A stretch of 64,000 nucleotides of DNA from contig JAKAGV010000004.1 of the NCBI GenBank assembly GCA_021815405.1, forward strand, positions 1 through 64,000, read 5' to 3'. The position numbers and the translations under genes are program-made. The notes beneath the pieces were generated by a model, which was not told the DNA's origin, did not search any database, and worked only from the letters and a program-made list of their open reading frames with translations. Shown one piece after another: positions 1-64,000 of the stretch (position 1 is the stretch's first letter; the number at the start of each line of letters is the position of its first letter). This DNA comes from Bacteroidota bacterium (lineage in GTDB: Bacteria; Bacteroidota; Ignavibacteria; Ignavibacteriales; Ignavibacteriaceae).

Positions 1-224
1 TAGTTTCCTGATCTCAACTAAATACTCTTTCTTTGCTGAATTGCTTATTGATAACATTTAATATTCTTGGTTACCTATATTATGACCCAACAACCTTTTT
101 ACAAACTGACTTCGGTTACTTTATTTATGGTCCGATTTGTTGTCGCCTTCATCCTTATAAAAAATTGCTTGTAAAACGGTTATCCGTTAAATTTGGTTTT
201 CAAATTTTCAACAACGAGGAACTA

Positions 225-1394
225 ATGAATTCATTTAAGGGAGTGGACTATTTTGAAATAGACTCACTTCTCTCCGATGAAGAAAAAATGGTCAGAGATT
301 CGGTCAGAGAATTTGTTTCCGAAGAAATAATTCCAATTATAGAAAAATATAATAGGGAATCACGCTTCCCTATGGAATTAATTCCTAAGATGGCAGAATT
401 GAATCTGTTTGGAACGACCCTTCCTCAAAAATACAACTGTGCCGAATTGAATAATGTCTCTTACGGTTTGGTAATGCAGGAATTAGAACGGGGAGACAGC
501 GGAATCAGAAGCTTTGTTTCGGTTCAAAGCGCCCTTGTAATGTATCCTATTTTTACTTTTGGAAGTGAGGAACAAAAGGATTTATGGCTTCCTAAATTGG
601 CTAAGGGAGAAAAAATCGGTTGCTTCGGCTTAACGGAGCCGGATTACGGCTCGAATCCCGGTGGTATGGTAACAAAGGCAGAAAAAGTAAAAGATGGCTA
701 CTTAATTAACGGTGCAAAGATGTGGATTACAAACGGCACCATTGCGGAGGTAGCAGTAGTATGGGCTAAACTTGACGGTGTTGTAAGAGGCTTTCTGGTT
801 GAAAAAGGATTCAATGGATTTACGGCGCCAGAAATGAAAGGCAAGCATTCACTCCGAGCAAGTGTTACCTCCGAATTAATTTTTGATAATGTACTTGTTC
901 CTGAAAAAAATATTCTTCCCAAAACCACTGGATTAAAGAATGCTTTGATGTGCTTAAATCAAGCACGTTACGGAATTGCTTGGGGAGTTGTTGGCGCAAT
1001 GATGGCTTGTTATGATTCTGCTTTGAATTATGCAAAGTCCAGAGTTCAGTTCAGCAAACCAATTGCGGCTTACCAGATGACACAGGCAAAATTGGTTTTC
1101 ATGCTCACAGAGATAACAAAAGCTCAGCTTCTAAATCTTCAGTTAGGAAGATTGAAAGACAAGGGAATATTAAGGCATACACAGGTTTCGTTAGCTAAAA
1201 GAAATAACTGTGAGAAGGCTTTAGAGATTGCTCATATAGCAAGAGAAATCTTAGGAGCAAACGGAATTCTGGATGAATATCCGGTGATGCGGCATGCTGC
1301 TAATTTAGAGTCTGTTAAGACTTATGAAGGTACTCATGAGATGCATACTCTAATTGTAGGTGAAGACATAACCGGCTTCCCGGCTTTTGAATGA
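225..1394 (+). CDS. Acyl-CoA dehydrogenase, glutaryl-CoA dehydrogenase-like
   Basis: FAD-dependent acyl-CoA dehydrogenase of about 389 residues, the usual family length. The motif FGLTEPDYGSNPGGM matches acyl-CoA dehydrogenase signature 1. The C-terminal stretch ANGILDEYPVMRHAANLE followed by TYEGTHEMH closely follows glutaryl-CoA dehydrogenases; the Glu of TYEGT (about residue 368) is the expected catalytic base. The likely reaction is oxidation (and decarboxylation) of glutaryl-CoA in lysine/tryptophan breakdown, in the cytoplasm; another short-chain acyl-CoA substrate cannot be excluded. The frame stays open upstream to an ATG at 33, but that 64-residue extension has no family resemblance. 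The ATG at 225 follows ACGAGGAACTA, a plausible ribosome site. A terminator follows directly, so it is probably transcribed apart from guaB. Confidence 0.88.
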   Translation: MNSFKGVDYFEIDSLLSDEEKMVRDSVREFVSEEIIPIIEKYNRESRFPMELIPKMAELNLFGTTLPQKYNCAELNNVSYGLVMQELERGDSGIRSFVSVQSALVMYPIFTFGSEEQKDLWLPKLAKGEKIGCFGLTEPDYGSNPGGMVTKAEKVKDGYLINGAKMWITNGTIAEVAVVWAKLDGVVRGFLVEKGFNGFTAPEMKGKHSLRASVTSELIFDNVLVPEKNILPKTTGLKNALMCLNQARYGIAWGVVGAMMACYDSALNYAKSRVQFSKPIAAYQMTQAKLVFMLTEITKAQLLNLQLGRLKDKGILRHTQVSLAKRNNCEKALEIAHIAREILGANGILDEYPVMRHAANLESVKTYEGTHEMHTLIVGEDITGFPAFE

Positions 1395-1402
1395 TTAATC
1401 AG

Positions 1403-1429
1403 TCCCGATGATAAATCGGGAATTTTTTT
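1403..1429 (+). terminator. Rho-independent terminator after the acyl-CoA dehydrogenase gene
   Basis: Perfect 7-bp stem (TCCCGAT at 1403-1409, ATCGGGA at 1415-1421) with a 5-nt loop, followed by a run of T. It lies between the stop codon at 1394 and the guaB start at 1446. Confidence 0.85.
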
Positions 1430-1445
1430 AGATAAAGGAAGTTTT

Positions 1446-2912
1446 ATGAAAAATATTTGGCTTATTAAAGAAGGATTAACCTTTGATGATGTTTTGTTAG
1501 TACCTAATAAATCTTCAATCTTACCGAGAGAAGTTGACATAAGTACTTACTTAACTCCTGAAATTAAGCTGAATGTTCCATTGATTTCAGCGGCAATGGA
1601 TACCGTAACAGAATCTGCCATGGCAATTGCTCTTGCAAGAGAAGGTGGCATTGGAATAATCCATAAGAATATGAGTATCGAAGCTCAATGCAATGAAGTT
1701 GATAAAGTTAAGCGCTCTGAGAGCGGAATGATCATGGATCCGGTTACGCTTACTCCAAATAAAACTATCGGAGATGCGTTAGATATCATGAAAAAATACA
1801 GTGTTTCCGGAATACCGGTTGTTGATGATGGTGGTAAACTGGTTGGAATATTAACCAATCGTGATTTGAGATTTGAACCGAATAAGAAATTAAAAGTTAA
1901 AGACTTAATGACAAGCCAGAACTTAATTACTGCGCCGATTCATACTGATTTTGATAAAGCTGAAAAGCTTCTTCAAAAATACAAAATTGAAAAGCTTCCG
2001 GTAGTAGATAAGAATGGTATTCTAAAAGGTCTTATAACATTTAAAGATATTCAGAAAAAGAAAAAGCATCCGAATGCATGCAAAGACCGCCATGGAAGAT
2101 TAAGAGTGGGAGCAGCAGTAGGAGTTACAGTAGATACTCTTGATAGAATGTCTGCTTTATATAAAGCCGGTGCAGACGTAATTGTTATTGATACTGCTCA
2201 TGGTCATTCTCACGGAGTAATGACTACAATAAAAGAAGCTAGGAGAAAATTTAAGTATGAGCAAATAATAGCCGGTAATATTGGTACTTATGAAGCAGCA
2301 CTTGATCTAATAGATTGCAAAGTGGATGCCGTTAAAGTTGGTATTGGTCCGGGTTCTATTTGCACAACAAGAGTAGTTGCAGGTGTAGGCGTGCCGCAAA
2401 TAACTGCAATTGCAGAAGTCCACAAGGCTGTCGGCGGAAAAGGAATTAAAATTATTGCTGATGGCGGAATAAAACAGACCGGTGATTTACCAAAAGCTAT
2501 TGCCGCGGGAGCAGATTCCGTTATGATAGGAGGGTTGTTTGCAGGAGTTGAAGAAAGTCCGGGAGAAAAAATCCTCTTTGAAGGCAGAAGCTTTAAGATA
2601 TATCGAGGAATGGGTTCGCTTTCAGCGATGAAACGCGGCAGTAAAGACAGATACTTTCAGGATACAGAAGATGATATTGCAAAGCTAGTTCCTGAAGGTG
2701 TCGAAGGAAGAGTACCTTACAAAGGCTATCTTGCAGATACTGTATATCAATTGATAGGCGGCTTAAGAGCGGCAATGGGATATTGCGGTGTAAAAAATGT
2801 TAAAGAATTGCAATCCAAGACAAAGTTTGTCAGGATTACAATGTCCGGCTTAAAAGAAAGCCATCCGCACGACGTAATTATTACAAAAGAAGCGCCGAAT
2901 TATCATACTTAA
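1446..2912 (+). CDS. guaB: Inosine-5'-monophosphate dehydrogenase
   Basis: Oxidises IMP to XMP with NAD+, the committed step of GMP synthesis, in the cytoplasm. At 488 residues it has the standard bacterial length. The N-terminus has [10 protein letters not shown] typical of the barrel; a CBS-domain pair lies at about residues 93-205 ([18 protein letters not shown], then [11 protein letters not shown]). The active-site loop is [18 protein letters not shown] with Cys306, and [12 protein letters not shown] and YRGMGSL are the phosphate-binding and flap regions. The start follows AAAGGAAG. The TAA stop at 2910-2912 lies inside the target-site duplication of a 122-bp mobile element, so the element inserted at the end of this gene. 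purD downstream also belongs to purine synthesis. Confidence 0.97.
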
Positions 2913-3044
2913 TTACTCACGTTACGCACATGTCATGCTGAACTTGTTTCAGCATCCCAAAAATGCTGTAAAATGAGATTCCGAATCAAGTTCGGAATGA
3001 CAAAGTAAATTAGATCCTTAATTGTGCGTAACGTAAGTTAATTA
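2909..3044 (+). mobile_element. MITE-like 122-bp element, subfamily B, with TTAATTA duplication
   Basis: Body 2916-3037 (122 bp), flanked by direct repeats TTAATTA at 2909-2915 and 3038-3044. The ends are near-perfect inverted repeats (CTCACGTTACGCACA at left; TGTGCGTAACGTAAG at right). Inside are two hairpins, ATGCTGAA/TTCAGCAT and ATTCCGAA/TTCGGAAT, lying between TGTCAT and ATGACA. The left duplication contains the guaB stop codon. It has no coding capacity. Confidence 0.88.
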
Positions 3045-3111
3045 TTATAGTTGAGGGCAGCTATTTCGGGGTTATTAAGTTTTTATTTGAATAAAATTAA
3101 GAAATAAAAGG

Positions 3112-4398
3112 ATGTATAAAGTTCTCGTTATTGCTTACTATTTTCCGCCGATGGGTTTAAGTGGCGTTCAAAGAACATTAAAGTTTACAAAATATATGAA
3201 AAACTATAATTGGGAACCTACTGTTCTTACGACTGCAAATACCGGATATTTTGCTCACGATAATTATTTGTTAAAAGAAGCGCAAAATACTGGAATTAGA
3301 ATTTTAAGAGTTGGGGGCACCGATATTAATTCTATGTTGGCAAAGAAGGGGACTATTAAAATGCCCCCGGAAATTATTGGCAAGATTTTCCACCGGATAA
3401 GCAGTACATTATTCATTCCGGATAACAAGGTAGGCTGGACAAATAAAGCAATAAAATTTGCCAGAGAATTATTAGCAAAAGAAAAATTTCATTTAATATT
3501 TGTAAGCGCTCCGCCTTTTTCTGCAATCAACATGGCGGTAAAACTTAAGAAGGAATTTAATCTTCCGCTAGTTATTGATTACCGTGACTTATGGTATGGC
3601 AATCAATTTGCTTTTTATCCTACTCCGATTCATTTACTGCTTCATAAGAATATGGAGTACAAGGCTCTTAAAGCTGCAGAAAGAATTGTCGCAACGAACA
3701 GAAAGATGAAGGAAAAAATTATTGATAATTATAAGTTCCTTACATTTGATGATGTGTATATAATTCCTCATGGTTATGATCCGGAAGATTTCAAAAACAT
3801 AAAGATAGAAGACAAGCCTAAAGAGAAGATGCGCTTGACATATTCTGGAATCTTTTATGAATTTGTAACTCCTAAATATTTCTTGAATGCATTTAAGAAG
3901 TTATCAATTGAAAGACCTGACGTTGCCGCTAACATTGAGCTGGAATTTGCAGGTCATTTAAGAAACGAAAATAGAAAGCTAATTAAAAAATTAAAGCTCC
4001 AGGAATATATTAAGGAATTCGGATATCTTGATCATAATGAGGCGTTAAATAAGGTCATGTCAAGTGATGTCTTGTGGATGATGGTTGGTAAAGCGAGAAA
4101 TGCAGATACTATTTCGAGCGGCAAATTATACGAATATTTTGGCACGAGAAAGCCGATACTTGTTTCGGTTCCGGATGGTGCGTTGAAAGCATCAGCGCAG
4201 GAATATAAGGCAGCCTTCATAACCAAGCCAGATGATGTTGAGGAAATTAAATTAGCAATTTTGAAAATATACGAACTCTATATATCGGGTAAGCTCCCAG
4301 TACCTGATGAAGAGTTTGTTGAAAAGCATAGAAGAGATTTTCTAACGGAGCTTTTGACTAAACAGTTTCAATTTTTGGTAAAAGAAGAGATAATATGA
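3112..4398 (+). CDS. Glycosyltransferase, GT4-like
   Basis: A 428-residue protein with a GT-B layout. The N-terminal YYFPPMGLSGVQRTLKF is the glycine-rich donor/acceptor loop seen in GT4 enzymes such as WcaI-like proteins. The C-terminal half has SGKLYEYFGTRKPIL, matching the nucleotide-sugar binding region with its usual Glu. There is no signal peptide, so it is probably cytoplasmic or membrane-associated. It probably transfers a sugar to an envelope glycan; donor and acceptor cannot be told from sequence. Its stop overlaps the purD start by 4 bases (ATGA), so the two are translationally coupled, an unusual pairing. The start codon has only a weak ribosome site, AAAAGG overlapping the ATG. 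Confidence 0.82.
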   Translation: MYKVLVIAYYFPPMGLSGVQRTLKFTKYMKNYNWEPTVLTTANTGYFAHDNYLLKEAQNTGIRILRVGGTDINSMLAKKGTIKMPPEIIGKIFHRISSTLFIPDNKVGWTNKAIKFARELLAKEKFHLIFVSAPPFSAINMAVKLKKEFNLPLVIDYRDLWYGNQFAFYPTPIHLLLHKNMEYKALKAAERIVATNRKMKEKIIDNYKFLTFDDVYIIPHGYDPEDFKNIKIEDKPKEKMRLTYSGIFYEFVTPKYFLNAFKKLSIERPDVAANIELEFAGHLRNENRKLIKKLKLQEYIKEFGYLDHNEALNKVMSSDVLWMMVGKARNADTISSGKLYEYFGTRKPILVSVPDGALKASAQEYKAAFITKPDDVEEIKLAILKIYELYISGKLPVPDEEFVEKHRRDFLTELLTKQFQFLVKEEII

Positions 4399-5672
4399 AC
4401 GTTTTATTAATCGGATCAGGCGGACGAGAAAATGCATTAGCTTATAAAATTGCGCAAAGCAAGTTACTGGATAAACTGTTCATTGCTCCCGGAAATCCAG
4501 GTACAAAATTACTTGGAGAAAATGTTGCAATTAAATTAAATGATTTTTACTCTGTTTATGATTTCTGTTTAATTAATAAAATTGAACTGGTAGTCGTTGG
4601 ACCCGAACAACCTCTTGTTGAAGGCATTTCGGACTTCCTCCGGCAAAAGGGAATTAAAGTATTCGGACCGGATAAATCTGCGGCAGAAATTGAAGCGAGC
4701 AAATCTTTTGCAAAAAGTCTTATGTCCAATTATAATATTCCTACAGCTTCTTATGCGGAATTTAATTCCAGTAAATTGACCGAGGCAAAGGACTATATTA
4801 AAGAACAAAAGTTTCCCTGTGTAATTAAAGCTGATGGGCTTGCCGCAGGAAAAGGCGTTCTAATCTGCAATAATATCATGGAATCTGAAAAAGCAGTTGA
4901 GGAGATTTTCGTAGAAAAAGTTTTCGGATCTTCCGGTGATAAATTAATTATTGAAGAGTTTATGACCGGTGAAGAAGCTTCTATTTTTGCTATAACCGAT
5001 GGAGATGATTATATCTGCCTTCCTTCCGCACAGGACCATAAAAGAATAGGTAATGGTGATACAGGAAAAAATACCGGCGGTATGGGTGCTTATTCACCTG
5101 CGCCTATTGTTACGGATGAAATTTTATCTGAAGTTGAAAACAAGATTATTAAACCGACTCTCAATGCACTCAAAAATGAAAATAGAAAGTTTATAGGGTG
5201 TTTATATTGCGGATTAATGTTGACTGCTGAGGGAGTCAAGGTTGTAGAATTTAATTGCCGTTTTGGTGATCCTGAAACTCAGGCAGTTTTGCCTTTGCTT
5301 GAAGGGGATTTTTTGAAGCTGCTATATTCTGCTGCATCCGGAAATTTGGATAAAAGTTCTGTTAAATATTCTGGCGGTTCTGCGGTGTGTGTAGTTGCGG
5401 CATCAAAAGGATATCCTGATTCTTATGAAAAAGGATTTGAAATTACGGGAATTCAAAGTATGGAAAATGACGTAATTGTATTTCATGCCGGGACTAAAGA
5501 AATTAACCGGAAGATTTTAACCAATGGCGGAAGGGTACTTGGAGTAACTGCGGTAGTTAATGATAATAATCTTAAGAAGGCAAAAGAAAAGGCGTATATT
5601 GCTTTGCGCAAAATTAACTTCAAAAATATTTATTACCGTTCCGATATTGCTGACAAAGCGCTTAAACATTGA
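4395..5672 (+). CDS. purD: Phosphoribosylamine-glycine ligase (GARS)
   Basis: Joins glycine to 5-phosphoribosylamine using ATP, the second step of de novo purine synthesis. It is 425 residues, typical of monofunctional bacterial PurD. Recognised segments are the N-terminal VLLIGSGGRENALAYKI, the ATP-grasp segment FPCVIKADGLAAGKGVLIC, QDHKRIGNGDTGKNTGGMGA, and EFNCRFGDPETQ with metal-binding Glu and Asn. It overlaps the upstream glycosyltransferase gene by 4 bases. A 122-bp mobile element sits about 55 bp downstream. No terminator is obvious after the stop. Confidence 0.97.
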   Translation: MNVLLIGSGGRENALAYKIAQSKLLDKLFIAPGNPGTKLLGENVAIKLNDFYSVYDFCLINKIELVVVGPEQPLVEGISDFLRQKGIKVFGPDKSAAEIEASKSFAKSLMSNYNIPTASYAEFNSSKLTEAKDYIKEQKFPCVIKADGLAAGKGVLICNNIMESEKAVEEIFVEKVFGSSGDKLIIEEFMTGEEASIFAITDGDDYICLPSAQDHKRIGNGDTGKNTGGMGAYSPAPIVTDEILSEVENKIIKPTLNALKNENRKFIGCLYCGLMLTAEGVKVVEFNCRFGDPETQAVLPLLEGDFLKLLYSAASGNLDKSSVKYSGGSAVCVVAASKGYPDSYEKGFEITGIQSMENDVIVFHAGTKEINRKILTNGGRVLGVTAVVNDNNLKKAKEKAYIALRKINFKNIYYRSDIADKALKH

Positions 5673-5726
5673 GTAGATTTTTTAAGATAAGGATTTGCAA
5701 AATAGTAGGAGCAGAAGTTTTTTAAG

Positions 5727-5862
5727 TCATTAACTGAAGTTACGCAATTGTCATGCTGAACTTGTTTCAGCATCTAAAAACAGCTTAAAAATAAAGATTC
5801 CGAATCAAGTTCGGAATGACAAATGGATCATTTTATTCATTTTGCGTAACTTCAGTCATTAA
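5727..5862 (+). mobile_element. MITE-like 122-bp element, subfamily A, with TCATTAA duplication
   Basis: Body 5734-5855 (122 bp), flanked by perfect direct repeats TCATTAA at 5727-5733 and 5856-5862. Terminal inverted repeats are CTGAAGTTACGCAA and TTGCGTAACTTCAG. It contains the same two hairpins as the copy after guaB but with subfamily A arms (GGATCATTTTATTCATTT in the right arm). It lies between purD and the tRNA-Leu terminator. Confidence 0.9.
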
Positions 5863-5883
5863 TATAATTCTTGCATTTAAACT

Positions 5884-5912
5884 AAAAAACTCAACCATCT
5901 CTGATTGAGTTT
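5884..5912 (-). terminator. Terminator of the tRNA-Leu gene
   Basis: On the minus strand an 8-bp perfect stem (AAACTCAA / TTGAGTTT on the plus strand, 5887-5894 and 5905-5912) is followed by a run of T. It begins 6 bases after the 3' end of the tRNA. Confidence 0.75.
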
Positions 5913-5917
5913 CTGAG

Positions 5918-6003
5918 TACCGAAAGCCGGACTCGAACCGGCACCTGGTGTGAGCCAGACTGGATTTTGAGTCCAGCGCGTCTACCAATTCCGCCATTTC
6001 GGC
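5918..6003 (-). tRNA. tRNA-Leu (anticodon CAA)
   Basis: Read on the minus strand, an 86-nt class II tRNA. The acceptor stem GCCGAAA pairs with TTTCGGT (one G-T at the first pair) with discriminator A. The D-arm contains TTGGTAGA. The anticodon stem CTGGA/TCCAG encloses the loop CTCAAAA, giving anticodon CAA (plus-strand 5967-5969), which reads UUG. A long variable arm and the T-loop GGTTCGAGTCC follow. CCA is not encoded. A hairpin terminator lies just downstream. Confidence 0.95.
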
Positions 6004-6229
6004 AAATTATTTAAAGAACAAATTGTAATTTGGGTTCGGTATAAATACCAATGTAGCTTATCCCGATCTAAACTGAATCAATTCGGCAAATCAATTTCTT
6101 TTAAAAATTTGCGTTGTAAATCTATGCCTTATTTGATTTATTATCAAGAAGAGAATTAGGAAATTTGAGCGTATTTTTTAATTTCCTTAACTTTGTATTC
6201 AAAATTTTTATGAAAGAAAATCTAAAAGC

Positions 6230-7921
6230 ATGAACAATAATAACACTCCGGAAAATACTTCTGAAAAGAAACCTAAAAATTTTATTTATGAAATTATTGA
6301 TGAAGATATGAAGACAGGCAAGTTTGAAAAAAGAGTTCATACCCGGTTTCCTCCTGAACCAAACGGTTACCTGCATATCGGACATGCTGCTTCAATTTGT
6401 CTAAATTATGGAATTGCTAGAGACTACAACGGAAAGTTTAATTTAAGATTTGATGATACAAATCCTGAGAAAGAGGAAATCGAATATGTCGAATCAATCA
6501 TTCAGGATGTGAAATGGCTCGGCGGCGATTTTGAAGATAGAATTTTTTATGCTTCGGACTATTTTGAACAGATGTACAACTGGGCTGTTGAGTTGATCAA
6601 GAAAGGCAAAGCTTATGTCGATGATTTAAATGCTGATGAGATTAGAGAATTACGAGGTACTCTCACGGAACCAGGTAAAGAAAGTCCGTTTCGCAATAGA
6701 ACTGTGGATCAAAACCTGGATCTATTTGAACGGATGAGAAAAGGAGAGTATAAGAACGGTGAAAAAGTTTTACGCGCAAAAATAGATATGGCTTCGCCTA
6801 ACTTAAACCTTCGCGATCCTATAATGTACCGCATTGTTCATGCTGAACACCATCGGCAGGGAAGTAAATGGTGCATTTATCCTACTTACGATTGGGCGCA
6901 TGGTTTGGAAGATTCAATTGAAAGAATTACACATTCTATATGCACACTTGAATTCGAGAATCACCGCCCTCTTTATGATTGGTTTTTAAATGAACTTGGA
7001 GTTTATCATCCTCAACAGATTGAATTTGCAAGAATAAATTTGAACTACACCGTTATGAGCAAGCGAAAGCTGCTTAAACTTGTTCAAGAGAAATATGTTG
7101 ACGGCTGGGATGATCCGCGTATGCCTACTGTTTCTGCTTTAAGAAGAAGAGGGTATACTCCTGAAGCAATCAGAAACTTTACTGACAATTCCGGAATAGC
7201 CAAGCGTGATAAAGTAAGCGACTATGCGCTGCTTGAATTTTCTATTCGTGAGGATTTAAATAAACGTGCTCAGCGTGCAATGGCTGTGCTTCATCCTTTA
7301 AAAATTGTTATTACAAATTTCCCTGATGGCGAAGTCGAAGAACTTGATGCTGTAAATAATCCTGAAGATCCGGATATGGGAACTCGCAAGATTCCATTTT
7401 CTCGCGAGATATTTGTTGAGCAAACAGATTTTATGGAAAATCCACCGAAGGGATATCACAGGTTAATTCCCGGCGGCGAAGTAAGATTGCGATATGCATA
7501 TATTATCAAATGCGAAGAAGTAATTAAGAATGAGAAAGGGGAAGTCGTAGAGCTTCATTGCACATTTGATCCTGAGACTAAGAGTGGTACAGGAATCAGC
7601 AAAAAGAAAGTAAAAGGCACAATTCACTGGGTTTCTGCAAAACATGCTGTAGAAGCTGAAGTACGATTGTATGACCGGCTTTTTATGGTAGAACAACCTG
7701 ATGCCGATAAAGAAAAAGATTTTATGGAACTGCTAAATCCAAATTCACTGGAGATTATTCCAAATGCTTTGATTGAACCTTTGCTTAAAGATTCAAAGTC
7801 CGGGGATAGATTTCAGTTTGAGCGTCATGGTTATTTCAGTGTTGATACAAAGTATACCACGAGTGAAAAACTAGTTTTTAATAGAACAGTTACTTTGAAA
7901 GACAGTTGGTCTAAAAAATAA
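6230..7921 (+). CDS. glnS: Glutaminyl-tRNA synthetase
   Basis: Charges tRNA-Gln with glutamine. At 563 residues it matches bacterial GlnRS. The class I HIGH motif appears in [15 protein letters not shown] (about residues 40-54) and the KMSKS-type motif as VMSKRKL with Met276. The segment [18 protein letters not shown] is characteristic of GlnRS against GluRS, and the C-terminal half is the two beta-barrel anticodon-binding domain. Having glnS means the organism can make Gln-tRNA directly; whether GatCAB is also present is not visible here. The start at 6230 has only a weak purine-rich leader, but the next Met (residue 27) would remove sequence before the catalytic core. Confidence 0.97.
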
Positions 7922-8247
7922 ATCAGAAAGGCAGCTTTCTTAAATTCTTGAATTTTATCAAAATTCTATTTTAGCAGCTTCTTTGACGGTAGTTATCAGA
8001 TAAGTCTAATCTGTTTAATTAACAATTCTTTATGCTGAAAATGGGATGTTTATTCATGCCATTTATAAGCGGCGGTTGATTACTTCCTTCACTTTGCAAA
8101 AAAAATAATATAACTTTTCCGAAACCGTCCTTTTTCCCACTATATATTAATGTATGTTTGAAAAATTTTTTGCTCAAGGCTGAAAAATCTGTCCACACTT
8201 TCATTTTTGTTGTACTATTTATAACTGAAAATTATTTGGATTACTAA
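7922..8247 (+). other. Intergenic gap between glnS and cas6
   Basis: 326 bp, AT-rich, with stop codons in all frames and only a 61-codon minus-strand frame that resembles nothing I recognise. A short inverted repeat (GAAAG/CTTTC at about 7925-7938) directly after glnS could be a weak terminator. I looked for CRISPR-type direct repeats because cas6 follows, and found none. Confidence 0.6.
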
Positions 8248-9042
8248 ATGAGGCTTATGATCAAGGCAAAATGTACCGGAAAAAGCAGGATACCGCTGCA
8301 ATATAATAATGCTTTTTCATCGGCAATATATAATCTTTTGAAACTAAATTCATCGGAGTTTGCAGCATTTCTTAAAGAAGCCGGATTTACCGATAATAAG
8401 TTTGATCTTTTCAGTTTTGCAGTAAAATTGGATGAATATTTTATAGATGAACATTCCATCTACTTAATAAGTCCGCAAATATTTTTATTCATTTCATTAC
8501 CGCTTATTACTTCCTTCATCCAGGAATTTGTGTTAGGGACGCTTCATCAGCAATCATTCATGGTTAATGATAATTTACACTGTACTAGCTTTTCAATTTA
8601 TCAAGTAGAAATATTTCCTGAGCCCGAATATGACGAAGAAATGAAGTTCTATCTTCTCTCTCCAATTATTTTATCAGTAAACACTAGAGCGTATAATCGG
8701 ACAAAAAATTATTATCTGAAACCATCCGACAACGAAAAGATAAATGAAGTGCTTACGAAAGACTTAGCCAATAAATACAGAAGAATTTATAATAAAGAAT
8801 TAGAAGAATATAGTCTTAATTTAATTTTTGACAAAGAATATATTGATAGACATGACGGAGTTATAAAAAAGGTTACTATAGAAAATGAAAATAATCATTT
8901 GCAAGATACTTACGGAATAAAGGCTCCGTTTACTTTAATAGGTAATCCCGAACTTATAAAAGTCGGCTATGAATGCGGATTTGGTGAATTAAACCATCTT
9001 GGTTTTGGATTAGCTGCCGCTAAAAAAGAGTTTAAATACTAA
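8248..9042 (+). CDS. cas6: CRISPR-associated endoribonuclease Cas6, orphan and probably atypical
   Basis: A 264-residue protein with the Cas6 outline: N-terminal ferredoxin-like strand with LQYNNAFSSAIYNLL (about residues 17-31), then FDLFSFAVKL, and a C-terminal glycine-rich loop GYECGFGELNHLGFGLAA (about 240-257) diagnostic of the family. Cas6 enzymes cut CRISPR precursor RNA into guide units. Many family members carry a catalytic His in the helix before the glycine of '..LHxxG..'; here the corresponding stretch reads FLKEAGF, so Lys stands where His is common. No cas1, cas2, effector genes or repeat array lie in the window. A SpoVG-like gene follows 20 bases downstream and is probably co-transcribed. 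The family call is reasonably firm; activity on a CRISPR RNA is not established. Confidence 0.78.
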   Translation: MRLMIKAKCTGKSRIPLQYNNAFSSAIYNLLKLNSSEFAAFLKEAGFTDNKFDLFSFAVKLDEYFIDEHSIYLISPQIFLFISLPLITSFIQEFVLGTLHQQSFMVNDNLHCTSFSIYQVEIFPEPEYDEEMKFYLLSPIILSVNTRAYNRTKNYYLKPSDNEKINEVLTKDLANKYRRIYNKELEEYSLNLIFDKEYIDRHDGVIKKVTIENENNHLQDTYGIKAPFTLIGNPELIKVGYECGFGELNHLGFGLAAAKKEFKY

Positions 9043-9062
9043 CCATTAATTAGGAGAGCATA

Positions 9063-9314
9063 ATGAAAATTATTAAAATGAATTCGATGGGAACTGATGC
9101 AAAAGGAAAAACGGCGGCGTTTTTCGATATCCAAACAGATGATGGTATAATAATAAGAGGTTTTAGAATAGTTAATGGTTCAAATGGATTATTTATTTCT
9201 CCGCCAGATGGAAAAGCTAAAAATGGAAACTATTATGACAAAGTAACACTTCCCAAGGAACTAAAGGATGAATTAGAAAAATTAGCATTTGAGGGATTAA
9301 AAAAGTATAAATAG
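9063..9314 (+). CDS. SpoVG-like small protein
   Basis: An 83-residue protein preceded by a clear ribosome site (TAGGAGAG). It matches the SpoVG fold: FFDIQTDDGIIIRGFRIVNG followed by NGLFISPPDG, then a short helix after a proline, as in the SpoVG core 'I.DGNNGLFVAMPS'. SpoVG proteins are small dimeric nucleic-acid-binding regulators in Firmicutes and spirochaetes. The C-terminal part is shorter than in Bacillus SpoVG and the N-terminus differs, so this is a distant relative. Its position just after cas6 suggests one transcript; whether the two work together is unknown. Confidence 0.6.
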   Translation: MKIIKMNSMGTDAKGKTAAFFDIQTDDGIIIRGFRIVNGSNGLFISPPDGKAKNGNYYDKVTLPKELKDELEKLAFEGLKKYK

Positions 9315-9495
9315 AATTTATGTTTTGTAATTACTTCTATAAATAAAATCAGGGAAACAAGTAATTTTCGGCTTCAGATAATTATGCAATAATTATCAAT
9401 TATGTGTATTTTGAATTAAAAGAAATAAAGCATTAATTAAATGAGGCTTCTGCGCAAAGTAATACTCCTAAAATAGAATCATATAAGATAGCGAC

Positions 9496-9633
9496 TTACT
9501 TAACTGAAGTTACGCAAAATGAATAAAATGATCCATTTGTCATTCCGAACTTGTTTCGGAATCTTTATTTTTAAGCTGTTTTTAGATGCTGAAACAAGTT
9601 CAGCATGACAAATGCGTAACTTCAGTTACTTAA
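9496..9633 (-). mobile_element. MITE-like 122-bp element, subfamily A, reverse orientation, with TTACTTAA duplication
   Basis: Body 9504-9625 (122 bp), inverted relative to the copy at 5734. Flanking direct repeats are an 8-bp perfect TTACTTAA at 9496-9503 and 9626-9633. Ends are CTGAAGTTACGCAA and TGCGTAACTTCAG. It lies in the gap between the SpoVG-like gene and the prolyl oligopeptidase. Confidence 0.9.
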
Positions 9634-9780
9634 TTAATAAATACTGACGGAAATCAGGTTTTGTCCAATCTAGTTAAAGAAATATTTATTGTGGAATCCA
9701 TTTCTCTAATTAACGATAGGAAAAAAACACCGGCATATTACACCAAGAAAGAAATTGACAAGAAAAATTTAAATACTTAA
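9634..9780 (+). other. Short open frame after the mobile element, possible gene remnant
   Basis: The 478-bp gap 9315-9792 holds the mobile element and this 48-codon open stretch, which ends in TAA at 9778-9780. It has no ATG; TTG at 9661 is the only usable start and lacks a ribosome site. The translation is hydrophilic and Lys-rich at the end (KKTPAYYTKKEIDKKN). It could be the tail of a decayed gene or chance. The 180 bp before the element show nothing I recognise, including no CRISPR repeats. Confidence 0.2.
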
Positions 9781-9792
9781 TAAGGAAAGCCA

Positions 9793-11877
9793 ATGAATTA
9801 TACTAAGTTACTTTCATATTTTTTCATGAGCATGATTTTAATCCAGGAGGCAGTCAACGCACAGGATAAATCTGATCCGTTTATATGGCTGGAAAATATT
9901 GACGGTGCAAAATCAATGCAATGGGTTAAATCTCAGGATACAATCACCGTGAAGTCGCTGGAAAAATATCCTCAATTTAATGAATTATATAATAACGATT
10001 TTAAGATATTAAATTCGAAAGAAAGAATTGCCTATCCTTTATTTAGAGGAAAGTACGTTTATAATTTCTGGCAGGACAGTGTTAATGAACGAGGCATATG
10101 GAGAAGAACAACTTTAGAAAGTTATGAAAGCTCTTCGCCAGTTTGGGAAACTGTTATCGATATAGATTCCTTATCTAAAACTGAAAAAGTGGATTGGGCA
10201 TACAAGGGAGCGACTTATCTTTATCCTGATTTTAATCGATGCATCATTTTCCTATCGCGCGGCGGAGCTGATGCAACTATAGCCAGGGAATTTGATTTAA
10301 GATCTAAAAAATTTATTGAAGGGGGATTTCAACTTCCTGAAGCAAAACAAAGCGTAAACTGGATTGATAAAAATACATTGTTTGTGGGTACCGATTTCGG
10401 AAAAGGCTCTATGACAAATTCCGGTTATCCTATGATAGCTAAAATTTGGAAGCGAGGTACGCCGCTTATTGATGCTAAGACTATATTTGAAGGCAAGCCA
10501 ACGGACGTTTCGGTAAGTGCTTTTACTGTTACTACACCTGAAAAAAATTATGAGTTTGTTCAGCGAGGCATTACATTTTTTACTTCAGAACTCTATACGA
10601 TTCTTAAAGGCAAACTAGTTAAAATGGATCTCCCAAAAGATATTCAATTTGATGGAATCTTTAAAAACCAGATGCTCTTAGAATTAAAATCTGATTGGAC
10701 TCCTGCAGGAGTTAAATATACTCAAGGCTCTTTGATAAGCATCGACTACGATAAATTCTTGAATGGTGATAGGAACTTTTCAGTTATTGACAAACCCGGT
10801 GAAAGAGCAAGTATAGTCTCTGTTAATAATACAAAGGATTATTTGCTAGTCAACAGAATGGATAATGTCAGGGGCGAGCTTTACAAATATGAACTTAAAG
10901 ACGGCAAATGGACAGGGCAAAGAATAAATGCACCGGATTACGGTACAATTGATATTGTTTCAACAGATGATTTTTCCAATCGCTTCTTTTTCAGTTATAC
11001 TAATTTTTTAACACCCACCAGCCTTTATTTGTATAATGAGGATGGAAGAATAACCAAAATTAAAAGCCTTCCGGAATTTTTTGATGCAAGTAATCTTACA
11101 GTCGAACAGCATGAAGCAGTTTCCAAGGACGGTACTAAGATTCCTTATTTTATCGTCCATAGTAAAGATATGAAATATAACAGCAGCAATCCTACGCTTC
11201 AGTATGGATACGGCGGATTTGAAATATCTATGCAGCCATTTTACTCAGCGATAATAGGATCAAATTGGTTATCGCAAGGCGGTGTTTTTGTTCTGGCAAA
11301 TATTCGAGGTGGTGGAGAGTTCGGTCCTAAATGGCACTTAGCTGCAATAAAGCAAAACCGGCACAAAGCCTATGAGGATATGCAAGCTATTTCAGAGGAT
11401 TTGATTAAAAGAAAAATTACCTCACCGAAACATTTGGGAGTTATGGGCGGAAGCAACGGCGGTTTGCTTGTAGGAGTTATGCTTACAGAAAGACCTGATC
11501 TATATAATGCTGTTGTTTGCCAATCGCCTCTGCTTGATATGAAGCGATTCAATAAACTACTTGCGGGCGCAAGCTGGATGGGTGAGTACGGTAATCCTGA
11601 TAATCCAAAAGACTGGGCTTACATAAAAAAATATTCACCTTATCAAAATATTTTTAAGGATAAGAATTATCCCCCGGTCTTATTTACTACTTCAACAAGA
11701 GATGATCGAGTTCATCCGGGACATGCAAGGAAGATGGCTGCCAAAATGGAATCACTCGGCAAGCATGTTTACTTTTATGAGTACACCGAAGGTGGGCATT
11801 CGTCTGGTGTAACAAATAAAGAAGTTGCATTCGAGAATGCTTTAACATATTCGTTTTTATGGATGCAATTAAAATAG
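9793..11877 (+). CDS. Secreted prolyl oligopeptidase family serine peptidase (S9A)
   Basis: A 694-residue enzyme with an N-terminal signal peptide (hydrophobic LLSYFFMSMILI then a cut near VNAQ), so it acts in the periplasm or outside. The mature N-terminus DPFIWLENIDG is typical of S9A peptidases, followed by a seven-bladed propeller and a C-terminal alpha/beta hydrolase domain. The catalytic triad is visible: Ser554 in GGSNGG, the Asp637-Asp638 pair in RDDRVHPGH, and His669 in EGGHSSG. It cleaves small peptides after proline or related residues. The start follows AAGGAAAGCC. It stands alone and is convergent with the purine permease gene. Confidence 0.92.
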   Translation: MNYTKLLSYFFMSMILIQEAVNAQDKSDPFIWLENIDGAKSMQWVKSQDTITVKSLEKYPQFNELYNNDFKILNSKERIAYPLFRGKYVYNFWQDSVNERGIWRRTTLESYESSSPVWETVIDIDSLSKTEKVDWAYKGATYLYPDFNRCIIFLSRGGADATIAREFDLRSKKFIEGGFQLPEAKQSVNWIDKNTLFVGTDFGKGSMTNSGYPMIAKIWKRGTPLIDAKTIFEGKPTDVSVSAFTVTTPEKNYEFVQRGITFFTSELYTILKGKLVKMDLPKDIQFDGIFKNQMLLELKSDWTPAGVKYTQGSLISIDYDKFLNGDRNFSVIDKPGERASIVSVNNTKDYLLVNRMDNVRGELYKYELKDGKWTGQRINAPDYGTIDIVSTDDFSNRFFFSYTNFLTPTSLYLYNEDGRITKIKSLPEFFDASNLTVEQHEAVSKDGTKIPYFIVHSKDMKYNSSNPTLQYGYGGFEISMQPFYSAIIGSNWLSQGGVFVLANIRGGGEFGPKWHLAAIKQNRHKAYEDMQAISEDLIKRKITSPKHLGVMGGSNGGLLVGVMLTERPDLYNAVVCQSPLLDMKRFNKLLAGASWMGEYGNPDNPKDWAYIKKYSPYQNIFKDKNYPPVLFTTSTRDDRVHPGHARKMAAKMESLGKHVYFYEYTEGGHSSGVTNKEVAFENALTYSFLWMQLK

Positions 11878-11885
11878 AATTTAAG

Positions 11886-11932
11886 GTAACCTTCGGGGGG
11901 TAAATATGCCGCAGAGCGACTCCGAAGGTTAC
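11886..11932. repeat. Palindrome after the prolyl oligopeptidase gene
   Basis: Perfect 11-bp inverted repeat, GTAACCTTCGG (11886-11896) and CCGAAGGTTAC (11922-11932), around a 25-nt GC-richer centre. It sits between two convergent genes. No T-run follows directly, so it may be a dispersed palindromic repeat rather than a standard terminator. Confidence 0.6.
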
Positions 11933-12021
11933 TGGAATCTGTAAATAAAATTTTTGTCAATGACTTCATTTGTAATTATTCAGATAATCAACTGCGAATG
12001 AAATACTCAGTGATATAATTT

Positions 12022-13359
12022 TTACGAAACGAAAAGCGCTAATATTGCAAAAGCATCAATCGCCAGAAGCATCGGTGTAACTTCATCTCTTTTCCCGGTA
12101 GCTAATTTGATTGTTGTCCAGCTTAAAAATCCCCAAATTATTCCCTGTGTAATTGAATAAGTAAACGGAATTAAGACAAGCGAAATAAATGCAGGAACGG
12201 CATCGTCAAAATGATCCCAATTTATTTTTAGAACAGGCTTCATCATAAATACGCCGACTATTACCAGTGCCGGTGCGGTTGCTATTCCCGGAACAACAGA
12301 AAGTAGAGGAGAAATGAACATGAATGGAAGAAATAATAATCCAGAAACGACTGCTGTTAACCCTGTCCTTCCGCCTTCTTCTATTCCGGTAGCAGATTCA
12401 ATGTAAGCTGTTCCGGCGCTTGAACCAAATAAACCGGCAACTGTTGTTGCGGCAGCATCGACTATTAATGATTCCTTAACATTTCTTGGTTCTCCATCAG
12501 GATCGGTTAAATTAGCGGCTTCTGCAACACCGACAAATGTTGAAAGACTGTCAAACATATCTGTAAAGAGAATTGCAAAAGTAATCGGGAAGATTGATAA
12601 TGCTAGAGAATGAATTAAATCCATTCTAAACAATAAACTGAAATCCGGTTTGGCAAATATACCATTCCATGTTACAAGAGTAGGCAAACCAAAATTAACT
12701 GATGAAGCATCGCCATATAATCTTCCAATCGGGATAGCTAGAAGTGTTGTTATTGTTATACCGATTATAAGAGCACCTTTTATACGGCGAATGACAAGCA
12801 AAGATGTAATAATTAACCCAACTGCAAAGGTAATAGTAACTGAATCTATTTTTCCAATTTTAATTAATGTGGCAGGATCAGCGATGATGAAATGTGCATT
12901 GACGAATCCAATTAAAGCTATAAATAATCCTATCCCTGCAGATACTGCAAAGCGGATCTGTTTCGGAATTGCTTTTACAATGTACGTTCTTACATTAAAG
13001 ATGGAGAGAAGCAGAAACACAATTCCTGCCCAGAATACTGAGCCGAGAGCAACTTCCCATTTAACACCAAGACTAAGCACAACCGAAAAGGTAAAGAATG
13101 CATTTAATCCCATACCGGGTGCGACAAGTATAGGATTCTTTGCATACAGCCCCATCATTATTGTGCTGAATGCGGAGACTAAAATAGTTGCAGTTAGTAC
13201 CCCGCTGAACGGCATACCTGCTTTACTTAATATATCAGGATTAACTACAATGATGTACATCGCAGCAAGAAAGGTTGTTATACCTGCAATTACTTCGGTT
13301 TTAACATCGGAATTATTTTCTTTTAGAGCGAAGTATTTGGTAAGCATAAAGGTTCTCAT
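12022..13359 (-). CDS. Adenine/guanine/hypoxanthine permease, AzgA/PbuG type (NCS2)
   Basis: A 445-residue inner-membrane protein with about 12-14 hydrophobic segments. It has the AzgA-subfamily hallmarks: N-terminal EVIAGITTFLAAMYIIVVNP, then APGMGLNAFFTF, and the substrate-site region GLFGSSAGTAYIESATGI. These carriers import purine bases by proton symport. It complements the purine-synthesis genes guaB and purD nearby by feeding salvage. The start may be the annotated Met or the Met four residues later (MLTKYF). I looked for a purine riboswitch in the leader and did not find the conserved core. Confidence 0.92.
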   Translation of the reverse strand: MRTFMLTKYFALKENNSDVKTEVIAGITTFLAAMYIIVVNPDILSKAGMPFSGVLTATILVSAFSTIMMGLYAKNPILVAPGMGLNAFFTFSVVLSLGVKWEVALGSVFWAGIVFLLLSIFNVRTYIVKAIPKQIRFAVSAGIGLFIALIGFVNAHFIIADPATLIKIGKIDSVTITFAVGLIITSLLVIRRIKGALIIGITITTLLAIPIGRLYGDASSVNFGLPTLVTWNGIFAKPDFSLLFRMDLIHSLALSIFPITFAILFTDMFDSLSTFVGVAEAANLTDPDGEPRNVKESLIVDAAATTVAGLFGSSAGTAYIESATGIEEGGRTGLTAVVSGLLFLPFMFISPLLSVVPGIATAPALVIVGVFMMKPVLKINWDHFDDAVPAFISLVLIPFTYSITQGIIWGFLSWTTIKLATGKRDEVTPMLLAIDAFAILALFVS

Positions 13360-13413
13360 TTATAGTGTGAATCTTGTTATAAAGGTATAAGTTATTTTGG
13401 CATCGATCTGCAT

Positions 13414-13549
13414 TTAGTAACTCACGATACGCACATGTCATGCTGAACTTGATTCAGCATCCCAAAAATGCTGAAAAATGAGATTCCGAATCAAGTTCGG
13501 AATGACAAAGTAAATTAGATCCTTAATTGTGCGTAACGTAAGTTAATAA
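13414..13549 (+). mobile_element. MITE-like 122-bp element, subfamily B, with TTAGTAA/TTAATAA flanks
   Basis: Body 13421-13542 (122 bp) with ends CTCACGATACGCACA and TGTGCGTAACGTAAG. Flanks are TTAGTAA (13414-13420) and TTAATAA (13543-13549), a 7-bp duplication with one change. Both internal hairpins are intact. It lies upstream of the purine permease gene. Confidence 0.87.
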
Positions 13550-13591
13550 TTCGTTTTGATTATTAGATTATAATTTACCTGACTCTAGAAG

Positions 13592-13616
13592 CTGAATGCT
13601 AGTGTCCAGCATTCAG
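13592..13616. repeat. Short perfect inverted repeat
   Basis: CTGAATGCT (13592-13600) and AGCATTCAG (13608-13616) form a 9-bp stem with a 7-nt loop. It lies between two mobile elements in the 437-bp gap 13360-13796. No T-run follows on either strand, so it does not look like a standard terminator. Confidence 0.5.
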
Positions 13617-13644
13617 TTTCGAGAATCTGGGCTTAAACTATCAT

Positions 13645-13743
13645 CTAAAGTTACTTAAAAAAAATAAGATGGTTCATTTGTCATTCCGAACTTGTTTCGG
13701 AATCTTTAGTTGTAAGCCGTTTATGATAAATATGTAACTTTAG
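13645..13743 (-). mobile_element. 99-bp, one-hairpin relative of the MITE-like element
   Basis: Shares TTTGTCATTCCGAACTTG and the following hairpin with the 122-bp elements in reverse orientation, but lacks the second (GCTGAA) hairpin, about 23 bp. Its ends are still perfect inverted repeats of each other (CTAAAGTTAC / GTAACTTTAG), differing from subfamily A by a matched change on both sides. Flanks CTATCAT and CTGTTAT agree at 5 of 7 bases. Confidence 0.7.
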
Positions 13744-13796
13744 CTGTTATCATCTGAATGAACTTCAGACGGAAATAGTCAAGTGCGTTACATTCC

Positions 13797-15062
13797 TCAG
13801 TATTTATACTTCAGCCATTTGATTACTTCAGACCATTTAGGCTTTTTGCCTGTTCTTAAAATACCGACTCTATAAATTTTTCCGGCAACAGGGAAGATTG
13901 CTACAAATGTTAAGATATTAATTAGAGTAGCAACTGCAAGCTGCCATATCTGAACTCCTACAAGAGTAAGCCTCATAGGCATAACCAATATCGATGCAAA
14001 GGGGAAGTATGATGCAATTACAGCAACAGGTCTGTTCGGATTATCAATCATCGACATTGCAATAAAGAATGGAATGAGTATTAGCATCATTACTGGCATA
14101 GCTCCGGATGCTGCATCCTGAGCATTATCAAAGATAGCCCCCATCATTGCGTATAAACCGATGAATGTAAGTAGTCCGATAAAGAAATTTATTAAAGCAT
14201 AAATTATTACTGTGCTGCTAATACTGAATAGAAATTCTTTTGGAAGAACGAATATGGTAGTAGACATTACTAAGATTATAGGAGAAAGCCAGATAGCCAT
14301 TTGTATTACACCTGTAATTGAAGCGCCAAGAATCTTTCCGGACATAAGTTCAGTTGGGCTCACGGAAGAAAGAATAACCTCAACTATCTTACTGCCTTTC
14401 TCTTCTATAACCGATTGCATTGTCATCTGTCCAATCATTATCATGCTAAAGTATAAAAGAAAGGTAAGAAGATAAGCGATAATCATATTACCGTATCCTT
14501 CTTCTTTAATACCACCTTCCTTAGTAACTTTGAAGCCGGTAAAGTCCACACTGCTTCTTAGAAAATTCATATCATCTTTTGAAAGAGTGCGATCTGCAAA
14601 ATAAGAATCTATCAATGCTTTGTTTATAGGAGCATCGAAGTCTTTGAATAAGGAAATATTCTGAGAGCTCTTGGCATAGTAGTCTACCTTTTTATCTTTT
14701 AAAGCAGATTCAGGGATATACACAACACCGCCGAGCTTATCATCGTTTATGTCATTTCTCTTCGATTCTACATATTTGGATACATCATTTTTATTTTCTG
14801 TCTGGAAGGTTAGAAGGTACTTTCCATCTTTTCCAATTTCTGAAGACATGAAAGAGCTTCTTAATGCAGTAATCAGACCAGGATCGTCAGAAATAACGTC
14901 AATCTTTAAATTCTTCTGCTGGTTAGTTATCAATAATGTTTGAACTCCGATTGCAAGAAAAATTAAACCGGGTACTAGAAGTGTCATTACAATAAATGAT
15001 TTGGAGAAAAGCTTTTCTCTTAATTCTCTTTTAATAACTGCGAGTATTCTTTTATTAAGCAT
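13797..15062 (-). CDS. ABC-2 type transporter permease, NatB-like
   Basis: About 421 residues: one N-terminal membrane segment (SFIVMTLLVPGLIFLAIGV), a large extracytoplasmic loop, then about five further membrane segments, the arrangement of NatB/YhaP permeases. With the ATPase encoded just upstream it forms an exporter; characterised relatives export sodium, but the substrate here is unknown. The start at 15062 is preferred over the Met seven codons earlier because a strong ribosome site, AAGGAGGTGC, precedes it. The gene overlaps the end of the ATPase gene by 8 bases, so the two are translationally coupled. Confidence 0.88.
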   Translation of the reverse strand: MLNKRILAVIKRELREKLFSKSFIVMTLLVPGLIFLAIGVQTLLITNQQKNLKIDVISDDPGLITALRSSFMSSEIGKDGKYLLTFQTENKNDVSKYVESKRNDINDDKLGGVVYIPESALKDKKVDYYAKSSQNISLFKDFDAPINKALIDSYFADRTLSKDDMNFLRSSVDFTGFKVTKEGGIKEEGYGNMIIAYLLTFLLYFSMIMIGQMTMQSVIEEKGSKIVEVILSSVSPTELMSGKILGASITGVIQMAIWLSPIILVMSTTIFVLPKEFLFSISSTVIIYALINFFIGLLTFIGLYAMMGAIFDNAQDAASGAMPVMMLILIPFFIAMSMIDNPNRPVAVIASYFPFASILVMPMRLTLVGVQIWQLAVATLINILTFVAIFPVAGKIYRVGILRTGKKPKWSEVIKWLKYKY

Positions 15063-15996
15063 AAAGCACCTCCTTCTTAACACTGCTTCCGTTTGTTTCT
15101 TCTTGTCCGACTAACTCGATAAATATTTCCTGGAGTGAAATATCATTAGCGTCGAACTTCTTAACTATAATATTATTATCAACAAGAAGCTTCAGGAGCT
15201 GCTGAGACTGGTTTGAATCTTTTAATCTTATGCCGGTCGAGTTTCCAAAGTCTTCAATCTTTTCAACTATAGGATTTCCTTTTAGGAAGTTTATATCGCC
15301 TTCGTAGTTAAGGCTGATATTTTTTTGAGCATACTTCTGCTTGATTCCGGAAAGCGGACCTTCAAGTACAACTTTCCCGTGGTCTATCATTACTATGTGG
15401 TCGCACATCTTTTCTGCAAAATCCATTAGATGCGTAGAGAAGATGATAATTTTTCCCTGCTCTTTTAATTCCAGTATAATATCTTTAAGAAGATTTGTAT
15501 TAACCGGGTCAAGACCTGAGAAAGGCTCATCTAATATTACGAATTCAGGATCATGAAGTATAGTTGTTATAAACTGGATTTTCTGCTGGTTGCCTTTGGA
15601 AAGATCTTCCATCTTGGATAAGCGTCTATCAAATAAATCGAAGCGATTCAAATACCACTCTGCCTTTTTATTTACTTCTTTTCCAGTAGCGCCTTTAAGC
15701 TCAGCAAAGTACATAAGGGTTTCTATTACTTTCATTTTTTTATAAAGTCCACGCTCTTCAGGCAGATAGCCGACTTTATTCTTGAATTCCTGACCTACCT
15801 TAACTCCACCAAGTACTACCTCACCGCTGTCGGGAAGGTAAATATTCATCATCATTCTAATAGTGGTTGTTTTGCCCGCACCATTCCTTCCTATAAGCCC
15901 GAAGATTGAGCCTTCAGGTACTTTGAAAGAGACATTATCAACGGCTTTAATTCCATTGAAGTTTTTAACAAGATTTCTAACTTCTAAAAGATTCAT
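15055..15996 (-). CDS. ABC transporter ATP-binding protein, NatA/YhaQ-like
   Basis: A 313-residue cytoplasmic ATPase. Walker A is GRNGAGKTTT (about residues 37-46), the signature motif is LSKGNQQKIQF, Walker B is FVILDEPFSGLDP, and the switch His lies in IIFSTHLMD. The C-terminal extension of about 90 residues is typical of NatA/YhaQ exporters. It powers the permease encoded immediately downstream, with which it overlaps. On the minus strand it is the first gene of a two-gene operon; upstream (16 kb) is a non-coding stretch that should hold the promoter. Confidence 0.93.
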   Translation of the reverse strand: MNLLEVRNLVKNFNGIKAVDNVSFKVPEGSIFGLIGRNGAGKTTTIRMMMNIYLPDSGEVVLGGVKVGQEFKNKVGYLPEERGLYKKMKVIETLMYFAELKGATGKEVNKKAEWYLNRFDLFDRRLSKMEDLSKGNQQKIQFITTILHDPEFVILDEPFSGLDPVNTNLLKDIILELKEQGKIIIFSTHLMDFAEKMCDHIVMIDHGKVVLEGPLSGIKQKYAQKNISLNYEGDINFLKGNPIVEKIEDFGNSTGIRLKDSNQSQQLLKLLVDNNIIVKKFDANDISLQEIFIELVGQEETNGSSVKKEVLYA

Positions 15997-16250
15997 CCCT
16001 AAATATCCTCTTATTGTAAATTAATTAAAGATCTTGTCGAGTAAGATAAATCTTTATTTATTATATTAAAATAATTTTTTGATGAACGGACGCTGATGAA
16101 TATAAGAATAGTAAAATGTAAGATGGTTTTGAAGTCCCGGACTTTTAATCTACTGTATTTTGAATCTGAATCTTTTTAAATTATATGGAATCCTATTTAT
16201 TGCATTTTTAGTTTTTAATTAATGTGCTTATAAATTAGAAGGAGGCTCAA

Positions 16251-16442
16251 ATGAAAAAGAATATTGGTTCTACTGATAAGACAATTCGTCTTATACTCGG
16301 AATTGTAATCATTCTTTTAGGAATCATCTTCCAAAGCTGGTGGGGACTTATCGGGTTACTCCCATTGTTAACATCTTTAATAGGATTATGTCCTGCATAC
16401 TTGCCATTTGGTATTTCAACTATGAAAAAGAAAACGGAATAA
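16251..16442 (+). CDS. DUF2892 (YgaP-like transmembrane) protein
   Basis: A 63-residue membrane protein with a strong ribosome site (GAAGGAGGCTC). N-terminal KNIGSTDKTIRLILGI and the GLCPAYLPFGIST ending match DUF2892, a two-helix inner-membrane unit often found alone or fused to rhodanese. The function of the stand-alone form is unknown. The Cys in GLCPAYLPFG is conserved in the family. It has no close operon partner. Confidence 0.85.
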   Translation: MKKNIGSTDKTIRLILGIVIILLGIIFQSWWGLIGLLPLLTSLIGLCPAYLPFGISTMKKKTE

Positions 16443-16621
16443 ATGGCGGTTGACGGCAGCATGAAGTGGTAGGTTGTAATTTGTTATACATATTTTACGG
16501 TTGGCTGCTTGCATCGTCATTTGTAAATTGTTATTAGTCATTCGGCATTTAGACGTTTGAATATAAATAGTCTTACTGGAATATAATGATATCTATGCTG
16601 CGTCTTTAGCCTGGGTGATAT

Positions 16622-17317
16622 TTATATTTTGCCAAGATTGATTTGAACGGTGACTGTTGAAGTCCAGAAAAACTGCTTTGGTACAGGCGGATTAAAAACT
16701 ATTGCCGTATAGAGAATAAGGCTTTTATATTTTTTTATTAAAGCTAAAGCTGCTTTATCGAGCGGAAGAGAGATACTGACCTCTGAAAGGGAAGAAATGC
16801 TTTGACCGTTAAAAGAAATATTGCTTAGTTTATATTTCTTATCACTTTTAGTAATTGGTTCTTGAAATGAAAGGAGAGCGTGTAATGAAAATGAACTAAA
16901 ATTATTTTGAAGTGCAGCCTCTTCAATATTTTCAAATTGCAAGATCAGATTTTTATTTTCTAATGATATACTTCTTGTCTTTAGATAAATGCCGAAAGGA
17001 GTGATAATGTTATTAAGGGAAGGGGAATCGTTACCGGTAAGGTATGAGTTAACTTTGATTGCCTTATGATATGGTGAAGTTCCTTTAACATCGGCACAAG
17101 ACCAGACTTCCCTAAGATCCGGTATAGAGTTTATATATTTAGCCAAGTCGACAGTAACTGCGAACCTTCCTCTTACAGTTTTAGCTTTTTTGCTTTTAGT
17201 CTTTTTATAAGTTGCAGGTCTTTCCGAGGCAACAATTTTTCCGTTTACCTTGCGGATAACTTTATTGCCGATTTTCCCCGTTAGTTCGCCTAAAATACCA
17301 TTTCTTAATTCTGCCAT
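16622..17317 (-). CDS. Hypothetical protein, DUF6266-like N-terminus
   Basis: A 231-residue protein without signal peptide or membrane segment. The start MAELRNGILGELTGKIGNKV, then a basic patch KKTKSKKAKTVRGRFA, resembles DUF6266-type proteins of Bacteroidota, which begin with a 'NGI.G..SGK.G' element and are of unknown, sometimes phage-associated, function. The rest is beta-rich. Three to four tandem 11-bp repeats lie about 70 bp upstream. It is transcribed alone. Identification of the family is tentative. Confidence 0.55.
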   Translation of the reverse strand: MAELRNGILGELTGKIGNKVIRKVNGKIVASERPATYKKTKSKKAKTVRGRFAVTVDLAKYINSIPDLREVWSCADVKGTSPYHKAIKVNSYLTGNDSPSLNNIITPFGIYLKTRSISLENKNLILQFENIEEAALQNNFSSFSLHALLSFQEPITKSDKKYKLSNISFNGQSISSLSEVSISLPLDKAALALIKKYKSLILYTAIVFNPPVPKQFFWTSTVTVQINLGKI

Positions 17318-17385
17318 ACATGCTGCCTTTGATTATAGTTAATACGAAGTATATTGGGAGATGAATGGGAGAGATACGGAATTAA

Positions 17386-17432
17386 GACGTTTTCAAGACG
17401 TTTTGAGGACGTTTTCAGAACGATTTCAGACA
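17386..17432. promoter_or_regulatory. Tandem 11-bp direct repeats upstream of the DUF6266-like gene
   Basis: GACGTTTTCAA (17386-17396), GACGTTTTGAG (17397-17407), GACGTTTTCAG (17408-17418) and a weaker fourth unit A-ACGATTTCAG run head to tail. Spacing of one helical turn suggests stacked binding of a regulator, or simple local duplication. No regulator is known. Confidence 0.4.
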
Positions 17433-17600
17433 GTTGATATTGGTTAGTTTTGATTTGCCAACCCCTTTATAAATATTAATAAAAATATAAACTCATTTAG
17501 CCTATAAAACTGTATTTATCTGTGCTAATTATATTAAATAAAAATGAGAGTTGCAAGATAGATGAGAGAATTGTGAAAAGGATAAATCTGAATATTATTG

Positions 17601-17645
17601 TCTGAACCAGGATTCGCAGGATTGAAGGATTAGCAGGATAAATAG
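17601..17645. repeat. 'CAGGATT' type intergenic repeat
   Basis: CTGAACCAGGATTCGCAGG followed by ATTGAAGGATTAGCAGGAT, a run of GGAT units spaced 8-10 bp. Similar strings are common dispersed intergenic repeats in Bacteroidota and Chlorobi genomes. It lies in the 818-bp non-coding stretch 17318-18135, which otherwise shows only the direct repeats listed separately. Confidence 0.4.
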
Positions 17646-17788
17646 ATAGCTTTACAACTCTCTGGGAGAGATGGATTGTTGGAATAAATTCCTTCGAAAA
17701 CAAATCTCATCAAAAGACAGATGAGCGATAAAGCCCCCGTTTGAGAATAAACCAATTTACGCCAGAATTTCATTATTAAGGTGGCATT

Positions 17789-17826
17789 AAGAGTAATGTT
17801 TATGAAAGGTGTGTTAATAATATTAA
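17789..17826. repeat. 38-bp repeat, copy 1 (copy 2 at 20685-20722)
   Basis: AAGAGTAATGTTTA, three variable bases, then AAGGTGTGTTAATAATATTAA. It matches the copy at 20685-20722 at 35 of 38 positions, the three differences being adjacent. The two copies bracket the ECF sigma operon. Similarity stops at both edges. Confidence 0.65.
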
Positions 17827-18135
17827 CTCAAATTAAAACGATTATATTTTACTTCAAAACGAACACTTAAAAATATTAGTCAATAAAATTAACTCATTCA
17901 CTTAGTAAGTGCTTTTATTCGGAATTAAAAAACGTTACGCAAATGGACAGTTTACAATTCTTTATTTATTCTGAACAATGTATTATAATAGGTATCTGAT
18001 AATCCGAGACAGTCTTGTTATTAATAATCGTTGAGATAGCAAATTGTTGTAAAATTATCTTAAAAATATTTAACTTTTTGGATTTTGTGTCGTATTATTA
18101 TCAGTAGAAAACAAAAATTGTGGAGACGGGACTAA

Positions 18136-18702
18136 ATCGAAGAATCAAATGAAAATATTATAACACGGATCAAAACCGGTGATGTTCAGTCATTTAGAAA
18201 GCTTGTTGAAAACAACCGTGAATATGCATTTGCATTGGCTTTTAGAATTCTTGGCAATGAAGATGATGCTAAGGATGCGGTGCAGGAGTGCTTTATAAGA
18301 GTCTGGAAAAATATTAATAGCTATAACGGTCAGGCAAAGTTTACTACGTGGATGTACAGAATAATAAGCAATCTTTGTTTTGATAAACTGAAATCTAATA
18401 AGAGAAGAAACATGTTATTTAAAAATGATTTAGATAAGTATGGAAAAAGGCTGACGGATTGTAATTCCGATATTGAAATGGATTTTGAGAACAAAGAATT
18501 AGCGGTAAAAATTGAAAGTATTGCCGGAAGGCTGAAACCAAAACAGAGAATAGTGTTTGTTCTTAGGGATCTGCAAAACTTAAACATAAATGAAGTTGCC
18601 GAAATTACCGGGATATCAGTGAGTTCAGTAAAGGCAAATTTGGTTTACGCAAGACAAAAGATCAGAAAAGAATTAGAAAAGTTAGAAAGCAGCGACAGAT
18701 AA
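18136..18702 (+). CDS. ECF RNA polymerase sigma factor with no usual start codon
   Basis: Region 2 is seen as FRILGNEDDAKDAVQECFIRVWK and region 4 as LNINEVAEITGISVSSVKAN, the standard ECF sigma-70 pair. The only usable ATG/GTG/TTG in frame is TTG at 18235, which would cut off the first helix of region 2. The frame is open from a stop at 18133 and encodes the expected leader (IITRIKTGDVQSFRKLVENN). The stretch GTGGAGACGGGACTAA, containing GGAG, precedes an ATC at 18136 at normal spacing, so I place the start there; ATT at 18157 is another option. The following genes encode its anti-sigma factor and a lipoprotein, one base apart each, forming one operon. Confidence 0.85.
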   Translation: MEESNENIITRIKTGDVQSFRKLVENNREYAFALAFRILGNEDDAKDAVQECFIRVWKNINSYNGQAKFTTWMYRIISNLCFDKLKSNKRRNMLFKNDLDKYGKRLTDCNSDIEMDFENKELAVKIESIAGRLKPKQRIVFVLRDLQNLNINEVAEITGISVSSVKANLVYARQKIRKELEKLESSDR

Positions 18703-18703
18703 A

Positions 18704-19444
18704 ATGGAATGTGCTAAGTTTAAAAAATATTTATTCCTGGAAGAATCCGAACTGACAGAGAAGGAAAGAACAATGCTGAACGAACATCTAAAAGTTTGTC
18801 AGGACTGTTCAAGCAAGCGTACTGAATTTGATGAATATTATAATCGAATAACTGAGTTAAGAAGCAAAGTCCCCGTGTTGAAGAATGGGGAAGAACTGAC
18901 GAATGATATAATCAGGATAATAAATAATAAATTATATTCGAAGGGAAAAGGATTTTTAGAAAACTTAACCGGCGTACTTTCTTTTTCATCAGTGCGTTAC
19001 TCATTAATTATTTTCATGTTTTTGATTATGGGCTCATTTTTTGCCGAAGTAATTTCAACTTCGGAGGATATAAGCAAGCTGGAAGCTGCAATGAGCATTC
19101 AATCTAGTTCTCTTAAGAGCAGCAGGGCAGAATTTCTTAACGGAGATTATTTGCTGAGCAGGTTGAATGATGCAAAGGAATTACTCGAAGGAAATAAAAG
19201 CTCGATTGAGCTGCCGGCAGGTTGGATGTTATTAAAGAAAAGCGAAATTATAAAATTATTGATTAGCTACGATGAGCTAGACAAGATATTAAACAAATAT
19301 CCCGATATTGATTTAAGCGACTATCCTTTACTTAGCCGGATAAATATTCATAAAATGCCAGATGAAAAAGAACTCGAGCTTCTTCTTTCGAACAGCAAAG
19401 AACTTGAAAATGAGATTAATAAATTAAAAGAACGGGAGAAATAA
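18704..19444 (+). CDS. Membrane anti-sigma factor with zinc-finger-like N-terminus
   Basis: A 246-residue protein starting one base after the sigma gene. N-terminal Cys3, then His28, Cys32 and Cys35 in LNEHLKVCQDC form the HxxxCxxC signature of zf-HC2 anti-sigma domains. One membrane segment follows at about residues 103-118 (YSLIIFMFLIMGSFFAEV). The outer part is helical and ends in a charged coiled-coil (ELELLLSNSKELENEINKLK). It presumably holds the sigma factor at the inner membrane and releases it on an envelope signal. Operon position and domain order support this; no direct evidence for the signal. Confidence 0.85.
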   Translation: MECAKFKKYLFLEESELTEKERTMLNEHLKVCQDCSSKRTEFDEYYNRITELRSKVPVLKNGEELTNDIIRIINNKLYSKGKGFLENLTGVLSFSSVRYSLIIFMFLIMGSFFAEVISTSEDISKLEAAMSIQSSSLKSSRAEFLNGDYLLSRLNDAKELLEGNKSSIELPAGWMLLKKSEIIKLLISYDELDKILNKYPDIDLSDYPLLSRINIHKMPDEKELELLLSNSKELENEINKLKEREK

Positions 19445-19445
19445 A

Positions 19446-20462
19446 ATGAAAACTCAGACTAAAATCTTAATGACTTTTATAATACTTCCGATTGCTTTTA
19501 CAATTTTCGGCTGCAAAAAAGATTATAAGACAATTACCAAAATTAATCCCGATGGATCATGCGAAAGAACTTTTATAGTAACAACCGGTTCTAAAAATAC
19601 TGATGTCACAGTTCTACCGCTGCCTTATGATTCTACCTGGCAGACAAAATGGGTAAAAGATACTTCAAGCAGCGGCGATTACATTCTTACAGCTAAAAAA
19701 TATTTTGACAGTTATACAGACTTATGTAATCTGTACGATCGAAATAATAAGCCCGACATGATGAAAGTCAACTTGAAGATAGAAAAGAAATTCAGATGGT
19801 TTTTCACTTTCTATAAGTATGACGAAAAGTATAATAAGTTCAACCTTTTTAACATAGTTCCGGTATCAGAATTTTTAACGCAAAAAGAAATCGATGACTA
19901 TACAACAGGCAGGAGCGATTCGACAATTGAAGCGAAAGTAAAGAAATGGGAAGAAAGAAATTATCTTGAAGATTTTGTTGATGCAATTATCAAAGCTGCC
20001 GTTAAGTTAAACGATCCTTCATTGACTGAAAAAATGATTAATGATAAAAAAGAAGTGCTGTTTAAAATGCTGGCTGATAGCAAGGGCGATTCTGACAGCC
20101 TAACTTCTGAATTAAATTCCATTTTTAATACAAAGGTATTTTTCAAATTAAAAGATGTAATAAGAAATGAGAATAATTCAATTACAAAAAGAGCGGAGCG
20201 GATGTTTGATGCTGAAGGTAATTACACTAACTCAGTACTGATGCCGGGTATAATTATAAAAACTAATGCCGACAGGATAGAAGGGAACAAAGTAGCCTGG
20301 GACTTTACTTCAAAGAGATTTACAATAAAGGATTTTGAAATGAAGGCGGAATCGCGTATAATGAATCTCTGGGCAGTTTATACGAGCGCACTTATTTTAA
20401 TTTTAATAATTGCCGCATTGCTAATCCCGGTGGTTAAGCAAAAGAAAAATATTGGATTGTAA
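19446..20462 (+). CDS. Lipoprotein of the sigma operon, with C-terminal membrane segment
   Basis: A 338-residue protein with a lipoprotein signal (ILPIAFTIFGC, lipobox Cys at about residue 23) and an unusual second hydrophobic segment near the C-terminus (AVYTSALILILIIAALLIPVV) followed by KQKK. The middle is charged and mixed alpha/beta. It starts one base after the anti-sigma gene, so it is very likely co-expressed and may sense or transmit the envelope signal. I do not recognise a family. Double anchoring by lipid and helix suggests it stays in the inner membrane. Confidence 0.75.
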   Translation: MKTQTKILMTFIILPIAFTIFGCKKDYKTITKINPDGSCERTFIVTTGSKNTDVTVLPLPYDSTWQTKWVKDTSSSGDYILTAKKYFDSYTDLCNLYDRNNKPDMMKVNLKIEKKFRWFFTFYKYDEKYNKFNLFNIVPVSEFLTQKEIDDYTTGRSDSTIEAKVKKWEERNYLEDFVDAIIKAAVKLNDPSLTEKMINDKKEVLFKMLADSKGDSDSLTSELNSIFNTKVFFKLKDVIRNENNSITKRAERMFDAEGNYTNSVLMPGIIIKTNADRIEGNKVAWDFTSKRFTIKDFEMKAESRIMNLWAVYTSALILILIIAALLIPVVKQKKNIGL

Positions 20463-21100
20463 ATAAGAATGGTACTACCAATACAAAATACCGGCAAATT
20501 TATAATTATTTTCTGCTGGCTCTATGCGTTTTATTGCGAATGTTCTTTCCATCGCTGGGATGCTTAAGAAAAATAATTTACTGTTATGTGGCTGCAGATG
20601 AATATAATCTGAAGATGCTGCTGGCAGCTCTGTCTAAAGCATACAACGATTATCTATTCAGAATTCCATCCTTCAAGTGCTACAAAGAGTAATGTTTAAC
20701 TAAGGTGTGTTAATAATATTAAATACATTTAGAATAAAATAAAATTCCATGAGAAGAAATAATGCAGGCATTGGTGATTCAAAAATTACTTTTTAATTCA
20801 GATAAGAAATTTCATTGAGATTTATAATTTTATTATTTAAGTTCCTATTAGATAAATAATTAACCTCATATCTTCGACTAAATAAACTTTCACCAGCTAG
20901 CTGTAAATCAAATCCATTAATCAGGGGACGATATGAAAAAATAACCGCGTTGAAAAGAATATAAATAAGCACAGCTAAGTAGAATTTTTCCAGTATTATT
21001 TTTAATCTTTCCGGAGATTAGGATGATGGATAAAATAGTTTTACTTTATAAGATCTTGCTAAAGCCCGTGATTGTATTATTTATCATCAAGAGGGACTGA
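20463..21100 (+). other. Intergenic gap after the sigma operon, with repeat copy 2
   Basis: 638 bp without a convincing gene. A 32-codon frame from 20469 (Cys/Trp/Phe-rich) has no ribosome site and is not called. The 38-bp repeat at 20685-20722 matches the one at 17789-17826. The last part should hold the promoter of the hybrid kinase gene. No terminator is clear. Confidence 0.5.
20685..20722. repeat. 38-bp repeat, copy 2
   Basis: 35 of 38 bases match the copy at 17789-17826, in the same orientation; the three mismatches are consecutive (ACT here, TGA there). It lies about 380 bp before the soluble hybrid kinase gene. Confidence 0.65.
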
Positions 21101-23476
21101 ATGATAGATAATAAAATAAAGTCTGAAATAAAAAGAGACAGTAAAATAAAGAAGGAAGTTTCTAATAGAATATTTATTCCAGTAATGAATATTGCTAAAG
21201 AAAAAGGGATTGCATTTAAGGATTTATTAAACGGTATTCCATACGAGGAATCTCATTTCATAAATAAGCGAGAAAGGGTAGAATGGTGGGTATTCTGTAA
21301 AATTCTTTCCAATATGAGACCAAATTTCAACTATACAGATTTTGAAAAAATTGGCGCTGATTTTATTCGAAGTGGAACCTACATTGAAGGACTAATTGGA
21401 TTTTTTCTTTTCACATCAAGAAAAATATCAAAGGCATCCTCTGGCATAATTCTTAAAAGAATTACTTCAAACTTTTTATGTCTTAAAATGCAAATAGAAT
21501 TTATTGGAAATGATAAAATCAGATTTATACTTCAAGTTGATGAAGGTTATGAACATCCACCCGAATTTGCATACGGCAATAAAGGAATCATCCGGGAACT
21601 CGGAAGAAGAATTGGATTAAAAGAATGCAATGTAGACTTACAGTTTATCCCCCAAGGCGCTATTTATGATATGACCTGGAGAAGAGAAGGGATCTTTTAT
21701 AAAATCAGGAGAGGAATGAGATGGCTATTTAATATAAATAAAGCATTTTGGGAGTTGACCGATGCACATGAAGAATTACTAAATGAATACGAAAAATTGG
21801 AAGACTATAAAAATAATCTGGAATTAAAAGTTAATGAGCGAACAGCAGAACTAAAAAAAGCCCGTGATGAATTATATGATACAATTAAATTGCTGCAAGA
21901 AGCCCAACAAGTACAGAACCGTTTTTTTACAAACATATCGCATGAATTTAGAACTCCGCTTACGTTAATACTTGGACCGGTTAAACAGATTATTGAAACG
22001 GCTGAAGATGAAAAAGTAATAGATGAAATGAAAATTGTTCAAAGAAATGCTAAGCGGCTTTTAGTACTAGTGAACCAATTGCTTGATATATCTAAACTGG
22101 AATCGGGCAGCATGAAATTACAGGCTAGCTTACAAAACATTGTGCCGATAATAAAAGCATTGCTGCAATCATTTTGTCCCTATGCAGAACGGAAAAAAAT
22201 AAATTTAATATTCAATTCGCTTGAAGATGAAATTGTTTTAATGTTCGATAAAGATAAAATTGAAAAAATAATTATTAACATTCTTTCAAATGCTTTTAAG
22301 TTTACACCGGACGGCGGCAGTATTGAAGTTACCATAACAACAGATGAAGAATATATAAATGTAATTATCAGTGATACAGGAATCGGAATTCCTGAGGAAA
22401 AAATTCCGAAGATATTTGACCGCTTCTACCAGGTTGACGGCAGCTATACTAAAGAATCAGAAGGAACCGGAATCGGACTTTCATTAACAAAAGAATTGAT
22501 TGAATTGCACAAAGGTAAAATTGAGGTACAGAGTAAAGAGGGAAAAGGTACAACCTTTAGAATAAGTATTCCTTTAGGAAAAGATTATTTAAAACCGGAA
22601 GAAATTTTTGAGACATCTACAGACAATCCTGAAAATGATTTAATAAAGGAAGGAGTTTATAATCAAAATGAAATTGAAATAAGAAGTTCTGAGGACTTAT
22701 TTTATAACGAAATTGATAAACCTCTTCTATTAATAATCGAAGACAACTTTGATGTTAGAAATTATATAAGAAATAATTTGAATGCATATTACAATATTCT
22801 TGAAGCAGCGGACGGTTTAGAAGGCTGGAATAAATCTATTGAACATATACCGGATTTGATGATATGTGATGTAATGATGCCTAAGATGGATGGTTTTGTG
22901 CTATGTAATAAACTTAAATCGGATGAAAGGACAAGCCACATTCCAATTATTCTATTAACAGCTAAGGCGACAACAGAGGATAAGATTTTAGGCTTTGAAA
23001 CCGGTGCGGATGATTATATAATAAAACCTTTCGATACAGAAGAATTAAAAGCCAGGATAAAAAATCTTCTTGAACAAAGAAAGAGAATCCATGAGCATTT
23101 CAAGAAGAATGGATTATTTGAAATTGATGAAACAAATATTACACCTATTGACCAAAGATTTTTGCAAAGAACAATGATAAATATAAATGAGCATATTTCA
23201 GATTCTTCATTCAGTGTTGAAAAACTTGCAGATAATATGGCGGTGAGCAGATCATTGCTACTTAAAAAAATTGAAGCCCTTATCGGAGAACCGCCGATTG
23301 AATTAATTAAAAGTACGAGAATGAACAAAGCCGCCAAATTAATAGAATGTAAATTTGGAAATATTTCTGAGATTGCGCTTGAAGTTGGTTTTAATAATCC
23401 ATCTTATTTTACCGAATGCTTTAAAAAGCAATTTGGTGTTACTCCCACGCAATATCAACACGATTCAAGTAATTAA
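21101..23476 (+). CDS. Soluble hybrid histidine kinase with receiver and AraC-type output
   Basis: 791 residues without signal peptide or membrane segment, so a cytoplasmic sensor. Residues 1 to about 215 form a domain I cannot name, rich in Trp and Phe. A coiled coil (235-270) leads to HisKA with His281 in NISHEFRTPLTLILGP, then HATPase with N-box ILSNAFKFTP, DTGIGIP and EGTGIGLS. A receiver follows with phospho-acceptor Asp590 (CDVMMPKMDG), then an AraC-type helix-turn-helix domain ending SYFTECFKKQFGVTPTQY. Input and DNA-binding output are in one chain, as in hybrid two-component systems. It probably controls nearby secreted-protein genes. Its TAA stop (23474-23476) lies in the target duplication of a mobile element. 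Confidence 0.9.
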   Translation: MIDNKIKSEIKRDSKIKKEVSNRIFIPVMNIAKEKGIAFKDLLNGIPYEESHFINKRERVEWWVFCKILSNMRPNFNYTDFEKIGADFIRSGTYIEGLIGFFLFTSRKISKASSGIILKRITSNFLCLKMQIEFIGNDKIRFILQVDEGYEHPPEFAYGNKGIIRELGRRIGLKECNVDLQFIPQGAIYDMTWRREGIFYKIRRGMRWLFNINKAFWELTDAHEELLNEYEKLEDYKNNLELKVNERTAELKKARDELYDTIKLLQEAQQVQNRFFTNISHEFRTPLTLILGPVKQIIETAEDEKVIDEMKIVQRNAKRLLVLVNQLLDISKLESGSMKLQASLQNIVPIIKALLQSFCPYAERKKINLIFNSLEDEIVLMFDKDKIEKIIINILSNAFKFTPDGGSIEVTITTDEEYINVIISDTGIGIPEEKIPKIFDRFYQVDGSYTKESEGTGIGLSLTKELIELHKGKIEVQSKEGKGTTFRISIPLGKDYLKPEEIFETSTDNPENDLIKEGVYNQNEIEIRSSEDLFYNEIDKPLLLIIEDNFDVRNYIRNNLNAYYNILEAADGLEGWNKSIEHIPDLMICDVMMPKMDGFVLCNKLKSDERTSHIPIILLTAKATTEDKILGFETGADDYIIKPFDTEELKARIKNLLEQRKRIHEHFKKNGLFEIDETNITPIDQRFLQRTMININEHISDSSFSVEKLADNMAVSRSLLLKKIEALIGEPPIELIKSTRMNKAAKLIECKFGNISEIALEVGFNNPSYFTECFKKQFGVTPTQYQHDSSN

Positions 23477-23605
23477 CAGAAGTTGTGCAAAGTGAATAAA
23501 ATAATTCATTTGTCATTCCGAACTTGTTTCGGGATCTTAATTCTTAAGCTGTTTTTAGATGCTGAAACAAGTTCAGCATGACAATTGCTTGAATTCAGTA
23601 ATTAC
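23470..23605 (-). mobile_element. MITE-like 122-bp element, subfamily A (diverged ends), with TAATTAA/TAATTAC flanks
   Basis: Body 23477-23598 (122 bp), reverse orientation. Ends CAGAAGTTGTGCAA and TTGCTTGAATTCAG have drifted from the consensus. Flanks TAATTAA (23470-23476) and TAATTAC (23599-23605) match at 6 of 7 bases. The left flank includes the stop codon of the kinase gene. The remaining 270 bp up to the next gene show nothing I recognise. Confidence 0.85.
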
Positions 23606-23875
23606 TAACCAGTGACTTCTTTTAAACTCAGTGAATATAATATCTGCATTCTCAAATTTATCTTCAAATTAAAATTATAAATGCAAAATCGATATTTATT
23701 TCCGCATATCTGGTAGAAAAGCCCACATTCAAAATATTATCATTACCATGTAATTAAATCATCTTTCCGGAACTCTATTTCCAAAGTTTATCTAAATACA
23801 AGACTAATTCCGGCTGATGCAGGTTGTGAGTTTTGTGAAAGTTTTTAACAAATAAAAATAACCGGAGGATAAATT

Positions 23876-24466
23876 ATGAAAAGATTGAAAATTGCAGTTT
23901 CTCTTTTTGTGTTTGCGGGGCTTTTGCTAGTCGGATGTACTGAAAAATCTGAATTGCCGGTATCTCCGTCAGGTAAATCATCATTGCAAAAGAATTTTAC
24001 CAGGGCATTCACAGCGACTAATACTCCATTTGAGGTAATTAATTTTGGGATTATGACTTATCCAGATGGTAAGGTGAAGCTGAGAAATCATTTAGCAAAA
24101 ACTGTATTTGCAGCCACATACTTACCAGGAGATACCGGTCCTGATCTCCTATCAGGTACTGGTGAAGTAGAGATTAATGGATTAATCGATGCGAATACTA
24201 TAATAGGACCATGGCAGGGAAAATTCAAATTGACTCCAGAGGGAGCTGGTGGCGGTATTTGGCAATTTACCTGGCATGGTACTTCTACTTACGATCCGAC
24301 AGCTTGGGAAGGTGGACCTGGATTTATTATACCGCTTAAAGAAATAGCGCATGGTGAAGGCGGTGATATCAATGGAATGCAATGCCGCATGGAAGTCATA
24401 ATATATTGTGCGTTAGACTTTTCTGGCTGGTATGGTGATTGCACTGGTGTAATTACCTCTCATTGA
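23876..24466 (+). CDS. Predicted lipoprotein, unknown function
   Basis: 196 residues, strong ribosome site CCGGAGGATAAATT. The signal peptide ends in the lipobox LLLVGC (Cys at about residue 21), followed by a Ser/Lys linker, so the protein is lipid-anchored in the envelope. The mature part is Gly/Trp-rich and beta-like (GIWQFTWHGTSTYDPTAWEG). Two Cys pairs near the end may form disulphides. No family recognised. It lies between a regulator gene and genes for sorting-domain proteins. Confidence 0.75.
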   Translation: MKRLKIAVSLFVFAGLLLVGCTEKSELPVSPSGKSSLQKNFTRAFTATNTPFEVINFGIMTYPDGKVKLRNHLAKTVFAATYLPGDTGPDLLSGTGEVEINGLIDANTIIGPWQGKFKLTPEGAGGGIWQFTWHGTSTYDPTAWEGGPGFIIPLKEIAHGEGGDINGMQCRMEVIIYCALDFSGWYGDCTGVITSH

Positions 24467-24578
24467 TAATTATTCTTAACGGCAGTCATTCAACTAAAAG
24501 GCGGATGGCTGCCATTGAATTGAGATACTAATTTGATGGATATACAAGATTTAAAGTATTTAAGATAGTTAGATAATT

Positions 24579-24962
24579 ATGATTTTAATTATTGTAAATT
24601 CAAATAATTTAGTTCCGACAAAATTCTACTTAGGTCAGAATTATCCAAATCCGTTTAGTGATAACACTTCTATAAAATTTTGTATTGCCTACAAAACACA
24701 GGTTATAGTGGAAATTTTAGAAGTAGATGGAAATTTAATTACAACGCTTTTAGATGAAATTAAAGAAGCAGGTACTTATGAGTTAAAGATTGATGCTTCG
24801 GCTATCCTTTCCACAAGCAGGAAGACTTCTGATAAGCAAGAAGTAAATGAAGAAATTTATTTATACAGACTAAAAGCCATGCCTGTCGGCGGGCAAGCAG
24901 GCAGTTATCCCGACAGGTTGGGACAAGTTATTGAAACAAAGAAGATGATCCTCTTGCGTTAA
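24579..24962 (+). CDS. Stand-alone C-terminal sorting domain, probable gene remnant
   Basis: 127 residues that are almost only a secretion-type sorting domain: FYLGQNYPNPFSDNTSIKF near the start, a beta-strand region (VEILEVDGNLITTLLDEIKEAGTYELKI) and the ending ETKKMILLR. There is no signal peptide, so it could not reach the outer-membrane secretion apparatus by itself. Either it is the 3' end of a decayed cargo gene or a domain left by recombination with the gene just downstream. An extra segment with a palindromic DNA core (24882-24917) interrupts the domain between 'LKA' and 'ETKKM'. No clear ribosome site precedes it. Confidence 0.5.
   Translation: MILIIVNSNNLVPTKFYLGQNYPNPFSDNTSIKFCIAYKTQVIVEILEVDGNLITTLLDEIKEAGTYELKIDASAILSTSRKTSDKQEVNEEIYLYRLKAMPVGGQAGSYPDRLGQVIETKKMILLR
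24882..24917. repeat. Palindromic insert within a sorting domain
   Basis: CCTGTCGG (24882-24889) and CCGACAGG (24910-24917) form an 8-bp inverted repeat in frame, encoding PVGGQAGSYPDR. A diverged form (YPDRSG near 26610) sits at the same place in the next sorting domain. Confidence 0.5.
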
Positions 24963-25006
24963 AATTCAACATGGTAAACAAATATATGCGTATGAGGTAA
25001 CGGTTT

Positions 25007-26662
25007 ATGAAAATATTTATCCTCCTAATTTTATTCTTAGGTTCTATTTCGACGTTCACATTCACTCAAACAAATATACCCGCAGGAAATGTAAGCGGGA
25101 CATGGATACTAGCAAAATCTCCATATTATATCAATGGTGAAATAACAATACCAGACGATTCAACTCTTACGATAGAACAAGGAGTGGAAGTTGTCTTTAC
25201 AGGGCATTACAAATTAAATGTACAAGGAAGGCTGCTGGCTATCGGGACTAAAACAGATTCAATAAGATTTACTGCAGATGATAAAAATGCAGGCTGGCAT
25301 GGGATAAGATTTATTAACACTCCAAATACAAATAAAATTTCTAAACTGGAATATTGTTCTTTTAAATATGGTAAGGCTAATACCGGAGCGCTTAACAGTC
25401 TTGATAGATGCGGCGGTGCAATTATGATAAACAGGTTTGATTCGGTTTTAGTTTCTCATTGTTTATTTGATTCAAATATGGCAAGCGGAGATAAAGGTAC
25501 AACCGGCGGAGCTGGTATTTGTATTTTTTACGGCTCGCCTACGATATCAGAAAATACCTTTAGTAATAACGATGGTTCACAAAGCTCTGCAGGTGCATTA
25601 GTAGTTGATTTCACTTCGAAAGCGCTGATAAAAAATAATATTTTCTACAATAATAAAAGCGAATATGGAACTATTATCTGTGCATTCGGCAATGACAATC
25701 AACCGATTATTTCTGGTAATATAATTTCTTATAATGCTGCGAATACTTGTGCAGGTGGAATTTTTGTTTATAGTTCTTCGAACCCCAGTATAGAAAATAA
25801 TATAATTATTCATAATCAAGCATCGTTTGGTGCAGGCGTTATGATATATGAAAGCGGAAAAGCAAAACTTATAAATAATACAATTGCTTACAATCATGCG
25901 ACAAGTGGAGGGGGATTATATTGTGAAAAGTATGACGATCCAATTTTGATAAATAATATTTTATGGGGAAATTCTGCCGTTTCCGGCAAGCAAGTGTATC
26001 TTAATCATTCTCAAGCTGATCCTGTTTTTTTTAATTGCGATATAGAAGGCGGCATGGAAGGATTTTCGGGTGTCGGAGCGGGATTTGAATACAATGGTCT
26101 ATTTAAAAATAATATTGATGAAGATCCATTGTTTGCAAAGTATGAAGCAGATGACTTCAGCCTTTCCAATATTTCCTGGTGTATTGGTGTCGGAATAGAT
26201 TCAATAGAAATTGAGGGAACAATGTACCATTGCCCTCTATTTTGCATCAAAGGAAATCTACGTCCCAGTCCAGCCGGTACTAAACCCGACATAGGCGCAT
26301 GCGAAAATCCGTTAGGAACATTTGTTAACGTTGAAGAAAAAATAAAGACTCCGATAAATTTTATGCTTTATCAGAATTATCCGAACCCTTTTAATCCAAC
26401 AACAGCAATTAGCTATCAGCTATCAGCATTCAGCCACGTAATATTAAAGATTTATGATATTCTTGGGAGAGAAGTATCAACTTTGGTTAATGAAGAAAAA
26501 CCGGTAGGTATTTATGAAGTAACATGGAATGCAGTTGACTTGACGAGCGGTGTGTATTTCTATCAGCTTAAAGCTGTACCGCAAAATGGGAGGCACTCAA
26601 GCGATTATCCGGATAGGTCGGGGCATGATATTGAAACAAAGAAGATGGTTCTATTGCGTTAA
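25007..26662 (+). CDS. Secreted right-handed beta-helix protein with C-terminal sorting domain
   Basis: 551 residues with signal peptide (FILLILFLGSISTFTFTQ). From about residue 25 to 330 it is built of short parallel beta-helix turns with repeated asparagine positions (PTISENTFSNN, PIISGNIISYN, PSIENNIIIHN, KLINNTIAYN, PILINNILWGN), as in pectate-lyase-like and NosD-like folds. The C-terminus has YQNYPNPFNPTTAISY and VYFYQLKA, the sorting domain recognised by type 9-like secretion in Ignavibacteria. So it is exported to the surface or medium. No catalytic residues are evident; it may bind or cleave polysaccharide. It probably shares regulation with the adjoining receptor and kinase. Confidence 0.85.
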   Translation: MKIFILLILFLGSISTFTFTQTNIPAGNVSGTWILAKSPYYINGEITIPDDSTLTIEQGVEVVFTGHYKLNVQGRLLAIGTKTDSIRFTADDKNAGWHGIRFINTPNTNKISKLEYCSFKYGKANTGALNSLDRCGGAIMINRFDSVLVSHCLFDSNMASGDKGTTGGAGICIFYGSPTISENTFSNNDGSQSSAGALVVDFTSKALIKNNIFYNNKSEYGTIICAFGNDNQPIISGNIISYNAANTCAGGIFVYSSSNPSIENNIIIHNQASFGAGVMIYESGKAKLINNTIAYNHATSGGGLYCEKYDDPILINNILWGNSAVSGKQVYLNHSQADPVFFNCDIEGGMEGFSGVGAGFEYNGLFKNNIDEDPLFAKYEADDFSLSNISWCIGVGIDSIEIEGTMYHCPLFCIKGNLRPSPAGTKPDIGACENPLGTFVNVEEKIKTPINFMLYQNYPNPFNPTTAISYQLSAFSHVILKIYDILGREVSTLVNEEKPVGIYEVTWNAVDLTSGVYFYQLKAVPQNGRHSSDYPDRSGHDIETKKMVLLR

Positions 26663-26715
26663 AGTAAGAATGGCAGAACTAGAAAATAATTTCGCTCAGC
26701 ATCAGGCGAGGGAGT

Positions 26716-26790
26716 AATACTTAAAAACATAACGGCTTGAGCCACATAAGCGAGTCAAATGAGGCTAAAGCTTGGACGTTTATGAGTATT
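26716..26790. repeat. Long imperfect hairpin before the TonB-dependent receptor gene
   Basis: CATAACG-GCTTGAGCC (26728-26743) pairs with GGCTAAAGC...CGTTTATG (26763-26784), with one mismatch, one bulge and a 5-nt asymmetric loop; AATACT/AGTATT extend it outward to about 26716-26790. A second small hairpin (GTCAG/CTGAC) follows at 26798-26813. It may be a terminator without T-run, a leader RNA of the receptor gene, or a dispersed palindrome. Confidence 0.45.
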
Positions 26791-26923
26791 TAAAATCGTC
26801 AGTTAAAGCTGACCTTAAATTAATAAAGTATAAAGAAGCATAGAATCTAAAAACTTTTAAAGAAAAGGAAAAAGATGAATGCTTCAGAATTGATTCAAAA
26901 TAATTATGTAGAAGAGAATGTAT

Positions 26924-29590
26924 ATGATGAGAATAAGTTTAATCTTATTGTGTTTTTTCTTTTCTTCATTTTCGGATTTATGCTTTTCACAAGAAATAAC
27001 GGGAAGAATTGAAGGCTGGGTCGTAAATAATACCGGTGTTCCAATAAGTAGTGTTAATATTGTGTTACGTAGTGAAAACCTGCAAGGAACGCGAGGTACA
27101 ACAACAGATAATAAAGGATACTTTCATCTTCTTGCGCTGCCGATAGGATTATATAAAGTTAAATTCAGTTCTGTAGGATATGGGGAGATAACTATTTGCA
27201 ATGTACAAGTAAATATAGATAAAACGACCAACCTGGGTGAAATTCAATTGCAGACAAGAGAATACAATTTGCCGGCGGTTATAGTATCCGGAGAAAAATA
27301 TTTCATTGATCCGGCATCAACTACTTATGGAGATAATATTATAAACAATGATTTTGAAAGGCTTCCAGTAGATAGAAATTATAGAAGCATGGTTACCTTA
27401 TTACCACAGGCAAACCTAAGCTATTACGGAGATGAAGCAAATATAGGCGGCGCCACCGGATTTGAAAATAAATATTTTGTTGATGGCGTAGAAGTTACTG
27501 ATCCATTAATCGGGGCAAGCGGTACAAAACTTCCTTATAATTTTATTAGAGAAATAGAAGTTAAAGCAGGCGGATACAATGCCGACTCCCGCAGTTCTCT
27601 AGGCGGACTTTTAAATGTGGTTACAAATTCCGGTACTAATAAATTTCACGGATCTTTTTTCGGATTCTTTACGAACAACCAGCTTACCGGAAACAGAAAA
27701 TTGGGACCGCTGGATGTAACGCAGGGAGACTTTTCGAATTATGATGCCGGCTTTGCTTTAGGAGGTCCGATTATTTTTGACAAACTATGGTTTTATGCTG
27801 CCTATAATCCGACATTTAATGGCAGAGATGTAGAAGTTCCAAGCTTTGGTAATTCTATAGATAAAACGCTTACACATTCCTTTGCTATAAAACTAAATTG
27901 GAGAGCATCGGATAACCTGCAATTTGCATTCACGACAACCGGTGACCCAACTATTAGAGATGCAGTAGGACGAAATATATTAATTCCTCCTTCGACCTTA
28001 ACAAATCCGGATCCTTATTTACAAAATATAATAGAAGGCGGAGTAAATTATTCGATAAACGGTACCTATACAATAGGTGATAATATTTTATTAGAAGGAT
28101 TATTTGCAAGTGTGAACAGGCATGATTCAGGTGAACCAGCAACAGAAGCCGGGAAATTCGATGTATTATATTATGACTTTATAACTAACACCGCTTCCGG
28201 CGGAGTTTTTGGTACATGGGATTCATTTAGATACAGTAATATGGGCAGAATAACTGGAACTGCTCTTCTTGATAATCATATTTTTAATGCTGGAATTGAA
28301 TACAAGACAAATATCACGAACAACAAATATGACAATCATATTATTTACAAATTTTTATATGACAATTCAATTCTATATGGAGAAATGATAGGGAAAGGAT
28401 TTGGTAAAGTCAGCAACAAAATCCCAGCAATATACATCCAGGACAATTGGAGAATTAATAGAAACCTAAACATCAATGCCGGAGTCAGATGGGAGGGGCA
28501 GTATATTACCGGATCAAATAATAAAGTAGTACAAACTATATCGGTTCCACTGCAACCGCGTATAGGATTTATCTTTTTACCAGATGAAAAAGGAATGCAG
28601 AGAATTTTTGGATCGTTCGGTCGTTTCTCTCAAGAATTTGCTTTATTCCAATCGGTCAATTATCATTCTGGAAACGGTTATGATTATGAAATTTATTTTG
28701 ATCATGATCCGCGTACAAATAATTCGGTTGGAGACACTTCTTATAGCAGTCTGCATACAATAATCTCTGAAGTTGCTGGATTAAAAGGACAGTATTATGA
28801 CGAATTCAATCTTGGATATGAAAGACTACTTGGATGGAATATTCGTGCAGGCATACAAGCAGTTTACAGATCATTACGTGAAGCTATAGATGATGTTTGG
28901 CTAACTTCGGAAAACAGACTTCAATTCGGAAATCCAGGCAGCGGAATACTTTCTGCTTGGCCTAAGGCGCAGCGTAATTACTCTGCTTTAGTATTAACAA
29001 TTGAACGAAGCGGCGATGAACATTTTAATTTTATAGCTTCCTATGTTTTATCAAGAAACTACGGCAACTATGAAGGACTTTTCGATTCTTTTAATCACGG
29101 AGAGTTCCCTAATAATAATTTAACTTTTAATGATTTGAGTTATTCAAGAATCAATACATCAGGTGTACTACCAAATGACCGGACACATGTATTTAAGTTT
29201 GCAGGCTATTACAGTTTTCCATTCGGACTTACTACAGGAATAACATTCATAGCACAAAGCGGAACGCCTTTGAGTGATTATGCAATTGATTTAAACAATA
29301 CTTTTATGGAATATCTTTCGCGGCGCGGCTCATTAGGAAGAACACCAGCGATATGGGATATAAGTATGAGGCTGATGTATGATTTACCGGTTTTATCTTC
29401 ATGGAAGTCAAAAATTATTCTTGATGTTTTTCACATTGCCAGCCAAAGAAAGCCGGTAGATATAGATCAAAGGCATTATCTTGCTTTCGATGAAAACGGA
29501 AATCCGATCGCTCTTAATCCTACTTTCATGCAGGCATACAGATATCAGCTGTCAATGTCAGTACGTTTAGGAATGGAAGTGAGCTTTTAA
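26924..29590 (+). CDS. TonB-dependent receptor with CarboxypepD-like N-terminal domain
   Basis: About 888 residues, outer-membrane beta-barrel. Signal peptide (ISLILLCFFFSSFSDLCFSQ), then a carboxypeptidase-regulatory-like beta-sandwich (GRIEGWVVNNTGVPISSVNI ... GYFHLLALPIGLYKVKFS, about residues 25-110), a plug with YFVDGVEVTDPL and GGLLNVVTNSGTN, and a barrel with aromatic strand ends. Such receptors import large or scarce ligands using TonB energy. No SusD-like partner gene adjoins it, so it is closer to Oar-like receptors than to SusC. ATG at 26924 is preferred over 26918 because GAAGAG lies 7 bases before it. The stop is 4 bases before the next gene, a hybrid regulator probably governing it. 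Confidence 0.87.
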   Translation: MMRISLILLCFFFSSFSDLCFSQEITGRIEGWVVNNTGVPISSVNIVLRSENLQGTRGTTTDNKGYFHLLALPIGLYKVKFSSVGYGEITICNVQVNIDKTTNLGEIQLQTREYNLPAVIVSGEKYFIDPASTTYGDNIINNDFERLPVDRNYRSMVTLLPQANLSYYGDEANIGGATGFENKYFVDGVEVTDPLIGASGTKLPYNFIREIEVKAGGYNADSRSSLGGLLNVVTNSGTNKFHGSFFGFFTNNQLTGNRKLGPLDVTQGDFSNYDAGFALGGPIIFDKLWFYAAYNPTFNGRDVEVPSFGNSIDKTLTHSFAIKLNWRASDNLQFAFTTTGDPTIRDAVGRNILIPPSTLTNPDPYLQNIIEGGVNYSINGTYTIGDNILLEGLFASVNRHDSGEPATEAGKFDVLYYDFITNTASGGVFGTWDSFRYSNMGRITGTALLDNHIFNAGIEYKTNITNNKYDNHIIYKFLYDNSILYGEMIGKGFGKVSNKIPAIYIQDNWRINRNLNINAGVRWEGQYITGSNNKVVQTISVPLQPRIGFIFLPDEKGMQRIFGSFGRFSQEFALFQSVNYHSGNGYDYEIYFDHDPRTNNSVGDTSYSSLHTIISEVAGLKGQYYDEFNLGYERLLGWNIRAGIQAVYRSLREAIDDVWLTSENRLQFGNPGSGILSAWPKAQRNYSALVLTIERSGDEHFNFIASYVLSRNYGNYEGLFDSFNHGEFPNNNLTFNDLSYSRINTSGVLPNDRTHVFKFAGYYSFPFGLTTGITFIAQSGTPLSDYAIDLNNTFMEYLSRRGSLGRTPAIWDISMRLMYDLPVLSSWKSKIILDVFHIASQRKPVDIDQRHYLAFDENGNPIALNPTFMQAYRYQLSMSVRLGMEVSF

Positions 29591-29594
29591 GATT

Positions 29595-32500
29595 ATGTAT
29601 GATTTCAGAAAAATGGAAAAACGATTTAATATTAGAAGTAAATTAATTCAGTTAATGTTAAGTATTATTCTAAAGGAATTTTTATTTTTCCTTTTTTTAT
29701 CATCTTATGTCTTACCGCAAAATGCAGAAATATCGTTTGAAACATTAGCTATTAATCAGGATACACCATCCCTTATTACCTCTATCCTTCAAGATAAAAA
29801 AGGATATTTATGGTTCGGAACATGGAGCGGACTTTATAAATTTGATGGATACGCAATCACTAATTATAAACATAACCTAGATGATTCTACAAGTTTAATA
29901 GATAATTCCATTACAGAACTCTATGAAGATAAATCCGGAGTTCTGTGGATAGGCAGCTACCTAGGATTAGATAAGTATAATCCTATAACTAATACATTTA
30001 CACATTTCATTCCAAATCCATCAAGTATAGGAAAAGACGAAAGTAATACAATCTGGACAATTCAAGAGGATAAATTTGGAATACTTTGGATTGGTACTGG
30101 AAACGGCTTATTTAAATTAAATAAAGCTACAGGTAAATTTATTCATCTTGAATATGACAGTACTGATCCTGGAAGTATATCTCATAATTCCATCTTGATT
30201 ATTCGCGAAGCCAAGGATGGTACAATGTGGTTTGGAACCGGTGCTGGTCTTGATAGGCTTGATTTTAAAACGGGGAAGTTCATTCATTATTGGAGAGAAT
30301 CACCCAACCGAGAAAAGATAATTTGGACAAATAATTCAAAGTACTGGATTGAAACTATTTTTGAGGACAACGAAGGAATTCTATGGCTTGGTACTAATGG
30401 GGGGCTGGTTGAATTTAATGCGAAAGAAGGTACTTTTTTAAATTATCTTTTTACATCTGAGGATAAGCAGAACCGTATAAATGCAATTTGTCAAGATGAA
30501 GATTCCGGTTCTCTTTGGTTGGGAACAGTGGACGGACTTTTAGCGTTCGATAAAAAAATAAAAAAATTCAGTAATTATTTTAAAGATGTGGTTAATCAGG
30601 TTTATTATGAACGTTCAGGAACGCTTTGGATTGGAACAGATACCGGCATTAAAAAGATTAAAAATACAAAAATGCCATTTAAGAAATATTTTAGTAAGAA
30701 TCCAATTTTTGCAATTGGTAAACAGACAGAAAAAATATTATGGATGTTTACTTTTAATGGATGGTTAAAATTTGATATAAACAAAGATAAATTTGTAAAA
30801 TATTCTTTAGGAAAAGGTAATAATCCTTTATATTTATATCCAGGAGGCGAGCTAATTATTACAAAAACGACAGGAGGCTGCTTAAAGCAAGACAGCTTAG
30901 GCAGAATGACAACTTTTATTAATGATTCCCTAAAAGAATTTGTCAATTCTCTTTCCTGGGGCTGGAAAACAAAAGACGGATATTGGCTTGGAACTCAATC
31001 AGGAGGATTATTTTTACTTAATCCGGATAATGACAACCTTAAGGAAATTAGAAATTTAAAACTTAGTATAAACAATATATATGAGGATAAATCCGGTTTT
31101 CTTTGGATTTCCACTTTTATGGGAAGAGTTTTTCGTTATAATCCTAAATCGGATTCATTAAAGGAATATATTTCCGATATTAAAAATTTATCCAGCATAA
31201 GCGGAATAGTAGTAAATCAAATTTATGAAGATAATAAAGGAAGACTATGGTTTGCTACAAATACGGGATTGAATAGATTAGAACGTTCTACTAATAGTTT
31301 TATTCGCTTCACGATAAAAGAAGGTTTAGCTAGTAGTGATATTCGAGGTATACTCGAGGATGATCATGGTTTTTTATGGCTTAATACAACTAAAGGTATA
31401 TCAAAATTTGATCCTGAAAATAGACGTTTTATAAATTACGGTTTATCTTACGGTTTAGAAGGGGCATCTGATACATATTATGGAATTGGATGTAAGACAG
31501 TTAATGGCGAAATTTATTTTCCAAATTTAAAAGGCTTTACACGCTTTCATCCGGATAGCATAAAAGAAAACCCTTTTATCCCGCCAATAGTAATTACTTC
31601 TTTTAAGAAATTTGATAAGCCATATCCTTTCTCAGATAAGATTGAATTACCGTACGATGAAAATTTCCTCTCATTTGAATTTGCAGCATTAAGCTTTACA
31701 AGCCCGGAGAGAAATCAATATGCATATAAGATGGAGGGAATAGATAAGGATTGGGTTTATTCGGAAACAAGGCGCTATGCCTCATATCCGAATTTAAGCC
31801 CAGGGAAATACATTTTCAGAGTTAAAGGCTCAAACAATGACGGAGTATGGAATGAAGCCGGAGCTTCATTATTTATATATATTTCTCCTCCATGGTGGAA
31901 AACATGGTGGGCTTATTCTTTATATATTTTATTATTTGCAGGAATAATTTATTCAGCTTGGCGCATTCAAATAAATCAAATTCAGTTAAAACATAAAGCT
32001 GAAATAGAGCATGTAAATGCGGAGAAAATACTTGAGGTTGATAAAATGAAATCGCAGTTCTTTGCAAATATTTCGCATGAATTCAGAACTCCGCTAACCC
32101 TAATACTCGGTCCTGTAAAACAAATTGCAGAAAAAATAAGAGATGACAAGATTAAAGATGAATTAGGTGTTGTATACAGAAATGCAAGCCGTTTATTGCA
32201 GCTAGTAAATCAATTACTTGATTTATCAAAACTCGAATCGGGTAAGCTTAAGCTTGAAGCATCAAAAGGAAATATAGTGTCATTCGTAAAGGGAATTGCA
32301 TTATCATTTGAATCTCTGAGTGAATCAAAAGATATAAGCTTAAAGCTACAGCCGGAGAAAGAATATATTGAACTTTATTTTGATAAAGAAAAGATGACAA
32401 AAATACTATCCAACATCTTATCGAATGCATTTAAGTTCACACCGGAAGAAGGGAAGATTATAATTTCAATAAAAGAAAGATCCGACAATGCTTCAAAAGA

Positions 32501-33632
32501 TAAGAAGAATAATTTTGTGGAAATAAAAATAAAAGATACGGGAATCGGAATTCCTAAATCTGAACTTCCGAAATTATTTGACAGATTTTACCAGGTAGAT
32601 AGTTCGCATACAAGGGAATATGAAGGGACAGGCATAGGTTTAGCGATTACGAAAGAACTTGTTGATCTTCATCATGGCAGTATCAATGCAGAAAGTGAAA
32701 TTGGCAATTGGACTGAGTTTACAATACTGCTTCCTTCCGGCAGAGAACATTTAAAGGATAATGAAATTATTAATGAAGAATTTAAGAACCCGGAAGAATT
32801 AATGTCATTAGTTAATGATGAAAGCTTTCTTGTTTCAAACAATGCTGGAGATGAAGCTGCGCGAGATATAAAAGATTCATCTAAAAACATTGTATTAATA
32901 GTAGAAGACAATTACGATATGCGGGAGTATATTAAGAAATTCTTATCAAAAGACTATTTAGTAGAAGAGGCAGTAAACGGAGAACAGGGAGTAAGGAAAG
33001 CAAAGAAAATAATTCCCGATTTAATCATAAGTGATATTATGATGCCTAAGATGGACGGTAATGAATTAACAAAGAGTTTAAAGGATGATGAAAAGACATG
33101 CCACATACCGATAATAATATTAACCGCAAAGTCCGGACAGGAAAATAAAATTGAAGGATTAAAGACCGGAGCTGATGATTATCTTATTAAACCCTTTGAT
33201 ATAGAAGAACTATTAATAAGAGTTGAAAATCTTATAAATATTAGAAAGAAATTACAGGAGAAATACAGTAAAGAAGATTATTTGTTGATAACCGACGGAA
33301 AGAAGATTCAAAGTATAGATGAAAAATTTATGAATAACGTAATTGATATTATAGGGAAACATTTATCAGAAGAAGAATTCAGCATCGAAGAATTCAGCGG
33401 CGAGATTGGGATGAGCAGATCTCAACTGCACAGGAAGATAAGAGCATTAACTGGAAAATCACCGAGTGTCTATATGAGAACAATTCGGTTGTTAAAAGGG
33501 AAAAGGATGATAGAGGAAAAAACAGGAAACATCTCTGAGATTGCATATTCCGTTGGTTTCTCAAGTCCGGCATATTTTACACGATGCTTTAAGGAAGAAT
33601 TCGGCTACCCGCCAAGTGATCTGGCATCTTAA
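29595..33632 (+). CDS. Membrane hybrid two-component regulator (propeller sensor, kinase, receiver, AraC)
   Basis: 1,345 residues in the classical HTCS order. After an N-terminal signal/anchor (LKEFLFFLFLSSYVLP) comes a periplasmic two-propeller sensor of repeated LWIG/LWFGT units (about residues 45-660, e.g. GVLWIGSYLGLDKYNP), then a Y_Y_Y domain (about 690-765), one membrane segment (WWAYSLYILLFAGIIYSAW), HisKA with His828, HATPase (DTGIGIP, EGTGIGLA), receiver with Asp1147 (SDIMMPKMDG) and an AraC helix-turn-helix ending YFTRCFKEEFGYPP. Such proteins sense oligosaccharides or other ligands in the periplasm and activate neighbouring uptake genes. It starts 4 bases after the receptor gene. 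Confidence 0.95.
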   Translation: MYDFRKMEKRFNIRSKLIQLMLSIILKEFLFFLFLSSYVLPQNAEISFETLAINQDTPSLITSILQDKKGYLWFGTWSGLYKFDGYAITNYKHNLDDSTSLIDNSITELYEDKSGVLWIGSYLGLDKYNPITNTFTHFIPNPSSIGKDESNTIWTIQEDKFGILWIGTGNGLFKLNKATGKFIHLEYDSTDPGSISHNSILIIREAKDGTMWFGTGAGLDRLDFKTGKFIHYWRESPNREKIIWTNNSKYWIETIFEDNEGILWLGTNGGLVEFNAKEGTFLNYLFTSEDKQNRINAICQDEDSGSLWLGTVDGLLAFDKKIKKFSNYFKDVVNQVYYERSGTLWIGTDTGIKKIKNTKMPFKKYFSKNPIFAIGKQTEKILWMFTFNGWLKFDINKDKFVKYSLGKGNNPLYLYPGGELIITKTTGGCLKQDSLGRMTTFINDSLKEFVNSLSWGWKTKDGYWLGTQSGGLFLLNPDNDNLKEIRNLKLSINNIYEDKSGFLWISTFMGRVFRYNPKSDSLKEYISDIKNLSSISGIVVNQIYEDNKGRLWFATNTGLNRLERSTNSFIRFTIKEGLASSDIRGILEDDHGFLWLNTTKGISKFDPENRRFINYGLSYGLEGASDTYYGIGCKTVNGEIYFPNLKGFTRFHPDSIKENPFIPPIVITSFKKFDKPYPFSDKIELPYDENFLSFEFAALSFTSPERNQYAYKMEGIDKDWVYSETRRYASYPNLSPGKYIFRVKGSNNDGVWNEAGASLFIYISPPWWKTWWAYSLYILLFAGIIYSAWRIQINQIQLKHKAEIEHVNAEKILEVDKMKSQFFANISHEFRTPLTLILGPVKQIAEKIRDDKIKDELGVVYRNASRLLQLVNQLLDLSKLESGKLKLEASKGNIVSFVKGIALSFESLSESKDISLKLQPEKEYIELYFDKEKMTKILSNILSNAFKFTPEEGKIIISIKERSDNASKDKKNNFVEIKIKDTGIGIPKSELPKLFDRFYQVDSSHTREYEGTGIGLAITKELVDLHHGSINAESEIGNWTEFTILLPSGREHLKDNEIINEEFKNPEELMSLVNDESFLVSNNAGDEAARDIKDSSKNIVLIVEDNYDMREYIKKFLSKDYLVEEAVNGEQGVRKAKKIIPDLIISDIMMPKMDGNELTKSLKDDEKTCHIPIIILTAKSGQENKIEGLKTGADDYLIKPFDIEELLIRVENLINIRKKLQEKYSKEDYLLITDGKKIQSIDEKFMNNVIDIIGKHLSEEEFSIEEFSGEIGMSRSQLHRKIRALTGKSPSVYMRTIRLLKGKRMIEEKTGNISEIAYSVGFSSPAYFTRCFKEEFGYPPSDLAS

Positions 33633-33838
33633 ATATTTACGCTAAAAATTATAATACAACCTGCCAAAATAACCTACAAATTCTTTCAGTTTATGAAGAT
33701 GCGACATAGGTTCAATTCTTTGCGGTATAAGTACAAACAATAATGATTTTTTTAAAAATAATAGTCACATAGTTAATATGCAGAGGCTATCAATATTTTA
33801 TTTATTTGACTCGCAATTTTTTCAACGGAGGCGAGTCA

Positions 33839-36040
33839 ATGAAAAAGATATTTTGTTTTGTTGTGTTGTTTACAGGATTGATTTCAGATAACATTCTAGG
33901 AAGTAACAATTATAATCATACTGATAAAGCACCAAATAACGTTTATTATCACGATAAGGAAGTTTATAAAGCCCAACAAAAGGAAAGTGAGGAACAATAT
34001 GGTTTTGTCCTTCCTTCAATAGGGGATATAAATGTATTAATAATTTTCGCACAGTTTCCAGATGATGATTATGATAAAGATAATCCGCTTTGGCGGGCAG
34101 GTAAAGATCCTGCTGATATGAATAAATGGGTAAATGAAACCTGGACAAATACTCCAATCCAAGGCTCACTCACTCATTATTTCAATGACATGTCATTCAA
34201 TAAATTGAAATTCACAGGCAAAGTTGTTTCAGCCATTTCTCCGCATTCAAGGCAATGGTATTTAGAAAATAATTTTGATCGTGGAGAAATACACAAAGAA
34301 ATAATTAAGCAGTTAGACAGCACAATGGATTTTCGTGAATTTGACAATTGGACATGCACTCCGGATCTTCATCATCTAAAACAACCAGATCATGTAATCG
34401 ATATGATAATATTTGTATGGAGAAATATTTCAAAGGGACTACCCGATGAACAAAATGCTAATAGGGAGTTAGACTTTGAAAAATGTTACGCAAGCATCGG
34501 AGGCGTTGACTTTACAGTTGATGAAGGAAAGAGAAAAGTTAAAACCGGATACTTTTATTCAGGTGCTACTATTAGTAATTATTTACCTGATAGGAATGCT
34601 GCTTTCAGAGGTGTTGTGCATGAGTTTGCTCATTATCTATTTGGAGATAACCGATACCACAGCGGATTCGGATTCTGGGGCATGCTTTCATCGTGGGGCG
34701 TTAAAAACATAGTTGCAAATTCATTTGAAAGAGCCTGGTTGGGATGGATAAAGTTAAATTACATTTCTGCAGACTCAGCGAAAACTCTAAGGGATCTGAA
34801 GCTTAAGGATTATGCTACAACAGGCGAGGCATATTGTCTTGAAATTTCTCCAGAACTTAGACAATATTTTTATTTGGAAAATCATCAGAATATATCCTAC
34901 TGGGAAATTGAATTTAAATTTTATGATATTGAAAAAGGATTATATGTTTTAAGGCAGGATAAACACTTTCCATCGGATGAATTCGATTCACCATGTTCGA
35001 AATACTTAAAGCTGATATCGGCGGAAGGAAGGTATGACTGGGATGTAAATTATTTAGTCAATAATCCATGGGGTAATAATCCTGCAAATCTTCCAGTATT
35101 TAAGAAAGTAAAACCTGATAGACTTAATGGATATCATTCTCTGGAATTTATACCATGGTCTTTAAATGATTCCAAAGAAGAATTATCTCCGATATTGTTT
35201 ACTGAAGATGAAGATGGAAAAGTAATTCAAGATGCAAAGTACCAAAGATGTAAAAATGATGCATTTGAAATAGGTTACAATGAAGTATTCTCTCCTTGGA
35301 GTAATCCTAATTCAAATAACCATTATAGAAATCCAACAGTATTCGGATTTAAAATAAATTCCATGGTAAATGGTGTTTACTCTTTAGATATCTATGTCCG
35401 TACCTACATTGAGGCTCCGCCTTCAAAGCCTATTGGATTAAACGTAGTAATTGACTCAGCTAGCAATAAAATAAAATTATGCTGGCAGAAAAATATTGAA
35501 CCAGATCTAGATAATTATGAAATATCAAAAAAAATTCAATGGACTGCAAACAAATGGATTGTAATAGGAACTACTAGGGATACTGTATTCATCGATAATT
35601 TACATTATTATTCGTTTTCGTTTGGATTTGGCGCGTCCAATTATAGAATCAGAGCGAAGGATAAACAAAATCTTTATTCGGTATACAGTGAGATAATATC
35701 ATTTAGAAAAATACCAAATTATAAAGTGACAAATGAAAAAGAAATAAATAAACCTGAGAAACAGTATAAACTTAATCAGAACTATCCTAATCCGTTCAAT
35801 CCAAGCACAATTTTGTCATTTATTATTGGTCATTCGTCATTTGTTACGTTAAAGGTGTACGATGTACTTGGAAGAGAAGTAGCAATTCTTATCAATGAAG
35901 AAAAGCCGGCTGGCACTTATGAGATAACATGGAATGCAAAGGGATTGGCAAGCGGTGTATACATTTATTCAATTTTTGCAAAGCCGCTTAACGGATTAAA
36001 AGAGTATATTGAGGTGAGGAAGATGTTATTAATTAAATAA
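33839..36040 (+). CDS. Secreted M6-like metalloprotease with sorting domain
   Basis: About 733 residues. The ATG at 33839 follows CAACGGAGGCGAG, a strong ribosome site, and starts the signal peptide KKIFCFVVLFTGLISDNILG; an ATG 11 codons upstream is also in frame but poorer. Zinc motif HEFAH (His261, Glu262, His265) is followed by FGFWGMLSSWG, as in M6 (immune inhibitor A-like) peptidases. An Fn3-like domain lies at about 550-645 (PPSKPIGLNVVIDSASNKIK), then the sorting domain NQNYPNPFNPSTILSF to the end. It is thus an exported protease. It follows the hybrid regulator by about 200 bp and probably belongs to the same regulon. Confidence 0.85.
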   Translation: MKKIFCFVVLFTGLISDNILGSNNYNHTDKAPNNVYYHDKEVYKAQQKESEEQYGFVLPSIGDINVLIIFAQFPDDDYDKDNPLWRAGKDPADMNKWVNETWTNTPIQGSLTHYFNDMSFNKLKFTGKVVSAISPHSRQWYLENNFDRGEIHKEIIKQLDSTMDFREFDNWTCTPDLHHLKQPDHVIDMIIFVWRNISKGLPDEQNANRELDFEKCYASIGGVDFTVDEGKRKVKTGYFYSGATISNYLPDRNAAFRGVVHEFAHYLFGDNRYHSGFGFWGMLSSWGVKNIVANSFERAWLGWIKLNYISADSAKTLRDLKLKDYATTGEAYCLEISPELRQYFYLENHQNISYWEIEFKFYDIEKGLYVLRQDKHFPSDEFDSPCSKYLKLISAEGRYDWDVNYLVNNPWGNNPANLPVFKKVKPDRLNGYHSLEFIPWSLNDSKEELSPILFTEDEDGKVIQDAKYQRCKNDAFEIGYNEVFSPWSNPNSNNHYRNPTVFGFKINSMVNGVYSLDIYVRTYIEAPPSKPIGLNVVIDSASNKIKLCWQKNIEPDLDNYEISKKIQWTANKWIVIGTTRDTVFIDNLHYYSFSFGFGASNYRIRAKDKQNLYSVYSEIISFRKIPNYKVTNEKEINKPEKQYKLNQNYPNPFNPSTILSFIIGHSSFVTLKVYDVLGREVAILINEEKPAGTYEITWNAKGLASGVYIYSIFAKPLNGLKEYIEVRKMLLIK

Positions 36041-36282
36041 GACACTAATTTCAAGAATTAACACAAATTATAAATCAGTTTAATTTTTGCGAAAAATATT
36101 TAATGACAAATTTCGTAATAGTTGTTGAATGATTTAATTGATGTTATTATATAGTCAAATAACAATTATTAGAATAGGGGATAGCCTTATTTGAGCCTTA
36201 AGAAAAATTCTTTTATCTAGTTCTGATAATAAATTGTGCTATATTTTTACTTCATCAAACTATTGAATAAAGGATTCTTGTA

Positions 36283-36418
36283 TTAATAACTTACGTTACG
36301 CACAATTAAGGATCTAATTTACTTTGTCATTCCGAACTTGATTCGGAATCTCATTTTACAGCATTTTGGGGATGCTGAAACAAGTTCAGCATGACATGTG
36401 CGTAACGTGAGTTAATAA
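36283..36418 (-). mobile_element. MITE-like 122-bp element, subfamily B, reverse orientation, with TTAATAA duplication
   Basis: Body 36290-36411 (122 bp) with ends CTTACGTTACGCACA and TGTGCGTAACGTGAG. Perfect 7-bp direct repeats TTAATAA at 36283-36289 and 36412-36418. It lies in the 545-bp gap 36041-36585, which otherwise shows only AT-rich sequence. Confidence 0.9.
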
Positions 36419-36585
36419 TTTCAATAAAACCAATTGTAACTTTTGCAGCCATAAATTATCTTTCATTTATTATCGCAGTGGAGTTTGGTAATAAATTGAA
36501 GATTTAAAAACTTTGATAAGACTATCAAACTTTAGTGCGATTAATGAAAATTAAGTGTTACAAAATATTATCCGGAGAAAATTTT

Positions 36586-36912
36586 ATGGTAGACTTTAAT
36601 AATTTCTTGAGTGATGTAAAAAAGGAAATTGCCTCCTTAATTGAAAGCAGCTTAAATGAATTTAGAAGTCAGGTTATTGCCGCCGGAGATGAGTTTATCG
36701 AAGATTCAAAGGATGATATTAAAGTCTGGACAGAGCAATTAGCCGATGGGCAGTTGAGCAAAGATGATTTTGAATGGCTAATGAGATCAAAGGAGACAAC
36801 AACAAAGCTCATCATACTTAAGCATATCGGACTTACAAAAGCTCAAGTGGATAAGCTGACTACCGGAATTATTGATGTGGTAATTAAGACTGCGTTCAAA
36901 TCTTTTCTTTAA
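36586..36912 (+). CDS. Small helical protein, unknown function
   Basis: About 108 residues when started at the ATG at 36586, which follows TCCGGAGAAAATTTT; an in-frame ATG at 36535 lacks a ribosome site. The protein is strongly helical and acidic in its first 60 residues (SLIESSLNEFRSQVIAAGDE), with a hydrophobic C-terminus (TGIIDVVIKTAFKSFL). There is no signal peptide. No family is recognised. It stands alone between a mobile element and a palindromic element. Confidence 0.65.
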   Translation: MVDFNNFLSDVKKEIASLIESSLNEFRSQVIAAGDEFIEDSKDDIKVWTEQLADGQLSKDDFEWLMRSKETTTKLIILKHIGLTKAQVDKLTTGIIDVVIKTAFKSFL

Positions 36913-37190
36913 TGTAAGTTTCGTAAAATAATAATATTGTCTGACAGTCGTACTTTCTGACGCAAACCTGCGTGCAGTAATATTACAATTATAATAGTAT
37001 TTATATCGTTTTCATAGTGTAACTGTGGAACAACTGGGTAAGTTAAGTTACTTTAGAAAAATTTAATATACGTGCTTGTACTTATTGACAATTAATAAAT
37101 ATTTTGGGAACTTATAATTGAATTTACATTATGATTTGATACTTAGGGAGAGACAGGGTTAAATATAGGATTATGTCATGCTTTTAAACA

Positions 37191-37315
37191 ATGAGTCCGT
37201 TCTAAAAAGCCTAAATAGCCGGAATGTCATTTCCACTAAAGTGGGGATCTATTCCAAATACTAAACTCTATAGATTTCCGTTTTCACGGGAATGACCTTT
37301 TTAGATTAGACTCAT
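37191..37315. mobile_element. Palindromic element with different ends (MITE-like cousin)
   Basis: Ends are inverted repeats ATGAGTC-NNN-TCTAAAAAG and CTTTTTAGA-NNN-GACTCAT. The core has TGTCATTTCCAC...GTGGGGATCT and AGATTTCCGTTTTCACGGGA, then ATGAC: two hairpins placed as in the 122-bp elements but with unrelated stems. It is about 125 bp long. No flanking duplication is clear. It lies in the 561-bp gap 36913-37473, in which I see no gene. Confidence 0.6.
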
Positions 37316-37473
37316 ACTATCATTTTGATCTTTCAATAATGGTGTACAATATTGCTTTGGTTAATATTTAGTGTAAAATGGAAAACCAATAATTTTAAGC
37401 TTGTATATAAGGCATTTCATATTTTAATCACCACTAAATTTGCCATTCAAAAAAAGTTTGTATTTAAGTTAAT

Positions 37474-39594
37474 ATGAGGTTTGAAAAATATTTTATTATT
37501 GTGTCTTTAACAATTTTCCTTTTGTTTCTAATTGTTGAATATGCAATATATGACAGCGTTGAGGAACAATCGATAAACAGCAATAATACGACCCAGATGG
37601 TCTATGCTAAGCAAGCTGCTGCCGGTATCCAAAACTACATGGATAATGCAATCAATACACTGAATTTCTTGTCTAAATTTCCTCAGATTATAGATTTAAA
37701 TCAAAATGGAATAAAAATATTAACAAATTACCAAAAGCTTTTCCCCGATGAAATCAAAGGCATTACACGAGTTAATGCACATGGTATAATAATTTTTACA
37801 TTCCCTGATACTGCATCAATCGGCAAGGATATATCCAATCAGGAACATATAAAGCTCAGCATTAAGACACATAAGATTTCAATAAGCGATGTATTTAATG
37901 CTGTACAAGAATTTAGGACGGTAGCTATTCATTTACCGGTATTTAAGGACGGGAAATATGACGGAACACTTGCATTCCTTTTATCATTCGATAAGATCGC
38001 ATTAAATTATATTGATAACATCCACATTGGGAAAAGCGGTTATGCATGGGTAATAAGCAAAAAAGCCGTTGAGATTGCTTCGCCATTTGCCGGGCACATC
38101 GGGAAGAACGTTTATGCCCTTTACAAAAATTACCCCGACCTTATTTCGATGATTAATGAAATGCTAAAAAATAAACAGGGAGTAACGACATATCATTATA
38201 ATGAAAATGCCGGTCAGTCAAAAAAAACTGTATTAATGCATGCTGTTTATGTACCTGTACGTTTCGGTAACACTTTTTGGTCGCTGGCGGTAGCTACACC
38301 GGAAAATGAAATTCTTTCATCTCTTACTAGTCTTAAGACAAAACTTTTGTTGATTACTATTGCGATACTGTTGTTTTATGTTACCTTAATGTATTTCATT
38401 GTTAGGTCTAAGATCATATTGAGGGAACAGAGAAAGAGAGAAACTGTTTTAGAATCGCTCAGTGAAAGTGAAGCAAGATACAAAGCATTATTTGAACAGA
38501 ATCCTGCACCAACATTTATATACGACCGGTTGAGTTTAAGAATTCTCGCTGTAAACGGTGCGTTTCTGGAGAACTACGGTTACTCGAATGAAGAAATAAA
38601 AAATATGCAGCTTACTGATTTGTATGTTGGAGAACAAAAGAAAAAGATTGCAGAGTTGATTCCAAGTCTGCACGGCTTTAGAAATGTGGGGGAATGGATA
38701 CACCAGAAGAAGAACGGTTCATTAATTAATATAATTGCGTGTTCAAATGATCTTGAATACAACGGGCAGCAGGCACGCATTGCAGTAATAACCGATATCA
38801 CCGAACAGATAATTGCCGAAGAGAAAGTATTTCTGATAAATACTGAGCTTGAAAAGCGGGTAGCTGAACGCACCGCAGAGTTGGCAATTGCAAAAGAGCG
38901 GGCTGAATCCGCAGACAATCTTAAGTCAGCTTTTCTTGCGACTATGTCCCATGAACTTAGAACTCCGCTAAATTCAATAATCGGATTTACAGGGATACTA
39001 TTAAAAGGAATGGCGGGACCGTTAAACGATGAGCAGCGTAAACAATTGGGAATGGCAAAAGGAAGTGCGCAGCATTTGCTGGAGCTAATCAACGATGTAC
39101 TTGATATTTCCAAAATTGAAGCGGATGAACTTGTTGTCACTCCGGAAAAATTTGATTTCAAGGAAATGCTGGAAAAGGTTGTTTCGGCTGTGCAGCCGCT
39201 CGCGGAGAAAAAGAATTTAATGCTTCAATTAAAAATCTCCGATAAAGTAAAAGAAATTTACAGTGACAAAAGACGTACGCACCAGATATTTCTAAATCTT
39301 ATTAACAATGCAATCAAATTTACCGATAATGGATATGTAAGGATTGAAAGCGAAGCGATTGATAGTACCATTATTACACGTGTGAGTGATTCCGGCATAG
39401 GGATAAAAAAAGAAGATATGAGCAGGCTCTTTAAACCGTTCAGCCAAATCGGTACCGGGCTGACACGAAACCACGAAGGAACCGGACTCGGTTTATCAAT
39501 ATGCCAGAAGCTTACTGAAAAATTAAACGGAACAATTACAGTAGAAAGCGAGTTCGGGACAGGCAGCACATTTACTGTAACTCTGCCTGTTTAG
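37474..39594 (+). CDS. Membrane sensor histidine kinase (Cache-PAS-HisKA-HATPase)
   Basis: 706 residues. Two membrane segments (FIIVSLTIFLLFLIVEYAIY at about 7-26; LLLITIAILLFYVTLMYFIV at about 290-309) enclose a periplasmic double-Cache-like sensor domain (GKDISNQEHIKLSIKTHK, IHIGKSGYAWVI). A PAS domain follows (YKALFEQNPAPTFIYD, about 330-450), a coiled coil, HisKA with His493 in TMSHELRTPLNSIIGFTG, and HATPase with LINNAIKFTDNG, DSGIGIKKED and EGTGLGLSI. It has no receiver; a single-domain receiver gene lies 39 bp downstream, then a second kinase. It likely senses a small external ligand such as an amine or carboxylate, typical for Cache domains. Confidence 0.93.
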   Translation: MRFEKYFIIVSLTIFLLFLIVEYAIYDSVEEQSINSNNTTQMVYAKQAAAGIQNYMDNAINTLNFLSKFPQIIDLNQNGIKILTNYQKLFPDEIKGITRVNAHGIIIFTFPDTASIGKDISNQEHIKLSIKTHKISISDVFNAVQEFRTVAIHLPVFKDGKYDGTLAFLLSFDKIALNYIDNIHIGKSGYAWVISKKAVEIASPFAGHIGKNVYALYKNYPDLISMINEMLKNKQGVTTYHYNENAGQSKKTVLMHAVYVPVRFGNTFWSLAVATPENEILSSLTSLKTKLLLITIAILLFYVTLMYFIVRSKIILREQRKRETVLESLSESEARYKALFEQNPAPTFIYDRLSLRILAVNGAFLENYGYSNEEIKNMQLTDLYVGEQKKKIAELIPSLHGFRNVGEWIHQKKNGSLINIIACSNDLEYNGQQARIAVITDITEQIIAEEKVFLINTELEKRVAERTAELAIAKERAESADNLKSAFLATMSHELRTPLNSIIGFTGILLKGMAGPLNDEQRKQLGMAKGSAQHLLELINDVLDISKIEADELVVTPEKFDFKEMLEKVVSAVQPLAEKKNLMLQLKISDKVKEIYSDKRRTHQIFLNLINNAIKFTDNGYVRIESEAIDSTIITRVSDSGIGIKKEDMSRLFKPFSQIGTGLTRNHEGTGLGLSICQKLTEKLNGTITVESEFGTGSTFTVTLPV

Positions 39595-39633
39595 AAAAAT
39601 TAATTTTGCTATTTTCCTGATGTCGAGGTCAAA

Positions 39634-40008
39634 ATGAAAACAAATGTACTGATAATTGAAGATAACGAGCAGAACATGTATATGCTCAGCTATCTGCTTA
39701 AAGGAGAGAATTATAATGTAATTCAGGCTTACAGCGGGACCAGCGGAATTGAGAGTGCAAAAGAATGCAAGCCTGATATAATTCTTCTTGATATACAACT
39801 GCCTGAAATGGATGGATATATGGTAGCATCAAAATTAAGGGAAATAAAAGATTTAAAATTGACGCCGATTATTGTGGTAACTTCGTACGCAATGCCCGGA
39901 GACAGAGAAAAAGCGATTGAATCAGGCGCCACGGGTTATATTGAAAAACCAATTAATCCGGACACATTTATTACTCAAATGAAATCATTTCTGCCAAAGA
40001 ATTTATAA
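39634..40008 (+). CDS. Single-domain response regulator (DivK/CheY-like)
   Basis: 124 residues, only a receiver domain. Acidic pair in IIEDNEQNM, phospho-acceptor Asp53 in LLDIQLPEMDGY, Thr/Ser switch in VVTSYAM, and Lys in YIEKPIN. It lacks an output domain, so it probably passes phosphate or binds a partner, as DivK and Spo0F do. It lies between two histidine kinase genes (39 and 20 bp gaps), which are the likely partners in one relay. Confidence 0.93.
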   Translation: MKTNVLIIEDNEQNMYMLSYLLKGENYNVIQAYSGTSGIESAKECKPDIILLDIQLPEMDGYMVASKLREIKDLKLTPIIVVTSYAMPGDREKAIESGATGYIEKPINPDTFITQMKSFLPKNL

Positions 40009-40027
40009 ACAATAGGGAGTTTAAGTT

Positions 40028-42046
40028 ATGAAAATATTAATAGTCGATGATAAAGAGGAAAACACTTATTTACTTGAAGCCCTCTTTAGCGGAAACGGTT
40101 ATGAAACTATATCTGCAAAGAACGGTGCCGAAGCTTTAAAATTAGCTTTGAAGAACAAACCTGAGCTTATAATTTCCGATATACTTATGCCTGTTATGGA
40201 CGGTTTTACTCTTTGCCGCGAACTTAAGAAGGATATTAATCTCTGCAATATTCCTTTCGTCTTTTACACCGCAACTTACACAAGCGACAAAGATGAAGAA
40301 TTTGCTCTTAGCCTTGGTGCGGATAAATTCATTTTAAAACCCCAAGATCCTGATGCCTTTATAAAAATGATTGAGGAAGTTTTGGAAGAAGTTAAGGTGA
40401 AAAAAAATAAGCCGATTGCGCACGCGACTTTACCTGATGAGATAATTTTAAAAAAGTATAACTCAGCCCTTATCCGGAAGCTTGAGGATAAAATGGCGCA
40501 GGCTGACGAAACTGAAAAAGAGCTGAGAAAAACAAATGCAGAATTGAAAAGTATAATAGAAGAACATAAACGCACCGAAGCAGCTTTACGGGAAAGTGAA
40601 ATGAAATACCGCACTTTAGTTGCTCAAAGCCCGGATGGTATTTTTATTGTTGACCTGAAAGGTAACTTTTTATCTGTTAATAAAGCAATGTGCGATAGTC
40701 TTAAGTTCAGCACAGAAGAATTCCTTTCAATGTCTATATGGGATATTGTACCTGTTAAATACAAACAGCAGCATCAGGAAAGGTTAATGAAAATAATTAA
40801 TGGTGAGGGCATAAATGAGGCTGCTGAATATGAGGTAACTGGAAAAGACGGTAGGCGTTATTTTATTGAAGTAATGTCAGTGCCTTATTATAAGGAAGAT
40901 TTGTTAGTCGGATTTCAGGGAATAGCACGTGACATAACAAGTCGAAAACAAGCGGAAGAAAAAATAACTTTATTAGCTCATTCGATAAAGACTATAAGCG
41001 AGTGTGTCTCTATTACGGACGAAAAAGAAAATTTCATTTTTGTGAATGATGCCTTTCTTGAAAAATACGGATATACTGAAGAAGAAATAATCGGTAGAAA
41101 TAGAAGTATATTGCGACCAAAGGATTCAGTAAATAATTCTTTATTAAAGGATATTTTACCGGAGACTATAAAAGGCGGTTGGATGGGGGAGATAATAAAT
41201 GTAAAAAAAGACGGTACAAAATTTCCAATCTATCTTTCAACATCAGTACTTAAAGATGATAATAACCATCCTATAGCATTAATTGGCGTAGCTACCGATA
41301 TAACAGAGACAAAGAAATCGCAGGAAGAATTAATACGTGCAAAGGAGCGTGCAGAAAAATCCGATAGGCTTAAAACAGAATTTCTTATGCAGATTTCTCA
41401 TGAAATAAGAACTCCAATTAATGTTATCAGCAGTTTTGTAAGTGTGCTAAAGGAAGAGCTTAATACTTTGTCGGAGGATGAGCTTTCGAAAATTTTGACA
41501 AGTATCGAAACATCCTCGTATAGAATTATCAGAACAATAGAAATGATAATTAATATGTCCGAAATGCAAATCGGAACTTATAATCCGACATGGGAAGAAA
41601 TTGACCTTGCTAATGACGTACTGTTAAATATGTATCATAAGTTTTTGCAGCCGGCAAAAATTAAGAACCTGGAATTAATTTTCACAAACCGGATTAAAGA
41701 AGCAGCTATTAGAGGCGATTTGTACAGTATAAATCAAATATTCTCCAATCTGCTGGATAATGCTATTAAGTACACTCAAAAAGGCAAAATAGAAATACTA
41801 ATTACAGGCAATAATAATAATAAGCCTGAAGTAATTATAGAGGATACCGGGATTGGTATGTCCGATGAATTCTTGGAAAATCTTTTCGAGCCATTCATGC
41901 AGGAAGAACAAGGGTACTCGAGAAGCTTTGAAGGCAACGGTCTGGGGTTGGCATTAGTAAAAAAATATTGCGACCTAAACGGAATACATATTTCTGTAGA
42001 ATCGAAAAAGGAAAAAGGAAGTCGGTTTATTCTTGCTTTCAACTGA
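40028..42046 (+). CDS. Hybrid kinase: receiver-PAS-PAS-HisKA-HATPase, soluble
   Basis: 672 residues without membrane segment. An N-terminal receiver (residues 1-120) has Asp51 in SDILMPVMDGF. A coiled coil (145-185) leads to two PAS domains (KYRTLVAQSPDGIFIVDLKG, about 195-310, and SIKTISECVSITDEKENFIF, about 320-430), then HisKA with His458 in MQISHEIRTPINVISS and HATPase with NLLDNAIKYTQKG, DTGIGMSDEF and EGNGLGLALV. The receiver at the N-terminus suggests that this kinase is itself controlled by phosphate flow from the upstream kinase through the single-domain regulator. Last gene of the three-gene operon. Confidence 0.93.
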   Translation: MKILIVDDKEENTYLLEALFSGNGYETISAKNGAEALKLALKNKPELIISDILMPVMDGFTLCRELKKDINLCNIPFVFYTATYTSDKDEEFALSLGADKFILKPQDPDAFIKMIEEVLEEVKVKKNKPIAHATLPDEIILKKYNSALIRKLEDKMAQADETEKELRKTNAELKSIIEEHKRTEAALRESEMKYRTLVAQSPDGIFIVDLKGNFLSVNKAMCDSLKFSTEEFLSMSIWDIVPVKYKQQHQERLMKIINGEGINEAAEYEVTGKDGRRYFIEVMSVPYYKEDLLVGFQGIARDITSRKQAEEKITLLAHSIKTISECVSITDEKENFIFVNDAFLEKYGYTEEEIIGRNRSILRPKDSVNNSLLKDILPETIKGGWMGEIINVKKDGTKFPIYLSTSVLKDDNNHPIALIGVATDITETKKSQEELIRAKERAEKSDRLKTEFLMQISHEIRTPINVISSFVSVLKEELNTLSEDELSKILTSIETSSYRIIRTIEMIINMSEMQIGTYNPTWEEIDLANDVLLNMYHKFLQPAKIKNLELIFTNRIKEAAIRGDLYSINQIFSNLLDNAIKYTQKGKIEILITGNNNNKPEVIIEDTGIGMSDEFLENLFEPFMQEEQGYSRSFEGNGLGLALVKKYCDLNGIHISVESKKEKGSRFILAFN

Positions 42047-42453
42047 ATCATAAAAAGAGAAATCTCCGAATCATAAAAGTATTGCCATTTAGTTGGTGAA
42101 CATTAGTCTATTTAAAATAGATGAAACTGGTGGTTGAATTAAAATTATTGGAATGTAATAAACATCTTCTTTCCTTCTTTGTGTTGACATCTTTAATAAA
42201 AAATAAAATTAGCTTTACATTAGTAAAGATTATTATGCATCTCTGTGAAAAGGAATTTAAACACTGCTTTAATTATTGAAATATTCTTCCGGATTAACTT
42301 TGGATTACGGACATAGTAATCTTACGGGAACTCTCTTCTAAAATGTGACTAAATTTATTGCGTTTTCTTTTTGATTATATTTAAACAGATGTGAATTTAA
42401 TTTTATACTTATCTTGCGGCTGAAATATTTGGAAGAAATGAAGGATTAAAAAA
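42047..42453 (+). other. Intergenic gap after the phosphorelay operon
   Basis: 407 bp, AT-rich, stops in all frames. I see no gene, repeat family or clear terminator. The last 150 bp should contain the promoter of the TPR gene. Confidence 0.5.
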
Positions 42454-43422
42454 ATGAGCAAATCAAAAAAATTATCTCCGGAAGCATATATGGAAAAGCT
42501 TCAGAAAAAAATAGCCGATGATTTGAAAGAAAAAAACTTTGCTACTGCTGAAGAGGCAAATAAGTATGTTCAGGAAAACTATCTTAATAGAGAAATAGAA
42601 TTTGATGACTCTAATCTTTCACCTGCTGAACAGGCACAGAATTTAATTTACGAAGCCAGGGACTGCAACGACTCGGAAGAAGCGATTAAGTTTGCAGAAA
42701 AAGCCTTAAAGCTTGATGAGAATTGTGCAGATGCATTTAATCTGCTTGCAGAGCTAAAAGCAAAAGGCGTTGATGAAGCTCTGGAATTTTATGGTAAAGG
42801 AATTGAAGCCGGGAAGAAGACTCTTGGGAAGGACTTTGAGGAGTATAAAGGGCATTTCTGGGGATTCCATGAAACGCGTCCCTTTATGCGTTCAATGGCT
42901 GGTTATGCTAACGCATTGTGGGGCAAAGGTGAAAAAAGTAAATCGATAGAAGTTACAAAAGAAATGCTTGTGCTTAATCCGGATGATAACCAAGGGATGC
43001 GGCAAGATTTGATAACCAGGCTCTTAATCTTAAACCGCATTCTCGAAGCTGAAAAGCTTTATAATGATTACAAGGATGATCTATCTGCAGAGTGGAGGTA
43101 TTCAAAAGCATATTTATACTTTATTAAGCGCAGCAAGAATATGTATGCGGACGCCGCATTGAAAGAAGCGATGGAATATAATCCTTATGTCCCTTTTTAT
43201 ATTTTCGGATTTAGGGATATGCCCGATGAAATGCCGGAATATGTTGGCTTTGGCGATGAGAATGAAGCGATAGATTATGCGGAACAAGCCTTCGAGCTAT
43301 GGGCAAAAAATGATAAGGCAGCTAAATGGTTTGCTAATTTATTTAAAAAGATGGAAGGCAAGCTTAATCTATTGATTGAAGAGCGTGAAAAAGAAAGAGG
43401 TAATAGAGGAAAGCGTACTTAA
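42454..43422 (+). CDS. TPR-repeat protein related to the ST7 family
   Basis: 322 residues, soluble. An N-terminal helical segment (AYMEKLQKKIADDLKEKNF) is followed by TPR-like helices (ALKLDENCADAFNLLAEL, about residues 85-110). The segment FWGFHETRPFMRSMAGYANA, then EMLVLNPDDNQGMRQDL, is the signature of bacterial ST7-like TPR proteins. TPR proteins act as protein-binding scaffolds; the function of this subfamily is not known. The start follows GAAGGATT. It stands alone. Confidence 0.75.
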   Translation: MSKSKKLSPEAYMEKLQKKIADDLKEKNFATAEEANKYVQENYLNREIEFDDSNLSPAEQAQNLIYEARDCNDSEEAIKFAEKALKLDENCADAFNLLAELKAKGVDEALEFYGKGIEAGKKTLGKDFEEYKGHFWGFHETRPFMRSMAGYANALWGKGEKSKSIEVTKEMLVLNPDDNQGMRQDLITRLLILNRILEAEKLYNDYKDDLSAEWRYSKAYLYFIKRSKNMYADAALKEAMEYNPYVPFYIFGFRDMPDEMPEYVGFGDENEAIDYAEQAFELWAKNDKAAKWFANLFKKMEGKLNLLIEEREKERGNRGKRT

Positions 43423-43597
43423 TTAGCATTGCATGCCGGAATATAGTGAAACCGGAAATTGTACGTGCACGTAATGTTTAAAAGTTGATTATTTTTAGTA
43501 AAAATTATTACTTATTTGTAACTCTCATATTTTAATAATCATAACATGATGATAAACATTACTACAGAAAATTCTTTGTTGAAAAATTTAAGGGTAA

Positions 43598-43720
43598 TGA
43601 ATAAGTGAAGTTACGCAATTGTCATACTGTCCCGAAAGCTTTTGGGATCAGTATCTAAAGAAAGCTTAAAAATAAATATTAAAGATATCATTCTGATTTA
43701 ATATGGATGACATCTTTTTG
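43598..43720 (+). mobile_element. Decayed fragment of a MITE-like element
   Basis: The left end GTGAAGTTACGCAATTGTCAT (43605-43625) matches subfamily A. The first hairpin is replaced by another palindrome of the same placement (ATACTGTCCC...GGGATCAGTAT). TTAAAAATAAATATT and ATGACA survive, but the right end is lost. TGAATAA precedes it. Confidence 0.55.
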
Positions 43721-44267
43721 GCTGAAAATATAATTTGTTAACAGTTGCTTGCTTTTGACATTTTTTCTTTCTAAAATAAAACAAGATAAAAATCTATAAT
43801 TACTTTAAAGGGCTCTATTTAATGAAAGATTCTTATCATTATCTTGGCAAGATTGTAAAATTGCCGGCTGCCGGTAAGGCAGATAGAAATAAAAAGATAA
43901 ACAAATCTAATCCAGTTTCGGCTATAACCTGTATATTAATCTTGAAGAGAAAACAAAGTCTACCTACTCAAATCTTAAAAATAAATTATAAGAAAAATAT
44001 TGATTGGTGTGAATTACTAATACAAAATTATATTCCTGCATGAACTGAAATACTGATAATAAAACACATGCCGCTGAACTTACTTTAGCCTATTGAGTTT
44101 TCTTGTAATTGAGGGGGCGAAGCACTATTCGATTTCGGTTTGAAAAATATTTTATTTACCAAGAATAAAAAAATCCTTTTAGATCACTACAAGTCTTTGA
44201 AACATTGAGAGAAAAGAAAAAGAACAAATAGTAAGGCAATAACATCATATCCTTAAAGGAGTGAAAA
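43721..44267 (+). other. Gap with a doubtful 73-codon frame (43822-44043)
   Basis: An ATG frame at 43822-44043 follows AAAGGG but its product resembles nothing and includes the mini-palindrome CTGCCGGTAAGGCAG (43868-43882), a type of intergenic repeat. I do not call it a gene. The stretch 43423-43604 before the element is also without visible features. Confidence 0.3.
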
Positions 44268-44798
44268 ATGGAAGAAAAGAAACAATCCTTTTGGGTTTCA
44301 CTTCCAGGAATATTGACAGGTCTGGCGGCACTAATTTCAGCAATCGTTGGTCTGTACATAGCACTTCAACCGAACAGACAAATCCCTCCTAATGATCAGG
44401 AAAAATTTCGACAAAATCAGGATACGACAAAGCAAATTACTGATATACCAGGACCGACGCCGGAAAGCCTGAGCAAAACGGAATACAGTCTGCCGGGTGA
44501 TGCAATATTCCATTTCCGTGTAATCGAAGTACAAGGACGCAATTTAACAATCGAAGTGGACTATCGATGCAATTCGCAGCATGGTCAGAAGGTAATGGCA
44601 GGGGCTTGGTTGAAAGGTGTGCCCAGTGGTTACAATCCTGCTTTCGTTTCTTCTCATCCTGAAGGAACAACTCAACTTCAACTGTCTGTTAACGAAGCAG
44701 GTACAAGTGAGGATATTGAAATCTTTCTTTATGAATGGGGGCGACCGTCGGAGCCATTCGCGAAAAGAACCTTTCCTTATCAGATGCATTTCGATTAA
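44268..44798 (+). CDS. Membrane-anchored protein with extracytoplasmic domain, unknown
   Basis: 176 residues, ribosome site TTAAAGGAGTG. The N-terminal SFWVSLPGILTGLAALISAI continues as VGLYIAL, one membrane helix (about residues 8-34) of a type seen in several uncharacterised envelope proteins. A Pro/Gln-rich linker follows, then a beta-rich domain (IFHFRVIEVQGRNLTIEVDY; LYEWGRPSEPFAKRTFPYQM). It may be an anchored sandwich domain in the periplasm. It is the first of three plus-strand envelope genes separated by 110-145 bp. Confidence 0.65.
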   Translation: MEEKKQSFWVSLPGILTGLAALISAIVGLYIALQPNRQIPPNDQEKFRQNQDTTKQITDIPGPTPESLSKTEYSLPGDAIFHFRVIEVQGRNLTIEVDYRCNSQHGQKVMAGAWLKGVPSGYNPAFVSSHPEGTTQLQLSVNEAGTSEDIEIFLYEWGRPSEPFAKRTFPYQMHFD

Positions 44799-44943
44799 GT
44801 ACAAGCAAAGGTTTATATGTACTCAATAACATCTGTTATAAACTTGGGCTTTCTGTAAGCATGAATGTTTGTTTAGTTGAAATCAAATGATTCATATTTA
44901 TCTGTGAACTAAAGAATAAAAAACAAATCAAACGGAGGTAAAA

Positions 44944-45441
44944 ATGAAGACAAACAAATTTTTGTTACCACATTTAATCCGGCGAAAATACAAAACAGTT
45001 TTAACTAAAATCTTCCAGGCGATATTCGTATGCATTGCAATTTCTATGTCCGGATGCAGCGATGGCTGCGGCTGTAATTGCGCCAATGTAAATGTACAGG
45101 GCAATCAAAGCAGCAGCTCGGCAGTTTTGGAAGTACAAAATTTGACAGCTTTAGCTCCCGCAAGCGGAAATAAATTTATTTCGGTTTCCTATTCGGGAAA
45201 CCTTTTATCCGGTACTGAAGGAAGTGGTCTTTCCTCATTTAGTATTTCAATCACTTATAAAATATCAAAGGATGGAGTAACACCCGCACCCACACTTAGC
45301 CGTGTAAACCTAAAACCGGGGACGTGGCAGATGAAAGTATCTACAGGAAACTGGAATGCATCGTGCCAAGGCAATATTAATAAAGGGCAGGGAAGTACAT
45401 TCACTTATGTATACGGCAGTCAGGACTGCAATATAAACTAA
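44944..45441 (+). CDS. Lipoprotein with Cys-rich N-terminus, unknown
   Basis: 165 residues with ribosome site ACGGAGGTAAAA. The signal sequence has a long basic n-region and ends in the lipobox ISMSGC. Just after the lipid Cys is a dense cluster, CSDGCGCNC, giving five Cys within nine residues. The rest is a Ser/Thr-rich beta domain (FISVSYSGNLLSGTEGSGLS) with two more Cys near the end (ASCQGN, SQDCN). The cluster could bind metal or form disulphides. No family recognised. Confidence 0.65.
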   Translation: MKTNKFLLPHLIRRKYKTVLTKIFQAIFVCIAISMSGCSDGCGCNCANVNVQGNQSSSSAVLEVQNLTALAPASGNKFISVSYSGNLLSGTEGSGLSSFSISITYKISKDGVTPAPTLSRVNLKPGTWQMKVSTGNWNASCQGNINKGQGSTFTYVYGSQDCNIN

Positions 45442-45553
45442 TTAAATATTTGATCATTTAATCATACTAGAAATAAAAATTCAAATAAAAAAATTGAAGA
45501 GTCCATAAAGGAATTAACAATTAAATTCATGACAAACTAAATAGGAGTAAAGA

Positions 45554-46795
45554 ATGAAAGTATTAATATGCAGACCTATAGTGGTATTAATGCTCTTATC
45601 AATGCTTCTTAATATCACTATACCAATAAGCCGTACATATGCCGGTTCGCCGTCAATAAATGTTAACCTGCCGATTGCCGATATACAAGGTTTAATACAG
45701 CAGCTTCAGGATGCAGGCAGAAGCCTGGTAGGTGAAGCGGCAGTTCAGATGCAAGCCATTATTCAGGAATTAACCAGCCAGATGCAGCAACTTGTTAATC
45801 AAATTAAAGATGCTGCTAATGAGGTTATAAAAGAAGCTTCTGCACAGCTTCAAATTCTTCTAAATGATTTAGCCGCCAAAGCAAGATCGCTGCTTAATGA
45901 AATAAAAAATATGGCGCAAGGATTAGTAAATTGTATTAACCAAGATCTTGCCGATAGGATTGCACAGATAAAAGACGGTATATCATCAATCCTGGTGCAG
46001 GCGAGCCAGGTAATTAAGGAGTCTGTTGATAGAATCTATTATCGTTCGTCGCAATTAATAGATACAGGTTCAAGCAGAGTTGCAATAGTATTAAATAGCA
46101 CCGTTAACATAATAGCAAAGGCAGTAATAGTAATTATCGCCTTGATAATATTTTTCTGGATGATCAGAGCATTATGGAAAGGAATATTTCCCAAAAGCAA
46201 TTTATTAAAGATTCTAGTCCCGTCTTTGGTTGTTGTGCTTCTTGCGGTTTGCGGATATCTTTTAATTAGTCCAACAGCAATGGCAAGGATTCTGGGATCG
46301 TCAGTATCTTTACCGATTTGGGAAAACGCCTGCGATAAAGGCACCCAGTATTACAATCAATTTATTAATTTGAAGAATCAAAATGCAGATGCAAAAGCAA
46401 TACAGGCAGCAGGGGATTCTGCGCTTGTACAATTAAATTGGTGTTTATATGCGTGTGTAAGTCCGGAAATTAATCGCGGCACACAGCAAAAGATAGATGA
46501 AATAGCAGCGGTACTATATCCTCCTCCAACGCCGCCTCCGGCAAACACAACGACAATAACACCTTGTTCCGGGAACAATCCGGTTTCAATAAATCCAGCC
46601 TGGCTAAGCGCAGTTACTTTAAATAGGATTACTGTACTGAATGAAATGAAAGCCAAGAACATATTAAAGGCAACAGTATTTTCTTCTATATCAAATAGAA
46701 CAGTATACTTTGACAATGTAAAAAAACTAACAGGTCAAGATCCAAAAGAGATTATTATGCGAAAATTTCAGTATAAAATAAATCCGGTTAAATAA
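45554..46795 (+). CDS. Secreted or membrane amphipathic-helix protein, unknown
   Basis: 413 residues, ribosome site ATAGGAGTAA. After a signal peptide (LMLLSMLLNITIPISRTYA) come about 140 residues of amphipathic helix with repeated Gln/Ala/Leu pattern (LIQQLQDAGRSLVGEAAVQM; IQELTSQMQQLVNQIKDAAN), resembling apolipoprotein-like coiled helices. Two membrane segments follow (about 185-205 and 222-242), then a periplasmic C-terminal part with Cys residues and a proline stretch YPPPTPPPANTTT. It could tether or span envelope layers. No family recognised. A strong terminator follows. Confidence 0.6.
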   Translation: MKVLICRPIVVLMLLSMLLNITIPISRTYAGSPSINVNLPIADIQGLIQQLQDAGRSLVGEAAVQMQAIIQELTSQMQQLVNQIKDAANEVIKEASAQLQILLNDLAAKARSLLNEIKNMAQGLVNCINQDLADRIAQIKDGISSILVQASQVIKESVDRIYYRSSQLIDTGSSRVAIVLNSTVNIIAKAVIVIIALIIFFWMIRALWKGIFPKSNLLKILVPSLVVVLLAVCGYLLISPTAMARILGSSVSLPIWENACDKGTQYYNQFINLKNQNADAKAIQAAGDSALVQLNWCLYACVSPEINRGTQQKIDEIAAVLYPPPTPPPANTTTITPCSGNNPVSINPAWLSAVTLNRITVLNEMKAKNILKATVFSSISNRTVYFDNVKKLTGQDPKEIIMRKFQYKINPVK

Positions 46796-46835
46796 AGGAG
46801 ATTTTATTTTAACGAATCTACATAGATAATAAAGA

Positions 46836-46868
46836 AAGCCCGATTCTTATTAAGAGTCGGGCTTTTTT
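46836..46868. terminator. Bidirectional terminator between convergent genes
   Basis: AGCCCGATTCTT (46837-46848) pairs with AGAGTCGGGCT (46853-46863) with one bulge, followed by TTTTTT. On the other strand a T-rich stretch also follows the stem, so it can serve the deacetylase gene too. Confidence 0.85.
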
Positions 46869-46916
46869 GTTATCTGCAATTACGAAATGTTAAAGGATAT
46901 TATGATATAAATTATT

Positions 46917-48545
46917 TTATGGAATGAGAGAGCTGTTTGCATCTCCGGCGGCAATACCTTTAAAATCATCAATTACATTCTGATCTGAAATAGTTATTTG
47001 ATTATTACCTGAGAATATCCAATCGGGGATACTAAAAGATTTTATTTTATTTATAAATCTATTACTAATCATTAACGCATCGGTGCTGTTTATCTGCATG
47101 TTATTGTTAACATCTGAAGCTTTTTGCTGTAATGAATCCAATGAAATTTGGTGCAAGAAATACTTTACGACGACAAGAGCATCGGTAGAATTCACCCCGC
47201 CCCATCCGCTATTTTTTGACAGGCTGATATTATAGTTGCCGGAAGCAACATTATCAAAGCTGTATAAACCGGTGCTGTCTGTAGTAGTTGAATCAGATCC
47301 GTTAGATGAGCTTAAAACAACTTCTACATTTGATATAGGGGAATTGCGGCTATTGTCATAATAAACATGTCCGGACACTGTATAAAAAGGACCGCTGTTT
47401 AAAACAACGTTGTCTTTACCAGGGACAACATGTACTCTCACTACATAATAAGTTCCATTATAAAAAGAAGAATCGACCACAGAGCTGTTTCCTTGAGTAA
47501 TAGTTACTTCTTTCCAATTTTGCGGAACAGATATATCTATAGTCAGCGGATAATTATAGATTGATGTATCAAGAGTGCCGATGGCTGTTGAAAGTATAAT
47601 CTGGCTGTTAGTGGATGAAAGAATATTGTAAGTAAAGTTTTCTCTTTCTTTAATATAACGTGTAACATTTCCGAAAGTTGCTTCCCAAATATTATTTGAA
47701 TCTGATTCTTGCTTAACCCAATTGCATAGTTTGTCAAAGAAATAAGTTGAGCAAATGGTTGTATCGGAATTAGCAGTATCGGAAATTTGATTCCAAGGAA
47801 GGACATCATGAGCATAAAAGTTTGCCCAACCGCCGGTATTTATTGACCGGGTTAAAATATTGTCGGTATAAATGTCAAAAGCTTCATCATCTGTTGTAGT
47901 TCCTCTAGGATGGTTAAAGTAAATATCTACAGCCTGAATCTTGTAAAGATCAGCCCCGCTTATAGATGATGGATCAGAATATGCGCCGCACGAACGTGCA
48001 TTTTCATAGAATTTGGAAACTTCATTTATAACAGAATTATTATAGACGCAATATGGATATGCAAAGCTTATACATTTGTAACCCGGTATCATTTTTTCAA
48101 TGGTCATTTTTGATTGGTATAACTCATAGTCTAAAGTACCAGGTTGGTTTATACTTCCGACAGCAAGCGTATCTAACTCAGGATGTGTTATTGTGTGCGA
48201 ACCGATTTCATTTCCTTCATGAGCAAGTGAATCGTACTGCCACCAGTAGCCGTATTCCCAGTTAGGATGATCAAGGCACACTTCTCCGGTTATTAAGAAA
48301 AAAGTTGCATTGAGTCCATAAGTATTAAGAATCGGTCTTACATAGGTAAATTGACTTATTTTGGCATCATCAAAGCTCAAAGTAAATGCAGATTTTTTAT
48401 TATCAGCCCATTTAGTAACAGTTGCAGTACCGTAAGCTGATTGCTGGCGTGAAGTATTTTTTTCTTTCGCTAATGAAGTTCCTGCCACGAATAAAATAAT
48501 AGTTACAAAAACTAAAGCTAAAAAAGTCAAATGTGATTGTTTCAT
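46917..48545 (-). CDS. Secreted polysaccharide deacetylase with beta-sandwich and dockerin-like tail
   Basis: About 542 residues. I choose the ATG at 48545 because it begins a signal peptide (HLTFLALVFVTIILFVAGTS); the frame also has ATGs at 48602 and 48590, neither with a ribosome site. The NodB-type domain (about 35-290) has SFDDA with the metal Asp and GSHTITHPEL with both His, so it may remove acetyl groups from a glycan. A beta-sandwich like CarboxypepD/SdrD_B follows (YTVSGHVYYDNSRNSPISNV). The tail has two dockerin-like Ca2+ repeats (VNSTDALVVVKYF and SDVNNNMQINSTDALMISNR). It lies next to the exopolysaccharide cluster, in the opposite direction, and may trim its product. Confidence 0.82.
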   Translation of the reverse strand: MKQSHLTFLALVFVTIILFVAGTSLAKEKNTSRQQSAYGTATVTKWADNKKSAFTLSFDDAKISQFTYVRPILNTYGLNATFFLITGEVCLDHPNWEYGYWWQYDSLAHEGNEIGSHTITHPELDTLAVGSINQPGTLDYELYQSKMTIEKMIPGYKCISFAYPYCVYNNSVINEVSKFYENARSCGAYSDPSSISGADLYKIQAVDIYFNHPRGTTTDDEAFDIYTDNILTRSINTGGWANFYAHDVLPWNQISDTANSDTTICSTYFFDKLCNWVKQESDSNNIWEATFGNVTRYIKERENFTYNILSSTNSQIILSTAIGTLDTSIYNYPLTIDISVPQNWKEVTITQGNSSVVDSSFYNGTYYVVRVHVVPGKDNVVLNSGPFYTVSGHVYYDNSRNSPISNVEVVLSSSNGSDSTTTDSTGLYSFDNVASGNYNISLSKNSGWGGVNSTDALVVVKYFLHQISLDSLQQKASDVNNNMQINSTDALMISNRFINKIKSFSIPDWIFSGNNQITISDQNVIDDFKGIAAGDANSSLIP

Positions 48546-49360
48546 GTAATTCACTTTGTTGAAATCAGGTTTACTTGTATTTCTATCCATTAAATTCACC
48601 ATTAATTGAATGCGATATAGTTTCTATCGGTTTTCAAGATTTAGATTCATTTTAAGAAAAAAATATATAAATGTTACATTAAAGCTTTCTCTTCGCTTTA
48701 AAGTTTCTTTAATAACTTAACAAAAGGGCAAAAATTCAAAATATCCATTCATAGGCTAAACAATAATTAGACCAAAAGAAAACCGAAAAGGCATATCAAA
48801 GCTGAGTTTGAGGTAAGGGATAGTTTAAAACATTATAAAATTAGAAAGACGGTTTATAAGAACAAGAAACTGATAATTGAAAATTATGCAAAAGAATGAA
48901 GGCAATACAAGAGATTTTTGTTTTATGAAATAAAGTAACCAGCCAAACTTAAAATAAGGCATGGAAGTTGAAAAGTATAAGAAAATGCAAATAGAAAAAC
49001 ACTTGGATTTCTGTATTAAACGAAATAAAATAAGCCGATTACGGTGATAATTTCAATAAATTAACACGGATTTATGATAAAAATTATGTATCAGAATAAT
49101 GCGCATTCTTATAATGTACATTCAGCCCGGCTATATGATTTTCAGATAAGAAATTAGACAGAACAAGTGAAATTCTATTTAACTAAATAAAAGTCTTTTG
49201 TGGAATTGATAAGAGTAATGAGAACATTATCTCATTAAAATGAAAGAAATAAAACCAGATGCTCTGCTTAAGTCGAAAATTATATGTGACTTACAGGGCG
49301 AAGCTCTGATAAAGAAGAAATAAGGAAAAAGATTAATTAATTATTGAGTTACCGAATAAG
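48546..49360 (+). other. Divergent intergenic region upstream of the exopolysaccharide cluster
   Basis: About 760-815 bp, very AT-rich, between the divergent deacetylase gene and the SLBB gene. I see no gene. It must carry the promoters of both transcription units and may carry a regulatory leader. No repeat of the mobile-element family is present. Confidence 0.5.
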
Positions 49361-49876
49361 ATGAAAAAAATAATACTTACCGGATTTTTGATTATAGCAG
49401 TCTACAGCTTGAATTTATTTGCACAACAAAACATTCAACTTGGAAAAGGAGCCAGAGACTTATCTGCTTCCGGAGCTTTGTATGATTATTCAGATCCGAA
49501 TGCTATTAACATTAAAGTTATGGTTTGGGGATACGTTAAATTTCCGGGGCAATATATTATTCCAGCGAACAGCAATGTAGTTTCACTTCTTTCACTTGCC
49601 GGCGGACCAACTCAAGATGCTGAACTTGATGCATTAAAACTGTTTAGAATAAACAGCGATTCAAGCCAATCAATAATTAATATTGATTATCAAGATCTTT
49701 TAGGAGATAACAGCAGTTTGTCAAATCCGGTATTAATTCCAAAATTAAAACCGGGTGATGTTCTTCTTATCCCAGGCTCTCCTAAATGGTATTTCAAGGA
49801 TTATTTTGGAATTTTACTTTCAGTTGTTTCTGCACTGGCATCTATTGCGGCTGTTTTAGTCTACGTTAAAAAATAA
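49361..49876 (+). CDS. SLBB-domain polysaccharide export-associated protein
   Basis: 171 residues with signal peptide (ILTGFLIIAVYSLNLFAQ). The segment VMVWGYVKFPGQYIIPANSN, then SLLSLAGGPTQDAEL and LKPGDVLLIPG form one SLBB domain, as in Wza/GumB polysaccharide export proteins. The N-terminal export domain of Wza is absent. A C-terminal membrane helix (FGILLSVVSALASIAAVLVYV) is present. It is therefore unlikely to form the outer-membrane channel alone; a partner elsewhere is expected. It is the first gene of the cluster, 10 bp before the co-polymerase gene. Confidence 0.82.
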   Translation: MKKIILTGFLIIAVYSLNLFAQQNIQLGKGARDLSASGALYDYSDPNAINIKVMVWGYVKFPGQYIIPANSNVVSLLSLAGGPTQDAELDALKLFRINSDSSQSIINIDYQDLLGDNSSLSNPVLIPKLKPGDVLLIPGSPKWYFKDYFGILLSVVSALASIAAVLVYVKK

Positions 49877-49886
49877 GTAAAAAATT

Positions 49887-52112
49887 ATGCAGACTCAGGA
49901 ACCTAATCCAAGAAAATATATAATTGAATCTCCCAGGACGTTGAGAGATTATACAGGCATAGTTAATAAGAACAAAGGTATTTTTATTGCAATTACGCTG
50001 GCAATATTTGCTGCTGCTTTGGCGTATTCTTTTTACACTCCTAATAAATATAAATCGACAGCAACATTAAAAGTAACCGAAAAGCAAGAAAATATACTTC
50101 AGCAAAATTCAGAATATACATCTATTAACGGGCTTGACAGATATATTGCAAATGAAATTGGTATAATTACAAATTATAATACCAGGGAGAGGGTAGCTCA
50201 AAAGCTTTTAGACATAGTTAAAAAAAGTGGAACTGCAAACTTCAGTTTACTGGTTGAAAAAAATAATGCAAACGGTTTAGTCTTTCCTAAAAGCCAAGAA
50301 GAAATAGCGGCAGTACTTAAATCCAGCGTAGTTGTTGAGCAAGAGCCGAATATGGATGCAATTGATATAACTGCTCAATCGCCGTCTCCACTGGAAGCAG
50401 CAATTATTGCAAACACCTATGCTGAAGAATATCAAAATATAAATCTTGATAACAACCAGGGACAGTTGAGTGATTTAGAAAAATTTCTTAAACAACAAAG
50501 CGCTCAAAAATTAGCTGAATTAGACAGTGCAGAGAGTGCTCTAGCAAACTTTAAGGAGAAGGGAAAAGTAGTAGCTCTTAGTGCACAATCGAATGCTTTG
50601 ATAGAACAACTCGCGCAGCTTGAGTCGCAGAGGAACGCTACAAAACTTGACTTGATGTCATCCAATCAAGCATTGGATCTCTATAAACAGTCCCTTAGCC
50701 AGCAGAGTCCTGAATTAACAAATTATATGGAGAACCAGACTTCGCAGGCTTACATAAGTGCAATACAGAAACAAATTGCAGATCTTCAGATGAACCGGGA
50801 TATGGCTTTGGCAAATACGGATCCAAACATAGATGTAACGGCAAAAGTAAAGGAATATAATAATCAAATAAAAGATCTGGAGAATAAATTACAGGCAAGA
50901 ATAAACCAAATAAAAACCGGCGCTTATGCCAGCAGCCCTGACCAGATAAAAGATCAATCTGATAAATTAATGAATGAAGAAGTCAGGAACCGTTCGCTTA
51001 AGATCAGATTGAGTGAGCTTGATGCATTAATTGGCAGTTATAATGCGCAGCTTACAAATTTGCCAAAGGAATCGATGCAGTTAACACAGTACGAGAGGAA
51101 CGTACAATCTTTACAGCAATTATATAATCAGCTGCAGCAAAAATATCAGGAAGTAAAAATCAATGAACTCTCACAGACAGGTAATGTATATGTTCTTAGT
51201 AAAGGGCAGGTACCTGATAAGCCTGATAAACCTGTAAGAGCTTTAATAGCGTTAATAGGGCTTATAGGAGGCACGGCTTCTGCTCTGGGCTTTATATTGA
51301 TTAAAAATTACTTCACAGAAGATGAAAAATATCCTAAGTATCCTTATATACATGAAAAAGAATTTAATGATTTACCGCTGCCGGAAAATGATCCAAAACT
51401 ATTAAACTCGTCTCATAAACCTTTAATGCTGACTTTACCGCAATCCGGAAATAATGACGCTCCAAAATTAAAAAAAGGAATTCCGGAAATTGCTCCATCA
51501 AAAAATACTCAAGAAAGAATGGTTATTGTCAGTTCAGCCATGCACGGCGAAGGAAAGACTTCAATGGCAGTAAACATAGCAATTCAAAGTGCGGCTAAAA
51601 AGCAAAATACCTTATTGGTTGACTGCGATTTTAGAATGCCTATGGTTCACCAGGTTTTGAATACATTCCAGTCACCGGGACTATCAGACTATCTTTATGA
51701 TAAAGCATCGATCCAAGATATAGTTAAAGCACATCAAGAAGGCATTTACTATGTAACTGCGGGTACGGCAGTCCAGGAACCTGCCGGATTACTATCGTCA
51801 GAAAGGATTGCATATTTCTTAAATGAAGTTAAAAACTTGTTTGATTTTGTTGTTATCGTATCCGCACCTGTAATTACAGAAGATACAACCGAAGTACTAT
51901 CCAGATATGCAGACGGAATCGTGCTTGTAGTTTCTCCAAATAAAACCGACATGAGAGTAATGGCAAAGGCATTGAATATGGTGAAAGCCATGCACGCTCC
52001 ATTTCTTGGTACAGTTTATAATAATTCATACAGCCGTAGAGAAATCAGCGATGGAAATAATTACTCCCGTCAATCTCAATATCCTTTAAAGTTCAACAGC
52101 GGATGGAGATAG
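49887..52112 (+). CDS. Polysaccharide co-polymerase / BY-kinase-like protein (Wzc type)
   Basis: 741 residues. A Wzz domain with membrane segment (IFIAITLAIFAAALAYSF, about residues 32-50), a long periplasmic coiled coil (about 190-430), a second membrane segment (LIALIGLIGGTASALGFILI, about 450-470) and a cytoplasmic ATPase domain (about 540-740). Walker A has GEGKTS with Lys557; Walker A' is VDCDFRMP with Asp579 and Asp581. At Walker B, where BY-kinases have Asp followed by (S/T)PP, the chain reads VVIVSAPV, so Val658 replaces the Asp. The C-terminal tail has five Tyr in YNNSYSRREISDGNNYSRQ and nearby, the normal autophosphorylation cluster. It controls chain length and export. Confidence 0.9.
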   Translation: MQTQEPNPRKYIIESPRTLRDYTGIVNKNKGIFIAITLAIFAAALAYSFYTPNKYKSTATLKVTEKQENILQQNSEYTSINGLDRYIANEIGIITNYNTRERVAQKLLDIVKKSGTANFSLLVEKNNANGLVFPKSQEEIAAVLKSSVVVEQEPNMDAIDITAQSPSPLEAAIIANTYAEEYQNINLDNNQGQLSDLEKFLKQQSAQKLAELDSAESALANFKEKGKVVALSAQSNALIEQLAQLESQRNATKLDLMSSNQALDLYKQSLSQQSPELTNYMENQTSQAYISAIQKQIADLQMNRDMALANTDPNIDVTAKVKEYNNQIKDLENKLQARINQIKTGAYASSPDQIKDQSDKLMNEEVRNRSLKIRLSELDALIGSYNAQLTNLPKESMQLTQYERNVQSLQQLYNQLQQKYQEVKINELSQTGNVYVLSKGQVPDKPDKPVRALIALIGLIGGTASALGFILIKNYFTEDEKYPKYPYIHEKEFNDLPLPENDPKLLNSSHKPLMLTLPQSGNNDAPKLKKGIPEIAPSKNTQERMVIVSSAMHGEGKTSMAVNIAIQSAAKKQNTLLVDCDFRMPMVHQVLNTFQSPGLSDYLYDKASIQDIVKAHQEGIYYVTAGTAVQEPAGLLSSERIAYFLNEVKNLFDFVVIVSAPVITEDTTEVLSRYADGIVLVVSPNKTDMRVMAKALNMVKAMHAPFLGTVYNNSYSRREISDGNNYSRQSQYPLKFNSGWR

Positions 52113-52178
52113 CAGTGCAGGACCAAACACCATTATTATTATAATTTTAGTTTTATCTAATAAGTCCTTTTTGAATTA

Positions 52179-53486
52179 ATGAATTTCAGCTTCACTAAAA
52201 AGAAAAAACAAGTATTCTCGTTATATTCTTCGATGATCCTCAATATTGTGTTGGGGATAGTCATCAGTATAATAACAACCAGATATTTGGGACCTAAGGA
52301 ATATGGAGTTTTTACATTTTTAGTAAACCTTTTATCTATTGTTCCGGTACTTTTTACTTTGGGTGTTTTTATAGCTACCCAAAGGTTAGTTGCACACAAT
52401 AAGTACGACAGCATACGAAAGGAGTTATTCGGGGCTGTTTTAGTTTACACACTTGTCAGCTCAATATTAATGACCATAATCATTTTTGGATATTCATTCT
52501 TTAATGATATGATGTACAAAAATAATCTCGGCGATATTATAAGAATATTGAGCCCGCTTGTAATAGCCTACCAACTGCAAGCTTGTTTAGAGAATTATCT
52601 CGCAGGTGATAATGAAATTGAATATTTATCTCTTAACAGAACCGGACCGAAATTAATTTTTCTGCTCTCATCATTTTTAATAATCACTTTAACAACTAAG
52701 AAGCTGGATGCATTCTATTTTAACCTGATACAAATGTCGGGAATGACAGCAATATACATTTACACCATCATAAAATTAAAACCGCAATTCAGCAATCTTA
52801 AGAAGAGCTTTTCAATTATATATCATGAAGTTAAAGTTTACGGAATCCATGAATATACCGGAACGATATTCGACGTCTTTACAGATAAGATAGCAGCATT
52901 TACAATATTATTTTTTCTAACATCCAAGGAAGTTGGATTTTACTCGCTTTCATGCACAATAGCAGCGCCGCTGGCACTGATTTCAGGTGTAGTTGGAACT
53001 ACATTTTATAAGGACTTTGCAAACAGCAATTCTTTACCATCGAAGCCAACTAAAGTTACAATTGCATTAGCGTTAGTTTCACTAATCGCATTTCTTCTGA
53101 TTATCGGTAAAGTCATTTTACTTTTTTATTCAAAAGCTTATGCAAATGTAATTCACCTGACTTATATAACGGCTTTCGGCTTTACATTGTGGGGAATAGC
53201 GGATTACATGAACCGGTTCCTTGGTTCACATGGGTTTGGTAAAGAGATGAGGAACGCCGCCATTTTAATAGGTATAGTGAATGTTACAGGTTTTACTGGA
53301 TTAGTATTTTTATTCGGAGTTATGGGCGCTGCAATTACAAAGCTTTTGGCGGGGGCACTCTATTTATCATCAATGATTTATTACTATTTCAAGAAACGGG
53401 AAATAATTTTAAAAGAGGGCTTTACAGAAAACATTCTTATTTCAGAAAAGCAAATAAATTTTATAACTGAAGAGGTAACAGCATGA
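52179..53486 (+). CDS. Polysaccharide flippase, Wzx-like
   Basis: 435 residues with about 12 hydrophobic segments, the layout of Wzx/PST flippases. The N-terminal MILNIVLGIVISIITTRYLG followed by PKEYGVFTFLVNLLSIVPVL is typical of the family. It should move lipid-linked repeat units to the periplasmic face of the inner membrane. The last codons overlap the start of the cupin gene by 4 bases. The start at ATG 52179 has only a weak ribosome site. Confidence 0.9.
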   Translation: MNFSFTKKKKQVFSLYSSMILNIVLGIVISIITTRYLGPKEYGVFTFLVNLLSIVPVLFTLGVFIATQRLVAHNKYDSIRKELFGAVLVYTLVSSILMTIIIFGYSFFNDMMYKNNLGDIIRILSPLVIAYQLQACLENYLAGDNEIEYLSLNRTGPKLIFLLSSFLIITLTTKKLDAFYFNLIQMSGMTAIYIYTIIKLKPQFSNLKKSFSIIYHEVKVYGIHEYTGTIFDVFTDKIAAFTILFFLTSKEVGFYSLSCTIAAPLALISGVVGTTFYKDFANSNSLPSKPTKVTIALALVSLIAFLLIIGKVILLFYSKAYANVIHLTYITAFGFTLWGIADYMNRFLGSHGFGKEMRNAAILIGIVNVTGFTGLVFLFGVMGAAITKLLAGALYLSSMIYYYFKKREIILKEGFTENILISEKQINFITEEVTA

Positions 53487-53917
53487 TAAAAAAGATTTTT
53501 AATCACGGTGTAATGATTGCTTTAATAATTCCGGCAGATCATTCAATTGACAGCGGGATTGAATTCCTTACGCCCGGAAATTATTCTCAGCAGCTTGGAT
53601 TTATGAATAGACCAAGCGGATATAAGATAGCCCCTCATATTCACAATCCTGTAGTTAGGGAAGTTGTATGGACACAGGAAGTATTGTTGATTAAATCAGG
53701 CAAAGTTAGAGTGGATTTTTATGATGACGAAAGAAATTATCTCGAAAGCGAGCTGTTGGAAAAAGGCGATGTGATATTGCTGGCTGGCGGCGGACACGGT
53801 TTTGAGATTATTGAAGAAGCTGTAATGATTGAAGTAAAGCAAGGACCTTATTGCGCGGATAAGGATAAAACTCGCTTCGAACCAAACATCGAAACTATAA
53901 AATATAATTTAGCTTAA
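53483..53917 (+). CDS. Cupin-domain protein of the exopolysaccharide cluster
   Basis: 144 residues. The cupin motif is visible: HIHNPVVREVVWTQEVLLI followed by GKVRVDFYDD and KGDVILLAGGGHGFEI, giving three His as likely metal ligands. Cupins in surface-sugar clusters often act as sugar isomerases or epimerases, or as regulators; this one does not match FdtA/QdtA closely. It is coupled to the flippase gene (ATGA overlap) and lies 27 bp before the aminotransferase gene. Confidence 0.78.
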   Translation: MIKKIFNHGVMIALIIPADHSIDSGIEFLTPGNYSQQLGFMNRPSGYKIAPHIHNPVVREVVWTQEVLLIKSGKVRVDFYDDERNYLESELLEKGDVILLAGGGHGFEIIEEAVMIEVKQGPYCADKDKTRFEPNIETIKYNLA

Positions 53918-53944
53918 CATAAATAAGTGCGGAAATAACTTTTC

Positions 53945-55078
53945 ATGGAACTTAAACAAATGAAGCCTGTCCCTGTAAATACTCCAATATTTTCTCATCG
54001 CGAAAAAGAGTTATTAGATCAATGCATCGATACCGGATGGATTTCAAGCGAGGGTCCTTTCATAAAAGAATTTGAAGAAAAGTTTTCAGGTTATATCGGC
54101 AGAAAATTTGGCGTTGCATGTGCCAACGGCTCAGGAGCTTTGGATATTGCAGTTGCTGCTTTAAAATTAAAAGAAGGCGATGAAGTAATAATTCCTGCTT
54201 TTACAATTATTTCTCCTGCTTTTTCAGTTATTAGGGCAGGCGCAAAACCTGTATTAGTTGATTCTGATCCGATAACCTGGAATATGGATGTTAATCAGGT
54301 CGAATCAAAAATAACTTCCAGAACAAAGGCAATTATAGCAGTGCACATATACGGACTCCCGGTTGATATGGATCCGTTACTTGATCTATGCAGAAAACAC
54401 AATTTGTTTTTGATCGAAGATGCTGCTGAAATGCACGGACAAACTTATAAGAACAAAAAGTGCGGCAGCTTCGGCGATATAAGTATATTCAGCTTCTATC
54501 CGAACAAGCACATTACGACTGGTGAAGGCGGAATGGTTGTAACTGATAATGAAGAATTAGCACAGAGAAGCCGGAAGCTCAGAAATTTATCCTTTGAACC
54601 TGATAAGCCGCGCTACGTGCATTATGAGTTCGGCTGGAATTACAGGATGACGAATATGCAGGCTGCTCTTGGTTTAGCGCAATTAGAATATATTGAACAG
54701 CATATTACCAGAAAGCGTGAAATAGGAAAATTATATAATTCCGAATTAAAGAATATTTCAGGAATACAATTGCCAAAAGAAATAACAGATTATGCCGAAA
54801 ATATTTATTGGGTATATGGTATTGTCCTAAAAGAAAGCCGGATTAAGAATGCTGCACAGATAATGAAGATGCTTTCCGAAAAGAAAATTGGTACGCGATC
54901 ATTCTTTTACCCGATGCATTTACAGCCGGTATTTGTTAAGATGGGTTTATTCAAAGATGAAAAATATCCAGTTGCGGAAAATCTGGCTGAGAACGGCTTT
55001 TATATTCCCAGTGGTTTAGGAATTACAAATGATCAGATTAAAGAAGTATCACAAACTTTGATGAGAATTTTAGGATAA
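53945..55078 (+). CDS. DegT/DnrJ/EryC1/StrS sugar aminotransferase
   Basis: 377 residues, PLP-dependent. Lys188 in FYPNKHITTGEGGMV is the PLP lysine, EDAAEMHGQ carries the Asp contacting the pyridine, and WNYRMTNMQAALGLAQLE is the family's substrate region. It transfers an amino group from glutamate to a nucleotide-linked keto sugar. The sequence is closest in style to GDP-perosamine synthase-like enzymes, but the product cannot be decided here. It would provide an amino sugar for the exopolysaccharide unit. Confidence 0.92.
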   Translation: MELKQMKPVPVNTPIFSHREKELLDQCIDTGWISSEGPFIKEFEEKFSGYIGRKFGVACANGSGALDIAVAALKLKEGDEVIIPAFTIISPAFSVIRAGAKPVLVDSDPITWNMDVNQVESKITSRTKAIIAVHIYGLPVDMDPLLDLCRKHNLFLIEDAAEMHGQTYKNKKCGSFGDISIFSFYPNKHITTGEGGMVVTDNEELAQRSRKLRNLSFEPDKPRYVHYEFGWNYRMTNMQAALGLAQLEYIEQHITRKREIGKLYNSELKNISGIQLPKEITDYAENIYWVYGIVLKESRIKNAAQIMKMLSEKKIGTRSFFYPMHLQPVFVKMGLFKDEKYPVAENLAENGFYIPSGLGITNDQIKEVSQTLMRILG

Positions 55079-55112
55079 GATTCGAAATAATGATTTATTT
55101 TAATTGAATAAA

Positions 55113-56384
55113 ATGAGTGATGATAAAGCGGAAATAATGCAGAGGCAGGTAAATATAAATTATTTAATTTATTATGAGTCCATTTATCAATGTACTCCCT
55201 GGATGAATTCAATAAGAATGTTCAATGCAGAGAAACGGAAAATAAAAGTTTATCAAAGGAAGTATTTCGACGGAAAGTATAATGAAGAACACGATTCAAT
55301 TAAATTTGACATAATCAATTCCTATAATCCCAAATTTTTATTCCAGTTATTTTATCAAACTGCCAGGGCTTTTAATCTTCTAAAAAAAATTAATTTGAAG
55401 AGAATAAGCAATCTCGGAATTACATTAAACTACCTTTACACATCCTTCATTTACATTTTTACAGTTTATGTAAAAACAAGAAAGCTGAAAACAAAAGAGA
55501 TATTTATTGCAGGCGATCCCGTATCTTTAATAGCAGCGTATATTGCGGTAAGAAATAAAAAGCATGTTTTAATTTATTGGCCATTAGAACTGTGGGTTTA
55601 TAAAGATTTAAAGTTAATGTATTTCAAATTCTTAAAAAGAATCGAGAAAAAATTAAATAGATATGCTTCCGGTACTTTGGAATTCGGTTCACAAAGAAGA
55701 ATGATACTTAGCAGAGAAAATAACATACCTGTCGAAAATATTTCAGTAATCCCTAATGCTCCGGTCGGTGAACCAAAGCTTGAAAGGAATTATTATTTTA
55801 ATGAGATATTCGGAATTCCTTCAAATAAGAAAATAATACTTTATGCCGGCGGATTCGGTTACTTTAACGGGATTCCTCAATTAATTGACAATTTAAAAAA
55901 TATGCCCGGCGATTATGCTCTTGTCCTTCATTCTAAACTTGAAATGAAGAAGAAGAATCTTGAAGAACTGCTGGGAAGACTAAAGCCTTACAATGCTTAT
56001 TTGAGTTTCAAACCTTTACCTTTCGATAAAATTAATTTAATATATTCTTCGTGCGACATAGGTTTAATGCTAATGGGACCGGATAAAGGCAATTGGGATA
56101 CAAATTATATTTATGCGGATTGGTCTCCGGGAAAGATGTTCAACTACCTTCAATACGGAGTACCTTTGATTACAACAAAGTTAGAAGGATATAAAGAACT
56201 TATCGAAGGCAATGGAGTTGGCAAAGTTGTTGAAGACATAAATCAGGTATTCACTAAAGCCGATGAAATAATGCTTGATGTTACCAGCTACAAAAATAAC
56301 TGTCTTAAATTATTTAACGGATTAAAGTTTGAAAAGTATCATAAACTATTTTTTGACGGTATTCTAAATACGAACTTTAATTAA
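55113..56384 (+). CDS. Glycosyltransferase, GT4-like
   Basis: About 423 residues. The C-terminal half has ILYAGGFGYFNGIPQLIDNL and FNYLQYGVPLITTKLEGYKE, the donor-binding lobe of a GT-B enzyme. The N-terminal half is diverged and I cannot assign an acceptor. An ATG at 55113 is chosen over the TTG at 55104, which lies in a stretch without ribosome site. No membrane helix of sure length, although LNYLYTSFIYIFTVYV may contact the membrane. It lies between aminotransferase and polymerase genes. Confidence 0.82.
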   Translation: MSDDKAEIMQRQVNINYLIYYESIYQCTPWMNSIRMFNAEKRKIKVYQRKYFDGKYNEEHDSIKFDIINSYNPKFLFQLFYQTARAFNLLKKINLKRISNLGITLNYLYTSFIYIFTVYVKTRKLKTKEIFIAGDPVSLIAAYIAVRNKKHVLIYWPLELWVYKDLKLMYFKFLKRIEKKLNRYASGTLEFGSQRRMILSRENNIPVENISVIPNAPVGEPKLERNYYFNEIFGIPSNKKIILYAGGFGYFNGIPQLIDNLKNMPGDYALVLHSKLEMKKKNLEELLGRLKPYNAYLSFKPLPFDKINLIYSSCDIGLMLMGPDKGNWDTNYIYADWSPGKMFNYLQYGVPLITTKLEGYKELIEGNGVGKVVEDINQVFTKADEIMLDVTSYKNNCLKLFNGLKFEKYHKLFFDGILNTNFN

Positions 56385-56401
56385 GCAGCTAACAGCAGAA
56401 G

Positions 56402-57697
56402 ATGATAAAAATTCAAGAGTATAAGGAAACAAATTATGAAATAATAGGAGGCTATCTTTCTATTATAGTTTTAATTCTGTTTTCGTCTTTTACCAATACC
56501 TTCTATATGGGAAATCTTACCTATAATAGCATCATTTTAGCTGCGGTACTAATAGCTTATTTAGTCAGATACAGATCCATCCCGATTATTTATTTTAAAA
56601 TAATCTTAGTTTTTATTGCTTACAATGTCATTCATTATTTAATATACCGCGACTTTCATCCATTATTCTTTTCGCGTTATTTCTTTTACATATCTCTTGC
56701 ATTCTTTACGATCAGATTTAACTTCGAAAACTTTTTCGAGAGATTGGAAAAAGTTATTTATTACGGCGCCTTGATCAGTCTTCCGTTATTTGCTATTCAA
56801 GTATTATTTTTCGGACCGTTTTATTCTGCAATGACAACACTGCAGCATCTTATGGGAATTACTTCTATTGCCCGCCATGACGGAATGTACTATGCCAATA
56901 CTTTTTTTTATACGATTAATACAAGCGGTGAAGCAAGGAATTGCGGCTTTATGTTTGAACCCGGCGCATTTGGTTCAATACTTTCTATAGCTGTCGGATT
57001 AAACCTTGTTCACACTAATTTTGATTTGAGGAATAAACGTCTTGTTGTGCTATTACTTGCTTTAGCGACTACATTTTCAACAACGGCTTTTCTTGCAGTT
57101 ACCTGCCTAATTTTATTCTATATTATTAATACAAATTTAAAAAAGGCGATTCTACTTATACCAGCCGGAGTAATTGTAATTTTAATTTTATTTCAACTGC
57201 CATTTATGTCCAAGAAGATTACAAAATTATCTTCTCATCCCGGAAAGCAGCTTACTACGACGGTCCAGATGGCAAATAATACAGACAGATTGCAATCATT
57301 AGGAAGATTTGCAGGGCTGCTGCTAAACTTTAAAGATTTTCAAAAGGCACCGTTATTTGGTCTTGGCGGACATGACATATTAAGAGTATCCGTGATTAAT
57401 CATTGGAATGTAAGCAGCGTAAACGGACTAGGAGATTATCTTGCAACTTTCGGTGCCGCGGGATTTTTATTGTTATTATTTAACTTAAGTAAAACTTTTG
57501 CAAGCGTAACGGCAGATTACAATATCAGAGGATTTTACTTTTTGGTTATTGTGGTTTTAATTGCGACATTTTCATTTGTATTGCTGCCGACTCCTTTGTT
57601 TTTTACATTCCAGATATTTTATGCAGCACGTGCAAGAGTAATCACTGAATCGCAGCTGCAAGTTATTACTAACAGGTTAAGTTACTCATCTTTTTAA
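56402..57697 (+). CDS. Polysaccharide polymerase/ligase-like membrane protein (Wzy-like)
   Basis: 431 residues with about 10-12 hydrophobic segments and a long periplasmic loop in the second half (SKKITKLSSHPGKQLTTTVQ), the layout of Wzy polymerases and O-antigen ligases. The stretch NCGFMFEPGAFGSILSIAVG is typical of Wzy/EpsK-like proteins, which vary strongly. It should join repeat units at the periplasmic face. Assignment rests on topology and context. 17 bp after the upstream gene. Confidence 0.8.
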   Translation: MIKIQEYKETNYEIIGGYLSIIVLILFSSFTNTFYMGNLTYNSIILAAVLIAYLVRYRSIPIIYFKIILVFIAYNVIHYLIYRDFHPLFFSRYFFYISLAFFTIRFNFENFFERLEKVIYYGALISLPLFAIQVLFFGPFYSAMTTLQHLMGITSIARHDGMYYANTFFYTINTSGEARNCGFMFEPGAFGSILSIAVGLNLVHTNFDLRNKRLVVLLLALATTFSTTAFLAVTCLILFYIINTNLKKAILLIPAGVIVILILFQLPFMSKKITKLSSHPGKQLTTTVQMANNTDRLQSLGRFAGLLLNFKDFQKAPLFGLGGHDILRVSVINHWNVSSVNGLGDYLATFGAAGFLLLLFNLSKTFASVTADYNIRGFYFLVIVVLIATFSFVLLPTPLFFTFQIFYAARARVITESQLQVITNRLSYSSF

Positions 57698-57728
57698 AGT
57701 AATAGATTAAAATAATTTTATAGATAAG

Positions 57729-58892
57729 ATGAAAATATTAATGGTAACCAGCATACCGGAAAATTTGGATAATATTACCGGAGGTGTTGAATCAGTTACC
57801 GTTAATTTACTGCAAGGGTTTTCAGACTTAGATGTAGAATTCAACGTTATTTCTTTTAGGCTGGAAGTAAAAAAGCCGAGTGTTGTTGAGTTCTCTCCGA
57901 ATATAAAAATATTTTATTACCCCTTCCGTTATATCAAATCAATTAAACTATTCCTATTTCTTTTCGCATCTCTTACTATTAAAAAACAAGCTGAAGCGTG
58001 GCTGCCGGATATTATACATTTGCAAGGCAACGGCTCTTCTCTTTTGCAGCTTGCCAGACTCAAAAATAAAAATGTTATTATCACTCCTCATGCAGATCAA
58101 AAAGGCGAGTATAAAAATTTAACCGGATTAAAAAAGAGAATGAAGCAAAAGATATCTATTTTTATTGATCATATTGCTCTTAGAAAATTTAATAATTTTA
58201 TTTTTATTTCAGAATATTTAAGAAATTCTCTCAATAATAATAAACTACTAAATGAAGTTAAATTTCAAGATGTAATTTTTAATCCAGTCAACTCTAATTT
58301 TTTTAAAGTGAAAGATAATGAACTTAAAAATCGCTTAAATATTTTTTATGTCGGGCAAATTTCAAAAAGAAAAGGATTAATTGATTTAATAAAAGCAATA
58401 GGGGAATTAAAAAAGAAGGGAATAGTTTACAACTTAAATGTTGCTGGTGATTTCAGCGATAGTTTGTACAAAGAAGTTATATTATCAGGCATCAAGGAGA
58501 ATGGGCTAGGTTCTCAAGTTAATTTTTATGGCTGGCTTTCGCAGAATAAGATAGTTGGACTAATGGAAAATAACGGAATATTCGTTTTGCCTTCAAACCA
58601 GGAATCGCTTCCGGTTTCAATAATAGAATCAATGAGCGGCGGAAGAATAGTAATTGCAACAGAAGTCGGAGGAATTCCTGAAATAATAAGAAACGGTGAA
58701 ACAGGCTTCCTTTATAAAAAAAATGATATTAAACAACTTGTGGACATATTGGAAGCGCTTTATAATAATCCAAGCAGCTATGAAATCGTTTCCCGTAACG
58801 CAAGAAAATATGCGGAAAATAATTTTTCTTCTTTGATTGTAGCGAAGAAAACAAAAGATTTTTATTCTAAAATTGTAAACCAATATGCCTGA
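57729..58892 (+). CDS. Glycosyltransferase family 4
   Basis: 387 residues, GT-B. The N-terminal GGVESVTVNLLQGFSD is the acceptor/donor loop. The donor lobe has VGQISKRKGLIDLIKAIGEL and LPSNQESLPVSIIESMSGGR with the EX7E motif (Glu pair), then TEVGGIPEIIRNGETGFL. It transfers a sugar from a nucleotide donor, keeping configuration. It overlaps the following CapA-like gene by 8 bases. Confidence 0.92.
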   Translation: MKILMVTSIPENLDNITGGVESVTVNLLQGFSDLDVEFNVISFRLEVKKPSVVEFSPNIKIFYYPFRYIKSIKLFLFLFASLTIKKQAEAWLPDIIHLQGNGSSLLQLARLKNKNVIITPHADQKGEYKNLTGLKKRMKQKISIFIDHIALRKFNNFIFISEYLRNSLNNNKLLNEVKFQDVIFNPVNSNFFKVKDNELKNRLNIFYVGQISKRKGLIDLIKAIGELKKKGIVYNLNVAGDFSDSLYKEVILSGIKENGLGSQVNFYGWLSQNKIVGLMENNGIFVLPSNQESLPVSIIESMSGGRIVIATEVGGIPEIIRNGETGFLYKKNDIKQLVDILEALYNNPSSYEIVSRNARKYAENNFSSLIVAKKTKDFYSKIVNQYA

Positions 58893-59964
58893 TAAATCTG
58901 TGAAAGTTTCACTGGTTGGAGATATATTTCCATCTAATTTGGTTTATACCAGAAAGTTTGGAAACGGAAGTGTTTTTTTGAATGGTATAGATAATGAATG
59001 GGTTGAACAAACAAAAGATTTATTTTCACACTCGGATATTGTTTTTGGAAACCTGGAATCTCCGTTAATTAAAGATGAAGAATATGTAAATAATTCGAGT
59101 TTTGCCGGTAGTGAGAAATTTGCAAGTGTACTAAAAAATTTAGGCTTTGATATTGTCTCTGTAGCAAACAATCACATTTTAGAGCAAGGTTTCGAAGGTT
59201 TTTTAAGCACCCAAAATGCTTTAAGCAATGCAGATGTACAAAGTATCGGTATTTTTAATGATCGGAAATCTAATATCGAAGTGATTGAAAAAAATGGTTT
59301 GAAATTCGGCTTTGCTGGATTTAACGCAATCAAGGATATAGTCAATCCAAATCTGCATGCTGATCTGACTTTTGAAAATGTAGCGCGCACATTAGATGAG
59401 ATGAATACGCTTGGACTGGATTACAAGATTTTAAGTTTCCATTGGGGGAATGAGTATATAAATATTCCGTCTTATGAACAAATCAGCCTGGCACATTCAG
59501 TAATTGATTATGGAGCAGATGTAATAGTAGGGCATCACCCTCATGTTATTCAGCCCGTTGAACGATACAAGAAAGGCATTATAATTTACAGCCTTGGTAA
59601 TTTTTTATTTGATAGTCCATATTCAAAGCAGTTTAAGCTCGGGATGATGATAGAACTATTTTTCAATAAAGATGAAAAGATTGATTACCAAGCTTTTGAG
59701 GTAAAGTTGAGCCGGGATAAAATTAATTCTGTATCTCAGTCATTAAATATTCATAAGAAACTGAACAAATATGAATCTCAAATGCAGAATTTAATTTGTA
59801 CATCAAAAGACGATTACATTAAATATTATAAAAGCAAGTTAAGACAGAATCATCAATATCAGAGAATATTGATGAAAATACATCTACTGGAAATGATGCT
59901 GCTTTCAAGGAACCGGCGGCAATTAATTAAAAACGTATTCGACCGGGTCGCAGGTAATATTTAA
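58885..59964 (+). CDS. CapA-family (PGA_cap) capsule synthesis protein, metallophosphatase fold
   Basis: 359 residues. Metal-site motifs are VSLVGDIFPS, NLESPLI, VSVANNHI, FHWGNEY and GHHPHVIQ, the series found in CapA and related proteins. CapA takes part in polyglutamate capsule in Bacillus, but relatives occur in many polysaccharide clusters with unknown reaction. The protein lacks the usual N-terminal membrane anchor, so it is likely cytoplasmic. It overlaps the upstream glycosyltransferase gene and precedes another by 7 bp. Confidence 0.88.
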   Translation: MPDKSVKVSLVGDIFPSNLVYTRKFGNGSVFLNGIDNEWVEQTKDLFSHSDIVFGNLESPLIKDEEYVNNSSFAGSEKFASVLKNLGFDIVSVANNHILEQGFEGFLSTQNALSNADVQSIGIFNDRKSNIEVIEKNGLKFGFAGFNAIKDIVNPNLHADLTFENVARTLDEMNTLGLDYKILSFHWGNEYINIPSYEQISLAHSVIDYGADVIVGHHPHVIQPVERYKKGIIIYSLGNFLFDSPYSKQFKLGMMIELFFNKDEKIDYQAFEVKLSRDKINSVSQSLNIHKKLNKYESQMQNLICTSKDDYIKYYKSKLRQNHQYQRILMKIHLLEMMLLSRNRRQLIKNVFDRVAGNI

Positions 59965-59971
59965 TTTTATT

Positions 59972-61045
59972 ATGAAAATTTTACTCGTCGCAAAATTAGC
60001 GGATAATTCTCTTAACAGCATTTTAAGACCTTTGCTTCTGCAAAAGGATTTAGAGCATGTATATGTTCTTAGAGATACGCCGGGTACAATTGTAAATGAA
60101 AAGGTAACTTATATATCCGGTACTTCTGATGGAACAAGTAAAAGTTTAAAGCAAATTAATAAAGTTAGGATAGGAATACAGATTTGCAAAAAATATAATA
60201 TCGATATAATTGCAGGTGTACTTATTTATCCTCACGGCTATATTGGAAGGTTAATAAGCTTGTTATCAGGGCTGCCTTATATTCATGTTACGGTTGCAGG
60301 GCATCGCGAGTACTGGGTAAAGGGTTGGCTTATTGAGAAAATAAATTTATTACTATTTAGAGGATCCAGAGTAGTTACAGTTACCGGTAAAAAAACTTAT
60401 GATTATCTTATTTCAAATGGTTTTAATCCAGACAGGATTGTTATTTTACCTAATGTAATCAGCATGGAACGATATAATGATTTCAATAAGGAAAGGAAAT
60501 ATGATATTGTTTCGATTTCGCGGATTGATAAAAACAAGAATATTTCACTTTTGTTAAAAGCATTGCACAAATTAAATAAGTCTGTTGAAACAAATGCAAT
60601 TATTGCAGGTGATGGTCCTGATTTCGAAAATATTAAAGAAGAAGCAAGAGCATTAGGAATTGAGCAGCATATACAATTTACCGGATGGATTGGTGAAGAA
60701 AGCAAGAATGATATTTATAATAATGCAAAAGTATATGTGTTGTGTTCTAAAGGCGAAGGCTTTCCTTTAGCTTTATTGGAAGCTATGGCTTGCGGCTGTG
60801 TACCGGTAGTTTCCGATGTTGGTGATATAACAGATGCAGTAAAAGACGGCTATAATGGTTACGTCTATAAAAATTTTAATAACGAAGATGAATTGGCAGC
60901 AATCCTTGGATCGCTAATCAAAGTGCCGGAGAAAATTAAAAAGCTTTCATCTAAAGCAAAAGAAATAAAAAAAGAATATTCATTAGAGCGCGTAAATGAA
61001 ATCTGGGGCAGCGTATTAGAAATTGCAAGTAATCAGGTAAACTAA
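59972..61045 (+). CDS. Glycosyltransferase family 4
   Basis: 357 residues, GT-B. The donor lobe is clear: VSISRIDKNKNISLLLKALH, IAGDGPDFENIKEEARALGI, and LCSKGEGFPLALLEAMACGC with the EX7E Glu pair, then SDVGDITDAVKDGYNGYV. It has no signal peptide. The third confident glycosyltransferase of the cluster, so the repeat unit has at least three sugars beyond the first if each acts once. Confidence 0.92.
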   Translation: MKILLVAKLADNSLNSILRPLLLQKDLEHVYVLRDTPGTIVNEKVTYISGTSDGTSKSLKQINKVRIGIQICKKYNIDIIAGVLIYPHGYIGRLISLLSGLPYIHVTVAGHREYWVKGWLIEKINLLLFRGSRVVTVTGKKTYDYLISNGFNPDRIVILPNVISMERYNDFNKERKYDIVSISRIDKNKNISLLLKALHKLNKSVETNAIIAGDGPDFENIKEEARALGIEQHIQFTGWIGEESKNDIYNNAKVYVLCSKGEGFPLALLEAMACGCVPVVSDVGDITDAVKDGYNGYVYKNFNNEDELAAILGSLIKVPEKIKKLSSKAKEIKKEYSLERVNEIWGSVLEIASNQVN

Positions 61046-61050
61046 TTGAT

Positions 61051-62406
61051 ATGTCCGGAAAAAATTTAATATTGAAAAATATTGTACTTCCTTTAAGTGA
61101 TTTTGCAGGAAGATATACCATTTCAAAAGAACTCGATTCTGCTTTGGAAAGCCAGTGGTGGACACGAGAACAAATAGACGAATTCCAAAACAGGAAGCTC
61201 CGGGAATTAGTTAAGCATGCATATAATAACGTACCTTATTACAACGAATTATTCAAAAAGATTAAACTTACTCCTGATGACATAAAATCCAAAGATGATT
61301 TATACAAAATTCCCATTTTAACTAAAGAAGATTTTCGAAAGAATTTTCCGGAAAATATAGTTGCCAAAAATATACCATCATCTCAGAGAATTATGAACTC
61401 ATCAAGCGGTTCCACAGGTAAACCGTTAAGTTTTTTTGAATCAAGAAAATCTTATTCCATACAGCAGGCAGCAGGGATTAGGGCTTGGTACTGGATGAAT
61501 TATCAATTAGGCGATAAGTACGTTAAAATCTCAAAGCATCCAAGACATTCAATAATGAAAAAGGTGCAGGATTTATTAAACAACTGTACTTATATTTCAT
61601 TTGATAACTTATCAGATAAGAAATTTTCAGAATTAATAAAGGAAATTGAAAAAATTGATCCGGAAATTATTAGATGCTATCCGGCACCTTTATATTTCAT
61701 GGCTAACTTAATAGAAAAGCAAGGCGGAATAAAATTAAAAAATCTGAAAGCAATTAACACTACGGCAAGTACACTTTATCCATACATGAGAGAGAAGATT
61801 CAGAAAATATTCAAAACCAAAATTTATGATTCATATAGTTGTGAAGGCGGATCTGTTTTTTCTCAATGCGAGAATTTAGAAAATTATCATCCTTCCGAAG
61901 AATATGCAATTTCAGAATTTATTGAAGACAGCTTTTCCAAGAATGATCCTGAAAAGCCAAAGAGGCATGTTACGACTCATTTATTTAATTATGCAAATCC
62001 ATTTATTCGTTATGATTCACAGGATTATGTTGTTTTAGGAGAAGGGAAAAAATGCGGCTGCGGAAGAAACTATGTTAATATTTCGAAAATTAAAGGAAGA
62101 GATAATGCAATATTATTATTGCCTAACGGTGATTATCTGTTGGAAGTAAATTTCTTCCCATTTTTTAACGATTCAATATCAGTCGATCAATTTCAAGTGA
62201 TTCAAGAAAAAAGAGATTCTATCAAAATGAGACTCGTAGTAAACAGTTTTTTTGATGAAAAAGCAAAAAAAGAGACTAATAATTACTGGAATGATTTTTT
62301 CGGTAGTTCGGTAAAATTCCAATTGGAGATAGTTGATAAAATAGAATTAACTCCTTCAGGCAAGCACCGGTTTCTGATAAGGAACCCGGAGATTAAGCTT
62401 CAGTAA
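61051..62406 (+). CDS. PaaK/CapK-like adenylate-forming enzyme
   Basis: 451 residues. SSSGSTGKPLSFFESRKS is the phosphate loop of the AMP-binding superfamily and YDSYSCEGGSVFSQC the middle motif. TTHLFNYANPFIRYDSQDYV is the PaaK-like C-terminal region; CGCGRNY includes Cys residues common in the CapK branch. Phenylacetate-CoA ligases activate aryl acids, whereas CapK-like members in polysaccharide clusters are thought to activate an acid or transfer an acyl group to the polymer. The substrate is unknown. The start follows the stop of the glycosyltransferase by 5 bp. Confidence 0.85.
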   Translation: MSGKNLILKNIVLPLSDFAGRYTISKELDSALESQWWTREQIDEFQNRKLRELVKHAYNNVPYYNELFKKIKLTPDDIKSKDDLYKIPILTKEDFRKNFPENIVAKNIPSSQRIMNSSSGSTGKPLSFFESRKSYSIQQAAGIRAWYWMNYQLGDKYVKISKHPRHSIMKKVQDLLNNCTYISFDNLSDKKFSELIKEIEKIDPEIIRCYPAPLYFMANLIEKQGGIKLKNLKAINTTASTLYPYMREKIQKIFKTKIYDSYSCEGGSVFSQCENLENYHPSEEYAISEFIEDSFSKNDPEKPKRHVTTHLFNYANPFIRYDSQDYVVLGEGKKCGCGRNYVNISKIKGRDNAILLLPNGDYLLEVNFFPFFNDSISVDQFQVIQEKRDSIKMRLVVNSFFDEKAKKETNNYWNDFFGSSVKFQLEIVDKIELTPSGKHRFLIRNPEIKLQ

Positions 62407-62446
62407 TGGCGTGATAATTGGTCAAAATTCAAATTGCAATTTTAAA

Positions 62447-62582
62447 TTATTAACTGAAGTTATGCAATTGTCATGCTGAACTTGCTTCAGCATCTAAAAA
62501 CAGCTTAAAAATAAAGATTCCGAAATAAGTTCGGAATGACAAATGGACCATTTTATTCATTTTGCGTAACTTCAGTTATTAA
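62447..62582 (+). mobile_element. MITE-like 122-bp element, subfamily A, with TTATTAA duplication
   Basis: Body 62454-62575 (122 bp) with ends CTGAAGTTATGCAA and TTGCGTAACTTCAG. Perfect 7-bp direct repeats TTATTAA at 62447-62453 and 62576-62582. It separates the CapK-like gene from hisH within the polysaccharide cluster and so may affect read-through. Confidence 0.9.
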
Positions 62583-62624
62583 CTAAAAAAACAACGTTAC
62601 TAATTTTTAATTATTTTATCCTTT

Positions 62625-63305
62625 ATGATAACATTTAATGAATCGGCAGTATGCCAAGAAAATCTTGAAATATTAGAGAGACGCGAACAAGACAATATTA
62701 TTATTGTCGATTACGGGATGGGTAATCTGCGATCGATCGCAAATAAATTTCGAAGATTAAATGTTGAGGTAAAAATATCGTCTGACTTTTCGGAAATAAA
62801 ATCTGCCGACAAGCTTATTCTTCCCGGAGTTGGACATTTTAAAACAGGAATGACTAAGTTACATGAAACAGGGCTGATTGATCTTCTTAATACAATGGTG
62901 CTGCAAGATAAAATTCCTGTACTGGGTATTTGTTTGGGGCTTCAGTTATTTACCGGTTATAGTGAAGAGGGCAACGTACCCGGATTAGGATGGATTGATG
63001 CGGAAACAGTAAGATTTAAAGTTTCCGACAAGACGAAATATAAAGTCCCACATATGGGATGGAACTCAGTTGAAATAGTAAATAGTAATGAACTTGATAA
63101 GGACCTTGTTAACGGCGAATTATTTTACTTCGTGCACAGTTACCATGTGAAGTGCTATGATGAAGATGCTGTATGGATGAAAACTTCGTATGATTATGAA
63201 TTTGTATCTGCTTTGAGAAAAGGGAATATTTACGGTACACAATTTCATCCGGAAAAAAGTCATGAAGCAGGACTTCAAATTATAAAGAGATTTATAGAAT
63301 TATAA
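62625..63305 (+). CDS. hisH: HisH-like glutaminase subunit (glutamine amidotransferase), sugar-amidation type by context
   Basis: 226 residues, class I glutamine amidotransferase. VDYGMGNLRSIANKFRRL is the HisH N-terminus, GICLGLQLF carries catalytic Cys103, and FHPEKSHEAG the His/Glu of the triad. It releases ammonia from glutamine for the HisF-like partner encoded 2 bases downstream. A 27-residue N-terminal extension precedes the usual start and has no alternative start codon. In histidine operons the pair makes imidazole-glycerol phosphate. Here no other his gene is seen, and the partner is of the WbuZ type, so sugar amidation is more likely. Confidence 0.87.
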   Translation: MITFNESAVCQENLEILERREQDNIIIVDYGMGNLRSIANKFRRLNVEVKISSDFSEIKSADKLILPGVGHFKTGMTKLHETGLIDLLNTMVLQDKIPVLGICLGLQLFTGYSEEGNVPGLGWIDAETVRFKVSDKTKYKVPHMGWNSVEIVNSNELDKDLVNGELFYFVHSYHVKCYDEDAVWMKTSYDYEFVSALRKGNIYGTQFHPEKSHEAGLQIIKRFIEL

Positions 63306-63307
63306 TT

Positions 63308-64000
63308 ATGTTTCGTCCAAGAGTCATTCCAGTGCTTTTATTAAAGAATTTAGGATTAACTAAATCCGTAAAGTTTGGTAATTACAGATATGTTGGAGAT
63401 CCGATAAATGCGGTCAAAATTTTCAATGATAAAAAAGCTGATGAACTTATCTTTCTCGATATAACAGCATCTTCGGAAAAAAGATGTATCTCAAACGAGT
63501 TTGTTTATAAAGTAGGCGACGAAGCCAATATGCCGTTTGCAGTAGGAGGGGGAATCCGCACTATAAAGGATATTAGGAACATGCTTTCAATGGGAGTTGA
63601 AAAAGTAGTTTTAAATACTGTCAGCTTTGAAAATCCGGATTTTGTAAAAGAGGCAGTAAATGTCTTCGGCTCTTCGACCATTGTAGTCTGTATGGATGTA
63701 AAAAAGTCGATGTTCGGCAAAGATAAAATTTGTATTTACGGTGGTAAAAAGACATTATCAAAGGATCCTCTTGAAGCCGCACAGGAATTTGAAGAGTTTG
63801 GTGCCGGTGAGTTAATAATTCAATCGGTTGATAAAGACGGCTCTTATGAAGGTTATGATTTGGATTTAATCGGAAGAATTTCAAAATCTGTTTCAATTCC
63901 GGTAGTTGCTCTTGGAGGTGCAGGGCGTTTAGATGATTTTAAAAAAGCTGTCGAAATAGGTAAATGTTCTGCAATTGGTGCGGGCAGTTTATTTGTCTTT
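63308..64000 (+). CDS. HisF/WbuZ-like cyclase subunit for sugar amidation, cut by the window end
   Basis: 231 codons present, running off the end without a stop. RPRVIPVLLLKNLGLTKSVK follows the WbuZ (glycosyl amidation-associated) form of HisF: the first catalytic Asp of true HisF, in 'IPCLDV', is replaced (IPVLLL), while VVCMDVKK keeps the second. The phosphate-binding loops AVGGGIR and ALGGAGR are present. With HisH and a WbpG-type amidotransferase it is expected to build acetamidino or amide groups on a surface sugar. A wbpG-like gene would be expected beyond 64000. Confidence 0.85.
   Translation, partial: MFRPRVIPVLLLKNLGLTKSVKFGNYRYVGDPINAVKIFNDKKADELIFLDITASSEKRCISNEFVYKVGDEANMPFAVGGGIRTIKDIRNMLSMGVEKVVLNTVSFENPDFVKEAVNVFGSSTIVVCMDVKKSMFGKDKICIYGGKKTLSKDPLEAAQEFEEFGAGELIIQSVDKDGSYEGYDLDLIGRISKSVSIPVVALGGAGRLDDFKKAVEIGKCSAIGAGSLFVF

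Follow-up and report, generated by a model that had tools for sequence, protein, structure and literature searches.

Can a Wzc-like polysaccharide co-polymerase still serve its pathway when the BY-kinase domain fused to it has lost the acidic residue of Walker B? This question is raised by a 741-aa protein encoded in a 64,000-nt stretch of contig JAKAGV010000004.1 from a bacterium of the Ignavibacteriaceae (assembly GCA_021815405.1), hereafter referred to as the window. Current models hold that cycles of Tyr-tail phosphorylation are essential for PCP-2 function, as reported in PMC12004946. Judging from alignments and predicted structures, we consider it likely, with a probability of roughly 0.7, that the fused BY-kinase domain of this PCP-2a co-polymerase has become a pseudokinase, probably a nucleotide-binding scaffold. 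If a fused co-polymerase has retained its nucleotide site but lacks the tail, the acid needed for catalysis and a large part of the interface motif, binding of nucleotide would be uncoupled in it from phosphotransfer, and a canonical paralogue encoded in the same genome offers an internal control.

The open reading frame and its coordinates were borne out as initially annotated (Table 1). Its product combines, on a single chain, a Wzz domain (PF02706, aa 19–107), a GNVR domain (PF13807, aa 401–474) and a cytoplasmic P-loop domain (approximately aa 541–716), which is the PCP-2a layout, and hydrophobic stretches read directly from the sequence lie at approximately aa 31–51 and 452–475. Against the eps_fam autokinase model of NCBIfam, the protein scores 106.7 bits, slightly below the model's cut-off of 108.05, and structures have been solved for relatives such as E. 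coli Wzc, VpsO, CapB and BceF. The gene is embedded in a polysaccharide cluster that encodes an SLBB protein, a Wzx-like flippase matching PF01943 above its cut-off, a cupin, an aminotransferase, several glycosyltransferases and a Wzy-like protein with a Wzy_C match below its cut-off, a context that likewise corresponds to PCP-2a. Sites resembling promoters and terminators did not exceed, in the vicinity of the gene, their number in shuffled sequences (22 versus 21.0 and 1 versus 2.8, respectively), and we therefore base no operon claim on them.

Table 1. Features of the co-polymerase gene and its neighbours (positions in the window)
Feature	Position	Strand	Basis or remark
PCP-2a co-polymerase of the Wzc type (741 aa), its BY-kinase domain degenerate	49887..52112	+	Open reading frame and domain matches
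Degraded EX2RX2R motif, aa 524–530, D-A-P-K-L-K-K	51456..51476	+	Alignment, predicted structure
BY-kinase-like domain, aa 541–716	51507..52034	+	Predicted fold
Walker A, G554-E-G-K557-T558, intact	51546..51560	+	Alignment
Walker A', D579-C-D581-F-R583, intact	51621..51635	+	Alignment
Val658 (GTA) in place of the Walker B Asp	51858..51860	+	Alignment and codon
C-terminal tail, aa 713–741, three Tyr, without Tyr cluster	52023..52109	+	Sequence, alignment
SLBB-only export-like protein, 171 aa	49361..49876	+	Ends 10 bases upstream of the co-polymerase gene
Wzx-like flippase	52179..53486	+	PF01943
Wzy-like polymerase	56402..57697	+	Weak PF04932 match below its cut-off
Polysaccharide deacetylase with type I dockerin domain	46917..48602	-	Divergent neighbour

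The initial annotation read VVIVSAPV at the position of Walker B, and codon 658 (GTA) encodes the valine. It had also proposed a comparison with relatives. We aligned 76 distinct homologues, comprising all 62 places listed by the family search (50 of the 80 genomes had a place at E <= 1e-60), L085, L003 and 12 same-order loci. Among the order-level matches, these 12, delivered as loci, were aligned and the rest, including more distant paralogues, were left out; three weak partial matches (L004–L006) were removed beforehand and a fourth (L007) was left out. Five rows carry no letters at the Walker B site. Asp occupies 69 of the 71 readable rows and Val the other two, namely the window protein and L008, its single close homologue, which comes from the same genus, is 67% identical to it and shares its changes as far as the contig reaches. 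Since L008 encodes its Val by a different codon (GTT), and since Asp prevails in 69 of 71 rows, neither chance nor a fault of assembly is enough to explain the substitution. The retention of Lys557, Asp579 and Asp581, likewise noted at the outset, was confirmed by the alignment: each of the 72 rows that can be read at these positions has G556 and K557, and the same holds for D579 and D581.

In another named set, made up of the best 80 of 116 relatives and partly overlapping the genomes of the first alignment, Asp was found in 78 of the 79 readable loci, the one Val being L097, which is L008's own record. A contig scan using a single protein returned no relatives, while rescanning with alignment A3 confirmed the 116. 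Searches of 391 genomes of the class (E <= 1e-138) and 395 of the phylum (E <= 1e-145) added no place beyond the family search; these samples of larger groups are low in power, because neither can have included the genome of L008 (G007), which would have matched. All these counts are drawn largely from draft genomes, in which an absence is weak evidence.

What the missing Asp would mean for catalysis can be judged from simulations of E. coli Wzc reported in PMC8517177, where the corresponding residue, Asp642, has a different partner in each of two states: Lys540 of Walker A when the kinase is open, and Thr541 when it is closed and coordinates Mg2+. By analogy, Val658 should be able to make neither pairing. 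As this residue of Wzc engages the Walker A Lys and, in the closed state, Thr541, lowered or lost catalysis in the window domain, the former already anticipated in the initial annotation, is well supported by inference. The domain would still bind nucleotide, while being unable to position Mg-ATP for transfer.

The C-terminal tail fared differently, as the five tyrosines originally ascribed to it come down to three. The last 51 residues contain four (Y711, Y715, Y726 and Y732), and the first of these closes the last predicted beta strand, at a position where Leu is conserved among relatives, which leaves three in the tail proper. Counted over the first 40 residues past aa 712 in 70 readable rows, the number of tail tyrosines is 8–10 in 67 rows, six in L003, three in the window protein and one in L008. 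The frame of L008 stops no more than two bases short of the end of its contig, so that 18 tail residues are visible; these span the region where most relatives already show the Tyr cluster, and a later cluster may lie beyond the contig end.

A further change, absent from the initial annotation, is the degradation of the EX2RX2R interface motif. Relatives typically read SEAFRALRTR or a near variant, and the strict motif is present in 59 of the 73 rows with letters there. The 14 non-strict rows are the window protein, L008, L073 (cut short) and 11 in which the Glu is kept but an Arg position has changed. The window protein has NDAPKLKKGI, in which D-x2-K-x2-K is a conservative echo of the original charges, interrupted by Pro, and it has lost the family-invariant Arg at position 532; L008 has NESLKLKQSN (motif ESLKLKQ) and retains the Glu. 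Considering this echo and the Glu of L008, some of the interface may survive. AlphaFold2 places the motif in a helix in the canonical control L002 (residues 19–32, block mean pLDDT 82–90), whereas residues 1–36 of the window construct are disordered, nearly all with pLDDT < 50; the missing helix may partly reflect the poor alignment of the window linker with its relatives, which lowers model confidence at the motif. EX2RX2R is reported to take part in one half of the octamer interface and the Y-cluster in the other (PMC3795738); at the level of sequence, both halves are hit in the window protein. With the Tyr cluster gone and the interface motif degraded, the original suggestion that a kept tail points to a continuing role for phosphorylation is contradicted.

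The core of the domain gives a more conservative picture. Based on alignments that took in 52 of the 71 readable rows, AlphaFold2 modelled construct residues 41–210 with a mean pLDDT of 90–98 per block of ten, and VIA-align matched the model best to the VpsO kinase domain 6u1q (Z 28.3). The kinase domains of VpsO, CapB, Wzc and Etk cover Z scores from 28.3 to 24.3, followed by BceF (21.2) and MinD-type ATPases (from 19.3), and we accordingly describe the BY-kinase fold as retained in the prediction. The predicted strand at Walker B comprises construct residues 150–154, corresponding to aa 654–658. Among the 36 kinase-domain columns that are at least 95% invariant, 23 are kept in both the window protein and L008 (including S550, G556, K557, N563, D579, D581, R583, P585 and H588), 12 are lost in both and one is changed in L008 only. 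The 12 losses are D658 of Walker B and its neighbour D667, N631, E634, A664, V665, L620, L711 and F714, together with three conservative changes near the nucleotide motifs (T549S, L564I and L582F); the PPNPxE motif of both proteins is altered. The co-polymerase part has 41 columns of this kind, of which the two proteins share 35 unchanged (21 of 25 and 14 of 16).

The two variant proteins group together at an SH-aLRT of 100, adjoining the canonical L037 and L009 at 97, in a tree of 71 rows built by a quick method from aa 1–475 only and rooted on the long branch of L003; on this tree the Walker B state changed a single time. The nearest canonical relatives (L037, L038, L009, L039 and L010) have in common RRP following Walker A' and, behind Walker B, VID where VTD is usual, which may represent an intermediate state. 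Between the window protein and L008, identity is 70.5% in the kinase domain, 69.6% in the coil and 27% in the linker. Substitution in the kinase domain amounts to a pN of 0.168 versus a pS of 0.724, from which we derive no dN/dS ratio to rely on, because synonymous sites are near saturation. As a rate control, we used the canonical pair L002 and L054, encoded in the same two genomes as the window protein and L008. Differing sites in the variant versus the canonical pair number 51/172 versus 12/173 in the kinase domain, 122/421 versus 64/420 in the co-polymerase part (aa 55–475) and 47/63 versus 7/66 in the linker. Relative to the co-polymerase part, the kinase domain has evolved faster (odds ratio 2.2, Fisher p 0.026) and so has the linker (3.5, p 0.002). 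By this sequence comparison, in which the variant is defined by two sequences, one of them (L008) incomplete at the C-terminus, the kinase domain shows some relaxation and the linker a greater degree of it, though the domain remains 70.5% identical. Considering its 70% identity between species, the key Walker A and A' residues it keeps and its confident predicted fold, the domain is not plain debris.

BY-pseudokinases have been defined as lacking key catalytic residues and/or the phosphorylated Tyr (PMC12004946). The window domain has the predicted BY-kinase fold without a key catalytic residue and without the Tyr cluster; of the features of a competent BY-kinase, it has the Walker A Lys and the A' DxD, and lacks the Walker B Asp, an intact EX2RX2R and the Tyr cluster. 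Compared with Wzc-type proteins (E. coli Wzc, VpsO and BceF), it shares Wzz, GNVR and a fused P-loop domain, the predicted fold and Walker A/A', differing from them in the same three features. EcpK of Myxococcus xanthus and HfsB of Caulobacter, BY-pseudokinases proposed as scaffolds in PMC12004946, resemble it in lacking catalytic residues and a Tyr-rich tail and in acting in Wzx/Wzy pathways, but both are stand-alone proteins, and EcpK has none of the three Walker motifs, whereas the window domain keeps Walker A and A' (PMC12004946). Fused variants are also named in that paper, among them SMc01795 of Sinorhizobium meliloti, whose kinase-like domain is joined to a co-polymerase. Two Rhizobium leguminosarum proteins described in PMC4182512 come close in different ways: PssP2 is fused and has no Y-cluster, but is described as having none of Walker A, A' and B, while PssP, reported without a C-terminal Y-cluster, is said to keep all other BY-kinase motifs, including Walker B. 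CapB1 of Staphylococcus aureus and PtkB of Bacillus subtilis are inactive duplicates of BY-kinases that occur alongside an active paralogue (PMC3795738), the arrangement proposed for the window protein; CapB1, however, is a stand-alone kinase, failure to oligomerise was tested by its authors as the cause of its inactivity, and the passages of PMC3795738 considered here mention no Walker B change. Thus, both fused and stand-alone BY-pseudokinases are already on record in these sources, and the retained Walker A/A' sets the window protein apart from EcpK and PssP2. Among titles and opening lines of abstracts on BY-kinases, pseudokinases, PCP-2a and Walker B, we recognised no description of this variant, and a search combining Ignavibacteria, tyrosine kinase and exopolysaccharide found no literature.

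Without the Tyr cluster and with a degraded interface, a pseudokinase is the simplest reading of these data. A phosphorylation-driven cycle of assembly and disassembly of the Wzc type could then not operate, and the domain would support the Wzz/GNVR part, which would serve the surrounding Wzx/Wzy cluster, either as a scaffold or as an element whose conformation depends on nucleotide; the protein probably works without phosphorylation. Kinase-dead K540M Wzc is reported to be still octameric, and kinase-null mutations of E. coli Wzc to reduce capsule drastically (PMC11986026). Because of that reduction in capsule, the Wzc model does not lead one to expect a functional co-polymerase without kinase activity, and a working kinase-dead copy would therefore have to depart from the Wzc cycle. 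A more specific and rather speculative proposal, which we hold to be unlikely, is that the co-polymerase is gated by nucleotide binding instead of Tyr phosphorylation: loss of the Asp would remove the open-state Lys–Asp lock, and the conformation or assembly state of the complex would depend on occupancy of the retained P-loop, not on phosphorylation of the tail.

That Walker A and A' are retained could also mean residual catalysis, which counts against the pseudokinase reading, and a still active kinase might have replaced the Walker B Asp with E665/D666 in ITEDTTE. Directly behind the motif, both variants have indeed gained acidic residues (TED for the window protein, TEE for L008), and their Walker A/A' is intact; however, E665 and D666 lie seven and eight positions past V658, beyond the end of the predicted strand as judged by residue position in the model, and no Tyr cluster is available for phosphorylation in cis, which makes this explanation highly improbable. 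Somewhat less remote, though still improbable, is gradual decay, with the co-polymerase under selection and the kinase domain drifting towards loss. The relative acceleration of the kinase domain over the canonical pair, and that of the linker, which is the fastest part, fit such a drift, but the frame is open in the window and, as far as its contig reaches, in L008, the domain shows the identity and the low pN (against near-saturated synonymous sites) given above, and the 23 invariant columns kept in both proteins include the nucleotide-site residues G556, K557, D579, D581 and R583.

We assign a similarly low likelihood to the window protein being a substrate or mixed-ring partner of a canonical kinase, phosphorylated in trans on the remaining tail Tyr. 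The initial annotation had raised phosphorylation by another kinase and advised looking for a second BY-kinase in the genome, and one was found: L002 is canonical, and both variant-bearing genomes hold such a copy (L002 and L054). Given L002 and the three Tyr still in the tail, phosphorylation in trans is possible, but it has lost its main support because the Tyr-rich tail is absent, and the degraded interface motif also argues against it. Moreover, L002 is just about 34–36% identical to the window protein and belongs to a different gene cluster on a different contig, and EcpK was argued, from mutant data, to be independent of the active kinases of Myxococcus (PMC12004946).

The genome of the window encodes a third, divergent co-polymerase/kinase, L003 (G000:C30:110289-112022), in an 846-aa frame; in this protein, Lys replaces the Walker A' Arg and the tail has six Tyr. 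The low-molecular-weight phosphatase family has three matches in the genome, none of them within the window. Several smaller observations concern the gene neighbourhood. The flippase of the window was looked for in the genome of L008, which sits at a contig end, and none was found. The 171-aa SLBB protein has no Poly_export match, and its sequence shows what looks like a signal peptide, together with a hydrophobic helix at the C-terminus; Poly_export matches in the genome are confined to contigs C11 and C30. Of the six contexts of relatives with visible upstream sequence, five (L052, L053, L056, L057 and L087) have an SLBB homologue immediately before the co-polymerase gene, while in the sixth, around L003 (L055), a Poly_export protein takes its place. 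The cluster also includes a protein of the PGA_cap capsule-synthesis family (58885–59964, + strand), and the divergently encoded deacetylase is 69% identical to a neighbour of L008.
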